A DNA stretch of 64,000 nt from Fidelibacterota bacterium (GTDB lineage Bacteria > Pseudomonadota > Alphaproteobacteria > Rhodospirillales > Rhodospirillaceae): NCBI GenBank assembly GCA_947475295.1, contig CANJLF010000006.1:62001-126000 (forward strand), read 5' to 3'. This document shows, one piece after another, positions 1 through 64,000 of this stretch. Numbering within the stretch: the stretch's first letter is position 1; each line of letters starts with the position of its first letter. Below the pieces are notes generated by a model, which was given only the letters and a program-made list of their open reading frames with translations, made no database searches and was not told where the DNA came from. The position numbers were made by a program, and so were the translations under genes.

Positions 1-3000
1 CCCTTTGATCAAGAGAATGGCGAGACCTTTGTCGCCAACTATCGCGCCAATGCCGCCAAGCTGACAGCCGGCCATGCCTATGATCCGTCCCAGGAGCACG
101 ACGCCTGCGGCGTCGGTATGGTGGTGGCCGTGGACGGCAAGCCGCGCCGCGAGGTCGTGACCGCCGGCATCGAAGCGCTGAGCGTGCTGTATCATCGCGG
201 CGCCGTGGACGCGGATGGTAAGACGGGTGACGGCGCCGGCATCCATCTGGAAATTCCGCAAGACTTCTTCCGCGAGCATGTGACGCGCTCGGGCCACCTC
301 ATCCCTGAATCCGAGACGCTCTGTGTCGGCATGGTGTTTCTCCCCAAGTCCGATTTGGGCGCGCAGGAAACCTGCCGCACGGTGGTTGAGAGCGAAATCC
401 TCAACGCCGGTTACTACATCTATGGTTGGCGCCAGGTGCCCGTGGACATCTCGATCATCGGGGAAAAGGCCAACGCCACACGGCCCGAGATCGAGCAGAT
501 CATGATCTCCAACCGCCGCGGCCTCTCGGACGACACCCTGGAGCGCGACCTCTACCTTGTGCGCCGGCGTATCGAAAGGCGCGTGCAGGAAGAGCACATC
601 CGCGACTTCTATATCTGTTCGCTATCGTGCCGCTCGGTGATCTACAAGGGCATGTTCCTGGCGGGATCGCTGACCGCCTTCTATCCGGATCTGTTGGATA
701 CGCGTTTTGTGTCGTCCTTCGCGATCTATCACCAGCGCTATTCCACCAACACCTTTCCGACCTGGCACTTGGCCCAGCCTTTCCGCATGCTCGCCCACAA
801 CGGCGAGATCAATACGCTCTTGGGCAACGTCAATTGGATGAAGGCTCACGAGTGCCGCATCGCGCACCCAGTGTTCGGCGACGCCATCGAAGAATTAAAG
901 CCCATCATTCAGCCCCACGGCTCAGACTCCGCCGTACTCGACAATGTGTTCGAGCTGATGTGCCGCGCCGGGCGCAGCGCGCCGATGGCCCGCTGCCTGC
1001 TGGTGCCCGAAAGCATCAGCCAGAACGCGGTCATGCCGCAGTCTCACAGGGACCTGTTCGGCTACTGCAACGCCGTCATGGAACCCTGGGACGGGCCGGC
1101 CGCCATGTGCGCCACCGACGGCCGCTGGGTGATCGGCTACATGGACCGCAACGGCCTGCGCCCCATGCGCTACACGCTCACCAGCGACGGTCTACTGATC
1201 GTCGGCTCCGAGACCGGCATGGTGCGGGTCAATAATGCCCACGTCGTCGAGAAAGGCCGCGTCGGCCCCGGCCAGATGATCGGCGTCGATCTCAAGGAAG
1301 GCAAATTCTTCCACGACCGCGAACTGAAGGACAATCTCGCCACCAAGCGGCCCTTCGGCCAATGGATCGAGAACACCACGCACCTCGATACGCTCACCAA
1401 AGCGAGCAAAGGTCCGAAGTACGCCTTCGGCAAGGAGGAGCTTCTGCGTCGCCAGGCCGCCTTCGGCATGACGCTGGAAGACCTGGAGCTGATTCTGCAT
1501 CCCATGGCCGCCGACGCCAAGGAAGCCATCGGCTCCATGGGCGACGACGCGCCCTTGGCCGTGCTGTCCGACAACTATCGCGGCCTGCACCACTTCTTCC
1601 GCCAGAACTTCAGCCAGGTCACCAATCCGCCCATCGACTCATTGCGCGAAACCCGCGTCATGAGCCTGAACACGCGCCTTGGCAATCTCGGCAATATCCT
1701 CGACGAAGCGCCCGAGCAGTGCGAGCTGCTGCAGCTTTCCAGCCCCATGCTGACCACCGCCGAGTTCAACGCCATGCGCAAATACATGGGCGACAGCGCC
1801 GGCGATATCGACTGCACCTTCGAGGTCGACGGCGGCGACAATGCCTTGCGCGCGGCCATCGCGCGGATTCAATCTGAAGCCGAGGAAGCCGTACGCGCGG
1901 GCAAGCGCCACATCATCCTCACCGACGAAAACATCGGCCCGGGCCGCGCCGCCATCCCCATGATCCTGGCCGCCGGCGGCGTGCACACGCATCTGATCCG
2001 CCAGCGCCTGCGCACCTTCACCTCGCTCAACGTGCGCTCGGGCGAGTGCTTGGACGTGCACTATTTCGCTGTATTGATTGGCGTGGGCGCCACCAGCGTC
2101 AATGCTTACCTGGCCGAAGAAGCCATCGCCGACCGCCATCGCCGCGGATTGTTCGGTGATGTAACTCTTGGAGACTGCGCCAAGCGCTACCAAAAGGCCA
2201 TCGGCGACGGCCTTCTGAAGGTGATGTCCAAAATGGGCATCGCCGTCATCAGCTCCTATCGCGGCGGCTACAACTTCGAGGCGGTGGGATTGTCGCGCGC
2301 GTTGGCGGCCGAATTCTTCCCCGGCATGTCCTCGCGCATCTCTGGCCTAGGCCTGGCCGGCATCCAGAAGAAAGTCATCGAGCAGCATCACAAGGCTTTC
2401 CGCACGGGCGTGGTGACCTTGCCCGTGGGCGGCTTCTACCGTTACCGCGCGAAGTCCGGCGAGGCCCACGGCCACGACGGCCGCCTGATCCACATCCTGC
2501 AGAGCGCGGTCGAGAAGGACGCTTACGTCACCTATCTCAAATACTCCGAAGGCGTGCGCAAACTGCCGCCGATCCATCTGCGCGACCTGTTGGATTTCCG
2601 CCAGGCCGCCAAGCCCATTGCGCCGGAGCAGGTGGAGTCCACCACCGAGATCAGAAAACGTCTTCTGACGCCCGGCATGTCCCTGGGCGCGCTGGGGCCG
2701 GAAGCGCACGGCACGCTCAACATCGCCATGAACCGCATCGGCGCGAAGTCGGTGTCCGGCGAAGGTGGCGAAATGCGCGCGCGCTATAAGCCTGCGCCCA
2801 ACGGCGACAACGCCAATTCCGCCGTGAAACAAATCGCATCGGGCCGCTTCGGCGTCACCGCCGAATACTTGAACCAATGCCGCGAGATCGAGATCAAGGT
2901 CGCGCAAGGTGCGAAGCCCGGCGAAGGCGGGCAGCTGCCCGGCTTCAAGGTGACCGTGGAGATCGCGGCCCTGCGCCACGCCACGCCCGGCGTGATGCTG

Positions 3001-4548
3001 ATTTCGCCGCCGCCGCATCACGACATATACTCCATCGAAGACCTGGCGCAGTTGATCTACGATCTGAAGCAGATCAATCCCAAAGCGCGCGTCTGCGTGA
3101 AGCTCGTCGCGCGCACCGGCATCGGCACGATCGCGGCGGGCGTCGCCAAAGCCAATGCCGACGTCATTCTGATCTCGGGTCACTCCGGCGGTACGGGCGC
3201 TAGCCCCCAAACCTCCATCAAGTTTGCCGGCCTGCCCTGGGAGATGGGGCTCACGGAGGTCCATCAGGTACTGACGCTCAACCGTCTGCGGCACCGCGTC
3301 GTCTTGCGCACCGACGGCGGCCTCAAAACCGGGCGCGATATCGTCATGGCGGCCATGATGGGCGCCGAGGAGTACAATATCGGCACGACGTCGCTGATCG
3401 CCATGGGCTGCATCATGGTGCGCCAGTGCCATTCCAACACCTGCCCCGTCGGCGTGTGCACCCAGAACCCGGAGCTGCGCAAGAAGTTCACAGGCACGCC
3501 CGAGAAGGTCGTCAACCTGTTCAGCTTCATTGCCGAAGAGGTGCGCGACATTCTGGCAAGTCTCGGCTTCCGCTCGCTCGATGAAGTCATCGGCCGTACG
3601 GATCTCCTGCACCAAGTCAGCCGGGGTGCGGCGCACTTGGACGATCTCGATCTCAATCCGCTGCTGGTGCAGCCGGACTCAGGGGGATTGCCGACGCGCA
3701 ATACCGTCAAGGGCCGCAACGAAGTGCCCGAGACCCTGGATGCGCAAATGATTCTCGACGCCCGCCCGCTGCTGGAAGAGGGCGAGAAGATGCAGCTGAC
3801 CTACAACGTCCGCAACGTCGACCGCGCCATCGGCACCAAACTCAGCCACATGATCGTTACCAAGTATGGCATGGAAGGCTTGCAGCCCGGCCACATTACC
3901 GTGCGCCTGCGCGGCTCCTGCGGCCAGTCGCTGGGCGCCTTTGCCGTGCAAGGCCTCAAGCTCGAGGTCTGGGGCGATTCCAACGACTATGTCGGCAAAG
4001 GCCTCTCGGGCGGCGTGATTGTCATCCGCCCGACCACGTCCAGCACCTACCGTTGGAACGAAAACACCATCATCGGCAACACCGTTCTTTACGGCGCCAC
4101 GGCCGGTAAAGTGTTCGCCGCCGGCCAGGCCGGCGAGCGCTTCTGCGTGCGCAACTCGGGCGCGGTGACGGTCATCGAGGGCTGCGGTTCCAATGCCTGC
4201 GAATATATGACCGGCGGAATGGCCGTGATCCTTGGCACCGTCGGCGCCAACTTCGCCGCCGGCATGACTGGCGGCATGGCCTTTGTCTATGACAAAGAAA
4301 ACCTGTTCGAGCACCGCGTCAATCGCGAGAGCGTCATCCATCAGCGGATCGAAGTAGGCCACTACGAAACCCAGTTGCGTAACCTCGTCATGGAGCACCA
4401 CCGCGAAACCTCCTCGCCCTGGGCCGAACAAATTCTCGTGAACTGGGACCGGGAGGTGCGGCATTTCTGGCAGGTCGTGCCCAAGGAAATGCTGAGCCGC
4501 CTGGAAATCCCCGTCACCCGCGACGTAACCGCCAAACTCAAGGCCTAA
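1..4548 (+). CDS. gltB: Glutamate synthase (NADPH) large subunit, 5' end outside window
   Basis: Large subunit of glutamate synthase, which moves the amide nitrogen of glutamine to 2-oxoglutarate. The frame is open from base 1. An ATG at 118 is not the start: it lies after the catalytic Cys of the class II amidotransferase domain (DACGVG, Cys codon 106-108). About 35 residues precede that Cys, which fits the cleaved propeptide known in Azospirillum GltB. Order seen: amidotransferase domain, central domain, FMN-binding synthase barrel, a Cys-rich 3Fe-4S segment (about 3410-3445, CxxxxxCxxxxC), and the C-terminal GXGXG beta-helix. About 1515 residues are visible, close to the family's full length. 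gltD is not downstream; the next gene is an unrelated peptidase 67 bp away. Confidence 0.96.
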   Translation, partial: PFDQENGETFVANYRANAAKLTAGHAYDPSQEHDACGVGMVVAVDGKPRREVVTAGIEALSVLYHRGAVDADGKTGDGAGIHLEIPQDFFREHVTRSGHLIPESETLCVGMVFLPKSDLGAQETCRTVVESEILNAGYYIYGWRQVPVDISIIGEKANATRPEIEQIMISNRRGLSDDTLERDLYLVRRRIERRVQEEHIRDFYICSLSCRSVIYKGMFLAGSLTAFYPDLLDTRFVSSFAIYHQRYSTNTFPTWHLAQPFRMLAHNGEINTLLGNVNWMKAHECRIAHPVFGDAIEELKPIIQPHGSDSAVLDNVFELMCRAGRSAPMARCLLVPESISQNAVMPQSHRDLFGYCNAVMEPWDGPAAMCATDGRWVIGYMDRNGLRPMRYTLTSDGLLIVGSETGMVRVNNAHVVEKGRVGPGQMIGVDLKEGKFFHDRELKDNLATKRPFGQWIENTTHLDTLTKASKGPKYAFGKEELLRRQAAFGMTLEDLELILHPMAADAKEAIGSMGDDAPLAVLSDNYRGLHHFFRQNFSQVTNPPIDSLRETRVMSLNTRLGNLGNILDEAPEQCELLQLSSPMLTTAEFNAMRKYMGDSAGDIDCTFEVDGGDNALRAAIARIQSEAEEAVRAGKRHIILTDENIGPGRAAIPMILAAGGVHTHLIRQRLRTFTSLNVRSGECLDVHYFAVLIGVGATSVNAYLAEEAIADRHRRGLFGDVTLGDCAKRYQKAIGDGLLKVMSKMGIAVISSYRGGYNFEAVGLSRALAAEFFPGMSSRISGLGLAGIQKKVIEQHHKAFRTGVVTLPVGGFYRYRAKSGEAHGHDGRLIHILQSAVEKDAYVTYLKYSEGVRKLPPIHLRDLLDFRQAAKPIAPEQVESTTEIRKRLLTPGMSLGALGPEAHGTLNIAMNRIGAKSVSGEGGEMRARYKPAPNGDNANSAVKQIASGRFGVTAEYLNQCREIEIKVAQGAKPGEGGQLPGFKVTVEIAALRHATPGVMLISPPPHHDIYSIEDLAQLIYDLKQINPKARVCVKLVARTGIGTIAAGVAKANADVILISGHSGGTGASPQTSIKFAGLPWEMGLTEVHQVLTLNRLRHRVVLRTDGGLKTGRDIVMAAMMGAEEYNIGTTSLIAMGCIMVRQCHSNTCPVGVCTQNPELRKKFTGTPEKVVNLFSFIAEEVRDILASLGFRSLDEVIGRTDLLHQVSRGAAHLDDLDLNPLLVQPDSGGLPTRNTVKGRNEVPETLDAQMILDARPLLEEGEKMQLTYNVRNVDRAIGTKLSHMIVTKYGMEGLQPGHITVRLRGSCGQSLGAFAVQGLKLEVWGDSNDYVGKGLSGGVIVIRPTTSSTYRWNENTIIGNTVLYGATAGKVFAAGQAGERFCVRNSGAVTVIEGCGSNACEYMTGGMAVILGTVGANFAAGMTGGMAFVYDKENLFEHRVNRESVIHQRIEVGHYETQLRNLVMEHHRETSSPWAEQILVNWDREVRHFWQVVPKEMLSRLEIPVTRDVTAKLKA

Positions 4549-4615
4549 CATCCTTCCTCAGTCCCCCTTCCTCAGTTCGGTGCGAAAATGCTCTACTGAG
4601 GCGGGGAGGACTTCC

Positions 4616-6547
4616 ATGGCCATCAACTCATCACACAAGATCGCGTATGTTTGCGCCGTGCTGTTCTGCACGAGCGCCCTCGCACAAACCGCGCCCATGC
4701 CGCTTCCCATGCCGGCGGAGATCGCAGCACCCCGCGACATCCCCTACCCCGGCGCGCTGCGTCTGGACGTGGACGCCGCCGATGTCGGGCGCCACATCTT
4801 CAACGTGCGCGAAACCATTTCCGTGCAGGGCGGCCAGCCGCTGACCCTACTTTATCCTAAGTGGCTGCCGGGTCATCATTCTCCGGTCGGACGCATCGAC
4901 GCCCTGGCCGGGCTGATCATCAAAGCCGGCGGCGCGCGCCTGGAGTGGAAGCGCGACCCGGTGGACGTCTTCGCTTTTCACGTCGAGGTGCCCGCGGGCG
5001 TCGCGGCGCTGGACATCGAGTTCCAGTTTTTGTCAGCGGCCGAAAGTAATCAGGGCCGCATCATGATGACCGACGACATGCTGAATCTGCAATGGAACAC
5101 GGTGGCGCTTTATCCCGCCGGTTATTTCACCCGCCAGATTCCCGTCACGGCCAGCGTCAAGCTGCCCGACGGCTGGCGTTTGGCAACGGCGCTGGAGACC
5201 GCCTCCACGTCGGGGTCTGTGACGACATTCAAAGCCACGACCTTTGATGAGCTGGTGGATTCACCGATTTTCGCCGGACGCTATTTCAAAACCGTCGACC
5301 TCGGCGCCACCGGCACGGCGCCGGTGCGCCTGAACATTGTGGCCGACAGGCCCGAGGATCTGGAGATCAAACCCGACCAGGAAGAAGCCCACAAATCCCT
5401 GGTGCGCCAAGTCCAGAAGCTGTTCGGCTCCCATCACTACGACCACTACGACCTTCTGCTGGCGCTCACTGAGCGTATGGGCGGCATCGGCCTTGAGCAT
5501 CATCAGTCCAGCGAGAACGGCACGACGCCGGCCTACTTCACCGGGTGGGACAAGAACGCCGATGCGCGCGATTTGCTGCCGCACGAGTTCACCCATTCCT
5601 GGAACGGCAAGTTCCGCCGTCCCGCCGATCTGTGGACGCCGAATTTCGCGGTGCCCATGCGCGACAGCCTGCTGTGGGTTTATGAAGGCCAGACCCAGTT
5701 CTGGGGTCTTGTGCTGGCGGCCCGCTCCGGCCTCATGACCAAACAGCAGGTGATGGAGTCCTTCGCCGCCACGGCGGCGCTCTACGATCACCGCATCGGC
5801 CGCGCATGGAAGCCGCTGCAGGACACCACCAACGATCCCATCACCGCCATGCGCCGGCCCCTGGCCTATCGCAGTTGGCAGCGCAGCGAGGATTATTATT
5901 CGGAAGGGTTGCTGATCTGGCTCGATGTTGACAGCTTGATCCGCGAACTTTCGCGCGGCCGAAAGTCGCTGGATGATTTTGCCGGCAGCTTCTTTGCGGT
6001 CAACGACGGCAGCCATGTGGTCGCCACATATACCTTCGAAGACGTTGTCGCGGCGCTGAACGCCGTACAGCCTTACGACTGGACGGCCTTCCTGCGCACG
6101 CGCCTGGACGGTCACGGCCCCGGCGCGCCGCTGGGTGGCCTCGCGCGCAGCGGCTACAAGCTGGTCTATCGCGAGACGCCCTCGGACTTCATGAAGACCA
6201 TTGAAACACGCCGTAAGGTGCTCGACCTGAGCTACTCCTTGGGCATGGTCGTCGGCGGAGAGAATCGCCTGACGGATATTCTGTGGGACGGCCCCGCCTT
6301 CAAGCTGGGACTCGCGCCGGGAACGCAGATCATCGCCGTCAATAACACCGCCTACGACGCGACGCGGCTCAAGGACGCCATCACCGCCGCCAAGAAAACC
6401 GGCGCGCCCATCGACGTGCTGGTCAGGACGGGCGACGCCTTCCGCACCGTGCGCTTCGATTATAAGGACGGCCTGCGCTATCCGAATCTGGAGCGGGACA
6501 AGTCAACGCCGGACCGGCTTGATCAAGTTCTGCAGCCGAGGAAGTAG
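4616..6547 (+). CDS. M61 family metallopeptidase (glycyl aminopeptidase-like), exported
   Basis: Zinc peptidase of family M61, 643 residues. The N-terminus is a signal peptide (hydrophobic stretch ending ALAQ near residue 24), so it should act in the periplasm or at the cell surface. An N-terminal beta domain is followed by the catalytic domain with the zinc motif HEFTH near residue 325, and a C-terminal PDZ domain (about 545-620) with the usual GxxxG and NN loops. I chose the ATG at 4616 because GGGGAGGA sits 5 nt upstream; a GTG 36 nt earlier would add residues in front of the signal peptide. Substrate is not evident; family members remove N-terminal Gly or Ala. Confidence 0.92.
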   Translation: MAINSSHKIAYVCAVLFCTSALAQTAPMPLPMPAEIAAPRDIPYPGALRLDVDAADVGRHIFNVRETISVQGGQPLTLLYPKWLPGHHSPVGRIDALAGLIIKAGGARLEWKRDPVDVFAFHVEVPAGVAALDIEFQFLSAAESNQGRIMMTDDMLNLQWNTVALYPAGYFTRQIPVTASVKLPDGWRLATALETASTSGSVTTFKATTFDELVDSPIFAGRYFKTVDLGATGTAPVRLNIVADRPEDLEIKPDQEEAHKSLVRQVQKLFGSHHYDHYDLLLALTERMGGIGLEHHQSSENGTTPAYFTGWDKNADARDLLPHEFTHSWNGKFRRPADLWTPNFAVPMRDSLLWVYEGQTQFWGLVLAARSGLMTKQQVMESFAATAALYDHRIGRAWKPLQDTTNDPITAMRRPLAYRSWQRSEDYYSEGLLIWLDVDSLIRELSRGRKSLDDFAGSFFAVNDGSHVVATYTFEDVVAALNAVQPYDWTAFLRTRLDGHGPGAPLGGLARSGYKLVYRETPSDFMKTIETRRKVLDLSYSLGMVVGGENRLTDILWDGPAFKLGLAPGTQIIAVNNTAYDATRLKDAITAAKKTGAPIDVLVRTGDAFRTVRFDYKDGLRYPNLERDKSTPDRLDQVLQPRK

Positions 6548-6556
6548 AAAGGGGGA

Positions 6557-7957
6557 TCAGCGTGCGCCGAAGCGCGCCTTGATCAGGCCGAACAGCGCCC
6601 GCTGCGACAAGGCCTCGCCGCCCGCCGGACGGCCGGGCCGGTCGCTGGGATTCCAGGCGTAGCTGTCGATGTGAATCCACTTTAGATCCGCACCGACGAA
6701 TTCCTTGAGGAACAAGCCGGCGGTGACGGCGCCGGCAAAGGGTGAGTCGCCGGCGTTGTTGAGGTCGGCCACCTTGCTGTCGATCATTTTTCGGTACGGC
6801 TGGTACAGCGGCAGACGCCACAAGGGATCGTAGGCAACCCGTGCGGCCGCGAGGACATCGGCCGCCAGCGTCTCGTCATCCACAAAAAGGCCCGGCAAGT
6901 CGGGGCCCAAGGCCGTGCGGCAAGCGCCCGTCAGCGTCGCGATGTCGATCAGCAGAGCTGGGTTTTCCGAGCTGGCTTCTGTCAATGCATCGGCCAGCAC
7001 CAAGCGCCCTTCGGCGTCGGTATTGCCGATCTCGACGGTGATGCCTTTGCGGGTTTTCAAAACGTCGCCGGGCCGGAAAGAATTTCCAGCCACCGCGTTC
7101 TCAACCGCCGGCACCAACACGCGCAGCCGCACCGGCAGCTTGGCCGCCATGATCATATGGGCGAGACCCAGCACTGTGGCAGCACCCCCCATGTCTTTTT
7201 TCATCAGCGCCATGCCGCTGGCGGATTTGAGATCGAGCCCGCCGGAATCAAAACACACGCCCTTGCCGACAAGGGTGACTTTGGGCGCCGACGCTGCGCC
7301 CCACGTGAAATCAATCAGCCGTGGCGCAACGGAACTGGCACGCCCCACGGCGTGGATCATGGGATAGTTCTGAGCCAGCAGCGCCTCGCCGGTGATGACG
7401 GTGATCGCAGCCCCATGCTGGGCCGCCAGATCGCGGGCCGCCTGTTCGAGGCCATCGGGCAGCAGGTCCGCCGCCGGCGTATTGATAAGATCGCGCGTGA
7501 GGGTCGAGGCTGTGACGGCTTGTTCGACGGCGGCTCGGTCGCAACCGTCGGGCCAGACCAGCGCCGCACGCTGCGGCTGGGATTCGCTCTTATAGCGGGC
7601 GAAGCTATAGCCGCCCAAAGCCCAAGCCAGCGCCGTCCAGGTCGGGAAATCCGCGAACGCGCCGACCGCACCGGCAAGGCGGTAGACACCCTTGGGCAAA
7701 GACTTGCCGAGATTGCCTGTGACCCACGGATCGTCGCCACGTCCCAGACCCAGGACCACAGCCGAGAGGCCGCCGTCTTCACCGGCGATGATCGCCGTGC
7801 TCCCCGCCTCGGCCTTAAACCCGACAGAGGCGAGCCAGGCCTTCGTGCGCGCCGGTTGGTCGGCAAGCCATGCGTCATATCTTTCGCTCGCGACCGCATG
7901 AATCGGAACGGCGGCGGCGGAGGTATCCACAAGAAGATTGAGCGGCGGTGCGGTCAC
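6557..7957 (-). CDS. M17 leucyl aminopeptidase family protein
   Basis: Cytosolic dinuclear-metal aminopeptidase of family M17, 466 residues, GTG start. The C-terminal catalytic domain carries the diagnostic NTDAEGRLVLADAL box and upstream metal-binding residues in GKGVCFDSGGLDLK. The N-terminal domain is variable, as usual in the PepB-like branch. No signal peptide. It starts 20 bp after the stop of the TAXI-type binding protein on the same strand, so the two are probably one transcript, suggesting that imported peptides or amino acids are processed here; that link is inference. Confidence 0.92.
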   Translation of the reverse strand: MTAPPLNLLVDTSAAAVPIHAVASERYDAWLADQPARTKAWLASVGFKAEAGSTAIIAGEDGGLSAVVLGLGRGDDPWVTGNLGKSLPKGVYRLAGAVGAFADFPTWTALAWALGGYSFARYKSESQPQRAALVWPDGCDRAAVEQAVTASTLTRDLINTPAADLLPDGLEQAARDLAAQHGAAITVITGEALLAQNYPMIHAVGRASSVAPRLIDFTWGAASAPKVTLVGKGVCFDSGGLDLKSASGMALMKKDMGGAATVLGLAHMIMAAKLPVRLRVLVPAVENAVAGNSFRPGDVLKTRKGITVEIGNTDAEGRLVLADALTEASSENPALLIDIATLTGACRTALGPDLPGLFVDDETLAADVLAAARVAYDPLWRLPLYQPYRKMIDSKVADLNNAGDSPFAGAVTAGLFLKEFVGADLKWIHIDSYAWNPSDRPGRPAGGEALSQRALFGLIKARFGAR

Positions 7958-7977
7958 GGCGGCGAACTCACAAAATT

Positions 7978-9129
7978 CTAGGAGCGCGTTGCGGAGGGTT
8001 CTTGGCGGCGCTCGGCCTTGGACGGCGGCTTGCTCGGCGCTTTGGCCGGCGGCGGCACGACGGCGGCGGGATCCATCAAACCATTCTCGACATAGTAACG
8101 GTCAGCGCCGGTTTGCATGGGCACGCCGATATCATGGGCGGCGAGGCCCCGGTCCATGAGTTTGCCGCGCGGATGACCGCCGTGGAACAGCGGGATATTG
8201 CGCTCATGCCAGATGGCCCGCACCACACCGTAGGCCAAATCCGGGTCCATGGTGTCGCGGCTCAGCAGCACCGAGCCCACGTCCAGCGTTTCCACCGCCG
8301 GCTGACCGGCATAGGCGCCGGCAGGAATGACGCCGCGGCTGTAAAACGGAAACACCTGCACGAGCTTCTCGGCGACGGGCCCGGAAATCGGGATCAACTT
8401 TATCGGCGTGCGCGATGCCACGTCTTCCACTGCCAGCGTCGGCGCGCCGCTAACGATGAAGGCGGCGTCGACGGTGCCGGTGGCGAAGGCGTTGGCGACG
8501 GCGGAGAACTCCATGTACTTCATCTGCACGCTGGTCCACTTCACGCCGTAAGCCGAAAGGATCAGCTTCGCCATGGCTGCCGTGCCGGAGCCTTCGGGCC
8601 CCATGGCCACGCGTTTGCCCTTGAGGCCGGCGACGTCCTTGATGCTCGCGTTTTGGCGGGCGATGAGGTGCATGTTCTCGGGGTAGAGCCGCGCCAGCAC
8701 GCGCAAATTGGACAAGGGCGGCTGATCGGCGAAAGCCGCCGTGCCCTGAAAAGCCCAGGCGGCAATGTCGGCTTGGGACAGACCCATCTCCAGATCGCCG
8801 CGCGAAACCGCGCGCAAGGTTTCGGCAACGTCGGCAGTGGTCTGGGCGACGGCGATCAGGCCGGGCACGCCGCAATTGCCGCCGCGCTCACAGGTGCGCG
8901 AACCGGGTGGATTTGAAATTGCGTTGGCGACCAGGCCGCCGAAAGGGAAATCCGTGGCACCGGTGGGGCCCGCTCCGATGCGGATGACCTTGGTGTCTTG
9001 GGCGTAAGCGAGGCCCGCCAAGGCGACGAGGAGCAGCAGGACCAGATTCGCACGGGTGGCGGCGCCAAAAATCCGCTTCAAAGCTGCCGTCAGCCCCCAC
9101 ACGAAATCACGTCTCCACCCTTGGGTCAT
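7978..9129 (-). CDS. TAXI family TRAP transporter solute-binding protein
   Basis: Periplasmic solute receptor of the TAXI branch of TRAP transporters, 383 residues. A basic N-terminus and hydrophobic segment (about 28-44, ending AYAQ) form the signal sequence. The mature start RIGAGPTGATDFPFGG, the Cys pair in RTCERGGNCG and the segment KGKRVAMGPEGSGT are typical of the family. About 60 residues at the C-terminus are Pro/Lys/Ala-rich. No DctQM membrane component is next to it, so it must share a permease encoded elsewhere or has taken another role. The likely ligand class, C4-dicarboxylates or glutamate-like acids, is only a guess. Confidence 0.88.
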   Translation of the reverse strand: MTQGWRRDFVWGLTAALKRIFGAATRANLVLLLLVALAGLAYAQDTKVIRIGAGPTGATDFPFGGLVANAISNPPGSRTCERGGNCGVPGLIAVAQTTADVAETLRAVSRGDLEMGLSQADIAAWAFQGTAAFADQPPLSNLRVLARLYPENMHLIARQNASIKDVAGLKGKRVAMGPEGSGTAAMAKLILSAYGVKWTSVQMKYMEFSAVANAFATGTVDAAFIVSGAPTLAVEDVASRTPIKLIPISGPVAEKLVQVFPFYSRGVIPAGAYAGQPAVETLDVGSVLLSRDTMDPDLAYGVVRAIWHERNIPLFHGGHPRGKLMDRGLAAHDIGVPMQTGADRYYVENGLMDPAAVVPPPAKAPSKPPSKAERRQEPSATRS

Positions 9130-9227
9130 CGTTCATCGTCCCATAGCATATTCAACGAATAGGCGCTGCCTTTCGTTGCCACAAACCCCATGAATAGCCA
9201 TAAAGTATGGCTGATGGAGGGTACCCG

Positions 9228-9998
9228 ATGGCCGCACTTGAAATTGAGCAAATCCCCGTCCTAAAGGACAACTTTGTTTACCTGGCGCGGGAGCCGGTGA
9301 GCGGCGCTGTGGCGGCGGTGGACCCGGCCGTGGCCGCGCCTGTGCTGGAGCGCGCGAAAAGCTTGGGTTGGCGCATCACCCATATCCTCAATACCCATCA
9401 TCACCCCGATCACATTGGCGGCAATTTGGAAATCAAGGCCGCCACGGGCTGCGTCATCGTCGGGCCCGGCCACGACCCCGACCGCATTCCCGGCATGGAT
9501 ATCCAGGTCAGGGACTGCGATACCTACGATCTAGGCCAAGCCCGGGCCGAGGTGTTTTTTGTGCCCGGCCATACCCGCGGCCATATCGCCTTTTGGTTCC
9601 GGGACTCGGCAGCCCTGTTCTGCGGCGACACCCTGTTCTCCATCGGCTGCGGCCGGCTGTTCGAAGGCACGCCGCAACAGATGTGGACGAGTCTCTCGCG
9701 CCTGCGTGCCCTGCCACCCGAAACGCGGGTCTATTGCGCCCACGAATACACCGAGTCCAATATCCGCTTCGCCCTGTCGGTGGACCCGGACAACGCGGCT
9801 TTGCGAAAACGCGATGCCGAGGTCAGGGCCTTGCGCGCGGCCGGCAAATATTCCGTGCCCGCGCTCTTGGGCGCGGAGCGCGCCGCCAACCCGTTCCTGC
9901 GCGCCGACGCGCCCGAACTGGCCGCCGCCGTCGGCCTGGCGGGGCGTGACCCAGTCGAGGTCTTCGCCGAAATCCGCCGGCGGAAGGATGTGTTTTGA
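9228..9998 (+). CDS. gloB: Hydroxyacylglutathione hydrolase (glyoxalase II)
   Basis: Hydrolyses S-D-lactoylglutathione in methylglyoxal detoxification; cytosolic metallo-beta-lactamase fold, 256 residues. The binuclear metal site THHHPDHIGG lies near residue 57; later ligands are in VPGHTRGH and the FCGDTLF loop, and the glutathione-contact segment CAHEYTESN follows. I chose the ATG at 9228, preceded by GATGGAGG 7 nt upstream, over the ATG at 9207. Its stop overlaps the start of the next gene by 4 nt (TTGA), so the two are probably co-translated. Confidence 0.95.
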   Translation: MAALEIEQIPVLKDNFVYLAREPVSGAVAAVDPAVAAPVLERAKSLGWRITHILNTHHHPDHIGGNLEIKAATGCVIVGPGHDPDRIPGMDIQVRDCDTYDLGQARAEVFFVPGHTRGHIAFWFRDSAALFCGDTLFSIGCGRLFEGTPQQMWTSLSRLRALPPETRVYCAHEYTESNIRFALSVDPDNAALRKRDAEVRALRAAGKYSVPALLGAERAANPFLRADAPELAAAVGLAGRDPVEVFAEIRRRKDVF

Positions 9999-10804
9999 CG
10001 CTAAACCTTGACGCCTATTTCGCCCGTATCGGATACGAGGGCCCGCGGAGTGCGACACTTGCCACCGTCACGCGCCTGAGTGACCTGCATACGTGCACTA
10101 TTACTTTCGAAGCTTTGGATTCTTTTCTCGGCAATCCGGTGAGCTTGGAGCCGACAAAAGTCTTCGCCAAATTGGTTGAGAGCCGGCGCGGTGGATACTG
10201 TTTCGAACAAAATTTGTTGATGCACGATGTTCTCGCGCAGCTGGGCTATAGCGTGACGCCGCTGGGAGCGCGCGTGATCGCCGGTGTCGCCGAAGATGCG
10301 CCAGCCACACCGGTCACGCACCGCTTTACAGTCGTCGACCTGCCCGAAGGCCGCTTCATTGTCGATGTGGGCTTCGGCAGCAAGTGTCCAACGCGCCCCA
10401 TATCCCTCGCCGCTGGCGTTGAAACCGAGACGCCGCAAAACACATTCCGTGTTGTGCCTTATGGCGCGGGCTTTGAAGTGCAATTCAAAAACAATAGCGG
10501 CTGGGGCGGGATGTATCGATTCTTGGACCAACAGTATCATCTCGCCGACCACGAGATGAGTAATTGGTACACCTCGACATTTCCCAACTCGAAGTTCGTC
10601 CGTAACCTGATCGTAACAACGGTGGATGAGACGCGCCGTTACAACCTGCTCAATCGAGACCTCACGACGTGGCATGAATTCGATAAGCCGGAAACGCGGC
10701 GCTTGGAAACGCCGCGTGAGCTTGAGGCGGTCTTAGTCGGAACAATGAAACTGGATCTTCCGGTATCGATCCAGACGATCTGGGAAAAATTGCCCCAGGC
10801 TTAG
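9995..10804 (+). CDS. nat: Arylamine N-acetyltransferase
   Basis: Acetyl-CoA-dependent N-acetyltransferase, 269 residues, full family length. The Cys-His-Asp triad is visible: Cys in RRGGYCFEQN (about residue 69), His in THRFTVV (about 109) and Asp in FIVDVGFG (about 124). Start is TTG at 9995, overlapping the gloB stop; no better start lies nearby. Its stop overlaps that of the convergent phaB by 4 nt. NAT proteins acetylate aromatic amines and hydrazides; the physiological substrate here is unknown. By eye its base composition is lower in GC than gloB, which may hint at separate acquisition. Confidence 0.93.
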   Translation: MTLNLDAYFARIGYEGPRSATLATVTRLSDLHTCTITFEALDSFLGNPVSLEPTKVFAKLVESRRGGYCFEQNLLMHDVLAQLGYSVTPLGARVIAGVAEDAPATPVTHRFTVVDLPEGRFIVDVGFGSKCPTRPISLAAGVETETPQNTFRVVPYGAGFEVQFKNNSGWGGMYRFLDQQYHLADHEMSNWYTSTFPNSKFVRNLIVTTVDETRRYNLLNRDLTTWHEFDKPETRRLETPRELEAVLVGTMKLDLPVSIQTIWEKLPQA

Positions 10805-11526
10805 TACATATGTTGTCCACCGTTGATCGACAGCGTCGAGCCGGTAATGAAATCGGCGTCGTCGGCGGTGAGGAAGACCACGCCGCGCGCGATATCTTCG
10901 GCATGGCCGAGGCGGCCCACCGGAATGCGCGCGATGATCTTTTCCAAAACCGGCGGCGGCACGGCGCGCACCATGTCGGTGTCGACATAGCCCGGGGCGA
11001 CGGCGTTGACGGTGACGCCTTTGGCGGCGCCCTCCTGAGCTAGCGCCTTGGTGAACCCATGCATGCCCGACTTGGCGGCGGCGTAGTTAACTTGGCCGTA
11101 CTGGCCCATCTGGCCGTTGATGGATCCGATATTGACGATGCGCCCGAAGTTTTTGGCGCGCATGCCGTCGATCACGGCGCGGCACATGTTGAAGCAGGAG
11201 CCAAGATTGGTGTCGATTACCGCCTGCCACTGCTCAAGGTCCATTTTGTGGAGCGTGCCGTCACGGGTAATGCCGGCATTGTTGACCAGGATTTCGATGG
11301 GCCCAAAATCGCTGACAATTTTAGCGACGGCGACCTTGCACTCGTCGAACTTGGAAACGTCGAATTTGTAGTGCGGGATGCCGGTCTCGGCGGTGAACGC
11401 CTTGGCCGCATCGTCGTTGCCGCTGTAGTTGGCGGCCACCTTGCGGCCGGCGCTCTTGAGCGCGATGGAAATCGCCTTGCCGATGCCCCGGGTTCCCCCG
11501 GTCACCAATGCTACCCGTGCCGTCAT
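10801..11526 (-). CDS. phaB: Acetoacetyl-CoA reductase
   Basis: NADPH-dependent reduction of acetoacetyl-CoA to (R)-3-hydroxybutyryl-CoA, second step of PHB synthesis. Short-chain dehydrogenase of 241 residues with TGGTRGIG cofactor motif, NNAG, catalytic Ser in NIGSINGQ, and YAAAKSG (Tyr/Lys). The GQMGQYGQVNY segment is typical of PhaB rather than FabG. I place the start at the second ATG (11526): AAGGGG sits 6 nt before it but directly abuts the ATG at 11532. A MATE gene on the other strand separates it from phaA, so it needs its own promoter. Confidence 0.93.
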   Translation of the reverse strand: MTARVALVTGGTRGIGKAISIALKSAGRKVAANYSGNDDAAKAFTAETGIPHYKFDVSKFDECKVAVAKIVSDFGPIEILVNNAGITRDGTLHKMDLEQWQAVIDTNLGSCFNMCRAVIDGMRAKNFGRIVNIGSINGQMGQYGQVNYAAAKSGMHGFTKALAQEGAAKGVTVNAVAPGYVDTDMVRAVPPPVLEKIIARIPVGRLGHAEDIARGVVFLTADDADFITGSTLSINGGQHMY

Positions 11527-11944
11527 TGTCATCCCCTTCAGGTTTGTGCGCGTGCCTGGTCGTCCGCACTTACCGGCATCATAGAGCGGAGTTGCCCTGC
11601 AGCAAGCCGGACAAGCATGACAAAACAGCAGGCGCTATCGGCATTTTTGCTGCACCTGCTCACGCGAATGAAAACAATGTTACGGCGGCGTTCGCTTCGT
11701 CGCGGTTGACAGCCTGGGCGGCGGGGCGTACCACCCGCCCAGAACCTCAGTCGCCCGCGCCAAAATCAGTTGGCCGCGAGAAATAGGGAGGGCCGTTTCG
11801 ATGACGAATGTTCGCGCGCGTAATGTCGCCCTCTGCCGAGGTCGTTCTCCGGCACCTCAAACTATCGTCTGATCCGCGCGGTCTTTCCTGGAAAGCCGCC
11901 CGGCTCATAAGCCACCGGCGGACCCGTAAAGAAAGACTATCGCG
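11527..11944. other. Divergent intergenic region, phaB / MATE; candidate PhaR-type motif
   Basis: No supported gene in these 418 bp. It should hold the phaB promoter (leftward) and the MATE promoter (rightward). The octamer TTGCTGCA occurs twice in opposite orientation: minus strand at 11599-11606, plus strand at 11647-11654, the latter followed by CCTGC. TGC-rich sites of this sort are bound by PhaR in alphaproteobacteria. I regard this as a possible PhaR target, not an established one. An open frame on the minus strand across 11747-12184 lacks protein-like features. Confidence 0.4.
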
Positions 11945-13294
11945 ATGATTGCTTCCCTCTCCTCCCCCCGATTCGGCCCGGAACTGCGCGCGACATTTCA
12001 GCTCGCCGCACCCCTCGCGCTCGCGCAATTGGCGCAGATCGGCATGGGCCTGACCGACACCGTCATGCTGGGCGCGCTGGGCCGCGATGCCCTGGCCGCG
12101 GGCGGGCTCGGCTCGGCGACGTACTTCACCCTGGTCGTCGTGCTGCAAGGCTTGGTCGCGAGCGTGGGCATTCTGGTAGCCCATGCGCGCGGCGCCGGCG
12201 ACGACGCGAAAATTCCCGCGCTGTTGCGCGGCGGCTTCGTGCTGGCGGCGCTGACGGCAGCGCCCCTTATGCTGCTGCTGTGGAATCTCGGGCCGTTCTT
12301 AGTGCTCATTGGCGAGCCGGAGCGCTTGACGCACGATGTCATGGGCTACATCCGGATTTTGCTGTTCGCGGCGCCAGCCCATATGTGGCTGGGCGTGCAG
12401 CGATCTTATCTTTCAGCCATGGACAAGCCGCGCGTAGTGATGGGCGTGGCCATCGCGGCACTCATTGCCAACGGCGTCATGAATTACGTCCTTATTCACG
12501 GCAAGTTCGGCTTGCCAGAGATGGGTTTTCGCGGCTCAGCCACGGCGTCGCTGATCGCCATCTGGGGCATGATGGTGGCGATAATGGCTTGCATGCGGCG
12601 CGTACAGTCCTGGCGCGGTCCCAGTCCGATCGACTGGAAAGTCGTGCGCGACCTGGTGGCTTTGGGCTGGCCAATCGCCGTGACCATGGGCGTGGAGATC
12701 GTGTTTTTTCTCGTCGGCGCGTTCATGATGGGCGTGTTGGGCGTGACATCAGTCGCCGCACACCAGGTCGCCATCAGCATCGCCTCGACGACTTTCATGG
12801 TGCCTTTGGCCGTGGGTCAGGCCGCCAATGTGCGTGTCGGCTTTCACATGGGCGCAGGCGACGTTCATGCCGCGCGACGTTCCGCCACCGCGGCCTTTGT
12901 CCTCGGTGTTGGATTCATGGCTGCCGCGGCCGTGGTTATCCTGGCGGCGCCTTATCAGCTCGCGCTGCTGTTCGGTCTTGATGCCAATAATTCATCCGAC
13001 GCCGAAGTCATCGCTTTGGTCATGCGATTGTTAGTGATCAGCGCCTTCTTTCAGGTCTTCGACGGCGCACAGACCATTGCCGCCGGAGCCTTGCGTGGCC
13101 TCAAAGACACGCGCGTGCCGGCCTTACTGGCCGGCCTGAGCTATTGGGCGGTGGGCTTCCCCATCGCCTGGACGCTCGGATTTTCCATGGGCTGGGGGCC
13201 CACCGGCGTCTGGTGGGGTCTGGCCCTCGGTCTCGCGGCCGCCGCCGTGGTGTTGAACGTCAGGTTCTGGCGCTTGATCGCGGTGGAGCGCTAG
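11945..13294 (+). CDS. MATE family multidrug efflux transporter
   Basis: Cation-coupled exporter of the NorM-like MATE family, 449 residues with about twelve hydrophobic segments in two homologous halves. The N-terminal helix carries the family signature ([15 protein letters not shown]), and the matching segment of the second half reads [19 protein letters not shown]. Inner membrane. It is a lone rightward gene inside the otherwise leftward PHB genes; its stop overlaps the phaA stop by 4 nt (CTAG). Substrate unknown. Nothing seen links its function to PHB. Confidence 0.93.
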
Positions 13295-14466
13295 ACGCGC
13301 TCCACGCACATGGCGATGCCCATGCCGCCGCCGATGCACAAGGTGGCGAGGCCCTTTTTGCCGCCGGTCTTTTGCAGCTCGTGCAGCAGCGTCACCAGCA
13401 CGCGCGCACCCGAAGCGCCGATGGGGTGACCCAAGGCGATCGCGCCGCCGTTGACGTTGACCTTGGCCCGATCGAAGCCCAAATCCTTGCACACCGCCAT
13501 GGATTGGGCGGCGAACGCTTCGTTGGCTTCGATGAGATCGAGATCGGCCACCGTCCAGCCGGCTTTCTTGAGCGCAAGCTGCGACGCCGGGATGGGACCG
13601 GTGCCCATGATGGCGGGATCGACGCCGGCTTGCGCCCACGATGCAATACGCGCGAGCGGCGTTAAGCCGCGCTTCTTGGCTTCGGCGGCCGACATCACCG
13701 TCAGCGCCGCGGCGCCGTCGTTGAGGCCCGACGCGTTACCCGCCGTGACTGTGCCGTCTTTGGAGAAGGCCGGCTTCAATTTGCCGAGCGCGTCCGCTGT
13801 GCTTCCGGCGCGCGGATATTCGTCGGTGTCGAAGGCCTTCTGTTCGCGCTTGATCATGATCATCACCGGCACGATCTCGTCCTTGAACTTGCCGGCCTTG
13901 ATGGCGGCTTCGGCTTTGGACTGCGAGGCGGCGGCGAACTCATCTTGGGCGGCGCGCGTCAGCTGCCACTTCTGCGCGATGTTCTCGGCGGTCGTTCCCA
14001 TGTGATAGCCGTTGAAGGCATCCCACAGGCCGTCCTTGATCATGGTGTCGATCAGGCTGACGTCACCCATCTTGGTGCCGTTGCGCATGTGGATGGCATG
14101 GGGCGAGAGGCTCATGCTCTCCTGACCGCCGGCCACGACGATGGAGGAATCACCGGCGGCGATGCTCATAGCGCCGAGCGCTACAGCCTTCAGGCCCGAG
14201 CCGCAGACCTGATTGATGGTCATGGCGGAAACTTCCTTGGGCACGCCGGCTTTCATGGAGGCTTGGCGCGCCGGGTTCTGGCCAAGACCGGCCGTGAGCA
14301 CGTGACCCATCACCACTTCGGACACGTCCGCCGCATCGACCTTCGCGCGCTTCAAGGCTTCGGCGATCACGATCTGGCCCAATTCGACGGCGCTGGTGTT
14401 GTTGAGCGAGCCGCTGAAAGCGCCGATGGGCGTGCGCACGGCAGAGGTGATGACGATGTCGGTCAT
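13291..14466 (-). CDS. phaA: Acetyl-CoA acetyltransferase (beta-ketothiolase)
   Basis: Condenses two acetyl-CoA to acetoacetyl-CoA, first step of PHB synthesis. Biosynthetic thiolase of 391 residues. The acylated Cys is in [11 protein letters not shown] (about residue 88), the active-site His in [10 protein letters not shown] (about 348), and the second Cys in the C-terminal CIGGGMG loop. The ATG at 14466 has GGAG 8 nt upstream and is preferred to the TTG six bases earlier. phaC lies upstream on the same strand with a 117-bp gap, so cotranscription with phaC is possible. Confidence 0.95.
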
Positions 14467-14583
14467 GGGCAAGGCTCCGGAGGGTGAGAGGCTAAACGGG
14501 GGACCTCATAAGGTGTCCTTGTAAGACCGCACCCCCTTGGCCAGCAAGGTGAATATTGCGGTGCAGCATTATATGGTTTGGCT

Positions 14584-15927
14584 TCAAGGCCTTGGCGGAT
14601 TTTTGAGCCAGGCGAGCAGCGGTGCGTAAACGTGAGCCGCTGCGCCTGTACCCGCCACCATACCGATGTGGCCGAGATCGACATTCACGGCTTGGGCCTT
14701 GGGAATCGCCGCGGCCAGGGCTGCAGCGGACCCCGGCGGCACGATGCGGTCTTGGCTCGGAATAAACGCAAGCGCCGGACAGCCGATGCGCCCGGGGTCG
14801 ATGCCGACATCGCCGACTTTCCACTCACCCTTGGCCGGCGCGTTGCGCCCATACCAGCCAAACAGCACCTCTTCCGCTACGGGTCCCGCGAGCGGAACGC
14901 CATCGTTGAGCCAATCTTCCAATTCCACAAATCGCCGCGCGTGCTCCGAGGCCGGATCGACGCCGGCGAAGCCGCGAAACTTTCGCCCCGCCAAAGTCGG
15001 GTCGAGCGTGGCGAACAACCCTTGCAGCATATCCACCGACGCACCGCCCTCGGCTTTGAGCATGACCTCAAGCACTGGGCGCGACATTTCCAAAAGAACC
15101 CGCGACGCCTCGGTGCCGTTGTGAAAATCCCACGGTGCGGCCAGCAACGCTAGCGCCGACAACAGATCGGGGCGCAAGACCGCCGCGGCAACGGCGAGCG
15201 TGCCGCCCATACAGTACCCGACCACACGCGGCGCCTGGCCGGTGCGGTGTTTGATCTCTTCCAAAGCCGGAATCAAAACACCGTCGATGTAATCCTCAAG
15301 GTTGAATTGGCGTTCGGTGTCGCCGGGATCGCCCCAATCCAGCAGAAACGTGCGCAACCCCGAAGCTGCTGAAAACCTCAGTAAACTGCGGTCTTCTGCA
15401 AGGTCTAAGATATAGGCGCGGTTGACGAGCGACGGCACGAACACAACCGGCGGCGCATTTTTAGGGCCGGCGTAATCTAAAAGATGGGCGGCGCCGCGTC
15501 GCCACACCGAAGCGGGCGCGGCAAGGCTGCGGCGATAGGGATGCGCCTGGTAGGCGCGCACGCCGCGCACGAAGGTCTCCATGCGCGCACCGGCTTGACG
15601 CGTGATGGCGTCGATGAACGCCGCCGGATCGAGCACGGAATTCCAAGCACGCGCGTCAGGGCTCGCCTGAGTCTGGTGCTGGGGATTTTGGTGGAGCGGA
15701 TTTTCTTTGACCGCTTCCGCCACGAGGGCGCGCAGCGGGCTTAGCAGACTTTCCGGAATCTGTAAGGGACTCGCCAACGGACTCGAGAGCGGCCAGGCGC
15801 TTTTCGAGGACATCAAGCCGGCGAAGGACATCTGCAAGATCCATCCCTCCAGGACCATGTGCAGGGCCAGAGGACGCGGACCCTGGCGCGGGCCGGGGCG
15901 CGGCGGAGGGTGGGGAACTGCGGTCAT
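14584..15927 (-). CDS. phaC: Short poly(3-hydroxyalkanoate) synthase, class III-like PhaC
   Basis: Polymerises (R)-3-hydroxybutyryl-CoA. Alpha/beta-hydrolase fold with the synthase lipase-like box GYCMGG (Cys nucleophile), a catalytic Asp in PSQDRIVPP and His in LGHIGM. At 447 residues from this start it is shorter than class I PhaC (about 590) and nearer to class III PhaC. The N-terminus has a GPRPLALH segment that I recall from short alphaproteobacterial PhaC-like proteins, which supports a start at 15927 (or 15963, same frame) rather than an internal ATG. The first 272 nt overlap the PhaE-like gene in another frame. Neither start has a strong Shine-Dalgarno, so translation may depend on the overlapping upstream gene. 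Confidence 0.85.
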   Translation of the reverse strand: MTAVPHPPPRPGPRQGPRPLALHMVLEGWILQMSFAGLMSSKSAWPLSSPLASPLQIPESLLSPLRALVAEAVKENPLHQNPQHQTQASPDARAWNSVLDPAAFIDAITRQAGARMETFVRGVRAYQAHPYRRSLAAPASVWRRGAAHLLDYAGPKNAPPVVFVPSLVNRAYILDLAEDRSLLRFSAASGLRTFLLDWGDPGDTERQFNLEDYIDGVLIPALEEIKHRTGQAPRVVGYCMGGTLAVAAAVLRPDLLSALALLAAPWDFHNGTEASRVLLEMSRPVLEVMLKAEGGASVDMLQGLFATLDPTLAGRKFRGFAGVDPASEHARRFVELEDWLNDGVPLAGPVAEEVLFGWYGRNAPAKGEWKVGDVGIDPGRIGCPALAFIPSQDRIVPPGSAAALAAAIPKAQAVNVDLGHIGMVAGTGAAAHVYAPLLAWLKNPPRP

Positions 15928-16120
15928 AAGCTGTGCCCGGTTGAGAGTAGGGTTGAGCCGCATTCTGCATCATTGACGTCGCCATTTGCGACCATGCTGC
16001 CGCCGCGCCGCCCAGTTGCCCGGGGTCCTTGGCCAGCTTGGCCACCTGTTCCTGCCACAGATCCAGGTAGCGCTTGGCGAGGGCATCGTAATCAGTTGAA
16101 GGTGGCGGTTTTTCGGTCAT
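15656..16120 (-). CDS. Small PhaE-like protein overlapping phaC
   Basis: 154 residues. The N-terminal 50 residues are helical and aromatic-rich (DYDALAKRYLDLWQEQV), like the start of class III synthase subunit PhaE. A Pro/Ser-rich linker follows. Residues about 95-118 are a heptad-like helix (DVLRRLDVLEKRLAALE), as at the end of PhaE, and the tail is basic and Pro-rich. Full PhaE is about 350 residues, so this would be a minimal version. It reads toward and 272 nt into phaC in another frame. The PhaE assignment is by resemblance only, but both ends look protein-like, which favours a real gene. Confidence 0.6.
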   Translation of the reverse strand: MTEKPPPSTDYDALAKRYLDLWQEQVAKLAKDPGQLGGAAAAWSQMATSMMQNAAQPYSQPGTAYDRSSPPSAAPRPAPGSASSGPAHGPGGMDLADVLRRLDVLEKRLAALESVGESLTDSGKSAKPAARPRGGSGQRKSAPPKSPAPDSGEP

Positions 16121-16223
16121 GAATGGAACTATAGATGAGGGCGGACCTTAGATTGAGGGCGTGCTTTGACGGCTAGGGCCAGATTCCTGAAGAAATCGGC
16201 CACGGGCGCTTTGACAGAACACC

Positions 16224-16240
16224 ATTGTGCATAGCACAAT
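16224..16240. promoter_or_regulatory. Perfect inverted repeat between phaE-like/phaC and phaR, candidate PhaR operator
   Basis: ATTGTGC-ATA-GCACAAT: two perfect 7-bp arms around 3 bp. It lies 33 bp before the phaR start and 104 bp before the PhaE-like start, in the divergent promoter region. PhaR is known to bind TGC-rich sites and to repress itself, so it is the natural candidate. No binding evidence beyond symmetry and position. Confidence 0.5.
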
Positions 16241-16273
16241 AACGTTCACCAGGGACACTAAGGTGCCAAAAAC

Positions 16274-16891
16274 ATGGCCGAGCCAGACAGCGGTGCGAAA
16301 GCCTCCGTAATCACCATTAAGAAGTACGCCAACCGGCGGCTCTACAACACTTCGACCTCCAGCTACGTGACCCTCGACCATCTCGCTGAAATGGTTAAGG
16401 AAGGTTCGGATTTTGTGGTGACCGACGCCAAGACCGGCGAGGACATCACCCGCAGCGTTTTGACCCAAATTATCGTCGAGCAGGAGGGCAAGGGCCAGAA
16501 TCTGCTGCCCATAAAGTTCCTGCGTCAGGTTATCGGTTTCTACGGCGATTCGCTGGGCGGCCTGGTTCCGCGCTATCTGGAACACAGCATGGAGGCCTTC
16601 CATCAGAATGAGGCCCATATGCGCAGTACTATGCAGGAAGCCTTAAAAGGCCTGCTGCCGATGCAGCGGCTCGAAGAGGTGGGCAAGCAGAACATGGCGA
16701 TGTTTGAGAACGCCATGAAGATGTTCAATCCCTTCGTCCAGATGAACCGCGGTGCGGGCGCAGCCACGCCGCCGGGCAATGCCAACGGCGCCGCCGCGCC
16801 GGCGGAGAAGGCCGAGGATATCGATGCCTTGAAGTCGCAGCTCAACAGCATGCAGGCCCAGCTCGAGAAGCTGGTGAAGGACCGCAGCTAG
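16274..16891 (+). CDS. phaR: Polyhydroxyalkanoate synthesis repressor
   Basis: Regulator that binds DNA and PHB granules and releases phasin and synthesis genes once polymer forms; 205 residues. The conserved N-terminal DNA-binding domain is plain (IKKYANRRLYNT..SYVTL, residues about 15-45), followed by the PHB-accumulation regulatory segments (about 55-120) and a Met/Asn/Ala-rich linker. The last 30 residues form a coiled-coil helix (DALKSQLNSMQAQLEKLV). Divergent from the PhaE-like/phaC genes, with a perfect palindrome between them. No phasin gene is in the window. Confidence 0.95.
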   Translation: MAEPDSGAKASVITIKKYANRRLYNTSTSSYVTLDHLAEMVKEGSDFVVTDAKTGEDITRSVLTQIIVEQEGKGQNLLPIKFLRQVIGFYGDSLGGLVPRYLEHSMEAFHQNEAHMRSTMQEALKGLLPMQRLEEVGKQNMAMFENAMKMFNPFVQMNRGAGAATPPGNANGAAAPAEKAEDIDALKSQLNSMQAQLEKLVKDRS

Positions 16892-17263
16892 CCGGTTTCT
16901 ACCTGTCGCCGCGTTAAAATTTTAAAATCCCAGCCGCCGCGAATGCCGGTCCGAGACGCTCGCTTGTAAGTCATGTGTAAGCGGGGCTGCTGCCGGCGCG
17001 TCCGCTTCCATAGGCGATTATTGAGCCGGTGGTTGAATTTAGGGCCTGCTTTCCGACGGTTAATATGAGTTTCGTCGCGGAATCATGATTTTAACAATCG
17101 CATAACGTGAAGTAACAATTTTTTACAAGAAATTATGAGTATTCACCCAGCGCGCTTCTTACAATCCATGGTGTCGGATGGGTGGGAGCCCGGGGGGTTC
17201 GGCACAGTACGCAGGATGGAATACATCCGCGCAGAGCTTCACTTCAGGTTGGGGAATCAAGCC
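16892..17263. other. Intergenic region, phaR to XRE regulator
   Basis: 372 bp without a supported gene and more AT-rich than its surroundings. It holds TTAAAATTTTAA at about 16914 and an AT-rich run near 17085-17140 likely to contain the promoter of the following regulator. An in-frame ATG at 17135 would extend that regulator by 43 residues, but they look unlike a protein. Confidence 0.4.
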
Positions 17264-17668
17264 ATGGACGGCGGCAATACGCTTAAGGCAGAAACCGGCA
17301 AAGCCGCGCCCGCGAATCGGGCCAGCTCGATTGACCGGCATGTGGGTGCGCGCATCCGCGAGCGCCGCATCATGCTGGGCTTAAGCCAGCAACAGATGGC
17401 CGACATGATCGGCGTGACATATCAGCAGGCCCATAAGTACGAGCGCGGCATCAACCGCATCTCGGCCGGGCGCCTGTATGAGATCACGCGCGTTCTGAAC
17501 GTGCCGATCACCTATTTCTTCGAAGGCCTCGAGGTCGGCGAAGAAGACGCCATGAACCCGCGTCAGCGCATGTGCCTGGAACTGGCGCGCAACTTCGCCA
17601 GCATCGGCAATCAGAAACACCAAGAAGCGCTCAGTCAGTTGGCCCGGGCGCTCGCGGTTCAGCAGTAA
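17264..17668 (+). CDS. XRE family helix-turn-helix transcriptional regulator
   Basis: 134-residue DNA-binding protein. The helix-turn-helix occupies about residues 25-80: IRERRIMLGLSQQQMADMIG, then recognition helix YQQAHKYERGINRIS and the LYEITRVLNVPITYFF end of the fold. The C-terminal 45 residues are helical. This one-domain form is common in alphaproteobacteria. The ATG at 17264 has GGGGAA 8 nt upstream. It ends directly against the convergent queG stop. Target genes unknown; neighbouring phaR or que genes are possible but unsupported. Confidence 0.88.
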   Translation: MDGGNTLKAETGKAAPANRASSIDRHVGARIRERRIMLGLSQQQMADMIGVTYQQAHKYERGINRISAGRLYEITRVLNVPITYFFEGLEVGEEDAMNPRQRMCLELARNFASIGNQKHQEALSQLARALAVQQ

Positions 17669-18814
17669 TTAGGACCGGGGATGGGCGGCATGGCTGGGGC
17701 AGGAAGCCCCGGCCATCCACTCCGCTCTGACATCCTCGTCAGCCTCGCGCGCGAGAAAATCTTCGCGCCGGCTTTTGACATCCGTCGCCAACGCCAGACG
17801 CTGAAATGCCCAGACCGCCGCGCCGCGCACGAGCGGCGTCTCGTCGCTCAATAATTTTTCCACCGCCGGCAGAAACGAAGCGTCGCCGCTGTTGCCGGCA
17901 GCGATCAGCACATTGCGGATGAAGCGCGCACGGCCGATACGTTTCACCGGCGAGCCGGCGAACAGCGCGCGGAAGGCGGCATCGTCAAGGTCGATGAAAC
18001 CTTTGAGCGTCGGCGCGTTCAATTGCGGACGCGGTAGGAAGTCGGCCTCTTCCGTCATGCGCGCGAATTTATTCCACGGACAGACTGCGAGGCAGTCGTC
18101 GCAGCCATAAATGCGATTGCCCATGAGCGCCCGCAAAGCGCGCGGGATGGGGCCTTTGTGCTCGATGGTGAGGTATGAGATGCAGCGACGCGCATCCAAT
18201 TTGTAGGGCGCCGTAAAGGCCGCCGTCGGGCATACGTCGAGGCAGCGGCTGCACGCACCGCAATGATCGGCTTCGGCCGCGTCGGCCGCGATCTCCATCG
18301 TCGTGAAGACTTCGCCCAGAAACAGCCAGGACCCGAACTCGCGCGAAACAAGATTGGTGTGTTTGCCCTGCCAGCCGAGCCCGGCCTGTTCGGCCAGGGG
18401 TTTTTCAAGCACGGGCGCGGTATCGACAAAAATCTTCACCTCGCCCCATTCGGCCAGCCATGCGGCAAAACGTCTGAGGCGTTTTTTCAGGACATCGTGA
18501 TAGTCACGGTTGCGGGCATAGACGCTGACCGTCGCCGCGCCGGGCTGTGCAAGCGTGGCGCGCGGATCTTCGGCTGGACCGTAGTTGAGGCCGACCATGA
18601 TGACGGTCCGCGCCTCAGGCCATAGCACTTTGGGATCGACGCGGCGATCGGCGTTGGCTTCCAGCCAGGCCATATCGCCATGCTGGCCCTCGGCGATAAA
18701 CGACGCGAAGTAATCCTTGGTCTCCGCGCTGGTCTCGGCGCGCGCGAACCGCACCACGTCGAACCCGAGGCCGCGTCCGAAGGCGCGAATGGCTTCGCGG
18801 TCAGGCGCCGTCAT
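17669..18814 (-). CDS. queG: Epoxyqueuosine reductase
   Basis: Cobalamin- and iron-sulfur-dependent reductase making queuosine from epoxyqueuosine in tRNA, 381 residues from the chosen start. Two 4Fe-4S motifs are clear: [12 protein letters not shown] and [12 protein letters not shown]-terminal corrinoid-binding region with [16 protein letters not shown]-terminal HEAT-like repeats ([19 protein letters not shown]). I chose the ATG at 18814, where the family's N-terminal helix begins; two earlier in-frame starts lie inside tgt and add a Pro-rich stretch. It overlaps the end of tgt by 14 nt, so the queuosine genes are probably co-translated. Confidence 0.94.
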
Positions 18815-19940
18815 CGGCGGCTTCGCCGCCAGCCTGGTCGGCGGCGAAAGTTCTGGCGTAGGCATCGAGGCTTTGGGCGGCGATGGCGTCACGCAATTCC
18901 TTCATGACTTGCTGATAGAAGGCCACATTGTGCCACGACAGCAGCATCAGGCCGAGAACCTCGTCGCAACGGAACAGGTGATGGTAGTAGGCGCGGCTGT
19001 AATTCCGGCTGGCGGGGCAGTCCACGGTTTCATCGAGCGGCCTGGGGTCGTCCGCATGGCGGGCATTGCGCAGATTGAGCGTGCCAAGACGGGTGAAGGC
19101 CTGGGCCGTGCGGCCCGAGCGCGTCGGCAGCACGCAGTCGAACATATCGCAGCCGCGCTGGACCGCGCCGACGATATCCAGGGGCTTACCGACGCCCATG
19201 AGGTAGCGCGGCGACGCCGCCGGCATGTGCGCCATGGTGTGATCGAGGGTTGCGAACATCAGATCCTGCCCCTCGCCCACCGCCAGCCCGCCGATGGCGT
19301 AGCCGTCGAAGCCGATATCGCATAGTGCGCCAGCCGATTCCGCGCGCAAGTTTTCATGGATACCACCTTGCACGATGCCGAAGAGCCCGTAACCGGGCCT
19401 GGCGATATAGGCGTCTTTAGAGCGCTTCGCCCAGCGCATGGACATACGCATGCTTTCGGCCACAGCATTCTTCTCCGCCGGAAAGGGCGTGCACTCGTCG
19501 AAGGCCATGGTGATGGTGGCATCCAGCTGATGCTGGATTTGGATCGAGCGTTCGGGCGTCAGGTGGTGACGCGAGCCGTCGATGTGCGATTGAAACGTCA
19601 CGCCGTCTTCGGTCATTTTACGCAGCTTAGCGAGCGACATGACCTGATAGCCGCCGGAGTCCGTCAGCAAGGGGCCGGGCCAGTTCATGAACTTGCGCAC
19701 ACCGCCGAATTTGGCGACGCGTTCGGCGCCGGGACGAAGCATGAGATGGTACGTATTGGCGAGAATGATTTGCGCGCCCGTTGAGGCAACGGTCTCCGGC
19801 AGCATCGCTTTCACCGTGGCGGCGGTGCCGACCGGCATGAAAGCCGGCGTGTCGATGGCGCCATGGGCGGTGACAAGGCGGCCGCGCCGCGCCGCGCCGT
19901 CGGTAGCCGAGACTTGGAAGGAGAATGCGGCGGTCATCAT
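18801..19940 (-). CDS. tgt: tRNA-guanine(34) transglycosylase
   Basis: Exchanges guanine for preQ1 at the wobble position of GUN tRNAs; 379 residues, standard bacterial length. The nucleophilic Asp is in [12 protein letters not shown], the second Asp in the [14 protein letters not shown] region, and the zinc site near the C-terminus shows [18 protein letters not shown] and H. Its ATG overlaps the queA stop (ATGA), with a second ATG immediately after. Middle gene of queA-tgt-queG. Confidence 0.96.
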
Positions 19941-20965
19941 CGGGGCGCTCGTTCCAACACGCTGGCGTCGCCGTAGGAATAAAAGCGGTAGCCCTCTGCA
20001 ATAGCATGGGCGTAGGCGGCGCGCATGGTTTCCATGCCCGCGAAGGCCGAGACCAGCATGTAAAGCGTGGACTTCGGAAGATGAAAATTGGTCATGAGGA
20101 GATCGGCGGTTTTGATGGGCGTACCGGGCGTGATGAAGATCGCGGTATCGCCGCTGAAGGGGCGGATCGTGCCGTCATCATCCGCCGCGGTTTCGAGAAG
20201 CCGCAAGGCGGTCGTGCCGACCGCGATAATGCGACCGCCCGCCGCCCGCGCGCCGTTGATCGCCGTGGCGGCCTCGGCGCTGACCTCGCCCCACTCGGCA
20301 TGCATGGTGTGGTCAACGGTGTCCTCGGCGGTGACCGGCAGAAACGTGCCCGCGCCCACATGCAGCGTGACGGTGGTGCGCGCTACACCCGCGTCATCGA
20401 GCGCCGCCAGCAGTTGCGGCGTAAAATGCAGACCGGCCGTGGGGGCCGCGATGGCGCCGTCGCGGGCAGCGTAGACCGTCTGATAGTCGCCGCGGTCGCG
20501 GGCATCGTCGGCGCGCTGAATATAGGGCGGCAGCGGGATATGGCCGACCTCGGCAAGCTTGGCCATCAACGCCGCGCCAGCATGGTTAAAACGAACCATC
20601 ACAAAAGGCCCCTCACGCCCCAGAACCTCCGCCGTCAGGCCGCCGGAAAATTCCAAGGTCTGACCGGGCTTCAGCCGCTTGGCCGGGCGCGCGAACCCCT
20701 GCCAGATCTCGGGGCTTTGTTGCTTATGAAGGAGCACCTCGACCGATGCTGCTCCGCGATGTCCAAGGAGTCGGGCGGGAAAAACCCTGGTATCGTTAAA
20801 TACCATCAGGTCTCCGCGCCGCAGAATTTGGGGGAGTGCGCTGACGGTGTAATCGGCGCGACGTTGCGGCGTAACATGCAAAAGCCGCGCGCCGTCGCGC
20901 GGGACCGCGGGCCGGGTGGCGATGCGGTCGGCCGGCAAGTCAAAGTCGAACAGGTCAACGCGCAT
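19937..20965 (-). CDS. queA: S-adenosylmethionine:tRNA ribosyltransferase-isomerase
   Basis: Adds the epoxycyclopentanediol ring to preQ1 in tRNA; 342 residues. Starts [11 protein letters not shown]; the family boxes [30 protein letters not shown] and [10 protein letters not shown] are all present. Longer frames upstream of 20965 add unrelated residues. First gene of the queuosine operon; the 119 bp to the divergent DUF2937 gene must hold the promoter. No preQ1 riboswitch recognised there. Confidence 0.96.
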
Positions 20966-21084
20966 GCTGTATATCTTGAATGACAGGATCGGGCTTGTGG
21001 CCTGAATGCTGGGCCTTATAGTCAACGGGACCCAGAATTGAAAGCTGGGGAATTGAAAGACTAGGTAAGGTAAGGATACGGCGC

Positions 21085-21576
21085 GTGGAGTGGATAGCAC
21101 GTAAGGTGGACGCGTTTATCGGAGCGGTCGTCATCGGCACCGCCGGCATCGCCGCGAGCCAGGCTCACGCCTTCCTGATCCAATACATCCAAAGGCTGGG
21201 CGATCATCTGGACGAGGCCAAGGCCCACCTCAACAATGTCCAGAACGGCCTACGGTATCGCCTGATGAGCGACACCGTCCGGAAGGAGCTTGAGGCCGAG
21301 GCCAGCAGGCGCGTCGCCGAATTGCAGGACGCCTATCACGCCATTGCCGAGGGCAGCGTCGTCACCAAACCCTTTGCCCTGCTCCGCCATGCGGATTCGA
21401 CGATGCTGGCCAGCACCTGGCGCGACTTCGTTCCGGCGCTGCCGGCCACCACCGACAGCATCATCTATGTCGTCCTCGCGATGATTCTGGGGTTCGTGGT
21501 CTACGAGATCGTGAAGCTTCCGGTCGTGCTGCTGCTGCAGGAACCGCGCCGCCGGAAGTTCAGAAGGCGCGGTTAG
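21085..21576 (+). CDS. DUF2937 family membrane protein
   Basis: 163 residues, GTG start behind AAGGTAAGGA. N-terminal membrane segment (about 10-30), a helical middle with the family's [17 protein letters not shown] box, and a second membrane segment (about 122-148) before a very basic end (RRRKFRRRG). Function unknown in the family. Convergent with the subtilase gene, 8 bp apart. Confidence 0.85.
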
Positions 21577-21584
21577 TTTTCTGC

Positions 21585-23729
21585 TTAGTTCGCGGCAACG
21601 CTCGGCTTGATTCCGAGCTCGCACTTCGACGACATGTCCACCAGCGCGCCGACGGTGGAGTTCTCGATCACGTGCTGCACGTAGCCCGTCAGATTTGAAA
21701 GGCGCGTATTGTACTGCTGCATGCCATTGCCGACATTCAGGCGCAGCCCCGCGATCTGTTGCTCAAGCTGCGCGGAGGTGACGTCCAGCGACGCGCCGGC
21801 CGCGATATCCGGGCTGGTCCATTGCCCAATTTCGCCGCCGCTCCTGCTGTCGTAGAATTTCAACACCGCATGATCGGCGACCGCACCTGTGTTCACCATG
21901 CGGATATGCGACGTGTAGTTCAAGTTGGTCGATGCATGGACGTTGGCGATGATCGAAGCATCATTTGCAAAACCGCTGGCGCAGCTGCTGAGATTGGCGA
22001 AGACGCCGCCCGTGCGCGCCCACAGCACATGCTGCATATAGCCGGTGAAGGTGCTGGTGATCTCAAGATTGTAGTACGTGCGGCTATTGGTAGCGAGCAA
22101 CTGGCCGGCGGCGGGCACGGCCTGAGTCTCGATGGTTTGCAACGAGATCTGCGGCGAAGCCTGCGGCGCGATGGGGGGGCTGGTCCAAGTTCCAAGGGTC
22201 GTGCCGGCGGCGCTATCACGCAGCGTTACAGTGACGGTGCCTGAGGTTGCCCCGTTGTTGAAAAAACGCACGAACGATTGGCCGAGGCCGGGAGCGCTGG
22301 AACTGACGGCGTTATTGAAGATGCGCCGGTCTTTGCCGTTCAAGCGGTCGATGGCGCTGGCGACCTGGATTTTCGGAACCGTGATCCCTGAACCCTGGCG
22401 CGTCAGCGGAATGCCGGTTTGTTTCAGAGCCTGTTCCATTTGATCGAACTGCCCGGTCGGGAAGGCCTGGCGCAGCACCGCCCAAGCGCCCGCCACATGG
22501 GGCGTGGACAGCGACGTGCCGCTCTTGCTGATAAGCCCCGCGCCGGCGGCCGACGCACCTGACACACTGACGCCGGGCGCCATGAAATCCAGGATCGATG
22601 AGAAGTTCGAAAGACTCCAGACCGCTGTACCGTCGTCGCTGGCGCCCACGCCCAAGGCCGAGGAGATACAGGCTGGCGCGCTGATCTTACCGGTAAGGCC
22701 ACCATTGCTGGCGGCAATGGCCACGGCGATGCCTTTTTGGCGCAGCATGTCGATGACGCCCTTGCGCGGATCATCGTCGCAGTAGCCGTCGCGCGTGCCG
22801 CCGCCGATGCTCAGGTTGACCGCGGCGATTTTGAGTTCGGCGGCATGTTCGTTGACGTAATCAAGCGCATCGAGAACCGCGAGAGAGTCGGTCAACTCGC
22901 ACGGCGCCGGGTCGGGGCTGCAATCCGCAAGGTCGGTATCGGTGGAGAACACATCGATGGGCAAAAGACGCGCGCCGCGTGCAACGCCGTAGTTCACGCC
23001 GTCATTGCCGACCGCCACCGAAGCCACATGGGTGCCGTGATCGCAGCGGGGGCTATTGGCGGGGCAGTTGGATGCCGCACCCGCGCCGATTTGCGGCGAG
23101 ATGCCCGTGGGACAATTGTTCTTGGTGGTCGTCCCGAAATCGCTGGCAAAGCAGGCATCGCCGACGGCCTTGCCCTTTAGCATGGGATGATTGAGGTTGA
23201 AGCCGCCGTCGATCACGGCCACGGCATAACCGGTGCCGTCAAAGCCCTTTGCCCAGGCATTCGCCACATCGACGGACGACACGGAGGTGGACAGCTGCAC
23301 CTTTTCGAGAATGCGGTCGACAACCGCCGTATCCATTTTGCGTTCGCGGCGGACAAGCGAAATCGATTCCACGTCGGCGGCGCTCATGAGGCTGAGCAAC
23401 TGTTCTTGCGTGACCGTGGTCGCAACCAGAGGCAAGGTTCGGAAAGCTCTAAAGGCGCCGATCCGTGCGTTGCGCAGCGAAGGGCGGACGTTGTCGAGGG
23501 CGGCGGCCACAGCCGCGCGCTGACGCGGCGCCGATTGCTGGGGCGACCAGGCCGTGGCACCGGTCTCGGCCTTCATGCGCACAAGCACCCGGGCATGGCC
23601 GTCCCGCTGAATCGTTTTGAGAACTTCGTCGGCATCGGCGCGCGCCGGCGCGGCCACGGTCAAAGCAAGGCCGGTTACAGCAAGGCAACACAGGAAGCGG
23701 CTGAAAAGGCGGAACAGACTGGGGTGCAT
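21585..23729 (-). CDS. Secreted S8 (subtilisin-like) serine peptidase
   Basis: 714 residues with a signal peptide (hydrophobic core, then APARA near 30). The propeptide-like region runs to about 130. The triad is intact: Asp in VAVIDGGFN, His in CDHGTHVASVA, Ser in SGTSLSTPHVAGAW. Several Cys in the catalytic domain suggest disulfides, fitting secretion. The last 240 residues are beta-rich, with two related halves (each holds a WTSPxIA segment and a YNL/YNTR..GYMQHV-like segment), probably a duplicated adhesive or sorting domain. Start is the ATG at 23729; a GTG nine bases earlier is possible. Substrate unknown. Confidence 0.92.
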   Translation of the reverse strand: MHPSLFRLFSRFLCCLAVTGLALTVAAPARADADEVLKTIQRDGHARVLVRMKAETGATAWSPQQSAPRQRAAVAAALDNVRPSLRNARIGAFRAFRTLPLVATTVTQEQLLSLMSAADVESISLVRRERKMDTAVVDRILEKVQLSTSVSSVDVANAWAKGFDGTGYAVAVIDGGFNLNHPMLKGKAVGDACFASDFGTTTKNNCPTGISPQIGAGAASNCPANSPRCDHGTHVASVAVGNDGVNYGVARGARLLPIDVFSTDTDLADCSPDPAPCELTDSLAVLDALDYVNEHAAELKIAAVNLSIGGGTRDGYCDDDPRKGVIDMLRQKGIAVAIAASNGGLTGKISAPACISSALGVGASDDGTAVWSLSNFSSILDFMAPGVSVSGASAAGAGLISKSGTSLSTPHVAGAWAVLRQAFPTGQFDQMEQALKQTGIPLTRQGSGITVPKIQVASAIDRLNGKDRRIFNNAVSSSAPGLGQSFVRFFNNGATSGTVTVTLRDSAAGTTLGTWTSPPIAPQASPQISLQTIETQAVPAAGQLLATNSRTYYNLEITSTFTGYMQHVLWARTGGVFANLSSCASGFANDASIIANVHASTNLNYTSHIRMVNTGAVADHAVLKFYDSRSGGEIGQWTSPDIAAGASLDVTSAQLEQQIAGLRLNVGNGMQQYNTRLSNLTGYVQHVIENSTVGALVDMSSKCELGIKPSVAAN

Positions 23730-24161
23730 GATTGTCACGATCTACAAACACAAACGCGCGCAGCGAAAGGCTCGTTGCGCGCACAACCCCAATAAACGTG
23801 AAACCGGCCGAAGCCGGGCAGAAACCGTGTGATCCGCGCGCATTATGGCTATTCCCTTGGGCCCTGTCCATTGTCCCTGAAAGATTTAGGGTCGGTTTAA
23901 GGCTTGGCCAAGTAACCCGCCACTGTTCCGCGAAAGACTTAATAAACCCTTTCCGGTCAATGGACTAACCGAGAAACTTGATGCACAGATTACAGGAGTG
24001 GGTAGAATGGCCTGACAACCAATTGGCCCTCGGGGTAAAACCTTGAGAGATCAAGGGGGAATGAGGCGCGAAATCCGGCCTGAAAATCCGGTTTGGTCGG
24101 GGGGTCGTCCGGGAACGTCCCGGAGGCCCGTCAGCGACGAATGCCGGTCTGGGGAGCGGCT
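23730..24161. other. Divergent intergenic region, subtilase / glycosyltransferase
   Basis: 432 bp without a supported gene. It must contain the promoters of the leftward subtilase and the rightward polysaccharide gene. The right-hand 120 bp hold two strong hairpins, listed separately. I could not match the region to a named riboswitch. Confidence 0.4.
24041..24124 (+). promoter_or_regulatory. Two-hairpin leader upstream of the membrane glycosyltransferase gene
   Basis: First hairpin: CCTTGA-GAGA-TCAAGG (24041-24056), a 6-bp stem closed by a GNRA-type tetraloop. Second: TCCGGGA-ACG-TCCCGGA (24108-24124), perfect 7-bp arms, 37 bp before the ATG. Between them the heptamer AATCCGG is repeated. 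The arrangement suggests a structured 5' leader; neither stem is followed by a U-run. Confidence 0.35.
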
Positions 24162-25865
24162 ATGACTGAGACCGCGGACACATCCACCGAAAGCTCTGGC
24201 ACCGAAGGCTCCGGCGAAATACGGGCGGCCCGTCCCAATCTGCTGCCCACGGCCGTGCTGCTGATCGGCGCAGCGCTGGTCTACGGCGCCGTTGCCACCC
24301 TCACGCTCCTGAACGGTCACGCCTCGACCGAGGAAGTCACCTACCTGATCAAATCGTGGTGGTACACCAACGGCCTGGTCGCACCCTACACCGCGACCGA
24401 CGCCACCGCGCAAATGCCGTTCTATTTCTACCAGCTGGGATTCTGGCAAAAGCTGGAAGGCATCGGATTCCTGCCGGCCCGCCTCACATCCATCGGGCTC
24501 GGCGTGATCAACGGCGCACTGCTATTTTTCATCTGCCGGCGGCTGACGGCCAACACGCTGGTGGCCACCGCCGCGGCGTTCATATTCTTGGGCACGCCCG
24601 CGACCGCATTCTATTTCGCGACCGCGACACCGGCGGCAACCGTGTCGGCCTTACACCTCGCTGCTGTCTGGTTGATCGTCGGCAACCTGGGGCGTCCGCG
24701 CGCCTTGGCGACGGTGACCATGGGTCTCGTGTGCGTGGCGCTGTACTTCTATCGCCAGAACATGATCCTCGGCATCGTTGTATTGGCGCCTTTGTATATC
24801 GCCGCGATCGGACGCAAACGGTGGCTGCACGCCGGGCTCTTGCTGGCAACCGTGGCGCTGATCACTGCCGCTGTGCTGTTCAGTTTTCCCGATAAGCTTG
24901 GTGAGTATGCGCTGCGCCTGCCCGTGATTTCACCGCTGCTGGACAGCGCTCATCTTCTCGCGCCGAATTTCACCTTGATCGACAAAGGCACCCAAGGCGC
25001 TCTGACCATGGGCCCCGCCTTCGACCGCATCGCGCCGGCGGCTTTTCTGGACGATTTTCTGCTGCCCTATAGCGGCACGATGGTCCTGGCCTTGATGCTG
25101 TTCGGATTGGCCGGCGGACCTTTGCGGGTGCTGTGGATCGCGCCGTTGTATTTCCTGTGGCTCGCGGCCTCGCACTATCTCGCCTCACTCGGCTATTGCG
25201 GCGGCTGCATTCTTTCCTACGCGCCTTATTTCAGCGGCATCGGCGCCCTTGCCGCCGCCTTATCGCTGGCCATGATCGCCCATCGCGCCCGGCAAAATCA
25301 GCAGCCGGCGGGACCTTTTGTGCTGGTCGGCGCTGTCCTCGCCGTCACACTCAACGCCTTCGCGCCAAACTTCGCGCTGCGCGCCGATGCGCGCGGCTTT
25401 CCGATCCCGATGATCGCGCAAAGCCAGCCCGTACCCGAGCTGAAAGACATCGAAACCATGGCCCGATGGATTTCCTCAAATACCCCGGTGCGTGAACCGA
25501 TCCTTGTCCTTCACGGCATGGGCCGGCAAAGTGTTGCCTCGCTGCCCTACGCGGTATTTCTGTCGGGACACATGCTGCCGCCCCAAAGCCTCGATCCCGC
25601 CGCCAGCCGGCGCGTGGTCAATCCGAAGCTGAGCACGGTCGCACAGGAATCCGTCCAAGCCGCCATCGAAGAGGAATCGCTCTGGACCGACGCCACGCTC
25701 GCGCGCTGGATCGCGCGCGACTACGACATCATCCTGTTCCAGGAAGACAAGACCACCGACCAGCGCGCGCAGCTGGCGACGATCATGGCCCAGTTCGATC
25801 TGGCCGCGTCGACCGTCTATCGTGGCGCGATGGTCCATCTTTATAAGCGCAAGGCGGTTCAATAG
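24162..25865 (+). CDS. Polytopic membrane protein, GT-C (family 39-like) glycosyltransferase
   Basis: 567 residues with about eleven membrane segments from residue 28 to 415 and a soluble C-terminal domain of about 140 residues. The topology and the first periplasmic loop beginning NGHASTEEVTYLIKSWW resemble polyprenyl-phosphate-dependent GT-C enzymes, but the usual acidic pair is not obvious, so I hold the assignment loosely. Start ATG 24162 has GGGGAG 6 nt upstream. The next gene begins 60 bp later on the same strand and initiates glycan synthesis, so a surface-polysaccharide role is plausible. Confidence 0.65.
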   Translation: MTETADTSTESSGTEGSGEIRAARPNLLPTAVLLIGAALVYGAVATLTLLNGHASTEEVTYLIKSWWYTNGLVAPYTATDATAQMPFYFYQLGFWQKLEGIGFLPARLTSIGLGVINGALLFFICRRLTANTLVATAAAFIFLGTPATAFYFATATPAATVSALHLAAVWLIVGNLGRPRALATVTMGLVCVALYFYRQNMILGIVVLAPLYIAAIGRKRWLHAGLLLATVALITAAVLFSFPDKLGEYALRLPVISPLLDSAHLLAPNFTLIDKGTQGALTMGPAFDRIAPAAFLDDFLLPYSGTMVLALMLFGLAGGPLRVLWIAPLYFLWLAASHYLASLGYCGGCILSYAPYFSGIGALAAALSLAMIAHRARQNQQPAGPFVLVGAVLAVTLNAFAPNFALRADARGFPIPMIAQSQPVPELKDIETMARWISSNTPVREPILVLHGMGRQSVASLPYAVFLSGHMLPPQSLDPAASRRVVNPKLSTVAQESVQAAIEEESLWTDATLARWIARDYDIILFQEDKTTDQRAQLATIMAQFDLAASTVYRGAMVHLYKRKAVQ

Positions 25866-25925
25866 CCGTCCGCGCCGGTACGTCCGCGCTGGCATGGTCG
25901 GCGCGCGAACTGTATAAACGCCGAC

Positions 25926-27848
25926 ATGACCGCTGCTTCCCCTGCTAGAGACCGCTCCTCGCCACCATTGGCCGGTGGTTCCAGCGGTTCCGGAAAATTG
26001 CACATCCTCATGCTGGATCCGGTTTTCCGGCTGGCCGACAGGCCCGGCCCTACCCGCACCTACGATCTCGCGCGGCGGCTGGTTCAGGCCGGGCATCGCG
26101 TCAGCGTGCTGACCTCGTCGGCGGCGTGCAAAGGCGGGGCCGTTGAGGGCATCACCGTAACCGCTTTGGATCTCCGCACCTCGGATCGTTTCGGATATCC
26201 GTCCGCGCCGCACGCCGGCAGCGCTTTTACACGAGGGCTTGCTTGGCGCATCTGGCGGATCGCCGAGGTTGACGCCGTCTTCACCACCGACCGGCCGCTC
26301 GCCGCTTTGCCGCTCTTGATCCTGTTCTGCGCCGTGCGCGGTATTCCGCTGCTGCTCGAGGTGCGCGAAGGTCCGCCGCCGCGCGCCAAGCCCGGCGACG
26401 TCCTGGGCCGGCGCATCGCAGCGTGGTGTGCCCGCAGCGCGTTTCAACTGGCCGCCCACATCGCGCGCCAGGTTGTCGTGCTTTCGCCGGACATGCTGGA
26501 TGTCCTCACGGCCCAGCGCATCCCGGCCGCCAAGATACTCCTGAGCGCACCGGGCTGCGATACGACGCTGTTCGCCACGCAACCCGGTTCCAGCACGGCC
26601 GCGCTAACGGCCTACCCTCATCTCGCGCAAGGATTCCTGGTGGTCTACGCCGGCGGCATGAACGCCGCGCGCGACCTCAATCCCGTTCTCGATCTGGCGG
26701 CCGCCGCACAAGCCCACGCCCAAACCGGGGCCGCACCCAACGTGACGTTTGCCTTGTGTGGAGACGGCCCGGTACGCGGCGCATTGGAGGCACGCGCCCT
26801 GGACCTTGGCGTGCTTGGTAAAACCGTCTGGTTCCTGGATCCCTTGGCGCGGCAAGACCTGCCGCCCTTGCTGGGTGCGGCCACGGCCGTCATCTCCGAC
26901 TGCGGCGGCGGCGGATCGCTCGCGCTGTTTTTTGACGCGCTCGCGGCCTCGCGGCCGGTCATTCTGGCGGCGCCTGGTTGGCGGCGGGATTTAATCGAAG
27001 GCCGCGGCGCGGGCCTGGCGCTGCCCGAAAATAATGCGCCGGCGGCCGCGCGCGAGTTGGTGGATTTCCTCAAAGACGGTGACGGCCTACGGCGCGCCAA
27101 TCAGCAAGCCGCCGCCCTGGCCGCGGGCCGGTTCAACCTTGAGCGCATCGCATCGAAAATCCGCGGCCTGATCGAAGACAGCGTTGCCGTCGATCCGCGT
27201 CACGCGGTTCTGCGGCGGCGCACTTTGCGCGCCAAGCGGGTCTTCGATTTCGTCGTGTCGCTGACGGCGCTGATCGTCCTCTCGCCCGCACTTATCGCGC
27301 TGGCCATCGCCATTCAGATCAATATGGGCGGCCCGGCCCTGTTCTCGCAAATGCGCCCCGGCCTGAAGGGCAAACAATTTCGCATCTACAAGTTCCGCAC
27401 CATGACCAGCGCGAAGGATGCAAGCGGAGCGCTGCTTTCGGACGGCGCGCGGCTAACGCCCTTCGGGCAATTTCTGCGGCGCACGTCACTGGATGAAGTG
27501 CCGCAGTTGTTCAACGTGTTGATGGGCGACATGAGCCTTGTCGGTCCGCGCCCGCTGTTGCCGGAATACATGCCCTACTACACCAGCGAACAGCATCGGC
27601 GGCACGATGTGCTTCCGGGCGTCACCGGCTGGGCCCAAGTCAACGGCCGCAACAACGTCACTTGGGAAGAGAAATTCGCCCTGGACGTCTATTACGCCGA
27701 CAACTTGAGCTTAGGCCTGGATTTCAAAATCCTGCTCAAGACCGTATGGATCATCTTGTCGGGCAAGGGCGTCAGCACCGACGGCCACGCCACTTATCAG
27801 CGCTTCGACGAAGTCATGGCCCGGCGCCAGGGCGCCGAAGACGTGTGA
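25926..27848 (+). CDS. Fusion: GT4-like glycosyltransferase + initiating sugar-phosphate transferase
   Basis: 640 residues, two enzymes in one chain. Residues about 22-415 form a GT-B fold like WbuB-type GT4 enzymes (N-terminal PGPTRTYDLARRLVQAGH loop; C-terminal CGDGPVR and ALAASRPVI). Residues about 430-635 are a bacterial sugar transferase: one membrane helix (about 438-460), then KFRTM, SLDEVPQLFNVLMGDMSLVG, GPRPLLPEY and PGVTGWAQVNGRN. The second domain would load a sugar phosphate onto undecaprenyl phosphate at the inner membrane, and the first would add the next sugar. The GT4 donor-binding segment reads GGGSLALFFDALAAS and lacks the Asn-Lys usual in this family. Confidence 0.88.
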   Translation: MTAASPARDRSSPPLAGGSSGSGKLHILMLDPVFRLADRPGPTRTYDLARRLVQAGHRVSVLTSSAACKGGAVEGITVTALDLRTSDRFGYPSAPHAGSAFTRGLAWRIWRIAEVDAVFTTDRPLAALPLLILFCAVRGIPLLLEVREGPPPRAKPGDVLGRRIAAWCARSAFQLAAHIARQVVVLSPDMLDVLTAQRIPAAKILLSAPGCDTTLFATQPGSSTAALTAYPHLAQGFLVVYAGGMNAARDLNPVLDLAAAAQAHAQTGAAPNVTFALCGDGPVRGALEARALDLGVLGKTVWFLDPLARQDLPPLLGAATAVISDCGGGGSLALFFDALAASRPVILAAPGWRRDLIEGRGAGLALPENNAPAAARELVDFLKDGDGLRRANQQAAALAAGRFNLERIASKIRGLIEDSVAVDPRHAVLRRRTLRAKRVFDFVVSLTALIVLSPALIALAIAIQINMGGPALFSQMRPGLKGKQFRIYKFRTMTSAKDASGALLSDGARLTPFGQFLRRTSLDEVPQLFNVLMGDMSLVGPRPLLPEYMPYYTSEQHRRHDVLPGVTGWAQVNGRNNVTWEEKFALDVYYADNLSLGLDFKILLKTVWIILSGKGVSTDGHATYQRFDEVMARRQGAEDV

Positions 27849-27867
27849 GATTCTGCGCTGGATCGGC

Positions 27868-28338
27868 CTATTTGGACCGTTCGCTTAAGGCGTAGACCCC
27901 GACGATAATGCCGGCCGAAAGCAGGCCCACCACCACCCATGAGGTGCCGCTTTCGAACAGGTAGTGGGTGTTTTTCGGCAGAGCCTTGGGGTCTTGCGCC
28001 CAGGCGACGGCGCCGCCGGCATTCAAGGTCGCGGTCCATGGGCTGGCCAGATCGCGGCCGGTAAATCCAAGATCCAGCATGCCCGGCACGCTGCTGCGCG
28101 AGAACGAGTCACCGACCCGGTAGCCCACGGGCGACGTAATCATGAGCCCGGCGCGGGGCTCGAACTTGTGGGACTTCACAGACTGAAGAGGCATGCGCAT
28201 ATAGGCCATGACGACCGGGGCGGCGACCCGTTGCTGATCAAACATCGTGGTGCCGGGAAGCGGCCCGGCGGCATAGGCCGGCGTCATCAACTGACCCGCC
28301 AAAGCAGCAATGGCGGAGAAGGCAGCGCACTTTTTCAT
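27868..28338 (-). CDS. Exported hypothetical protein with C-terminal membrane helix
   Basis: 156 residues, not recognised. A signal peptide (MKKCAAFSAIAALAG..AYA) begins at the ATG at 28338, which follows GGGGTTGG at a usual distance. The middle is beta-like with no catalytic motif. A single hydrophobic helix (about 130-150, SWVVVGLLSAGIIVGVYAL) ends in SERSK. This layout suggests a small envelope protein anchored by its C-terminus. Convergent with the polysaccharide gene, 19 bp away. Confidence 0.7.
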   Translation of the reverse strand: MKKCAAFSAIAALAGQLMTPAYAAGPLPGTTMFDQQRVAAPVVMAYMRMPLQSVKSHKFEPRAGLMITSPVGYRVGDSFSRSSVPGMLDLGFTGRDLASPWTATLNAGGAVAWAQDPKALPKNTHYLFESGTSWVVVGLLSAGIIVGVYALSERSK

Positions 28339-28531
28339 GAATCCAACCCCTAAATAGCTCGCCAGATGCGGCGCAGGATGCCCCAGCCCGGCCCTGCGCG
28401 CAATGTGCGGAAAGTGCATTTTTACGGTATTGCCCGCCGATCCTTTTCCCGTCCTGGAGCGTTATGATGGTGAAACCGGAGCATGTCTCTTTAAAGTATG
28501 GCTCCGGTAAAGCATTGCGAGACCTCCCCCC

Positions 28532-29818
28532 GTGCATCACCGCCTGCAATATTTGATCCCTGTCGTAGCCGCCGCCTGCCTGCTCGGCGGCTGCAGCAGC
28601 ATCGGCCAGGGCGTGACCAAAGCCATCATCGAAAAGGCCGAGGAAAAACCCGAGCCGGACACCACGCTTTGTGAAATCACCGGTCCCGAGTTCCCGGGCG
28701 TCGACGCCAGCCTAAAAGCCGCCACGCCAACCGCCGCTAAAACCACCCGGCTGGTGATCGTGCATGGCATTGGCGCGCAGCAGCCGGGCTATTCGGAGCG
28801 CCAGCAGCGCAATCTCGCCAGCCACCTCGGCCTGGATATGGTCGATCCGGCCGTGAAGACCATCGCCCTTATGTCGCCGCCCGATGCCAAAACCACCGCG
28901 CCGGGCGTGCCGTTGGGATCGCTCCGGATCTCGCGTTTCACCAACGCGAACAGCGCCGAGCTTTTGACCTTCGAGCTGACCTGGGCGGACCTTTTGGAGA
29001 CCGAACGCAAGGCCATCGCCTTCGACGAATATGGAACTTCCGCCAAAGCCCGCGCCGATTTGAACAAATCGCTCAAAATGATGATCAACAGCTTTACCGA
29101 TCCTCTGGCCTACAACGGTTCCAAGGGCGACGTCGTTCGCGGCAGCATGCTGCAAGCGCTGTGCTGGGTGGGCCGCGGCGCATGGGCCGACTACCCGACA
29201 TCGGCGCGCGAGGCCTGCAGTTGGCGCGACACCAAACGTAATGTCATCCGCGACGACGACATTCTTATTTCCACGCACAGCCTCGGGAGCCGCGTCGCAC
29301 TCGACACTATGGAAACCTTGGGTGCCTTGCGCGATTCACTCAGCAAAGACCGAAGTGCCCGCGCCGGCCTGCAGGCTTTGGATTCGCTGCGCGACAAGGA
29401 GATCACGTTCTTCATGCTGGCCAATCAGTTGCCGCTGCTGCAAATGGGCGAGCCGGCCCCGCCCGTCGTTAAGCAGACGGCGCAGTACTGCGGCCCCAAT
29501 GCGCCGAAGATCAAGGGCCGCTGGTTCAAGGGCCTGCACATCGTCGCCTTCAGCGATCCCAACGACATCTTGAGCTACGCCATCCCGCAAAGCTTCACCG
29601 CCGATTTCATAGACTCGCGCCTGTGCGCATCGACCACAAACATCGTCGTCTCGGTGGCGACACAGGTGTCGCTCGGGGTGACGTCCCTCGCCTCGCCGCA
29701 GGTGGCCCATACGGCCTACGACAGCGACGACCGAGTGCTGGGGCTTATGACCTACGGCCTCGGCGGCCACGAGCCCCCCACGGGCTGCACCTGGCTGAAA
29801 TTCAGCGGTCCCAACTGA
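28532..29818 (+). CDS. Lipoprotein with alpha/beta-hydrolase fold
   Basis: 428 residues, GTG start. The N-terminus is a lipoprotein signal (LLGGC, lipidated Cys near 21). A hydrolase-type beta strand and oxyanion region follow (LVIVHGIGAQQPG, about 72-84), with a nucleophile elbow STHSLGSR (about 248-255) in which Thr replaces the first Gly of GxSxG. A late Asp (FSDPND) and His may complete a triad. Probably a membrane-tethered esterase or lipase-like enzyme; substrate unknown. The start codon lacks a clear Shine-Dalgarno. Confidence 0.7.
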   Translation: MHHRLQYLIPVVAAACLLGGCSSIGQGVTKAIIEKAEEKPEPDTTLCEITGPEFPGVDASLKAATPTAAKTTRLVIVHGIGAQQPGYSERQQRNLASHLGLDMVDPAVKTIALMSPPDAKTTAPGVPLGSLRISRFTNANSAELLTFELTWADLLETERKAIAFDEYGTSAKARADLNKSLKMMINSFTDPLAYNGSKGDVVRGSMLQALCWVGRGAWADYPTSAREACSWRDTKRNVIRDDDILISTHSLGSRVALDTMETLGALRDSLSKDRSARAGLQALDSLRDKEITFFMLANQLPLLQMGEPAPPVVKQTAQYCGPNAPKIKGRWFKGLHIVAFSDPNDILSYAIPQSFTADFIDSRLCASTTNIVVSVATQVSLGVTSLASPQVAHTAYDSDDRVLGLMTYGLGGHEPPTGCTWLKFSGPN

Positions 29819-29861
29819 ACGGCCCGCTGGGGATTTAAAGGGGTTGCTCAACAAAAAATTG

Positions 29862-29873
29862 CCCCAATTGGGG
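29862..29873. repeat. 12-bp perfect palindrome
   Basis: CCCCAATTGGGG between the lipoprotein gene and the DUF6491-like gene, 108 bp before the latter. It could be an operator or the core of a weak hairpin; no U-run follows it. Confidence 0.4.
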
Positions 29874-29980
29874 TCATAAACTGAATGGTAAGCCGGTTCT
29901 GGAAGACTGCCCGGGGCCGGCCGCGGATGGTTTGGATCGGCCTTTAGGTATCCTGCTATGGGGGCGGGCGAGGAACGAGC

Positions 29981-30388
29981 ATGACAGTAAAGGCAGCCCG
30001 ACACCGACTTATGATACTTCTGGCAACCGTTTTGGCGGTCGTGGCTGGGACGGCAGCGCTTGCCTGGGCCGCAGATGACAACAATGTCGGCGACCTGCAG
30101 ATGTGTGTGCCTTTGCGCCAGATCGACGACAGCCGGGTGATCGACGACAAAACCATTCTCTTACGCGTCGTGGCCGGATCGCCCTACCGGCGCATCGATT
30201 TGGCCCATGAGTGCATAGGCCTGAGCGACGCCGAAAACTTCACCTCGGCGACAACCATCGGCGCGCTCTGCCAGCAAGACATCTTGCGGGTCACCCAGCA
30301 GCCCATCGGCAGTCAGTGCGTCATCGATAGAATTGTTGTCATTGACGAGGCTGAAGCCAAAGCCCTCTTGGCGCGGCGCAAGAAATAG
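29981..30388 (+). CDS. Small exported protein, DUF6491-like
   Basis: 135 residues with a signal peptide (about 10-31, cleavage near AWAAD) and AGGAA 5 nt before the ATG. The mature part has the DUF6491-type pattern: CVPLRQIDDSRVIDDKTILL, HECIGL, a third Cys in GALCQQD and a fourth in SQCVIDRIVVID. Periplasmic; function unknown in the family. Convergent with the LysR gene 16 bp away. Confidence 0.75.
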   Translation: MTVKAARHRLMILLATVLAVVAGTAALAWAADDNNVGDLQMCVPLRQIDDSRVIDDKTILLRVVAGSPYRRIDLAHECIGLSDAENFTSATTIGALCQQDILRVTQQPIGSQCVIDRIVVIDEAEAKALLARRKK

Positions 30389-30404
30389 CCGGCTTCCGAG
30401 GACC

Positions 30405-31265
30405 CTAAGATATCGTCGCCGCATCGACGGCGGTTGCCGCGCGCAAGCTGTCCAGCGCAGCGGCGCGCGCCTCGGTATTGCCCTCGGTGGGATAAATCAC
30501 GTGGGCCGGACGCACGAACTGCGGGGCCCCATGCACCGGAAAGAGCCTGCGGGCGGCGACTTCATCGGCCACAACCCGGGCCGGAAAATAGCCAGCTCCG
30601 CCGTATTCAAGGATATGACGGAGTCCAAGAGCGCCTAAGCTCACGTGCAAACCGGGCGCGGTGTAGCGCGGAAACTGGTCCGAATGCCAGGAGCCGAAAT
30701 CGGGACCCCAGTCGACAAACACGTAGTCGGTTTCGCTGGAGCCGGCATGATCGGCGCGTGTGGCAACCATCATCAAGCTTTCGTCCATGAGCTTCTCGAT
30801 CTGAAAACCGGGCCGCGCTTCCGGCGCATACATGACGACAAAATCCAAAAGTCCGTTCGCCAGATAGCGCATGAGGGATTCGGGCGTGCCGACTTCGGCG
30901 CGCACAGCGACGTCAGGGCGAGACGCGCGGAAGCGCCCCATCCAGCTCAGAAGAATGCGCTCCCATAAACTGTATTGGCCGCCGATGTTCAGCACGGCTT
31001 GCATTTCGGCCGGCAGGGCGATGTCCTGGCGGGCCTGCTGCACCACCCGCAACAACGTCGCGGCGTGAGGCTGGAAGCGCTTGCCGGCCGTCGTGAGCGT
31101 AACGCCCGACTTGCGGCGCACGAACAGCGGCTGCCCGAGCCGGGCTTCCAGTTCCTTGATCCGCGCGCTGACGGTGGATTGGGTGACATTGAGAGACTCG
31201 GCGGCGCGTACAAAACTGCCCAGCTCGACCACCTCGCGGAATGTGCGGACTTGATCCATGTCCAT
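30405..31265 (-). CDS. LysR family transcriptional regulator
   Basis: 286 residues. N-terminal winged helix-turn-helix (TFREVVELGSFVRAAESLNVTQSTVSARIKELE, about 8-40, in parts), linker helix to about 90, then the two-lobed effector domain to about 285. Start is the first ATG; a second in-frame ATG two codons on is equally good. It follows modC on the same strand 295 bp downstream but is not a ModE. Ligand and targets unknown. Confidence 0.9.
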   Translation of the reverse strand: MDMDQVRTFREVVELGSFVRAAESLNVTQSTVSARIKELEARLGQPLFVRRKSGVTLTTAGKRFQPHAATLLRVVQQARQDIALPAEMQAVLNIGGQYSLWERILLSWMGRFRASRPDVAVRAEVGTPESLMRYLANGLLDFVVMYAPEARPGFQIEKLMDESLMMVATRADHAGSSETDYVFVDWGPDFGSWHSDQFPRYTAPGLHVSLGALGLRHILEYGGAGYFPARVVADEVAARRLFPVHGAPQFVRPAHVIYPTEGNTEARAAALDSLRAATAVDAATIS

Positions 31266-31435
31266 GGCCGCCGCCTCTCAAAACCCCAACTATTTGAGGC
31301 CGTTATCTTATCGAAAAACTCGATTTTATGGATAGAAATAATTCATTTGCCCGATAGGTTGAGGCAGCCTTAACCATTGGAGCACTCCCCGCGGGCTCCC
31401 TCCCCCAGCCTCTCTTTGTGGACCTCGCGGCCTTT

Positions 31436-31466
31436 AGGCCGGACGCCGGATGTACGCGTCCGGCCT
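31436..31466 (+). terminator. Strong 11-bp inverted repeat between LysR and modC
   Basis: AGGCCGGACGC, 9-nt loop, GCGTCCGGCCT, followed by TTTG on the plus strand, so intrinsic-terminator-like in the rightward direction. Both flanking genes run leftward, so its use is unclear; for modABC messages it would be a 3' hairpin 95 bp past the modC stop. The left arm can also pair as GGCCTTTAGGCC (31429-31440). The rest of the 295-bp gap (31266-31560) shows nothing else. Confidence 0.45.
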
Positions 31467-31560
31467 TTTGCATGTGGCGAGCCGCGCAAGACCTGGCCTC
31501 ACAGACCCAAATGGAACGACGTGGGCCAAAGGGACGTCGTCTTTGGGGTGCCGCGGAAAG

Positions 31561-32205
31561 TTATCCTGCGCGGGGCGTGACATGTCCGTTCTCGATCCCG
31601 ATCACCACCGCCGTCAGCCGGTCGACCTCGGCGCGCGCATGGGTCACATAGAGGATCGGGATTTTCAATTCATCCCTGAGACGTTCGATATAGGGCAGGA
31701 TTTCCTGTTTGCGCCCGTCGTCCAACGACGCCAGCGGCTCGTCCATCAGCAAGAGGCGCGGACTTGCGAGAATGGCGCGGCCGATGGCGACGCGCTGCTG
31801 TTCACCGCCGGACAGCGACGCAGGACGGCGTCCCAGCAAGCGCGCGAGCCCCAAGAGATCAATGATGTGATCGGGCGCGGCATAGCGCGCGGCTGCGAGC
31901 TTGTAACCGTAGAGCAAGTTTTCCTGCACCGACATGTGCGGGAATACCCGCGCGTCCTGGAAGATGTAGCCGACCCGGCGATCTTCCGGCTTTAGATTAA
32001 TCCCCGCGGCGGAATCGAACAGGACCTGGCCGTCGACGGCGATGCGGCCGCGCGCCGGCTTCATGACACCCGCAATCATATGGAGAATGGAGGTCTTGCC
32101 CGCACCTGAGGGACCAAATAACGCCGTCAGCCCCGGCGTCGCCTGAAAGGCAACCTTGAGCGTGAAATCGCCGCGACGGGCTTCTACGTCGATATCGAAG
32201 CTCAT
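31561..32205 (-). CDS. modC: Molybdate ABC transporter ATP-binding protein, short form
   Basis: ATPase of the molybdate importer, 214 residues. Walker A is GPSGAGKTS, signature LSGGEQQRVAIGRA, Walker B LLLMDEPLASLD, and the switch His is in YVTHAR. It ends soon after the nucleotide-binding domain (GHVTPRAG) and lacks the C-terminal Mop/TOBE domain that brings usual ModC to about 350 residues; no second frame downstream restores it. The chosen ATG at 32205 starts 10 bp after modB; longer frames read back into modB. Last gene of modABC. Confidence 0.92.
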   Translation of the reverse strand: MSFDIDVEARRGDFTLKVAFQATPGLTALFGPSGAGKTSILHMIAGVMKPARGRIAVDGQVLFDSAAGINLKPEDRRVGYIFQDARVFPHMSVQENLLYGYKLAAARYAAPDHIIDLLGLARLLGRRPASLSGGEQQRVAIGRAILASPRLLLMDEPLASLDDGRKQEILPYIERLRDELKIPILYVTHARAEVDRLTAVVIGIENGHVTPRAG

Positions 32206-32215
32206 GTCTCTAAAC

Positions 32216-32911
32216 TCATGTGGGCCGCACGCGCGTGACGACACGCCGCTCCAGCCACTCGGAGCCGATGATCGCGACCATGGAAACAACGATGGACAAG
32301 ATGGCGAGGCGGATCGCAGGGCCTTCGCCGCCGGGCGATTGCAGAAAGCTGTAAATGGCGATGGGCAGGGTTTGGGTTTCGCCGGGGATATTGGAGACAA
32401 AGGTAATGGTCGCGCCGAATTCGCCGAAACTTTTGGCGAAAGAGAGCACCGCGCCGGCGATTACACCGGGCAGCGACAGCGGCAGAGTGACCGTGAAGAA
32501 TGTACGCCACCAGCCGGCGCCCAATGTGCGCGCGGCCAGCTCGAAGCGCGTATCGACGGCTTCGATAGACAGGCGCATGGCGCGCACCATAAGCGGCAGT
32601 CCCATGACGGCCGCTGCCAGCGCCGCGCCGGTCCAGCGGAAGGCGATGACAATGCCGAAGACCTGTTCGAGAAACTGGCCGATGGGCCCGCGGGTCCCGA
32701 ACAGCAACAGCAGAATAAAGCCGGTCACCACCGGCGGCAGCACCAGCGGCAGATAGATCAAACCGCTCAGCAGACTTTTCAGAGGGAATTGAAACCGCGC
32801 CAAGACATAGGCAAGGAAAAATCCCGGCGGCAGACTCAGCAGCGTGCTCCACAGCCCGACTTTCAGACTGAGGCGCACAGCCTCCCATTCCGCCGGCGAC
32901 AAGTCGAACAT
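32216..32911 (-). CDS. modB: Molybdate ABC transporter permease
   Basis: 231 residues with five to six membrane segments. The family start (SPAEWEAVRLSLKVG), LPLVLPPVVTGFILLL, and the EAA loop that contacts ModC (TLGAGWWRTFFTVTLPLSLPG, in parts) followed by FAKSFGEFGATI identify ModB. Inner membrane. Between modA (25 bp) and modC (10 bp) on the same strand. Confidence 0.95.
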   Translation of the reverse strand: MFDLSPAEWEAVRLSLKVGLWSTLLSLPPGFFLAYVLARFQFPLKSLLSGLIYLPLVLPPVVTGFILLLLFGTRGPIGQFLEQVFGIVIAFRWTGAALAAAVMGLPLMVRAMRLSIEAVDTRFELAARTLGAGWWRTFFTVTLPLSLPGVIAGAVLSFAKSFGEFGATITFVSNIPGETQTLPIAIYSFLQSPGGEGPAIRLAILSIVVSMVAIIGSEWLERRVVTRVRPT

Positions 32912-32936
32912 GATCCGCTGAAAGCCCCCGGGTATG

Positions 32937-33710
32937 TTATTTCACAGCAAACCCGAATTTACGATAGACAGCCTTGGCCTTCGGGCCCAGCAGGTAATCC
33001 CGGAACGCGCGCGCGGCCGGCGTATCGTGGCTGGCGACCACGGCCAGCGGATAGGAAATCGGCGGATGGCTGGAGGCCGGGAAGATACCGGCGACCGCAA
33101 CGCGTTTCGTCAGCGCCGCGTCGGTGGCATAGACCATGCCCGCCGCTGCTTCGCCGCGTTCGACAAAGGCGAGTGCATTGCGGACGCTATCGCCGCGCAC
33201 GACGCTGGTCTCCACCGCCGACCAGACGCCGAGGTTTTCGAGGGCGACTTTACTGTACTTACCCGCAGGCACGCTCATGGGGTCGGCGAGCGCCAGCTTG
33301 CCTTTGCCCAGGGCCGCGGCCAGCGGAAAGCCGGGGCCGATGTTCAGCGTCAAGGGGCGGTCGACGGGCGTGACGAGAACCAGCGTGTTACCGAGAAACG
33401 ACGTGCGCGTGTCGGCGACGATCAGATTGCGCGCGGCCAGATAGTCCATCCATTCTTCGTCGGCGGAAACGAACAACGATGCCGGCGCGCCGCTTTCGAC
33501 TTGGCGGGCAATGGCCGAACTGGCGGCGAAAGAGAAAACCGGCTTGGCCTTGCCGGTTTTGGCGTAGGCCTCGCCCACTTCGGTCAACGCTTCCGTCAGA
33601 CTCGAGGCCGCGAAGACGAGCAGCCTATCGGGGTCTTGTGCTTGGACCGCGCCGCCCGTGAGCGCGCATGCCACAAGTCCTACGCAAAGACACTTTATAT
33701 ACCCACGCAT
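32937..33710 (-). CDS. modA: Molybdate ABC transporter substrate-binding protein
   Basis: 257 residues, periplasmic. The signal peptide ends near VQAQ (about 24). Ligand-binding features of ModA are present: [10 protein letters not shown] at the mature start, [25 protein letters not shown] and the C-terminal [10 protein letters not shown]. First gene of modABC; a ModE-like palindrome lies 18 bp upstream. Confidence 0.95.
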
Positions 33711-33727
33711 GGACTGCCCTCCGTCAT

Positions 33728-33751
33728 CGAAATATCATAGCGGATATAACG
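33728..33751. promoter_or_regulatory. ModE-like molybdate operator
   Basis: Half-sites CGAAATAT and ATATAACG around 8 bp; 6 of 8 positions are symmetric, and the right half matches the CGTTATAT half-site known for ModE operators. It sits 18 bp before modA, where a repressor would block transcription, and 94 bp before the likely mutase start on the other strand. No ModE gene is in the window. Assignment by resemblance and position. Confidence 0.6.
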
Positions 33752-33844
33752 ACCCGGGAGTCAAGGCAAGCTGAGCCAAACCCTTGGCTTCTGTGGGGGC
33801 CGGGACGGTATGATGGCGCGCTTGGCCTCATAGGGATTGCGCCG

Positions 33845-36800
33845 TTGCCGGATCAAAATCACATTTCTGAGGCGGCTTTGCGCCTGGCCGCGGACTTCCC
33901 GGCTGTTACCCAGGATCAGTGGCTAAAGCTGGTCGACAAGGTCTTGGCCGGGGCACCTTTCGAAACATTGGTTTCGCGCACCCCGGACGGCATCGCTCTG
34001 TGGCCGCTTTATACCCGGGGTGACGGGACCGGCGGCTTTGGCCCACGCGCTCTGGGCCGCTCCGCCGAGACCTGGGACATTCGCCAGCGCCACGGCCACC
34101 CTGACCCAGCTACGGCCAATGCGCAAATTCTTGAGGACCTGGAAGGCGGCGCGTCATCGATCGTGTTGAAACTCGACCCAAGCGGGGCGAACGGTACGGC
34201 GATCCGCAACCTCGCCGATCTCGATAGAGCCTTGCGCGGCGTACGCCTCGATCTGGCGCCGGTCGTTCTGCAGGCAACGTCACCTTTGCCTGCCGCGATC
34301 TTGCTGATGGAACTTCTGGAACAACGCGGACAGACAAAAACATTTACAGGAAATTTTGGCCTGGATGACCCGGGCGATATCGCGCGCTTCACCGAGACTT
34401 GCCCCAAGGCGCGCATCTTCAACGTAAGCGTGGCTGGCGCGACCGATGCCGAGGAATTAGGCCGCGCTGTGTCTACCGGACTTGAATATGTGAGGGCTTT
34501 GACCGCCGCCGGGCTCGATATGGATGCAGCCTGCCAAAAGATCGGCTTCACCATCGCCGTCGATGCCGATTTCCTTTTCGGCGTCTGTAAAATCCGCGCC
34601 TTTCGCAAACTATGGGCGCGCGCCACCCATCGCCGTGCCTTCCTTGCGGCCTCCGCGGCCCCACACATGATGAGCAAGGGTGATCCTTGGGCAAATGTTC
34701 TACGCACGACGTCGGCCTGCTTCGCCGCCGGCATCGCCGGCGCCGATGCGGTCACCGTCCTGCCGTTTGACGACGCCGACCCATTGGCCCGGCGCATCGC
34801 CCGCAATACCCAGATCATCCTTCAGGAAGAAGCAGGCCTCGCCCAGGTGATCGATCCCACCGGCGGCGCCTGGATGTTCGAACACCTGACCGACGCGCTG
34901 GCCGAAATGGCCTGGGCGAAAATTCCGCCCTTCGCACAAATTTATCCGCCCGCGCCGGCAGAGGACGCAAATGCAAGCGAAAGGCCTGCTTTGCAAACGC
35001 CGGAAGGTATTGCCGTAAAGACGATCTATACCATCGACGACACCAAGGATCTCGACTTCCTCGACACGCGGCCCGGCATGGCGCCCTTCCTGCGCGGCCC
35101 TTATCCCACCATGTACGTCACGCAGCCTTGGACCATCCGCCAATACGCGGGCTTCTCCACGGCGGAGGATTCCAACGCCTTCTATCGCCGCAATCTCGCG
35201 GCGGGACAAAAGGGCCTTTCGATCGCTTTCGACCTTGCGACCCATCGCGGCTACGACAGCGACCATCCGCGCGTCTTAGGTGACGTCGGCATGGCGGGTG
35301 TGGCAGTGGATTCCATTCTCGATACGCGCACGCTGTTCGAGGGCATCCCCCTCGACAAGATGAGCGTCTCCATGACTATGAACGGTGCGGTGCTGCCGAT
35401 CCTTGCGCTTTATATCGTCGCGGCGGAAGAGCAGGGCGTGAAACCGGAGCAACTTTCAGGAACCATCCAGAACGACATCCTGAAAGAGTTCATGGTAAGG
35501 AACACCTATATCTTCCCGCCTGGCCCCAGCATGCGGATCGTATCCGACATCTTTTCCTATACGTCGCAGAAGATGCCGAAATTCAATTCCATTTCCATCT
35601 CTGGCTATCATATGCAGGAAGCGGGTGCGACCGCCGATCTGGAATTGGCTTATACCCTGGCCGACGGCGTCGAATACGTGCGCGCAGGGATTAGAGCCGG
35701 TCTCGATATCGACGCCTTTGCGCCGCGCCTCAGTTTCTTCTGGGCCGTCGGTATGAACTTCGCCATGGAAGTCGCCAAACTGCGCGCGGCGCGCATGCTG
35801 TGGGCGAAGCTGCTGAAGCCCTTCGGTCCCAAGAATGAAAAGTCTTTGAGCTTGCGCACTCACTGCCAGACCTCGGGCTGGAGCCTGGCCGCGCAGGACG
35901 TTTACAACAACGTCATACGCACGTGCGTCGAAGCCATGGCCGCCACGCAAGGCGGCACCCAGTCGCTGCATACCAACGCCTTTGACGAGGCGCTGGCGCT
36001 GCCCACCGATGAGTCGGCGCGCATCGCCCGCGAAACGCAGCTCTTCATTCAAAATGAGACCGGCACGACGCGCAGCATCGATCCCTGGGGCGGCAGCTAT
36101 TTCATCGAGCGCCTGACCTATGACCTGGCCAAACGCGCCTGGGATCACATCGCGGAAATCGAACGCCTGGGCGGCATGACCAAAGCCATTGAGGCCGGAA
36201 TCCCCAAGTTGCGGATCGAGGAAGCCGCCGCACGCACCCAAGGCCGCATCGATGCGGGCCGCCAGACCGTGGTGGGCGTGAATAAATTTAAACCCGGCGG
36301 AAAAGAGCATATCGACGTTCTCAAGGTCGACAACAGTGCGGTCCGTGCCGCACAATTGGATAAGCTTAAACGCCTGCGGGCCGAGCGCGATCAGGGCGCG
36401 GTCAACGCCGCCCTGGACGCGCTCACGGCGGCGGCAAAATCGGGCAGCGGCAATTTGCTGGATCTGGCCGTCAAAGCCGCGCGCGCCAAGGCGACGGTCG
36501 GTGAGGTCACATCCGCCCTGGAAAAAATTTATGGGCGGCACGTGGCCGAGGTGAAGTCCATGGCCGGCGTGTACCGGAAGGAATTAGGCGTGGGGTCGGC
36601 GTCGGTGAAAAAGGTTTTGCAGTTGGTGGAAGCCTTCGCCGAGAAGCACGGCCGCCGCCCGCGCATTCTTATCGCGAAGATGGGTCAAGACGGACATGAC
36701 CGGGGCCAGAAGGTCATCGCCTCGGCCTTCGCCGATCTCGGCTTTGACGTGGATATCGGCCCCCTGTTCCAGACGCCCGCCGAGGCCGCCCGCCAAGCGG

Positions 36801-37048
36801 TGGAGAACGACGTGCATATCATCGGCGCATCATCATTGGCCGCCGGACACCTGACGCTGGTTCCCGCCTTGAAGGCGGAACTGAGGCGACAGGGCCGCGG
36901 CGACATCATGGTGGTGGTGGGCGGCGTCGTGCCGCCACAGGATTTCGAAGCACTCTACAAGGCTGGTGCCGATGCCATCTTCCCGCCGGGAACGGTCATC
37001 AGCGAAGCCGCCGTCGGGCTGCTTGAAAAACTGAACACATCATGCTGA
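33845..37048 (+). CDS. Methylmalonyl-CoA mutase, small and large subunits fused
   Basis: Converts (R)-methylmalonyl-CoA to succinyl-CoA with adenosylcobalamin. About 1067 residues. Residues 1 to about 358 are a MutA-type barrel ([21 protein letters not shown] to [18 protein letters not shown]). From about 359 a complete MutB follows: its N-terminal arm KIPPFAQI, barrel with RGPYPTMY and [15 protein letters not shown], and the B12 domain with DGHDRG. MutA lacks its usual last domain, so the fusion looks like a deletion joining adjacent mutA and mutB in frame. Start is uncertain: I favour TTG 33845 (GGGA upstream); the ATG at 33668 lies inside modA and its extra residues are not family-like. 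Confidence 0.9.
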
Positions 37049-38016
37049 CCGCTCAAGACTATGCCGAGGGTGTGACATCCGGTGATCGCGCGCGCCTCGC
37101 GCAAGCCATCACCCTGATTGAGTCGCGCAACCCTGAACACCAGAAGCTGGCCCAGGACATGCTGGTGCACTTGTTGCCCAGGACCGGCAATGCTTTGCGC
37201 ATCGGCATCAGCGGCCTGCCGGGTGCGGGCAAAAGCACGTTCATTGATGCCTTCGGCACCATGCTGACGGCGGCAGGCCATAAGGTTGCGGTGTTGGCCG
37301 TGGACCCGACGTCGTCGCGCAGCGGCGGCAGTATCCTTGGCGACAAGACGCGCATGCCGCGGCTGTCGGTCGATGCCAACGCTTTCATCCGTCCGTCACC
37401 CACCGGCGGGGCCCTCGGCGGTGTCGCGCGCGCGACACGTGAAGCCATTTTGGTCTGCGAAGCCGCCGGCTTTGACATCGTCCTGGTAGAGACCGTGGGC
37501 GTCGGCCAGAGCGAGATCACGGTCGGCGATATGGTCGACTTCTTCCTGGTGCTGATGATTGCCGGCGGCGGCGACGAGCTGCAGGGCATCAAAAAAGGTT
37601 TGCTGGAAATCGCCGACATGATCGTCGTCACCAAGGCCGACGGCGGCAACGTCGCCCGCGCCGAGGTGACCGCCGCCGACCACCAGCATGCCTTGCGCAT
37701 TGTCGCGCCGGCGAGCCCGACCTGGACCGCGCCGGTCGTCACCATAAGCGCCCTGGAAAACCGGGGCATCGACACGCTGTGGCAAAAAATCCAGCAGCAC
37801 CGGCGGCTTATGACCGACAGCGGCGAGCGGGAAGCGAAACGCAAAAGTCAGATGATCCGCTGGATGTGGTCCATGGTCGAAGATCGGGTGATGACAAACC
37901 TGAAGTCCGAGCCCAAAGTGAAAGCCTTGGTGCCGGACTTGGAAGACGACATCGGCGCCGGACGGCTGACGCCGGCGCTGGCGGCGGAACGCATACTCAA
38001 GGCTTTCGGCCAGTAG
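37042..38016 (+). CDS. meaB: Methylmalonyl-CoA mutase-associated GTPase
   Basis: G3E-type GTPase chaperone that loads and protects the cobalamin cofactor of the mutase; 324 residues. Walker [11 protein letters not shown] (about 56), [28 protein letters not shown] and the base-recognition VTKADGG are clear. Its ATG overlaps the mutase stop by 7 nt, so the two are coupled. Full family length. Confidence 0.95.
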
Positions 38017-38032
38017 GATCGGAGAATTAGCG

Positions 38033-39289
38033 ATGATATACCGCGCACGACTTGCCTGCCTGGTAATGACGGTCCTGCTGAACGGACCGAGCTTCGCGCA
38101 AGACGCCGCGCTGGTGGCCCGCGCCAAGGCCATTCAGGCCAATATCCTGACCATCGATACCCACGTCGATATTCCCTTCAACTTCTCCACCGACGCCTAC
38201 GACATGATGAAGCCGGGGCCGCGCGGCCAGCAGGTCCATCTGCCGACCATGATCAGCGGCGGCATGGATGCGCCCTTTCTGATTGTCTTTGTGGGCCAAG
38301 GCGAGCGCACGACGGCGGGCTATGCCAAAGCCTTGGCGGACGCCTTCACAAAGGTGGCCGCCATCCACAAGCTCACCGAGGAAATTTATCCCGACAAAGT
38401 CGAGCTGGCCTATACCGCCGCCGATGCACGCCGCATTCACGCCGCCGGCAAAAAGGTGGCGTTCATGGGCATGGAGAACGGCTTTCCCATGGGCAAGGAC
38501 TTGCGCCTGCTGGATCAGTTCTATGATTACGGCGTCCGTTATCTGTCGATTGTGCACAACGGCCACAACGACTTAGCCGACTCAGCCCAGCCCGATAAAC
38601 GCAAGGGTGAACCCGACGCCGAACACAACGGCCTTTCGGCTCTCGGGAAGCGGGTCGTGAAACGACTGAACCAATTAGGCATCATGGTCGACGTGTCCCA
38701 TTCGTCGGAAAAGTCCACGCTCGACATGCTGGCGGCTTCGGCCGCGCCGGTGATCGCCAGCCACTCGGCGGTCAAAGGTGTGTCGGATCATGCGCGCAAT
38801 TTGAGTGATGCGGCCCTGGAGGGTATCAAGCGCTCAAACAGTGTGGCGCAAATTGTCGCTTTCGACAGTTACCTCAAAGCGGTGCCGCCGGAGAAGACCG
38901 CCGCCATCGCAGCGCTCGATAAGGATATGGGCCTTGATAAGCCGGGCGGTCGCCAGAATCTGACGCCGACGCAACTCCAGATCTACGATGCGCGCATGAC
39001 CGAGATCAATAAGAAGTGGCCGCGCGCCAATGTGAAAAATTTGGTCGATCATATCGACTACGCCGTCAAGAAAATCGGCGTCGATCATGTCGGTATCGCG
39101 TCGGACTTCAACGGCGGGGGCGGCATCGACGGCTGGGACAATGCCGGTGAAACTTTCAACGTTACGTTAGAACTGGTCAGGCGCGGCTATACCGAGGAGC
39201 AAATCGGAAAAATCTGGGGCGGAAACCTGCTGCGCGTGCTGGGCGATGTTGAACGCTACGCCGCCAGGGTTAAGATGCGCCCGAAATAG
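38033..39289 (+). CDS. M19 membrane-type dipeptidase, exported
   Basis: 418 residues. Signal peptide to about residue 23 (GPSFAQ); GGAG precedes the ATG by 10 nt. Zinc ligands as in renal-dipeptidase relatives: IDTHVD near 42, the Glu in FMGMENG, VDVSHSS and ASHSAVKGV, and a late Asp in GIASDFNGGGG. Acts in the periplasm on dipeptides, possibly with D-residues. It starts 16 bp after meaB, so may be transcribed with it without a functional tie. Confidence 0.93.
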   Translation: MIYRARLACLVMTVLLNGPSFAQDAALVARAKAIQANILTIDTHVDIPFNFSTDAYDMMKPGPRGQQVHLPTMISGGMDAPFLIVFVGQGERTTAGYAKALADAFTKVAAIHKLTEEIYPDKVELAYTAADARRIHAAGKKVAFMGMENGFPMGKDLRLLDQFYDYGVRYLSIVHNGHNDLADSAQPDKRKGEPDAEHNGLSALGKRVVKRLNQLGIMVDVSHSSEKSTLDMLAASAAPVIASHSAVKGVSDHARNLSDAALEGIKRSNSVAQIVAFDSYLKAVPPEKTAAIAALDKDMGLDKPGGRQNLTPTQLQIYDARMTEINKKWPRANVKNLVDHIDYAVKKIGVDHVGIASDFNGGGGIDGWDNAGETFNVTLELVRRGYTEEQIGKIWGGNLLRVLGDVERYAARVKMRPK

Positions 39290-39307
39290 ACAGGCCGCTC
39301 CCTCTTC

Positions 39308-40210
39308 ATGACCACCCGTAAGTCGACCGCGCTGACCTTTGGCCAACACCTGACCATCGCCGGGTCGCGCATGTTTTTGGGCGCGCTGACGGGCGCGATC
39401 CGCCTCACACGCGGCGCGCAGCCAAAAGGATGGCGCACGCTGCGCTACGGTCTTTTGCGGGATCAGACTCTCGATCATATGGCAGCGCGCACGGAACCGG
39501 CGCGCGCGCCTATCGTGTTCATTCACGGCGGCGGCTGGATGATGGGATCGACCGACACCTACAGCCACGACCTGATTTTTCTGGCCGATGCCGGGTATCC
39601 GATCTTCAACGTGGGATATCCTAAAGCCCCCGAGCACCCGCACCCGGCGATCTTGCGTTCGGTGTTCCAGGCTCTCGCATTCATTCACGAGAATTTTCCC
39701 GAGGCCGAGGCGGTTCACCTGATGGGCGATTCCGCCGGCGGCAATCTCGCGGTCATGGCGGCGTTGCTGACGCATCACACGGAATTTCTCGACGTATTGG
39801 GTCCGGGACCAAAGGCATCGCAATTGCCGCGTGTGCTGAGCGTCACCTCGATCTATGGCGTGCTCGACCGCGAGACCTGCCTCAATGGATCAATCCCCGC
39901 CGGCGATACTATGATCGAGTCCTACGCCGGGCCCGGCGCCCTTAGCGCAACGGTGGACGCGGAACACGCCATCACGCCCATGGACCTGACGTTCAAGACT
40001 CACCCGCCGTGCCTGCTGATTTGCGGCGGCAACGACCCTTTGCTGGCGTCACAGGAAATCTATGCCGCCCGTCTGCGGCGCGAGGGACACCCGGTCACGA
40101 CGCAGGTTTATCCCACTGGCATCCACGGCTTTTTCAATTTTGCAGAGAGTGCGCCGAAGGCCGCGACCCGCAAAGATATCCTCGCGTTCTTGGACGGCAT
40201 AAAGACCTGA
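39308..40210 (+). CDS. Alpha/beta hydrolase, hormone-sensitive-lipase-like esterase
   Basis: 300 residues. Oxyanion-hole motif HGGGWMMGS (about 75), nucleophile elbow GDSAGGN (about 139), Asp in ICGGNDPLL (about 238) and His in GIHGFFNF (about 273) form the family's pattern. No signal peptide, but an N-terminal hydrophobic helix may attach it to membranes. 18 bp after the dipeptidase. Substrate unknown. Confidence 0.88.
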   Translation: MTTRKSTALTFGQHLTIAGSRMFLGALTGAIRLTRGAQPKGWRTLRYGLLRDQTLDHMAARTEPARAPIVFIHGGGWMMGSTDTYSHDLIFLADAGYPIFNVGYPKAPEHPHPAILRSVFQALAFIHENFPEAEAVHLMGDSAGGNLAVMAALLTHHTEFLDVLGPGPKASQLPRVLSVTSIYGVLDRETCLNGSIPAGDTMIESYAGPGALSATVDAEHAITPMDLTFKTHPPCLLICGGNDPLLASQEIYAARLRREGHPVTTQVYPTGIHGFFNFAESAPKAATRKDILAFLDGIKT

Positions 40211-40214
40211 GAGG

Positions 40215-41060
40215 CTATTTCTCGGCGAGTATGCCGTAAAGCTCTGGGCGGCGGTCGCGGAAGAAGCCGAAGGCGGCGCGGTTGCGGCGCACTTCGTCGA
40301 TGTCGAAGCCCGAGACAATCACGCCGGTATCGTTGCGGCCCAGCTCGGCGACCTTATCGCCGCGCTGGTTGGCGATGAACGACGAGCCGTAAAACACCTG
40401 CCCGTGTTCGTTGCCGATGCGGTTGGCGGCCACCACCGGGACGACGTTCGATACGGCGTGGCCGATCATGGCCCGCTGCCAGAGGTCTTTGGTGTCGAGC
40501 TCGGCATTGTCGGGCTCGGAGCCGATGGCGGTGGGATAGAACAGGATATCGGCGCCCATCAGCATCATGGCGCGCGCGGTTTCAGGGAACCATTGATCCC
40601 AGCAGATGCCGACGCCAAGCTTGCCGAACTTGCTATCCCAAACCTTGAAGCCGGTATTGCCGGGGCGGAAGTAGAACTTCTCCTCGTAGCCCGGGCCGTC
40701 GGGGATGTGGCTCTTGCGATAAACGCCGAGCACACTGCCGTCGGCGTCGATCATCGCCAGGCTGTTGTAGAAATGCTGGCCGTCGCGCTCGAAGAACGAG
40801 GCCGGAATGGCGACGCCGAGCTTCTTCGCCACGGCGCTCAACTTGGTCACCACCGGATGGGTGGCGGCGGGGAACGCGCTGTCGAAATGCTTTTCTTTTT
40901 CCTCGCGGCAGAAATAGTGGCCCTGCAGCAGCTCCGGCGGCAGGATGACTTGCGCGCCGTCGCGCGCCGCCTGTTCGATGAACCCCGAAATGCGCTCGAT
41001 GTTCTCCGCCATGTTGTCGGAGAAGGCACATTGGATCGCAGCGACCTTAACTGTGCTCAT
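40215..41060 (-). CDS. aguB: N-carbamoylputrescine amidase
   Basis: Hydrolyses N-carbamoylputrescine to putrescine, CO2 and ammonia. Nitrilase-fold protein of 281 residues with Glu in ILPPELLQGHYF, Lys in GVYRKSHIP and the nucleophilic Cys in GVGICWDQWFPE. The GPGYEEKFYF segment is typical of AguB. It follows aguA by 10 bp, so the pair makes putrescine from agmatine. Confidence 0.95.
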   Translation of the reverse strand: MSTVKVAAIQCAFSDNMAENIERISGFIEQAARDGAQVILPPELLQGHYFCREEKEKHFDSAFPAATHPVVTKLSAVAKKLGVAIPASFFERDGQHFYNSLAMIDADGSVLGVYRKSHIPDGPGYEEKFYFRPGNTGFKVWDSKFGKLGVGICWDQWFPETARAMMLMGADILFYPTAIGSEPDNAELDTKDLWQRAMIGHAVSNVVPVVAANRIGNEHGQVFYGSSFIANQRGDKVAELGRNDTGVIVSGFDIDEVRRNRAAFGFFRDRRPELYGILAEK

Positions 41061-41070
41061 CGTTGCGCTC

Positions 41071-42102
41071 TCAGACAGCCGGCTGCTGTTGGGTGATGCA
41101 ATGGAAGGAGCCGCCCCCGGTTATAACACGCCCCGCGGGCAAACCCACCGTGCGGCGATCTGGAAAGGCTTTTTCAATAGCCGCCACGGCGGCTTCGTCG
41201 GTGTCAGAGCCATAGAGCGGAACAACCACCGTCGTATTGCCGATGTAAAAGTTCATGGAACTGGCGGGGATGACCTCGCCGTCGTCATTCTCGACACGGC
41301 CCGGCGACGGCACCGTCACCACCTCGAGCTTGCGACCGTTGATGTCGGTGGCGGCCTTCAAGTCGGCGATGATGGCGTTCAGGGCATCGCGGTTGGGGTC
41401 GTCGGCGCCGGCCGGCTCCATGCACATCACCACGCCGGGCGCGATAAAGCGGGCGATATTGTCGATATGGCCGTCGGTGTGGTCGTTGGCCAGACCGTCG
41501 CCCAGCCAGATCAGCTTTTCAATGCCAAGGCTGGCCTTCAGGCGCGCTTCGATCTCGGCCTGGGAGAGGCCGGGGTTGCGGTTGGGGTTCAACAGGCACT
41601 GGCGCGTGGTCAGGCAGGTGCCCTGCCCGTCGACATCAATAGAGCCGCCTTCCAGGACCCATTCATTGAACACGGCTGGCACGCCGGCCTGGCCGGCGAC
41701 AAAAGCGGCCACGTCGCTGTCGCCGTCCAGGACGTATTTCCCGCCCCAGCCGTTGAAGGTGAAACAAGCGGCATCGAGCTTCTTCCCCTTACGCACAAAG
41801 ATCGGCGCGGTGTCGCGCAGCCAGATGTCGCCGAAAGTGGCGGGGATGATCTCGGCACCCGTTCCCGACAGCGCCCGCTTGGCGGAGAAGATCGCATCGT
41901 CACCGCTGGCCAGAATTTTGAGGGCCTCGCCGCGGGCTTTGCCGTGGGCATCGATATGGGCAATGGCCCGAAACAAGGCCGCGACCTGGGCCCGCGCCGG
42001 CTCTAAGTCCTCGAGCCACAGATCGGCATGGCTGGGCCAAGCGGACCAAACGGCGCTGTGCGGTTCCCATTCTGCGGGTTGACGTGCGGGGTTTTGCATC
42101 AT
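41071..42102 (-). CDS. aguA: Agmatine deiminase
   Basis: Converts agmatine to N-carbamoylputrescine; 343 residues from the first of two adjacent ATGs (42102 and 42099). Guanidine-modifying fold with EWEPHSAVWSAWPS at the start, IWLRDTAPIF, the LEGGSIDVDG loop, NDHTDGHIDN and the catalytic Cys in GGGSFHCITQQ. First gene of aguAB. The agmatine source, an arginine decarboxylase, is not in the window. Confidence 0.96.
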   Translation of the reverse strand: MMQNPARQPAEWEPHSAVWSAWPSHADLWLEDLEPARAQVAALFRAIAHIDAHGKARGEALKILASGDDAIFSAKRALSGTGAEIIPATFGDIWLRDTAPIFVRKGKKLDAACFTFNGWGGKYVLDGDSDVAAFVAGQAGVPAVFNEWVLEGGSIDVDGQGTCLTTRQCLLNPNRNPGLSQAEIEARLKASLGIEKLIWLGDGLANDHTDGHIDNIARFIAPGVVMCMEPAGADDPNRDALNAIIADLKAATDINGRKLEVVTVPSPGRVENDDGEVIPASSMNFYIGNTTVVVPLYGSDTDEAAVAAIEKAFPDRRTVGLPAGRVITGGGSFHCITQQQPAV

Positions 42103-42176
42103 GGCCCGTGATCTACTGTCTCGCGCCCCCGCGTGCAATGGCGGAATCGTGAAAATCATGACGCTGGGTGTATAAG

Positions 42177-43076
42177 ATGGAGATGTCCTCGGGCAATCTC
42201 ACCGCCGACCGGCGTTTCGCCTATGCCCAGCTGCTGCGCCGTGACGGCGATGCGGCGGCGGCCGCGGACGTGCTCGCCCAGACCTTGGAACTGGTTCCCG
42301 ACTGGCCCGAAGGCCGGTTTGCGCTCGCCGAAGCGCTGGCGGACGCCGGGCGCAAATACGACGCCATCGCCGCCTTTGAAGCTTATCTCGAAAGCGATCC
42401 GGCCGATTCCATGGGGGCCGCGGTCAAGCTCGCCTTGCTGACGGAGACCGCCCCTGTTGTCCTGCCCGAGGCCTACTTGCGCCGGCTGTTTGACGAATAC
42501 GCGCCGCGTTTCGAGAAGGCGCTGCGCGAGAAGCTCCACTACCGCGCGCCGGAAATTCTGCGGGCGGCGCTGGACGAAACACAACCGGGGACAATATTCG
42601 CCCGCGTCTTCGATCTCGGCTGCGGCACCGGGCTAGCCGGTGTTGCCCTGCGTGACCGGGCCGCGTGGCTGGGCGGCGTCGACCTCTCCGCCGCCATGGT
42701 CAAGGGTGCCCGCGACAAGGACATCTACGATCAGCTTAACGTCGGCGACATGAGCGCGGCGCTGGACGACCTGACCGAGCGTTGTGACCTGATTGTCGCG
42801 GCCGATGTGCTGACCTATGTCGGCAACCTCGCGCCGTTGTTCACGGCGGTACGCCAACGTCTCACGACGCCGGGTTTGTTCGCCTTCACTGTGCAGCGCT
42901 ATGAGGGCGAGGGTTTTGTGCTCGGTGCGGAACATCGCTTCAGCCACAGCCGGACCTACATTGAAACGGTATCCGCGCAATGCGGCTTTCAAATACTGAG
43001 GTTAGATCCCGCCGTCAGCCGCCAGGAAAAAGGCGTGGATGTGCCGGGACTAGTCGCGGTTTTGCGCGCTAATTGA
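42177..43076 (+). CDS. TPR-containing class I SAM-dependent methyltransferase
   Basis: 299 residues from the ATG at 42177. Residues about 10-80 are two tetratricopeptide-like helical pairs (FAYAQLLRRDGDAAAAADVL; FALAEALADAGRKYDAIAAF), then a Rossmann methyltransferase with the SAM motif VFDLGCGTGLAG (about 144), the acidic GGVDLSAAMV and AADVLTYVG. This layout resembles TPR-methyltransferases whose protein targets are unknown. Its stop overlaps the convergent RlmI-like gene by 8 nt. Confidence 0.85.
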   Translation: MEMSSGNLTADRRFAYAQLLRRDGDAAAAADVLAQTLELVPDWPEGRFALAEALADAGRKYDAIAAFEAYLESDPADSMGAAVKLALLTETAPVVLPEAYLRRLFDEYAPRFEKALREKLHYRAPEILRAALDETQPGTIFARVFDLGCGTGLAGVALRDRAAWLGGVDLSAAMVKGARDKDIYDQLNVGDMSAALDDLTERCDLIVAADVLTYVGNLAPLFTAVRQRLTTPGLFAFTVQRYEGEGFVLGAEHRFSHSRTYIETVSAQCGFQILRLDPAVSRQEKGVDVPGLVAVLRAN

Positions 43077-44280
43077 GCTGCAGCACAACAGCCTTGAGAT
43101 AGGCGCTTTCCGGCAACAGCGGGTGCACCGGATGATCAGGCGCGGCCCCGGCGGTGCGAATGATACGCCCCTCGCGTCCCGCATCGGCCAAACCGCGTGC
43201 GACCGCGGCGGTGAATTCATCGAGCGGGGCATTGTGACTGCAGGACGCCATGAACAAAATGCCGCCGGGGGCCGTGACGCCGGCGCAAAGACGCGCGAGC
43301 TTGCGATAGCCCTGCAGGCCCGCCTTTAAGTCCTTTCTGGATTTGATGAAGGCGGGCGGATCGCCGATCACCACATCCCAGGTTGCTTTGCGGGCGAGCG
43401 CCGCTTCGAGGAACGGGAACACTTCGGCCCGCTCAAAGGTACATGTCTTACTCACGCCGTTAGTCTCAGCGGCGCGTATGGCCAGGGCCAGTGACGGCGC
43501 GGAACTGTCAACGCCGAGCACCGCCGTCGCGCCCGCGCGGGCCGCCGGCACCGCGAAGCCGCCGGTGTGGGTGTAAAGATCGAGCACGGTGGAATTGCGG
43601 CTGAGCCCAGCCATGAAGGCGTGATTGTCGCGCTGATCGAAGAACCAGCCGGTCTTTTGGCCTGCCATCAGATCGGCGAAGAACGTCGCGCCGTTTTCCT
43701 CGACCGCCACCGGACCATCAACCGCGCCGAAAACCGCGCGTACCTGATCGTCGAGCCCTTCCAGCCCGCGCGCCGCATTGTCGCCGCGCAAAATGACGGT
43801 GCGGGCGCCGACCACATCGCGCAAGGCGGCGGCGATCGCATCGGTCGCCGCATCCATGCCGGCGGTATTGGGCTGGATCACACAGGTGTCACCAAAGCGG
43901 TCGATGATCAGTCCCGGCAGACCGTCGGCCTCGGCGTGGATAAGCCGGTAGTAAGGCCGATCAAACAGCCGCTCCCGTAGCTTAAGAGCCGAGCACAGAC
44001 GCGCGGCGATAAAGGCTTCGTCGATGGCCACATCGGGCTCAGCGGCCAAAACCCGGGCCGAAATCAGCGTGCGCGAATTGAAATGCGCGGTTGCCAAGAG
44101 CTGCCCCCCGGCATCGGAGAGCGTCACCACCGTACCCGGCGTCAAGGCCTTGGCGGCGGCGTCCATATCCACTTCATTGGAATACACCCACGGATAGCCG
44201 GCCCTGAGGCGCTTGTGGGCGCCGGGGCGAAGCTTCAAACGGGGATGACGGGTTTGGCCAATCGACATGAAGCGGCACAT
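43069..44280 (-). CDS. RlmI-like 23S rRNA methyltransferase
   Basis: 403 residues: an N-terminal PUA domain (LKLRPGAHKRLRAGYPWVYSNEV) and a C-terminal Rossmann domain with VLDLYTHTGGFAVPAA, VIGDPPAFIKS and the Cys of MASCSHN. RlmI makes m5C in 23S rRNA; this matches the family, though the target base is not proven. The start at 44280 follows AGGTGGGAAGG; an ATG four codons later is an alternative. Longer frames upstream overlap the divergent gene. Confidence 0.88.
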   Translation of the reverse strand: MCRFMSIGQTRHPRLKLRPGAHKRLRAGYPWVYSNEVDMDAAAKALTPGTVVTLSDAGGQLLATAHFNSRTLISARVLAAEPDVAIDEAFIAARLCSALKLRERLFDRPYYRLIHAEADGLPGLIIDRFGDTCVIQPNTAGMDAATDAIAAALRDVVGARTVILRGDNAARGLEGLDDQVRAVFGAVDGPVAVEENGATFFADLMAGQKTGWFFDQRDNHAFMAGLSRNSTVLDLYTHTGGFAVPAARAGATAVLGVDSSAPSLALAIRAAETNGVSKTCTFERAEVFPFLEAALARKATWDVVIGDPPAFIKSRKDLKAGLQGYRKLARLCAGVTAPGGILFMASCSHNAPLDEFTAAVARGLADAGREGRIIRTAGAAPDHPVHPLLPESAYLKAVVLQLN

Positions 44281-44374
44281 TAACCTTCCCACCTGCTGAC
44301 CTAAAGCTGAAACCTTGCGCACATCCGCCCGATTGGCATTGCATGGCCCAAGCGGATCGGCCAAAACCCGAGAG

Positions 44375-45634
44375 ATGGAATCGATCTCTGCATCGGCTTG
44401 GGCATCGGCTTCGGCACAGCGACGCGCCTTCATGGTGCTCGGCGGCGTTTTTCTGGCGCTCGCCCCAGTGGCGGTCTACGCCCGGCTCGGCACGGCGGTG
44501 CTGTTGATCGTCACCCTGGCGGCGCAACCCAGCTTGAAGAGCGCCATGGCCGCGCTGCGTAGCATGAGCGCCGGCACGCTTGTGCGCATTGGCGCGCTGC
44601 TGGCGGCATGGGCGGCAGTGTCGCTGTTGTGGACGCCCGATCCCCGTGTGGTCGATCTGCTGCGTGTGGCGGTGGTGCCGGTCATAGGCCTGCTTTTGAT
44701 CGCAGCGATCAACACGCTTCCCGCTGCGGAGATTTTCCGCCTGGGGCGGTTAGGGATGATCGCGGGCTTGGTGATGCTCGCGCTGCTGGCCCTTGAGGTC
44801 TGGAGTCACGGCGCCGTGTTCCGCCTGATCATTCCCGATCCCGGCCCGCAGCCCCCCGACGCGAAATCATGGATCGTGGAGGTCGCCGCGCGTGGCGCGG
44901 CGGTGCTGGCGCCAACGATCTTCGTTTTTGCCTTCCTGATTTACACACACACGCCTTATGCCCCCAAGCTTCGCGCGGCCTGGGCGATTGCCTTCGTCGC
45001 CGTGGGACTGGCGGTCTGCCATTCCTCCACCATGGATGCCTCTTGGGTGGCGGTGGCGGCGGGCGTGCTTGGTTTTGCCGTCGCCATGGTAGCGCCGCGC
45101 TTGGCTTTGGTCGGTGTGTTCGGCGGGCTCATGGTTTACGCCCTGCTCGCGCCGGTCCTATCGACCTATGTTCTCACCCTCGACGGCGTTACGAACCTGG
45201 GTGATCCCGAATGGGTCGGAACCGAGAGCCGCATCGGCATCTGGCACGAGGCCGCCCGCCTGATCGCCTTGAAGCCCTTATTCGGGCATGGTTTTGACTC
45301 CGCGCGGGCGTTGTCGGCCCAGGCTTCGACCATACCGGGTACGCCCTGGCCCGCCCTGCCGCTGCACCCCCACAACGGCTTTTTGCAGATCTGGCTGGAG
45401 TTGGGCGGGGTCGGCATTGCCATGACCATCGCCCTGCTGGCCGCCGCCGCCCGGGCCTGGTGGCCCATGACCGCCCGGCCCATGCATCTGGCGGTCAGCC
45501 TTGCCACCCTGACCAGCACGGCCGTGATCGCCCTGATTAGCTTCGGTATCTGGCAGTATTGGTGGCTGGCCACCTGGATGTTCGCCGCCGCCCTGTTACA
45601 GGTGGCCTTGCGGGCCGACATCACCCGGCTTTGA
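44375..45634 (+). CDS. O-antigen ligase / polymerase family membrane protein
   Basis: 419 residues with about eleven membrane segments. The large periplasmic loop holds the family pattern: GTESRIGIWHEAARLI, GHGFDSARA and LHPHNGFLQIWLELGGVG, with the HPHN-x-LQ motif shared by WaaL and Wzy enzymes. It would join or polymerise undecaprenyl-linked glycans in the periplasm. It stands apart from the two glycan genes near 24-28 kb, and which polymer it serves is unknown. Confidence 0.88.
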   Translation: MESISASAWASASAQRRAFMVLGGVFLALAPVAVYARLGTAVLLIVTLAAQPSLKSAMAALRSMSAGTLVRIGALLAAWAAVSLLWTPDPRVVDLLRVAVVPVIGLLLIAAINTLPAAEIFRLGRLGMIAGLVMLALLALEVWSHGAVFRLIIPDPGPQPPDAKSWIVEVAARGAAVLAPTIFVFAFLIYTHTPYAPKLRAAWAIAFVAVGLAVCHSSTMDASWVAVAAGVLGFAVAMVAPRLALVGVFGGLMVYALLAPVLSTYVLTLDGVTNLGDPEWVGTESRIGIWHEAARLIALKPLFGHGFDSARALSAQASTIPGTPWPALPLHPHNGFLQIWLELGGVGIAMTIALLAAAARAWWPMTARPMHLAVSLATLTSTAVIALISFGIWQYWWLATWMFAAALLQVALRADITRL

Positions 45635-45698
45635 TTGCGGAAAAGGCCGCCCGGGCTGTATATTTGGGCCTCGCGTCACGCAACTTCGGGAGACGGCC

Positions 45699-46145
45699 AT
45701 GATCAATCTGCACATCAACGGTCAAGATCACGCGGTGGATGTCGATCCCGACATGCCGCTGCTGTGGGTGTTGCGCGACAAGCTCGGCATGATGGGCACG
45801 AAGTTCGGCTGCGGCATCGCGCAATGCGGCGCCTGCACGGTGCAGATCAATGGTGTGGCGATGCGCTCGTGTGTGACGCCGGCGAGCGCCGTGGCCGGTG
45901 CGACGATCACCACTATCGAAGGGCTTTCCACGAACGGCGACAGCCCGGTACAGGCGGCTTGGGTCGCCCATCAGGTGCCGCAATGCGGCTACTGCCAGTC
46001 GGGCATGATCATGGCGGTGGATGCGCTGTTGAAGACGACACCGAAACCGACCGACGACCAGATTAACGCGGCGATCACCAACATCTGCCGCTGCGGCACC
46101 TACGCGCGCGCGCGCGACGCCATCCACGACATCGCTCAGGCGTAA
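45699..46145 (+). CDS. Aldehyde/isoquinoline oxidoreductase small subunit, two 2Fe-2S clusters
   Basis: 148 residues, IorA-type electron-transfer subunit of a molybdenum hydroxylase. Plant-type cluster ligands are in GCGIAQCGACTV and the following Cys of RSCVTP; the second, alpha-helical cluster in CGYCQSGM and NICRCGTY. CGGGAGA lies upstream of the ATG. 10 bp before the large subunit. Substrate could be an N-heterocycle or aldehyde. Confidence 0.94.
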   Translation: MINLHINGQDHAVDVDPDMPLLWVLRDKLGMMGTKFGCGIAQCGACTVQINGVAMRSCVTPASAVAGATITTIEGLSTNGDSPVQAAWVAHQVPQCGYCQSGMIMAVDALLKTTPKPTDDQINAAITNICRCGTYARARDAIHDIAQA

Positions 46146-46155
46146 GGGGATTAAC

Positions 46156-48312
46156 ATGAACAAAATTGTGAAACTCGACCGCCGCTCGTTCCTGAAGGCC
46201 AGCGCCGTCGCCGGCGGCGGCCTGATGCTGGGCTTCCATATGCCCACGGCGAACGCGGCCGTCACCAAGGACAGCGAGATCAATGCCTGGGTCGTAGTCA
46301 AGGCCGACGACAGCGTGCTGATCCGCGTGGCGCATTCGGAAATGGGCCAAGGTGCGATGACCGGTCTCGCCCAGCTGGTGGCCGAGGAACTGGACTGCGA
46401 CTGGAGCAAGGTGAAGACCGAGTTCGTCGATCCGCGTCTGAACATCACGCGCAACAAGGTCTACGGCGGCATGGCGACAGTTGGTAGCCGCGCGATCCGC
46501 AGCTCCCATGAATACGTCCGCAAAGCCGGCGCCAGCGCGCGCGTGATGCTTGTGCAGGCGGCGGCAAACCGCTGGAAAGTTTCAGCGACGGATTGCACAG
46601 CCAAGGCCGGCGTCATTACACACACGGCGAGCGGCCGCACGCTGACCTACGGCGCGGTGGCCGAAGCGGCGGCGAAGATTGCCCCGCCCAAAGACGTGAC
46701 GCTGAAGGATCCCGCCACCTGGACCATCGCCGGCCAGCCGAAGATGCGCCTGGACATGCAAGAGAAGGTCACGGGCCAGGCGGCCTATGCCATCGATATC
46801 CGCTTGGATGGCATGCTGTTCGCCGCGATTGCCCAAGCCCCTGTGTTCGGAGGCAAACTCAAAAGCTACGACGAAGCGGCGATTGCCGGCGCCAAGGGCG
46901 TGCGTAAGGTCGTTGCCCTGCCTTACGCCGTCGCCGTCGTAGCCGACAGTTATTGGGAAGCGCAGAAGGCGGTACGCGGTCTGCCCGTGGTTTGGGACAA
47001 CGGCGCCAACGGTAAAGTGAGCAGCGCTTCCATCGCCAAGTCCCTTGACGAAGGCCTCGCGGCAAAAGACGTGCCGGTGGCGCGTAACGACGGTGACGTG
47101 GAAAAGGCGCTCGCCGGGGCGGTGAAGACCATCAGCGCCGAATACCGCGTGCCGTACCTGAGCCATGCTTCCATGGAGCCGATGAACTGCACGGTGCGCT
47201 TCAATGCCGACGGAACATTGGATGTATGGGCGCCCACCCAGAATGCCGAAGCGATCTTGAGCGCCGCGGCGCGCGCGTCGGGTTTGGACCCCTTGAAGAT
47301 CATGGTGCACCTGACCTACTCCGGCGGCGGCTTCGGCCGGCGCGGCGGCGCTGCCCCCGGCGATTATGTCGATCAGGCGGTGGCCATCGCCAAGGCCGCC
47401 GGCGCGCCGGTGAAGCTGGTGTGGAGCCGCGAAGAGGATATACAGCACGACTTCTATCGCCCGATCTCGTCAGCCAAGATGACCGCCGCGCTGGATGCGG
47501 ACGGATATCCCGTCGCCTGGAACACCCGCATTTCAGGTCACTCTATTCTCTCGACCCAAAATCCGTCTGCCATCAAGAACAACATGGATCAGGGCTTCCT
47601 GGTCCTGTTCCACGACAACGTCTATGACGTGGCCAACGTTAAGGTCGACTATGCCATGCGCAACTCCCACGTTCCCGTGGGCTACTGGCGCTCGGTCAAT
47701 CATTCGCAGAATGCCTATTTCCGCGAGTGCTTCCTCGACGAACTGGCCCATGCGGCCGGCAAAGACCCCTACGAATACCGCCGCAAGCTTTTGCAGAAGG
47801 CGCCCAAGCAGCTGGCCGTGATCGAGGCCTGCGCCAAGGCCGCCGACTGGGGCAAGCCCCTGCCCGCCGGTCAGTTCCGCGGCATCGCGCAGATCGACGG
47901 TTACGGCAGTTATGCCGCCGCGGTGGTAGAGATCTCGATGAACGCCGACGGCAGCCCGCATGTGCACCGCGTGGTGCAGGCGATCGACCCCGGCTATGCG
48001 GTGAACCCGGATTCCATCAAAGCACAAATGGAAGGCTCGGTAGCCTGGACCATGAGCGCGGCGCTTTACGGCGAAATCACCGTCAAGGACGGCCGTGTCG
48101 AGCAGGGTAACTTCGACCGCTATCGCATGTTGTTGATGAATAATATGCCGAAGGTCGAAACGGTGATCGTGCCCTCGGGCGGATTCTGGGGCGGCATCGG
48201 CGAGCCCGGCGGACCGGCGGTCGTGCCGGCGCTAGTCAACGCCATGTTGGCCGCAACGGGCAAGCCGCAGCGCTCGCTGCCGCTGATCAAGCGTGGGACA
48301 ACTTCGGTCTAA
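46156..48312 (+). CDS. Molybdopterin-binding large subunit of an IorB-type hydroxylase, Tat-exported
   Basis: 718 residues. A Tat signal leads (DRRSFLKASAVAGGG..ANA), so the folded cofactor-bearing enzyme should be periplasmic. Xanthine-dehydrogenase-family features follow: AHSEMGQGAMTGL, EYRVPYLSHASMEPMN, GGGFGRRGG and the late catalytic Glu in GGIGEPGGPAVVPA. Arrangement and lengths match isoquinoline 1-oxidoreductase beta; the true substrate is not deducible. No cofactor-insertion gene is next to it. modABC in the same window could supply its molybdenum. Confidence 0.93.
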   Translation: MNKIVKLDRRSFLKASAVAGGGLMLGFHMPTANAAVTKDSEINAWVVVKADDSVLIRVAHSEMGQGAMTGLAQLVAEELDCDWSKVKTEFVDPRLNITRNKVYGGMATVGSRAIRSSHEYVRKAGASARVMLVQAAANRWKVSATDCTAKAGVITHTASGRTLTYGAVAEAAAKIAPPKDVTLKDPATWTIAGQPKMRLDMQEKVTGQAAYAIDIRLDGMLFAAIAQAPVFGGKLKSYDEAAIAGAKGVRKVVALPYAVAVVADSYWEAQKAVRGLPVVWDNGANGKVSSASIAKSLDEGLAAKDVPVARNDGDVEKALAGAVKTISAEYRVPYLSHASMEPMNCTVRFNADGTLDVWAPTQNAEAILSAAARASGLDPLKIMVHLTYSGGGFGRRGGAAPGDYVDQAVAIAKAAGAPVKLVWSREEDIQHDFYRPISSAKMTAALDADGYPVAWNTRISGHSILSTQNPSAIKNNMDQGFLVLFHDNVYDVANVKVDYAMRNSHVPVGYWRSVNHSQNAYFRECFLDELAHAAGKDPYEYRRKLLQKAPKQLAVIEACAKAADWGKPLPAGQFRGIAQIDGYGSYAAAVVEISMNADGSPHVHRVVQAIDPGYAVNPDSIKAQMEGSVAWTMSAALYGEITVKDGRVEQGNFDRYRMLLMNNMPKVETVIVPSGGFWGGIGEPGGPAVVPALVNAMLAATGKPQRSLPLIKRGTTSV

Positions 48313-48749
48313 AAAGGCTTCGCGACCACCAGCAGCACGATGCCGATCATCAGCAGGGTCGGCACTTCATTGAGGATTCGGTAAAAGCGCGCGGACTTCT
48401 GATTGGCGTCATGAGCGAAAGCCTTGAGACACTTCTCCATGTAGCCGTGACTGGCGCCCAGACCGAGCACAAAGGCAAGTTTCAGCCAAATCCAGCCCAT
48501 GGACCAATCCACATTCGCTTGTGGCATTGACAGCAACCCGCCGCCGAACAGGATTGTCGCGAGTGCGGCCGGACGCATAATGAAACGCATCAGCCGCGCT
48601 TCCATGCCTTTCAGCATGTTGGAAGCTTCCGAGCCGGGCGCAAGTCCGACATGATTGACGAACAGGCGCGGCAGATAGAGCAGCCCCGCCATCCACGAAA
48701 TGACGGCGATGATGTGCAGCGCCTTGAACCAGGGATACATCGTCTCCAT
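48309..48749 (-). CDS. hemJ: Protoporphyrinogen IX oxidase, HemJ type
   Basis: 146-residue, four-helix membrane protein that oxidises protoporphyrinogen IX. The conserved His of KALHIIAVISWMAGLLYLPRLF and the Lys of WIWLKLAFV, with RFYRILNEVPTLLMI at the end, identify HemJ. Last gene of the leftward haem operon, 15 bp after hemF. Its stop overlaps that of the convergent hydroxylase by 4 nt. Confidence 0.93.
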   Translation of the reverse strand: METMYPWFKALHIIAVISWMAGLLYLPRLFVNHVGLAPGSEASNMLKGMEARLMRFIMRPAALATILFGGGLLSMPQANVDWSMGWIWLKLAFVLGLGASHGYMEKCLKAFAHDANQKSARFYRILNEVPTLLMIGIVLLVVAKPF

Positions 48750-48764
48750 AGCGGGGCTACTCCG

Positions 48765-49616
48765 TTACCATTTCACGACCGGTGGCATGCTCATCAGATA
48801 GGCCTCCGGATTGGCGTCGGTCGCAAAGCCGAATTTCGTGCCGCGGTCGTAGACCAGATTGAACTCGACATAGCGCCCGCGCTTATACAGCTGCTTGTCC
48901 TTGTCGGCCTCGGTGTAGGGCTTGGCCATATGGCGGCGCACGATCTCGGGATAGATCTTCAGAAACGCCTCGCCCACCTGCTGCTGGAAGGCGAAATCCT
49001 TGGCGACGTCGCCGCTGGCCAGATCGTCGAAGAAGATGCCGCCGACGCCGCGCGGCTCGCGCCGGTGCGGCAGGTAAAAGTATTCGTCGCACCACTTCTT
49101 GTATTTTGCGTAAGCGTCGGGCGCGTAAGTGTCGCAGGCCTTCTCGAGAATGGCGTGGAAGTCACGCGTGTCGTTCTCAAAAGGAAAGGTGGGCGTGAGG
49201 TCGGCGCCGCCGCCGAACCACATCTTGCTGGTCGCCATGCAGCGGATGTTCATATGCACGGTCGGCACGAAGGGGTTCGACATATGCGTGACCAACGAAA
49301 TGCCGCAGGCGGCAAAACGGCCGCTGGATTCCTTCGCGCCCGGCATCTGCGCCATACCCTGCTCCGAGGCCGTGCCCCAGACATGGCTGACGTTAACGCC
49401 GACTTTCTCGAAGACCTTGCCGCGCATGACACGCATACGACCGCCGCCTTTGAGACGATGGCCGGGTTCGCGCGTCCAATCGGTACGCTCGAATTTGCCG
49501 CCGCCATCTAAGTCTTCAAAAGCCTTGAGAATGCGCTCTTGCAGATCGTGGTAATAATTTACCGCTTCCGCGGTGAAGCCGTTTTCCGGGCCGTCATTTT
49601 TAGTCGTGCCATCCAT
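48765..49616 (-). CDS. hemF: Oxygen-dependent coproporphyrinogen III oxidase
   Basis: 283 residues; oxidative decarboxylation of coproporphyrinogen III with O2. Family boxes: FGGGADLTPTFPF, HRREPRGVGGIFFDD and RGRYVEFNLVYDRGTKFG. No oxygen-independent HemN is in the window, so this operon is built for oxic conditions. 9 bp after hemE. Confidence 0.96.
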   Translation of the reverse strand: MDGTTKNDGPENGFTAEAVNYYHDLQERILKAFEDLDGGGKFERTDWTREPGHRLKGGGRMRVMRGKVFEKVGVNVSHVWGTASEQGMAQMPGAKESSGRFAACGISLVTHMSNPFVPTVHMNIRCMATSKMWFGGGADLTPTFPFENDTRDFHAILEKACDTYAPDAYAKYKKWCDEYFYLPHRREPRGVGGIFFDDLASGDVAKDFAFQQQVGEAFLKIYPEIVRRHMAKPYTEADKDKQLYKRGRYVEFNLVYDRGTKFGFATDANPEAYLMSMPPVVKW

Positions 49617-49625
49617 TTGTGACCT

Positions 49626-50681
49626 CTATTTTGATGTACGCTCATGGACGTAATCCACTAGACGGGCGACCGCATCGGGGTCGGTTTCGGGCCAAATGCC
49701 ATGCCCAAGATTGAATATATGGCCCGGCCCCGGCCCTGCGTCCGCCAGCACTTCGTCCACCCGCAGGCGTAGAACATCAGGCGCGGCAAACAATTGAGCG
49801 GGATCAAGATTCCCCTGAATAGCTTTGCCGGCGCCAAGGGTCTTGCGGGCGGCGCCGAGAGACGTACGCCAGTCCAGGCCGACAACATCCGCATCCAGAG
49901 TCGCGATGGAGTCCATGCTGCCGCCGCATTGGTTGGCGAAGTAAATCAGCGGCACGCCCAGGTCTTTTAGACCGTCGATAATGCGTTTGACCGGCGGCAG
50001 CGCGATGCGGCGATAGTCGTTGGGACCCAGCAACCCGCCCCAGGATTCAAACAGCATCAGGGCTTGCGCACCTGCGCCCGCCTGAGCGCGCAAGTAGACG
50101 ATCATGGCGTCGGCGAGTTTGTCCATAAGCCGTGCCGAAATTTCCGGCTCCGCTTGGGCGAAAGCGCGCGGCACGGAAAATTCCTTGGAGGGCTTTCCCG
50201 CCACCAGATAGGAGAACAGCGTGAAGGGCGATCCGGCAAAGCCGATCAGCGGCACATGGGCGGGGAGTCCAGCGCGCGTCAGCTTGATGGCTTCCATGAC
50301 AAAGGGGACGTCTTGTTCGGGATTGAGCGGCCGCAGCGCCTCCACCTGCTTCATGGTGCGCACGGGTTCGCCGATGACGGGGCCCGGCGCATATTCCAAA
50401 TCCACGCCCATGCCTTCAATCGGCACCATGATATCGCTAAAGATGATCGAGGCATCGAGGGCGAAGCGGCGAATGGGCTGCAGGGTCACTTCGGCAGCCA
50501 ACTCGGGTGAACGGGTAAGTTCGGTAAAGCCGACCTTGGCGCGCACGGCGCGATATTCCGGTAGGTAACGGCCCGCCTGGCGCATGACCCAGATCGGTGT
50601 ATGGGCAACCGGTTCGCGGCGGCAGGCGGCCAAGAACGGCGGAAGGGCGGCGGTTTTTACAGCGGGCGATGCGGTCATCAA
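49626..50681 (-). CDS. hemE: Uroporphyrinogen decarboxylase
   Basis: 351 residues, cytosolic. Signature WVMRQAGRYLPEYR at about 32, the catalytic Asp in IFSDIMVP, GFAGSPFTLFSYLV, and the C-terminal GHGIWPETDP. Two adjacent ATGs begin the gene; 16 bp after hemC. Confidence 0.97.
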   Translation of the reverse strand: MMTASPAVKTAALPPFLAACRREPVAHTPIWVMRQAGRYLPEYRAVRAKVGFTELTRSPELAAEVTLQPIRRFALDASIIFSDIMVPIEGMGVDLEYAPGPVIGEPVRTMKQVEALRPLNPEQDVPFVMEAIKLTRAGLPAHVPLIGFAGSPFTLFSYLVAGKPSKEFSVPRAFAQAEPEISARLMDKLADAMIVYLRAQAGAGAQALMLFESWGGLLGPNDYRRIALPPVKRIIDGLKDLGVPLIYFANQCGGSMDSIATLDADVVGLDWRTSLGAARKTLGAGKAIQGNLDPAQLFAAPDVLRLRVDEVLADAGPGPGHIFNLGHGIWPETDPDAVARLVDYVHERTSK

Positions 50682-50697
50682 AGTCTGTCCTTAAGTT

Positions 50698-51642
50698 CTA
50701 CTGCTGCGCCGCCTGGCGGCGTTCATTGGCTTTGTCGAGAACGCGCAAAGCGCCCTTACTCAAAAGATCTTCGGCGACGCGTACGCCAAGGGCCGCAGCC
50801 TCATTGACGGTGCCGGTCGCTTCCGCTGCGACGAAGTCCGAGCCGTCGATATTACAGGCGGCCGAATAGAGCGTGACGTTTTGGCCGTTCAACGTCGCCA
50901 GCGCGCCCACGGGCACCTGGCAGCCGCCTTCGAGGCGGCGCAAGAGCCCGCGCTCGGCCTCGGCGGCGATGCGTGTCGCGGCGTGATTGAGCGGCGCCAC
51001 CCAGCGCAAGGTTTCGGCGTCGCCCTCGCGCGTGCAGATGCCGATGGCGCCTTGGGCGACAGCGGATGGAAACACCCGCGTCGGCAGCGCTTCGCAAATG
51101 CGCTTCTCCAGACCCAGGCGCTTCAAGCCGGCCACGGCCAGGATGATGGCTTCGAAGTTGCCCTCGTCCAATTTGCGAAGACGCGTCGGCACGTTACCGC
51201 GCAGCTCCATATGTTGAAGGTCGGGCCGGGCGTGGGCCAGGAAAGCACGGCGGCGCAAACTGCTGGTGCCGATGCGCGCACCTTTAGGCAGAGAGGCGAG
51301 ATCGCCGCCGCTGGCCGTCACCAGCGCATCGCGCGGGTCTTCGCGTTCCAGAACCGCCGACAGCGCCAGGCCCTCGGTCATGACAGTGGCCAAGTCTTTC
51401 AGGCTATGCACGACCACATCGACTTCGTTGTCCAACTGCGCGCGGTCCAACTCGGCGGTGAAGAAGCCTTTCCCCGGCGTCTTCCACAAGGGGATGTCCT
51501 GCTGGAGATCGCCTTGAGTCTTGATGACGCAGATTTCCACAGGCGGCGCACCGGGCACCAGTTTGATGAGGCGCTCGACTTCATGGGCTTGCCAGAGCGC
51601 CAGCGCCGAACCGCGGGTTCCGATACGTAAAGGCTTACTCAC
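50698..51642 (-). CDS. hemC: Hydroxymethylbilane synthase
   Basis: 314 residues; joins four porphobilinogens. IGTRGSALALWQ at the start, DLATVMTEGL and RDALV loops, and the cofactor-carrying Cys in RRLEGGCQVPVGA. It begins with GTG, overlapping the response-regulator stop (GTGA), so translation of the regulator and hemC is coupled. hemB and hemD are absent from the window. Confidence 0.97.
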   Translation of the reverse strand: MSKPLRIGTRGSALALWQAHEVERLIKLVPGAPPVEICVIKTQGDLQQDIPLWKTPGKGFFTAELDRAQLDNEVDVVVHSLKDLATVMTEGLALSAVLEREDPRDALVTASGGDLASLPKGARIGTSSLRRRAFLAHARPDLQHMELRGNVPTRLRKLDEGNFEAIILAVAGLKRLGLEKRICEALPTRVFPSAVAQGAIGICTREGDAETLRWVAPLNHAATRIAAEAERGLLRRLEGGCQVPVGALATLNGQNVTLYSAACNIDGSDFVAAEATGTVNEAAALGVRVAEDLLSKGALRVLDKANERRQAAQQ

Positions 51643-52367
51643 GGCTCACCTTCCGGTTGGAAGCGATAGCCCACTCCGCGCACCGTCAAGAAGTGCCGGG
51701 GATTGTGGGGTTCGCGTTCGAAAATCTTGCGCAGACGCAGGATGAAGTTGTCGACCGTGCGCGTGGACGGGTAGACCTCGTAGCCCCAGACCTTTTCCAG
51801 AAGATCGTCGCGGGTGACGACCTCGCCCGGCTGTTCGGCCAGGACTTTCAGGATCATGGCCTCTTTTTCGGTTAGATCGTGGGCCGTGCCATCCCAGGAA
51901 TGGGCCTGGAAGGTGCGGAAGTTGGCTTCGTTGCCGGCAAAGCTGAGCGTCGTGCCGGTGGCGGGCCGCGCCAGCGAATTCTTGAACCATTCCCAGCGCC
52001 GCAGGATGGCGCGGATGCGCAGCAGAAATTCGTCCAGGTGAAAGGGCTTGGTCAGGTAGTCGTCGCCGCCGGCTTCCAGTCCGCGCACGCGGTCTTGCGG
52101 ATCGCCGCGCGCGGTCAGGAACAGCACCGGCGTGCTCTTGCCTTGCGCGCGCAACGCCCGGCAGACCTCGAAGCCATCCATATGCGGCAGCATGACATCC
52201 AGCACGAGCAAGTCGTAGTCGCCCACCAGGGCCATCTCCAAACCGATCTGGCCGTCGTGGGCGGTGTCGGCGGCGTAGCCCTCGGCGCGCATATTCTCGG
52301 CCATACCTTCGGCCAGGTGGAGATCGTCTTCCACCACCAGAATACGGCTTGTGCTCGCTTCACTCAT
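51639..52367 (-). CDS. OmpR/PhoB-family response regulator within the haem operon
   Basis: 242 residues. Receiver domain 1-120 with acidic pocket VEDD, phosphorylated Asp in LLVLDVMLP (about 54), Thr in FLTARG and Lys in YLTKPFH. After a long linker (about 121-145) the winged-helix domain runs to 240 (LTEKEAMILKVLAEQPGEVV..STRTVDNFILRLRKIFE). Five bp follow the kinase stop, and its own stop overlaps the hemC start. It should bind direct repeats, and a matching repeat lies in the hemA/hemH promoter region. Not an orthologue I can name. Confidence 0.95.
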   Translation of the reverse strand: MSEASTSRILVVEDDLHLAEGMAENMRAEGYAADTAHDGQIGLEMALVGDYDLLVLDVMLPHMDGFEVCRALRAQGKSTPVLFLTARGDPQDRVRGLEAGGDDYLTKPFHLDEFLLRIRAILRRWEWFKNSLARPATGTTLSFAGNEANFRTFQAHSWDGTAHDLTEKEAMILKVLAEQPGEVVTRDDLLEKVWGYEVYPSTRTVDNFILRLRKIFEREPHNPRHFLTVRGVGYRFQPEGEP

Positions 52368-52372
52368 CGCAG

Positions 52373-53467
52373 CTAGGTCTCCTGTGCGGCCGGCCAGGTC
52401 ACGGTGAAGGTCGCACCTTTGCCGGCGCCTTCGCTATGAGCTTGCACATGACCGTCCTCGAAATGCATGAACCGCTGGACAATGAAAAGGCCGAGCCCGG
52501 TTCCAGCGGCGTTGCGCCCGCCGTGGTTGTCGATGCGGAAAAATTTTTCAAACAGCTTCGGCCCTTGCGCGGGCTCGAAGCCGATGCCGGTATCGGCGAT
52601 TTGCAGCTCGGCCTGGCCGCCGACGCGCCGCCCGCGAATGGTCACCGTGCCGCCACCGGTGGGCTGCATGGCCGACATGGCATTTTCAATGAGGTTGCGC
52701 AGCACGCTGTCCACGGCCAAAGGGTCGGCGCGCACATCCAGGTCGGCGGGAATATCGACGTTGAACGCCACGTTGCCGCGCCGGGCAATATCGTCGAGCG
52801 TCGCCAGCACATGGCGCACGGCTTCGCCGAGGACCAGCCGGTCCTTGTTTAGCAGAACGCGGCCACGATCCAGGCGCGCGCTGTCAAGGATTTTGGAAAC
52901 CATGTTTTCCATACGCCGCAGATCGTCGAGCATGCGTGTAGACAGTTGCTGAAAACGTTCCGGCGACACCTGGCGCATCACCATGGTCTCTAGGGAAAGC
53001 TGCAAGCTCGCGATGGGCGTCTTGAATTGATGCGACACCATAGCGAGGAAATTGTCCTGCTTGCGCCGGATTTCCTTTTCGCTGGAAAGGCCGCGCCACA
53101 GCACCGCGATGGCCAAGGCCTGCACCAGCAGGAAGAAGCCGCTTTCCCAGGCATATTGCGTGACATGGCGCGCCCGAGCATCGGCCAATTCCGCGAGCGC
53201 CTCGGGCTTTAGCGTCACCGCGCCGTTGTCCACCTGGGTATGGGGAAACAGGCCGGAGATCTCCTGGGCCTCGACGCCCAAAGCCAGCATGCGCTGCGCC
53301 GCCGCCACGTCGAAATTATAAAGCGTGCGCATCTGATTGGCGTGATCCTCGGCATAGGTGCGCTGATCGACGAACCACCACACCACCTGGGCGACCGAAA
53401 ACACCTGCAGAAATATGATCGCCATATGCAGAAGTCGGGTCGGGGCCAGGGGAAGGCGGTTGGTCAT
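52373..53467 (-). CDS. Membrane sensor histidine kinase within the haem operon
   Basis: 364 residues from the ATG at 53467. Membrane segments at about 13-32 and 108-126 enclose a periplasmic region of about 75 residues with no recognised ligand domain and no CxxCH haem site. No HAMP domain. The H-box is FLAMVSHQFKTPIASLQ (His near 150), N-box NLIENAMSAM, and ATP-lid motifs DTGIGF and GTGLGLFIV follow. Starts 7 bp after hemL and ends 5 bp before the response regulator. Its position suggests it senses haem, a porphyrin intermediate, redox state or iron; none is shown. Confidence 0.93.
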   Translation of the reverse strand: MTNRLPLAPTRLLHMAIIFLQVFSVAQVVWWFVDQRTYAEDHANQMRTLYNFDVAAAQRMLALGVEAQEISGLFPHTQVDNGAVTLKPEALAELADARARHVTQYAWESGFFLLVQALAIAVLWRGLSSEKEIRRKQDNFLAMVSHQFKTPIASLQLSLETMVMRQVSPERFQQLSTRMLDDLRRMENMVSKILDSARLDRGRVLLNKDRLVLGEAVRHVLATLDDIARRGNVAFNVDIPADLDVRADPLAVDSVLRNLIENAMSAMQPTGGGTVTIRGRRVGGQAELQIADTGIGFEPAQGPKLFEKFFRIDNHGGRNAAGTGLGLFIVQRFMHFEDGHVQAHSEGAGKGATFTVTWPAAQET

Positions 53468-53474
53468 GGGTGTG

Positions 53475-54767
53475 CTAAGCGGCCGTGGCTGTGATGGACT
53501 CGCGCAAGGTCTTGGCGAATTTTGACACATCCTCGGCCGTATGGGCGAGAGACAGGAAGAGAACCTCGAAGGCCGAAGGCGGGATATAAACCCCGCGCTC
53601 CAGCATGGCGTGGAACAAGGGGCTGAAGCGTGCGCCGGCGTTTTGATCGAGGGTCTCGGCGGAACGCGGCGCGGCGCCTTTCTGGAAAGACAGCCAGAAG
53701 ATCGAACCGACTCGCGTCATGGTCCAAGGCAGGTTCACGCCGTCCAGAGCCGCTGTGACTTCCTTCTCCAGCAGAGCACTTTTTTCTTCCAGCTGGGTCC
53801 AGGCCTTCTCGCGCTCAAGAATGCGCAAGGTCGCTAGGCCCGCGGCCATGGCTACGGGGTTCCCCGACAAGGTGCCGGCCTGATAGACCGGGCCTTCCGG
53901 GGCGATGTGCGACATTAAATGTTTGGACCCGCCGTAAGCGCCCACGGGCAAGCCGCCGCCGATGATCTTGCCGAAGGTCGCGAGGTCAGGCGTGATGCCG
54001 TACAATTCGGCGGCGCCGCCCTTGGCGACACGAAAGCCCGAAATCACTTCGTCGAAAATCAGCAGCGCGCCGGCCTCACGGGTCAGGCGGCGCAGCGTCA
54101 GCAGAAACTCTTTCCGCTGCAGCAAAAGGCCGTTGTTGGCCGGGATCGGCTCGATGATGACGGCGGCGATGCGGCTGCCCTCGGCGGCGAACAAAGCCTT
54201 GAGTTTCGCTTCGTCGTCCAAAGGCAACACGCTTGTCAACGCCGCGAAGGCCTTGGGCACGCCGGCGGACGACGGTTGACCAGCGGTCACCAGACCCGAG
54301 CCCGCCGCCACCAGCAGGTGATCGGCGTGGCCGTGATAGCAGCCCGAGAATTTGACGATCAAATCGCGGCCCGTGGCGCCGCGCGCAAGGCGGATCGCGC
54401 TCATGGTGGCTTCGGAGCCCGACGAGACAAAGCGCACTTGCTCAAGCCCGGGATAGGACGCTACCACCGCTTCGGCCAATTCGACTTCCGCGCGGCAGGG
54501 CGCGCCGAAGGTGGTGCCCAACGCGGCTTTGTTCTGAATCACTTCGATGACTTCGGGATGACAGTGGCCGAGGATCAGCGGACCCCAGGAACCCATAAAG
54601 TCGAGATAGCGGTTGCCTTCCTCGTCGACCACGAAGGCGCCCTCGCCGCGCGCAATGAAGCGCGGCGTGCCGCCCACGGCCTGAAAGGCGCGCACAGGTG
54701 AATTGACGCCGCCGGGGGTGACGCGCCGGGCGCGATCAAAAAGTTCGGCGTTGGTCTCTTTCGTCAC
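53475..54767 (-). CDS. hemL: Glutamate-1-semialdehyde 2,1-aminomutase
   Basis: Second C5-route enzyme, making 5-aminolevulinate; PLP-dependent, 430 residues. PGGVNSPVRAF near the start, FVSSGSEATMSAIRLAR, IFDEVISGFR and the PLP Lys in TFGKIIGGGLPVGAYGG distinguish it from ordinary class III aminotransferases. It starts with GTG overlapping the hemA stop (GTGA). Confidence 0.97.
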   Translation of the reverse strand: MTKETNAELFDRARRVTPGGVNSPVRAFQAVGGTPRFIARGEGAFVVDEEGNRYLDFMGSWGPLILGHCHPEVIEVIQNKAALGTTFGAPCRAEVELAEAVVASYPGLEQVRFVSSGSEATMSAIRLARGATGRDLIVKFSGCYHGHADHLLVAAGSGLVTAGQPSSAGVPKAFAALTSVLPLDDEAKLKALFAAEGSRIAAVIIEPIPANNGLLLQRKEFLLTLRRLTREAGALLIFDEVISGFRVAKGGAAELYGITPDLATFGKIIGGGLPVGAYGGSKHLMSHIAPEGPVYQAGTLSGNPVAMAAGLATLRILEREKAWTQLEEKSALLEKEVTAALDGVNLPWTMTRVGSIFWLSFQKGAAPRSAETLDQNAGARFSPLFHAMLERGVYIPPSAFEVLFLSLAHTAEDVSKFAKTLRESITATAA

Positions 54768-56071
54768 GAGCGTTTCTCCTTGGGTGTGTCTTTCCCCGCA
54801 TCTTTTGGGGCGCGTTCGTTATCGGATAGGGCTTCTTCAACGCCTGCCATATAAGCCTGCACCGCCTCCGGGCCGGCTTCAGCGGCGAGCGCGCGCAGGC
54901 CTTTGATCGGCGCATGAGCCAAGCGCCGCGCGAAGCCCTCGGCCCACAGACGCAAAGCCTCGTCGTCGCCGCCGCCATTGCGCGGCAACCGGCGCAGGCT
55001 CTCCACGGCGGCTTGCTGATACTGCGTGGTCAACCGCTGCAAAAGCGGCGCGGCTTCGCGGATGGCGTATTCACTGCGCAGGCGTTCCAGGTGTTCATCG
55101 ATCACAACCCGCGCTGAAGCCAGTTGTCCTAGCTTGGCGGCGCGGCCTGAAGCGGCATCAGCGATGACTTCGTCCATGCCGACGCGATGCAGTCCCACCG
55201 CTTCCGCTGCTTCGGGATCGACGTTGGGCGGCACACCCAGATCGATCAACAGCGGATTTTTGCCAGCTGCGGCGAGCTTGGTGAGAAGAGCGCGGTCCAG
55301 CACGGGCTCGGCGCCGCCGACGGCTGTGATGATGACATCGAAGCCGGTGGGATCAGCCTTAAAGGCCTCGAGACTTTTCGCGTCGGCTTTGACCTCGGCA
55401 GCGAACTCTTGTGCGGATTCCAAAGTGCGATTGACGATGATCATCGGCAGGTTCTTCTGCGCGAAGGCCCGCGCGCAATGGCGCGTCATGGGCGAGACAC
55501 CAACAAGCGCGATGCGGCAGCTTCGTCCCGCGATGTGCTCGACCACGCGCGTGACCGCGAAATTGGCGAGCGAGTCCGCGTTGCCGGGCCGGGCTGCCTG
55601 CTGATGTACGTCTTGAGCAGCGCGCAAGGCTTCGCCGAAAATATAGTCGAGCTGCAGCCCACAGGTGCCGGCGGTGCGCGCCGTGGTCCAGGCGCCGCGC
55701 ACCTGGGCGTAGATTTCGCGCTCGCCGGCCTGAGCCGAGTCCAGGCCCGAGGCGACCAGGAACAGATGTTCGACCGCGCCCTCGTCGGTCCAGGCGCGGA
55801 AAATGCGCCGGGTTTCGGTCTCTAGCAGCGGTGTGGGGGCCAGCAACTGGCCCAGCTTGTCGCGGCAGGCTTGCACGACGAGGGGACTGTCGCCGGCCAG
55901 CACGAACTCGACGCGGTTGCAGGTGCCGATATAGGCCAGTTCCTGGGCGCCGATCTTGGCGGCCAGGGACGGCAGGCGCTGGGCGATCTGGTCCTTGGGC
56001 AGGGCCAACTGGCCCAGCCGCTCCACGCCGGCCGTCTTATATGATGCGCCTATAAGTGCGAATCGGTTCAT
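54764..56071 (-). CDS. hemA: Glutamyl-tRNA reductase
   Basis: First C5-route enzyme, reducing glutamyl-tRNA(Glu) to the semialdehyde; 435 residues. Catalytic Cys in YIGTCNRVEF (about 50), SYKTAGVERL N-terminal segment, NADPH-binding SCRIALVGVSPM, and a C-terminal dimerisation helix region. This is not the 5-aminolevulinate synthase that is also called HemA. First gene of the operon hemA-hemL-kinase-regulator-hemCEFJ. No clear Shine-Dalgarno before the ATG. Confidence 0.96.
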   Translation of the reverse strand: MNRFALIGASYKTAGVERLGQLALPKDQIAQRLPSLAAKIGAQELAYIGTCNRVEFVLAGDSPLVVQACRDKLGQLLAPTPLLETETRRIFRAWTDEGAVEHLFLVASGLDSAQAGEREIYAQVRGAWTTARTAGTCGLQLDYIFGEALRAAQDVHQQAARPGNADSLANFAVTRVVEHIAGRSCRIALVGVSPMTRHCARAFAQKNLPMIIVNRTLESAQEFAAEVKADAKSLEAFKADPTGFDVIITAVGGAEPVLDRALLTKLAAAGKNPLLIDLGVPPNVDPEAAEAVGLHRVGMDEVIADAASGRAAKLGQLASARVVIDEHLERLRSEYAIREAAPLLQRLTTQYQQAAVESLRRLPRNGGGDDEALRLWAEGFARRLAHAPIKGLRALAAEAGPEAVQAYMAGVEEALSDNERAPKDAGKDTPKEKRS

Positions 56072-56082
56072 GGTGGGTCGAT

Positions 56083-56120
56083 ATCATAGCCGTCTTTAAC
56101 GAATGTCACGGCCATGTCAC
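56083..56120 (-). promoter_or_regulatory. PhoB-box-like direct repeat and candidate -10 in the hemA/hemH divergent promoter
   Basis: ATGTCAC occurs at 56103-56109 and again at 56114-56120, separated by GGCC: two 7-bp repeats at an 11-bp period, the geometry bound by PhoB-type regulators. In hemA orientation the repeat is GTGACAT-N4-GTGACAT, and TATGAT (56083-56088) follows 14 bp downstream as a possible -10. That would give a nearly leaderless hemA message, so the -10 call is weak. The operon's own OmpR/PhoB-class regulator is the obvious candidate binder. Confidence 0.55.
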
Positions 56121-56209
56121 AGGGCCTTGCCGCGGCGGGAAATTTGCAGCTTTCCGCCCTACATAGGCCTATGGCATATCCGCGCAACCGAATGCGAAAG
56201 GAAAACACT

Positions 56210-57247
56210 TTGACCGACACCCGCTTGGCGATCGTGGTCTTCAACCTCGGCGGGCCCGACAGCCCGAAGGCCGTGCGGCCATTCCTGTTCAATCTGTTCA
56301 ACGATCCCTTCATCATCCCCCTGCCCGGACCCCTGCGTTGGCTGTTTGCTACAACGATCTCAACGCTGCGCGCGAAAAAGTCGCGCGGCTATTACGAGCG
56401 CCTTGGTGGGAAATCGGTGCTGCTGCCGGAGACCGAGGCCCAGGCCGCAGCCTTGCAGCAAGTGGCGAAGCCTTTCGCGGACGATGCACGCGTATTCATC
56501 CTCATGCGCTATTGGCATCCCATGGCGCGCGAAGTGGTCGCCGACCTCAAAGCCTACAATCCGACACGCATTGTCGTGCTGCCGCTATATCCGCAGTTCT
56601 CGACCACCACCACCGGCACGACGTTGGCCGTGCTCGCGCGCGAAGCCAAGCGCCAGGGCCTGACAACGCCGACGGAAGTGCTGTGCTGTTTTCCAACCGC
56701 CGAGGGCTTTGTCGCGCCGGTGGCCGATAAACTGCGCAGCGCCGTTGAGGCCGCCAAGGCCCATGGACGTCCGCGCGTGTTGTTTTCGGCCCACGGCTTG
56801 CCGGAGAAGATTATCGCCGACGGTGATCCCTATGAGTGGCAAGTGGCGCAGTCGACGGAAGCCATTGTCGCGAAGCTTGGGCTACCCGACCTCGATTGGA
56901 AGATCTGCTATCAAAGCCGCGTGACGCCTGTGAAATGGCTGGGGCCGCCGGTGGAAAGCGAAATCCGCCGGGCCGGCGCGGACCGTGTGCCGCTGATCAT
57001 CGTGCCGATCTCCTTTGTCTCGGAGCATGTCGAGACTTTGGTGGAACTGGATGAGACCATGCGCGATCTGGCCGCCGCCGCAGGAGTGCCGCATTTTTCG
57101 CGCCTCGCCGCCGTGCGAACCGATCCGGTGTTCATCAAGGCCTTGGCCGGCTTCACGGAATTTCTGCGCAATAAACGCACACCCTGCTCGGCCACGGGCG
57201 CACGCATCTGTCCCGCCCAGTTCGGAAAGTGCCCGCACGCCCCTTAA
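56210..57247 (+). CDS. hemH: Ferrochelatase with Cys-rich C-terminus
   Basis: Inserts Fe(II) into protoporphyrin IX; 345 residues. VFNLGGPDSP at the start, YPQFSTTTTG, the metal-site His in FSAHGLPEKII, YQSRVTPVKWLGP and the Glu in SFVSEHVETLVELD. The last 20 residues carry three Cys (CSATGARIC, then five residues, then C), reminiscent of the 2Fe-2S tail of some alphaproteobacterial ferrochelatases. I chose TTG at 56210 because AAAGGAA sits just before it and the protein then starts TDTRLAIV; an ATG six codons earlier is the alternative. Divergent from hemA. Confidence 0.94.
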   Translation: MTDTRLAIVVFNLGGPDSPKAVRPFLFNLFNDPFIIPLPGPLRWLFATTISTLRAKKSRGYYERLGGKSVLLPETEAQAAALQQVAKPFADDARVFILMRYWHPMAREVVADLKAYNPTRIVVLPLYPQFSTTTTGTTLAVLAREAKRQGLTTPTEVLCCFPTAEGFVAPVADKLRSAVEAAKAHGRPRVLFSAHGLPEKIIADGDPYEWQVAQSTEAIVAKLGLPDLDWKICYQSRVTPVKWLGPPVESEIRRAGADRVPLIIVPISFVSEHVETLVELDETMRDLAAAAGVPHFSRLAAVRTDPVFIKALAGFTEFLRNKRTPCSATGARICPAQFGKCPHAP

Positions 57248-57282
57248 ACCGGGAATTTTTCGTAACGTCAGGGCCGTTCGTC

Positions 57283-57309
57283 CAGCTTGCGCGTTAAGCT
57301 TGCAAGCTG
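57283..57309. promoter_or_regulatory. Inverted repeat upstream of dienelactone hydrolase gene
   Basis: CAGCTTGC and GCAAGCTG, 8-bp perfect arms 11 bp apart; the right part also contains the 12-bp palindrome AGCTTGCAAGCT (57297-57308). It lies 19 bp before the start codon. No U-run, so operator or leader hairpin rather than terminator. Confidence 0.4.
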
Positions 57310-57328
57310 AACTGCGAGAGGTGCGCCC

Positions 57329-58060
57329 ATGGCCTCCGCCATAAAGACCGAAGACATTATTTATAGCGACAGCCCGCTCACCATGAACGGCTTCGCGGCC
57401 TATGAGGACGGGCGGGCGGAAAAGCGCCCCGGCGTGCTGGTGGTGCACGAGGCCTGGGGTTTGGACGAACATGTGACCACGCGGGCGAAAATGCTGGCAA
57501 GCCTCGGCTATGTCGCCTTCGCCGCCGACATGTTCGGCGACCGGCGCCAAGTGACCAAGCGCGAGGAAGCCATGGCGCTGATCGGCGACTTGCGCGCCAA
57601 TCCGCAAAAACTCCGTGTGCGCGTGCGTGCGGCGCTGACGGCGATGTCAGCCATGCCGCAGGTGGATGGGGCGCGCCTTGGCGCCATCGGCTTTTGTTTC
57701 GGCGGCACTTCCGTGCTGGAGTTGGCGCGCGACGGCGCCGATGCTGCCTGCGTCGTGAGCTTCCACGGCGGCCTGGAGACGCAGATGCCCGCAGTGCCTG
57801 GCGAAGTGAAGGCGCGTATTCTGGTGTGCAACGGCGCCGACGACCCCATGATTCCGCCGACACAGGTCAAAGCCTTCGAAGACGAGATGCACAAGGCCGG
57901 CGCCGACATCCGCGTCATCAACTACAAAGGCGCTGTGCACAACTTCACCAATCCCGCGGCGGACGGGTCCATCGCGCCGGGCATTCTCTACAACAAGCCC
58001 GCTGACGAACGGTCCTGGGCCGCCATGCGTGCATTTTTCGCCGACGTTTTCGGGCGATAG
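57329..58060 (+). CDS. Dienelactone hydrolase family protein
   Basis: 243 residues, alpha/beta hydrolase. Cys nucleophile in GFCFGGTS (about 124), Glu in VHEAWGLDEH (about 40), Asp in GADDPMIPP (about 172), His in GAVHNFTNPAA (about 203). GAGAGG precedes the ATG. Cytosolic; real substrate unknown, as no aromatic-degradation genes are near. Confidence 0.92.
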   Translation: MASAIKTEDIIYSDSPLTMNGFAAYEDGRAEKRPGVLVVHEAWGLDEHVTTRAKMLASLGYVAFAADMFGDRRQVTKREEAMALIGDLRANPQKLRVRVRAALTAMSAMPQVDGARLGAIGFCFGGTSVLELARDGADAACVVSFHGGLETQMPAVPGEVKARILVCNGADDPMIPPTQVKAFEDEMHKAGADIRVINYKGAVHNFTNPAADGSIAPGILYNKPADERSWAAMRAFFADVFGR

Positions 58061-58164
58061 CGTGGCCGGGCGGTCCGATTTAACATCTTGATATGTATTA
58101 ATGTTTCGACAGACGCGCGGCAGCGCCATTGACGCAGATGCCGCTGTGGATCACATAGACCCGC

Positions 58165-60201
58165 ATGAACGCTGTCACTTCCACGCCGAAGCCGCTGTTT
58201 TCCTACCGCAAGTATTGGGCGGAGCGTTTTGGCACGGCCCCCTTCCTGCCCATGTCGCGCGCCGAGATGGATGAGTTGGGCTGGGATGCCTGCGACGTCA
58301 TCCTAGTGACCGGCGACGCCTATGTGGATCATCCGAGCTTCGGCATGGCGATCATCGGCCGGTTGCTGGAAGCGCAAGGTTTCCGCGTCGGGCTTATCGC
58401 GCAGCCCGACTGGCAAAGCCCCGAGGCTTTTGCCGCCTTGGGCCGGCCCACACTCTACTTCGGCGTCACCGGCGGAAACATGGATTCCATGGTCAACCGC
58501 TATACCGCCGACAAGCGCCTGCGCCACAACGACAGCTACACGCCGGGCGGCGAAGGCGGCAAACGTCCCGACCGTTCGGTCATCGTTTATGCCCAGCGGT
58601 GCCGCGAAGCGTTCAAAGATGTACCGATTGTGCTGGGCGGCATTGAGAGCTCGCTTAGGCGCATCGCCCATTACGACTACTGGTCCGACAAAGTCCGTCG
58701 CTCAATTTTGGTCGATGCCAAAGCCGACATTCTGCTTTACGGCAACGCCGAACGCGCCGTGGTGGAAGTCACCCACCGTCTGGCCAAAGGCGCAAAGCCC
58801 GCCGACCTCGACGATGTGCGCGGCGTGGCGCTTCTGAAGCCGGCGGTTCCCGAAGGCTGGACGGCACTTCACGCCGACGACCTGGACGCCAGCGACGAAG
58901 GTGCCCGCGCCGCCGGCCCCATGACGGTGATCCGTCTGCCATCCTTTGAGCAGGTGGAGGGCGACAAAGAGTCCTATGCCCGCGCGAGCCGCGTGCTGCA
59001 TCGGGAAAGCAACCCCGGCAACGCGCGCCCACTTGTGCAAAAGCACGGCGACCGCGAGCTGTGGGTCACGCCGCCGCCGATTCCCCTGACCACCCCCGAG
59101 ATGGACGGCGTCTACGAGCTTCCTTACGCGCGGGCGCCTCATCCCTCTTACGGCGAGGCCAAGATCCCCGCCTGGGACATGATCCGTTTTTCCGTCACCA
59201 TCATGCGCGGCTGCTTCGGCGGCTGTTCGTTCTGTTCCATCACCGAACATGAAGGCCGCATCATCCAGAACCGGTCCCAAGAATCGGTGCTGCAAGAAAT
59301 CGGCCAGATCCGCGACAAGACCAAAGGCTTTACCGGCATCATCTCGGACATCGGCGGGCCCACCGCCAACATGTATCGTATCGCTTGCAAGGACACGAAA
59401 ACCGAATCCCTCTGCCGCAAGCCGTCTTGCGTGTATCCGGAAATCTGCCCAAACCTCAACACCAGCCATGACTCGCTGATCCAGCTTTACCGCAAGGCGC
59501 GCGAAGTGCCCGGCATCAAGAAGATCATGGTCGCCTCGGGCGTACGTTACGATCTGGCTGTAAAAAGCCCGGCCTATATCAAAGAACTCGTCACCCACCA
59601 CGTCGGCGGCTATTTGAAAATCGCACCCGAGCACACCGAGGCGGGCCCCTTGTCGAAGATGATGAAACCCGGCATCGGCGCCTACGACCGTTTCAAGCAG
59701 CTGTTCGATCAGGCGGCTAAGGAGGCGAACAAGGAATACTTCCTGATTCCTTATTTCATCGCCGCCCATCCCGGCACCACCGACGAGGACATGATGAACC
59801 TGGCGCTGTGGCTAAAGCGCCATAAGTACCGCGCCGATCAGGTGCAGACTTTCCTGCCCTCGCCCATGGCGCTGGCCACGGCGATGTACCATTCGGGCAG
59901 CAATCCCTTGCGCCCGATCCGGCGCGGCGTCTCCGAGTCGGTGGATGCCATCAAGGGCTTGCGCCAGCGCCGTCTGCACAAGGCCTTCTTGCGCTATCAC
60001 GACGCCGAGAACTGGCCGATCTTACGCGAGGCCTTGAAACGCATGGGCCGCGCCGATTTGATCGGTCCCGGCAAGCACCAGCTGATTCCTACCTGGCAGC
60101 CGGCGGGAACCGGCGGCACCGGCGGCGAAGGCAGCCGCCAAGGGCGCAAACACAAGACACAGCGTTTCCTGACTAAGGGCATACCAGCGCCGCGACGTTA
60201 A
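58165..60201 (+). CDS. YgiQ family radical SAM protein
   Basis: 678 residues. An N-terminal domain (about 1-330) with B12-binding-like character precedes the radical SAM core; the 4Fe-4S motif is [15 protein letters not shown] (about 352). [19 protein letters not shown] and the late HRR-rich end are typical of YgiQ. The tail is Gly-rich then basic. Reaction unknown in the family. Preceded by 104 bp containing AACAT and ATGTT arms that may frame its promoter. Confidence 0.93.
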
Positions 60202-60484
60202 CTTTTTAGGCCTGTTTGTAGATCCCGTCTTGCCGCGGTGCGGCACCGGCTAAGCGCTTACTAAAAGGCGAAATATCGGCCTTTCCGTTCCGGCGGAGTA
60301 GGGCTTTTATTTGAATCGATTGAAGATTGGCCACTTTTCCTGTAGGTTCCTGCCGTCGAGTTCTTCGCCTGCCTTGCTACATGCCCTTATAAGGCCTTCC
60401 CAAGACAACGCTGGATTCGGAAAATGTTGCGCGATGGTCGCGCAACGCAAACTACGCATACATGCATTTTCTAAGGAGACCAAT
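60202..60484 (+). promoter_or_regulatory. Long leader region of the cold-shock gene, with hairpin
   Basis: 283 bp without a supported gene. A hairpin GTTGCGCG-atggt-CGCGCAAC (60426-60446) has perfect 8-bp arms and ends 38 nt before the start codon; TAAGGAGA is the ribosome-binding site. Long structured leaders are usual for cspA-type genes, so this is probably its 5' untranslated region; the transcription start is unknown. Confidence 0.5.
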
Positions 60485-60688
60485 ATGGCTACAGGCACGG
60501 TAAAGTGGTTCAACTCGCAAAAGGGTTTCGGCTTCATTCAACCCAGCAACGGCGGCAAAGATGTGTTCGTGCACATCAGCGCAGTCGAGCGCGCGGGCCT
60601 CTCGACCCTCAACGAGGGCCAGAGCATCAGCTATGACGTCGTCAATGAGCGCGGCAAGGATGCCGCCGCGAATTTGAAGGTTGCGTAA
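60485..60688 (+). CDS. cspA: Cold-shock protein
   Basis: 67-residue single cold-shock domain. RNP1 KGFGFIQP and RNP2 DVFVHISAV are intact, after the usual GTVKWFNSQ start. Binds single-stranded RNA and DNA. Own long leader and own strong terminator, so a single-gene unit. The symbol is generic: several csp paralogues are common. Confidence 0.96.
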
Positions 60689-60714
60689 GCAATCCGACGC
60701 TACGGCGTAAAGTC

Positions 60715-60749
60715 AAAGCCCGGTGCAGTAGTGCACCGGGCTTTTTCTT
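60715..60749 (+). terminator. Rho-independent terminator of the cold-shock gene
   Basis: AAAGCCCGGTGCA-gtag-TGCACCGGGCTTT: perfect 13-bp stem with a 4-nt loop running into TTTTTC, 26 bp after the stop. Confidence 0.93.
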
Positions 60750-60771
60750 TGGGAAAACGTGCGGCACGGTT

Positions 60772-60984
60772 TCAGCGATGATGGCGCCAGCCGGGTTTGG
60801 CCAGATCGCTGGAGTTGATCATGGTCGCGTTGCAGGTCTTGCAGGTGAAATGCCGTTCCGCCCCGCGCATGACACCATCGGTCTTGCTCTCCGTGAGCGC
60901 GGCATGCGGCGGCTCGCTACGGCTCTTGCAAAGCTGCAATTGACAGGCGCGGCATCGCGGCGCGAGCGGTGTTTTAATGTCCAT
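60772..60984 (-). CDS. Small zinc-ribbon-like protein
   Basis: 70 residues. Two CxxC pairs (CRAC near 11, with a further Cys in LCKS, and CKTC near 51) suggest one zinc-ribbon. The start at 60984 has AAGGGG about 8 nt upstream. It lies 32 bp after the CarD gene on the same strand. Function unknown. Confidence 0.65.
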   Translation of the reverse strand: MDIKTPLAPRCRACQLQLCKSRSEPPHAALTESKTDGVMRGAERHFTCKTCNATMINSSDLAKPGWRHHR

Positions 60985-61016
60985 AGCTGTTGCCCCTTGC
61001 GGGCCGCGCACAGCGG

Positions 61017-61547
61017 TTAGGCCGCGCTCAGCAGCTTTTCCAGCTTCGATGTGGCGGCTTCGTGTTCAATCTTTTCGACCGCCGCCAATTCATAGGTCAA
61101 ACGGCCCAGAGCCTGTTCGTAGATCTGGCGTTCGCTATAGGACTGCTCGGACTGGTTCGGGCCGCGATGCAGATCGCGCACGACTTCAGCGATGGAGATG
61201 GGATTTCCGGAATTGATCTTGGCGGCATATTCCAGGGCGCGGCGGCTCCACATGGCGCGCTTGACCGTCGCGCGGCCTTTGAGCGTCGTCAGCGCCGTGG
61301 CCATGACCGGGCGCGTCGACAGCCTGCGAAGGCCGAGGTTCTTGGCCTTCAGCAAGGGCACGCGCAGCGTCATGCGGTCGCGGTCGAAGCTGATGACAAA
61401 CAGCTTGATGCTCTGATTGCCGATGACTTGGGTCTCGATCGTCGTGACCTTGCCCACGCCGTGGGTGGGATAAACCACAAAATCGCCCGCGGAAAAGGAG
61501 GCGGTGCCCTTGGCTTCAGTCGGCTGGGGAGCGGCAGAATTGGTCAT
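61017..61547 (-). CDS. CarD/CdnL-family transcriptional regulator
   Basis: 176 residues. The N-terminal Tudor-like RNA-polymerase interaction domain is plain (FVVYPTHGVGKVTTIE, then ISFDRDRMTLRVPL), followed by the helical C-terminal domain (WSRRALEYAAKINSG, then LAAVEKIEHE). CdnL proteins stabilise open complexes at rRNA and housekeeping promoters in alphaproteobacteria and myxobacteria. Confidence 0.94.
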   Translation of the reverse strand: MTNSAAPQPTEAKGTASFSAGDFVVYPTHGVGKVTTIETQVIGNQSIKLFVISFDRDRMTLRVPLLKAKNLGLRRLSTRPVMATALTTLKGRATVKRAMWSRRALEYAAKINSGNPISIAEVVRDLHRGPNQSEQSYSERQIYEQALGRLTYELAAVEKIEHEAATSKLEKLLSAA

Positions 61548-61927
61548 GTGGGATCTTTCTCTATGGTTGGCATTTCTCAGTGGTTAAGCATGGGCTCACG
61601 ACTGAAAGGCTCCCCCCGAAGCCTCCTGTGCAAGCGGCTCTTCTTCGAAAACTCCAAATTGGTCTAATCACGCATATTCTGTGGCCGAACATGCGGGGCC
61701 GGGCAGTGACTTAACCCAAACTCCGCGACATAGAAGTGCTGTTTTCCGAGCACTCGGAGCTATGGCCGGTGAGATATGGACGGGAGATCGTTTGGTCCGG
61801 CGGATCAGCGACGGACAAGAAGACCATAACATACAAATCCTTCGAATAACAGGGTAACCGCCCTTAAGGCGGGAATACTCCAGGTTGTTGGCCCGCAGCA
61901 TGATTCGGCCTCAATTCATCTAATGCT
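61548..61927. other. Divergent intergenic region, CarD / small basic protein
   Basis: 380 bp without a supported gene; promoters of both flanking genes should be here. A short hairpin CCGCC-cttaa-GGCGG lies at 61858-61872 without a U-run. The composition is less GC-rich than the genes. No RNA gene recognised. Confidence 0.4.
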
Positions 61928-62287
61928 GTGCGGAAACATATATATGCAGTAAACAAAGGTCACATCTCAGTGGAAGGCGGCCCCGGTGAACACACAGTGA
62001 TTACAAAAGAGAAAGCCCAACTCGCTGCCGCCCGGATCGCCGCGGAAGCGCGTCAAAAGGCCCAAGGCAAATTCGCCAAAACTCAGCTTCGCGATAACGC
62101 CTTCGTCCAGGAGAAAAAGCGCATCGAGGCGGCCAATGCCGAAAAGACCGCGCGGCTGCGCGGCTTGCGCCTGGCGAAAGAAGCGGCCGAACGCGAAACC
62201 GCTGAGAAGCTCGCCGCCGAAAAGGCCGCTCGGCCCAAACGGACGCGCGCTGCTCCGGCGCTCGCCTCAAGCACCGAAGAGCAATAG
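61928..62287 (+). CDS. Small charged helical protein (DUF6481-like)
   Basis: Up to 119 residues, almost all Ala/Lys/Glu/Arg after residue 25, predicted as one long helix (AARIAAEARQKAQGKFA; LRLAKEAAERETAEKLAAEK), with a basic end. Resembles DUF6481 proteins of alphaproteobacteria. The start is unsure: GTG at 61928, 61970 or 61997, none with a good Shine-Dalgarno. Precedes the YkgJ-like gene by 15 bp. Confidence 0.6.
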   Translation: MRKHIYAVNKGHISVEGGPGEHTVITKEKAQLAAARIAAEARQKAQGKFAKTQLRDNAFVQEKKRIEAANAEKTARLRGLRLAKEAAERETAEKLAAEKAARPKRTRAAPALASSTEEQ

Positions 62288-62302
62288 GCCGACATTCTCC
62301 GC

Positions 62303-62614
62303 GTGACGGCGCTAAGGCCCTCCAGCGACATAACCGATGCGTCATGCCGCTCATGCGGAGCATGTTGCGCGTATTCGTTCACTTGGCCGCGGTTTTCGCT
62401 GGAAAGTGAGGCTGCCCTTGCACGTATTCCACAAGAATACGTGGATGACCGCCACGGCCGAATGCGCTGTGACGGCGACCGGTGCAGCGCCCTCAAAGGT
62501 GAAGTTGGCGCGGCAACGTCATGCGCGGTCTACGCCGTGCGGCCGGAGGTTTGCCGGACGTGCCTGCCGGGCGACGACGCCTGCAAAGAAGCGCGCCGCC
62601 GGTTTAATCTGTGA
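62303..62614 (+). CDS. YkgJ family Cys-cluster protein
   Basis: 103 residues, GTG start. The CxxCGACC motif near residue 15 and later Cys residues (RCDGDRC, SCAVY, VCRTC) match the family's putative metal or Fe-S cluster binding. Cytosolic; function unknown. Probably transcribed with the preceding helical protein; 4 bp from the convergent GST gene. Confidence 0.85.
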   Translation: MTALRPSSDITDASCRSCGACCAYSFTWPRFSLESEAALARIPQEYVDDRHGRMRCDGDRCSALKGEVGAATSCAVYAVRPEVCRTCLPGDDACKEARRRFNL

Positions 62615-62618
62615 CGCG

Positions 62619-63254
62619 TTAGGCCCGAGCCACCAGCGGACTGCCCTCGCGCTCCAATACGCGGCGCACGGCGGGCCGGGCGATGATCCGGTCTTTGAAT
62701 GCGGTAAGGGCTTTCAATTCGTCGACCGGATATTTCCCGATTCTGCCCCAATCATAGAGTCGCAAGGCGTAACCGTCGGCGGACGCGGTATAAGTCTTGC
62801 CCATCATCCAATCCTGTTTTTGTAAACACTCATCAAGCCATTGCAGGTTCGCCCAGTAGAGGGCGTGGCCGCTGGCGACGATGCCGTCGAAGGCCGCAGG
62901 GTCGGCGCTGAAGCGCTCGGGCCGGAAGGACCGGCGGAAATTGATGTGCGCGGTGCTGGCGCTCCACGACAGCAGCGACATGCATTGCGCGCGTTCCATG
63001 GGATCCGTCGGGATAATTCCGGCCTCCGGCGCCTGATCGGCGATGTAGGACAGAATGGCGATGTTTTCGGTGAGCGTTTGACCGTCGATGGTCATGGCTG
63101 GAATCGTGCCGCGCGGATTGATCTTTTTATAGTCCGCCACCTGCGCCGGATCCTTGAGATTGACCGGCCGGGCTTCGAAAGCCAGACCCGACTCCTCGAG
63201 GGCGATATGGGCGACCAGCGAACACGCCGGATAGAAATAATACAGCACGAGCAT
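62619..63254 (-). CDS. Glutathione S-transferase family protein
   Basis: 211 residues. N-terminal thioredoxin-like domain (YYFYPACSLVAHIALEES, then the cis-Pro of GTIPAM and LTENIAILSYI) and an all-helical C-terminal domain ending with DELKALTAFKDRIIARPAV. The early Cys-Ser pair fits beta-class-like enzymes. Substrate unknown. Confidence 0.92.
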   Translation of the reverse strand: MLVLYYFYPACSLVAHIALEESGLAFEARPVNLKDPAQVADYKKINPRGTIPAMTIDGQTLTENIAILSYIADQAPEAGIIPTDPMERAQCMSLLSWSASTAHINFRRSFRPERFSADPAAFDGIVASGHALYWANLQWLDECLQKQDWMMGKTYTASADGYALRLYDWGRIGKYPVDELKALTAFKDRIIARPAVRRVLEREGSPLVARA

Positions 63255-63334
63255 ATGAGCGCCCTCCCCGGCACTTGAATTCCCGCCGAAGGTAGAGGAA
63301 ATCGCAGCCGTTGAGAATGCCGTGGCGCTATTTT

Positions 63335-63613
63335 TTACTTGAGCGGCAACCGGAGCCCCGCACGAAGTTCGGCGCGGGCTGCGGCAAGGTCTGTTTTGAA
63401 AACCGGGGCTTCCCTCATGAAGCCTGCCGAGGCCGTGGCTAAAAGCTTGCCGGCTTCCACGTCGGAGGGATAGTGCACGCCGGTAATTAGGCGGTTTTCA
63501 CCCATTTGCCATCCGCGCGCGAAAATCCCGGCGCGCTTTTCCGGAACCAGGGCAGCCATGAGGAGCGCCGACGTCATGCCCGCATTGGCGCCGCCGCGGG
63601 GATAGGAATAGTC
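63335..63613 (-). pseudogene. Remnant of a class A acid phosphatase (PAP2 family)
   Basis: Only the last third of a phosphatase remains: the frame reads DYSYPRGGAN, then ALLMAALVPEKRAGIFARG, MGENRLITGVHYPSDVEAG and KTDLAAARAEL. The family's SYPSGH active-site motif is replaced by SYPRGGAN, removing catalytic residues, and an in-frame TAA (63614-63616) stands directly upstream; no upstream part is seen. I read it as a decayed gene, possibly truncated by a deletion against the neighbouring barrel gene. Confidence 0.7.
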
Positions 63614-63684
63614 TTAGGCGGGTGTTTCAGCGGGCTTGCAGGGCGAGCCGGGGCCATGAGGCGCGGGAGACATCTTACGGCACC

Positions 63685-64000
63685 TCACGGCCAGCGATAA
63701 GTATATCTGATGCCGATTTCGCGTCCGACGCTCTCGGGCGAAAACCCTGTGGCGCCGTAAACCATGAGCGAAAAGCGCGGGCTGAACTTATACGACGCAT
63801 AGGCAAAGACTTCGTGGGCGGCATCGCCCCCTGCCCGCGCCGACTGCCGCCATTGATAAAATGTCCCCGCTGATAAATTTTCAGTCAGTGTGCGGCCGAC
63901 GCCCGCCGAGGCCGACCACGGATTGCGGTCCGCATCCCGGCCATTGCGAATGCCGTATCCACCCGAGGCAAATACCGACCAAGGGCCCAGTACTTGAGTG
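63685..64000 (-). CDS. C-terminal part of an outer-membrane beta-barrel protein, 5' end outside window
   Basis: The frame is open to the right edge; about 104 residues are visible. They alternate in barrel fashion: GPWSVFASGGYG, WSASAGVGRTLTENL, GTFYQWRQSA, EVFAYASYKFSPRFSLMVYG, GREIGIRYTYRWP. The ending on aromatic strands suggests an outer-membrane protein with unknown cargo or enzyme activity. No start lies in the window. Confidence 0.6.
   Translation of the reverse strand, partial: TQVLGPWSVFASGGYGIRNGRDADRNPWSASAGVGRTLTENLSAGTFYQWRQSARAGGDAAHEVFAYASYKFSPRFSLMVYGATGFSPESVGREIGIRYTYRWP

Follow-up and report, generated by a model that had tools for sequence, protein, structure and literature searches.

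To our knowledge, the control of flux into heme in bacteria that use the C5 route is known in only a few models. The closest described one is the HemKR two-component system of Leptospira. The hem-box of the Leptospira regulator HemR is TGACA[N6]TGACA (PMC11426443), and in L. interrogans the genes of the pair lie between hemL and hemE of a hemACDBLENYH cluster (PMC2266917). In L. biflexa mutants, hemA, hemE and hemL are down 2 to 10 fold (PMC2266917). In the L. biflexa wild type, the hemA operon is repressed by 5-aminolevulinate and under iron deficit; in a hemKR mutant it is not significantly changed during standard growth and is induced about 2.5-fold by iron deficit (PMC11426443). This Leptospira solution has been called singular (PMC11426443). 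The HrrSA and ChrSA systems of corynebacteria are likewise two-component systems for heme homeostasis. In the literature searched, with most subscription journals outside its scope, HemKR in this sense is named in one paper (PMC11426443), and among the matches listed there was no report of it outside Leptospira; wider knowledge may exist.

Here, we describe a heme operon in an alphaproteobacterial genome that, judged by its sequence, is very probably governed by a member of the HemKR kind with regard to gene content, place and operator. In the window, i.e. the whole stretch of 64,000 nucleotides that was analysed, Pfam matches give the minus-strand order hemA-hemL-HK-RR-hemC-hemE-hemF-hemJ (UPF0093), in which HK and RR are a histidine kinase and a response regulator. 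The features are as follows.

48309..48749, minus strand: UPF0093 gene (PF03653), presumably hemJ
48765..49616, minus strand: hemF, coproporphyrinogen III oxidase (PF01218)
49626..50681, minus strand: hemE, uroporphyrinogen decarboxylase (PF01208)
50698..51642, minus strand: hemC, porphobilinogen deaminase (PF01379, PF03900)
51639..52367, minus strand: embedded OmpR/PhoB-type response regulator, HemR-like (Response_reg and Trans_reg_C; clade across phyla)
52373..53530 as listed, minus strand: embedded sensor histidine kinase, HemK-like (HisKA and HATPase_c; kept in relatives and other phyla)
53475..54767, minus strand: hemL, glutamate-1-semialdehyde aminotransferase (PF00202, class-III aminotransferase; named from its place beside hemA)
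54764..56071, minus strand: hemA, glutamyl-tRNA reductase of the C5 pathway (PF05201, PF01488, PF00745)
56081..56109, minus strand: inferred hemA promoter with -35 GTGACA (56109-56104), a 17-nt spacer and -10 TGATAT (56086-56081), from information peaks
56103..56120, minus strand: probable operator (hem-box), from the exact match and its conservation at hemA in relatives
56119-56104, minus strand: hem-box core TGACATGGCCGTGACA, part of the operator
56140..56179, plus strand: candidate hemH promoter, conserved blocks AAATTTGCAGCTTTCC (56140-56155) and TATGGCATAT (56170-56179) in an alignment of 10 genus members
56211..57247, plus strand: hemH, ferrochelatase, divergent neighbour (PF00762)

The likeness to HemKR concerns both the proteins and the DNA. 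In both systems a response regulator is paired with a HisKA kinase (by Pfam here), the kinase carries a His and a Thr four residues apart (H98/T102 in Leptospira, H167/T171 here), and TGACA[N6]TGACA lies upstream of hemA. The pair sits among C5 heme genes as in L. interrogans, while in L. biflexa it lies apart. Class and gene order differ, with the pair located between hemL and hemC here, as in Steroidobacteraceae-like loci. Leptospira HemR and HemK were absent from the best 80 of at least 412 regulator relatives and from the 60 matches listed of at least 5000 in a plasmid tblastn search, whose best identity was 45%. HemR was likewise absent among the 60 of 317 structure matches listed for the regulator, and among the 60 listed for the kinase the only Leptospira protein was LvrB, a different kinase, with no HemK. 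The presumed orthology to HemR is therefore drawn from the motif and the order of the genes. The listed kinase reading frame (52373-53530) overlaps the end of hemL, and conservation starts near an internal ATG at 53467, the likelier start. A structure model of the kinase, of moderate confidence (mean pLDDT 74), shows two long helices, which we take to be membrane helices, around a small mixed segment.

The window sequence reads ATGTCAC-GGCC-ATGTCAC at 56103-56120, which along the hemA strand is GTGACAT-GGCC-GTGACAT, i.e. TGACA-N6-TGACA. Thus, the two exact 7-bp units ATGTCAC spaced by N4 at period 11, which the initial annotation had reported between hemA and hemH, are present. Its span of 56083-56120 is wider than the repeat, all of which lies in 56103-56120. 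In 56083-56102 there is no part of the repeat; this stretch instead covers the larger part of the spacer, and some of the -10, in the inferred hemA promoter. The bare repeat proves nothing, because exact 7-bp direct repeats at period 11 number 6 in the window against 3.9 expected. The period-11 pattern with up to three mismatches was found once, against a shuffle mean of 2.68, and so is not in excess.

Conservation carries the case instead. A close regulator ortholog (72-100% identity) occurs in 20 of 61 genomes, our own and 60 relatives, the next best matches reaching at most 45%. The loci of the 19 relatives keep the same order for every gene seen, several of them ending at contig ends. At all 21 evaluable genus and family hemA loci that have the operon and a complete 5' end, TGACA-N6-TGACA is exact, which places the repeat beyond chance and bears out the initial pointer to hemA in related genomes; a first count gave 18 of 18, with L041 and L052 left out because their hemA is cut, and a second count added three. 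The box lies 48-49 bp before the hemA start in 20 of these loci and 66 bp in L054, or 48 there should translation begin at an in-frame ATG 18 nt upstream. As controls served the glutamyl-tRNA reductase (GlutR) genes of genomes without an orthologous regulator: 51 of the 61 genomes have GlutR, 21 of them being the positives and 30 the controls, and in the 400 bp before the GlutR match, on both strands, none of the 30 control loci had a box with up to one mismatch.

Is this association of regulator and box confined to one family? A regulator-alignment scan with one genome per species (84,980 species) gave at least 592 stretches and at least 412 relatives, of which the best 80 were used. Beyond genus and family, these 80 include relatives at 46-75% identity, with record titles of Gammaproteobacteria/Proteobacteria (Steroidobacteraceae among them), Rhodospirillaceae, Acidobacteria, Gemmatimonadota, Planctomycetota, Trueperaceae/Deinococcales and Myxococcota. 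Phyla are given here by these titles, some visibly wrong; the titles are unreliable, since the near relatives L151-L155 are titled Caenispirillum bisanense, Rhodospirillaceae and Candidatus Marinimicrobia. Among the best 80, at least one heme gene lies on the stretch at 48 of 61 related loci (L156-L215 and L230); 31 have hemA, kinase and regulator together and 13 lack any heme gene there. The 14 loci of generic regulators (39-44% identity), also among the best 80, likewise had no heme gene. Counting tblastn-matched genes only, the order is hemA-hemL-HK-RR-hemC-hemE-hemF at Steroidobacteraceae-like loci and hemA-hemC-hemL-HK-RR-hemE at others. Locus L188, with a Gemmatimonadota title, reads hemH-box-hemA-hemD-hemB-hemL-HK-RR-hemE-hemN-hemY (Pfam; hemA and hemL by tblastn), where hemY is our reading of an amine-oxidoreductase-family protein. 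In the regulator tree, built from 94 of 96 rows and rooted at the midpoint for drawing, a branch with support 100/99 sets 81 rows apart from the rest, and of these 81 the Myxococcota row L214 comes first.

Across this clade, 66 sites from 64 genomes could be evaluated, since the hemA of L210 and that of L230 recur as L233 and L238. The box was found within one mismatch in 60 of the 64 genomes, exactly in 39; in the 21 one-mismatch boxes, the mismatch is at the fifth base in 17 cases and at the first base in 4. A box with two mismatches occurs in L162, and no box was found in three of the 64 genomes (L210, L230 and L231, the last being the hemA of the L214 genome). Upstream regions resampled with a first-order model contain a box with up to one mismatch in 0.4% (0.0042) of trials per locus. 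Without the 21 genus and family genomes, 39 of the 43 others still have it within one mismatch. A third of the 99 loci (33) were not evaluable, namely 29 that gave no hemA match, 3 whose hemA is truncated at the 5' end and 1 with 35 bp upstream; 12 of them are in genomes evaluated through another locus among L231-L244, and the genomes of L041 and L052 were evaluated as L121 and L120.

The box also follows the regulator when the two are separated. Eleven Acidobacteriota loci carry the HK-RR pair with no heme gene on the stretch, and with the regulator apart from hemA, the hemA box is kept in 10 of 10 Acidobacteriota genomes, exactly in 6 and with AGACA as the first half in 4; an eleventh such genome, L201, was left out of this count. 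Conversely, L210 and L230, both with Acidobacteriota titles, have a heme operon with the regulator, no kinase match there and no box. Both the recognition helix and the wing of their regulators are altered: the recognition stretch TRTVDNFILRLRK is changed to TRVVDDLIGKLQ in L210 and TRVVDDLIVKLQ in L230, and the turn GVGYRF to GRMYRF in both; they are perhaps natural losses of the circuit. The L214 genome has a related regulator (48%) but no box. The proposal of the initial annotation that the embedded regulator controls the operon is thus upheld in that the site goes with the regulator from genome to genome and phylum to phylum, whether or not the two adjoin; the binding itself is what we infer from this pattern. 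With high probability the hem-box site is real and functional, as a conserved control site of the heme operon that the operon-embedded regulator very probably binds.

The position of the box relative to the hemA promoter suggests how it would act. We aligned 51 thinned sequences by the box. Since the set was also chosen by the box, the box columns are partly fixed by selection, which does not hold for the -10 columns, nor for the inner C and G. A second information peak, TGnTAT, appears at box positions 33-38, 17 nt after GTGACA, and this spacing stays constant while the leader from box to start varies from 48 to 116 bp. Thus, the second repeat occupies the place of the -35 element. The C and the G within N6 are each kept in 48 of the 51 sequences; together with the whole first repeat, they lie outside or at the edge of the promoter hexamers, and this points to a protein that recognises both repeats. 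A scan for consensus sigma-70 promoters found none at the hemA promoter, which fits a promoter that needs help.

We propose that the kinase and the OmpR-type regulator, the third and fourth genes of the operon, would control the operon's own promoter as follows. Two regulator molecules would bind head to tail, one on each TGACA half-site, at a distance of about one helical turn (11 bp), with the downstream half-site standing in for a -35 element 17 nt before the TGnTAT -10. Given this half-site in the -35 place, class-II activation of hemA, and with it of the whole operon, would be expected, polymerase being recruited by the phosphorylated regulator. The regulator would in this way determine how fast the first committed step, glutamyl-tRNA reductase, runs, as well as the output of its own gene and of the kinase gene. 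The feedback on the operon, regulator genes included, that had been claimed for this locus is implied by the order of the genes. In analogy to Leptospira, the kinase may be shut off by 5-aminolevulinate or a later porphyrin. In all likelihood, then, a HemKR-type two-component system has its operator in this repeat and controls the promoter of its own operon.

The sign of this control can be questioned. A bound regulator that covers the -35 and blocks polymerase would repress hemA, and the overlap of the box with the -35 position would suit this. An 11-bp-period repeat ending at the -35, with a poor -10, is typical of the activated promoters of this regulator family, and this speaks against repression. 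The Leptospira work points both ways: the induced hem operon of the iron-starved L. biflexa mutant (PMC11426443) would agree with repression, but the fall of hemA, hemE and hemL in L. biflexa mutants (PMC2266917) would not. We regard repression as rather unlikely and put activation first; the expression data on the hemKR mutant (PMC11426443) suggest that activation may be conditional, and either sign of control is possible under some conditions. Somewhat less doubtful, though still improbable in our view, is that hemH, across the intergenic space, is under the control of this bound regulator as well, as the initial annotation had it. The intergenic space common to hemA and hemH is only 139 bp, between the hemA start at 56071 (minus) and the probable hemH TTG start at 56211 (plus). 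Divergent hemH is found at 17 of the 21 genus and family loci with a complete hemA 5' end, and in L188 it lies directly before the box, though in the same direction as hemA. However, the box keeps a fixed geometry with the hemA promoter, and hemH has its own conserved blocks about 20-60 bp from the box. Moreover, hemH was not matched even at E 1 in L047, L050 and L051 (within about 3 kb upstream) and in L119 (5.5 kb), all of which retain the box, and the L. biflexa system has only weaker effects on hemH (PMC2266917). Beyond the shared position, joint control of ferrochelatase is thus unsupported. The hemH frame as listed starts with an ATG at 56114, inside the second repeat in plus-strand order; the hemH proteins of L036, L038 and L039 match from residue 1 of the 56211 TTG start.

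Two further readings concern the identity of the site rather than its effect. PhoB-class sites are 7-bp direct repeats at an 11-bp period, and the Pho box consensus is CTGTCAT-N4-CTGTCAT. The plus strand of our repeat resembles it, the regulator shares the DNA-binding fold family Trans_reg_C with PhoB, and the genome does have a true PhoB, so that PhoB could in principle link heme synthesis to phosphate here. Against this, the true PhoB is encoded elsewhere, on contig C7, the embedded regulator scores 163 bits on the PhoB equivalog model, whose cut-off is 296, and the site tracks the embedded regulator. Along hemA transcription the repeat reads TGACA and not TGTCA, the reverse of the E. coli arrangement relative to the promoter, and no phosphate genes adjoin it. 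In our own genome, no association of the box with phosphate genes was found; the 13-kb stretch around phoB (L251) has one site within one mismatch, and this lies before a phosphoribosyltransferase gene, not a phosphate gene. We rejected the Pho box and PhoB on the regulator score and the missing phosphate association, and a true Pho box is very improbable; the 'PhoB box' label of the initial annotation gives way to a motif identical to the hem-box described for Leptospira (PMC11426443). Even less credible is that the repeat is mere chance or a plain -35 element that no regulator uses. The commonness of period-11 7-mers in the window and the lack of excess of the loose pattern would allow it, but the upstream TGACA and the spacer C and G, which a -35 does not need, are kept across phyla, and the box is missing from all 30 control loci.

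Does the regulator have targets beyond hemA? A strict motif, TGACANNNCYRTGACA, matched at hemA in 19 of 19 genus genomes and only twice elsewhere in all 19, so that the further copies at other heme or iron genes that the initial annotation had suggested looking for did not turn up in these 19. One stray (L149 in G007) is inside a PLP-enzyme gene. The other (L150, G009:C118:6602-6617), present in G009 alone, follows a TonB-dependent receptor gene and precedes a reading frame with no Pfam match by about 65 bp. The relaxed motif TGACNNNNCNGTGACA gave, in six genus genomes, the six hemA sites and two strays. Of these, L252 (G000:C6:25047-25062) lies some 370 bp upstream of a gene of the PLP-aminotransferase family whose score for 5-aminolevulinate synthase stays under the cut-off, with no such match in the five other genus genomes, and L253 is inside a reading frame with no Pfam match. 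The three other exact matches in our own genome are inside an LpxB gene, inside a HAD-hydrolase gene and downstream of a glutamine synthetase gene. No second site common to the genus was seen with the strict motif in 19 genomes or the relaxed motif in six. Only L150, one of the four strays, could be a second promoter-like target, which would make a second target possible in G009 and not general in the genus. Its place by a TonB-dependent receptor gene recalls the exbB/exbD target of L. biflexa. Thus, whereas L. biflexa has hem-boxes also at hmuO and exbB1/exbD1, there is apparently one target in most of this genus.

The distribution of the operon suggests that it was acquired as a block, since 5-aminolevulinate synthase is nearly absent, the control GlutR proteins are remote and the regulator is rare in the class. 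Indeed, the synthase (TIGR01821) scores above cut-off in none of the 20 operon genomes except on one contig of G018. At 8 of 9 control loci, GlutR shares 25-28% identity with this hemA over the matched stretches, and the ninth, L125, gave no match to this hemA. Among 385 genomes drawn evenly from the same class, which was assigned as Alphaproteobacteria by record titles, the regulator was found at E <= 1e-70 only in our own genome and in G166, where the order is hemA-hemL-HK-RR-hemC-hemE and an exact box precedes hemA by 75 bp. The synthase contig of G018 (L089, G018:C267) comes from a metagenome-assembled genome with 5% contamination and may be foreign.

The novelty lies in how widely the system occurs, a single operator, promoter geometry and regulator clade being shared by several phyla, more than described so far. 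We lean slightly towards a joint reading in which HemKR and hem-box, rather than being peculiar to Leptospira, form an old, portable control cassette of the C5 pathway in Pseudomonadota, Acidobacteriota, Gemmatimonadota, Planctomycetota and Deinococcota, with nearly invariant operator-promoter geometry, that arrived in this genus with a foreign C5 operon replacing 5-aminolevulinate synthase and that in most species has its own operon as its only target. This suggests that a pathway swap from 5-aminolevulinate synthase to the C5 route can bring its own governor along. As regulator and operator are kept together across phyla, two-component heme feedback becomes testable in many organisms, and nature offers a series of variants in the first and fifth base of the box, in a wing residue that is R or W, and in two genomes that miss box and kinase together.

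Regarding this series, among the rows shown, the 14 Steroidobacteraceae-like ones whose box has a non-A fifth base carry W at regulator residue 230, and 14 of the 15 with TGACA carry R, L186 having H. L211, L191 and L193 are off the pattern, with R at residue 230 and a non-A fifth base. Wing residue and fifth base may thus co-vary, perhaps through one event in one clade. At the far end of the operon, at 45699-48312 on the plus strand, a gene pair that by eye resembles isoquinoline/xanthine-dehydrogenase-type molybdenum hydroxylases runs convergent to the last heme gene.
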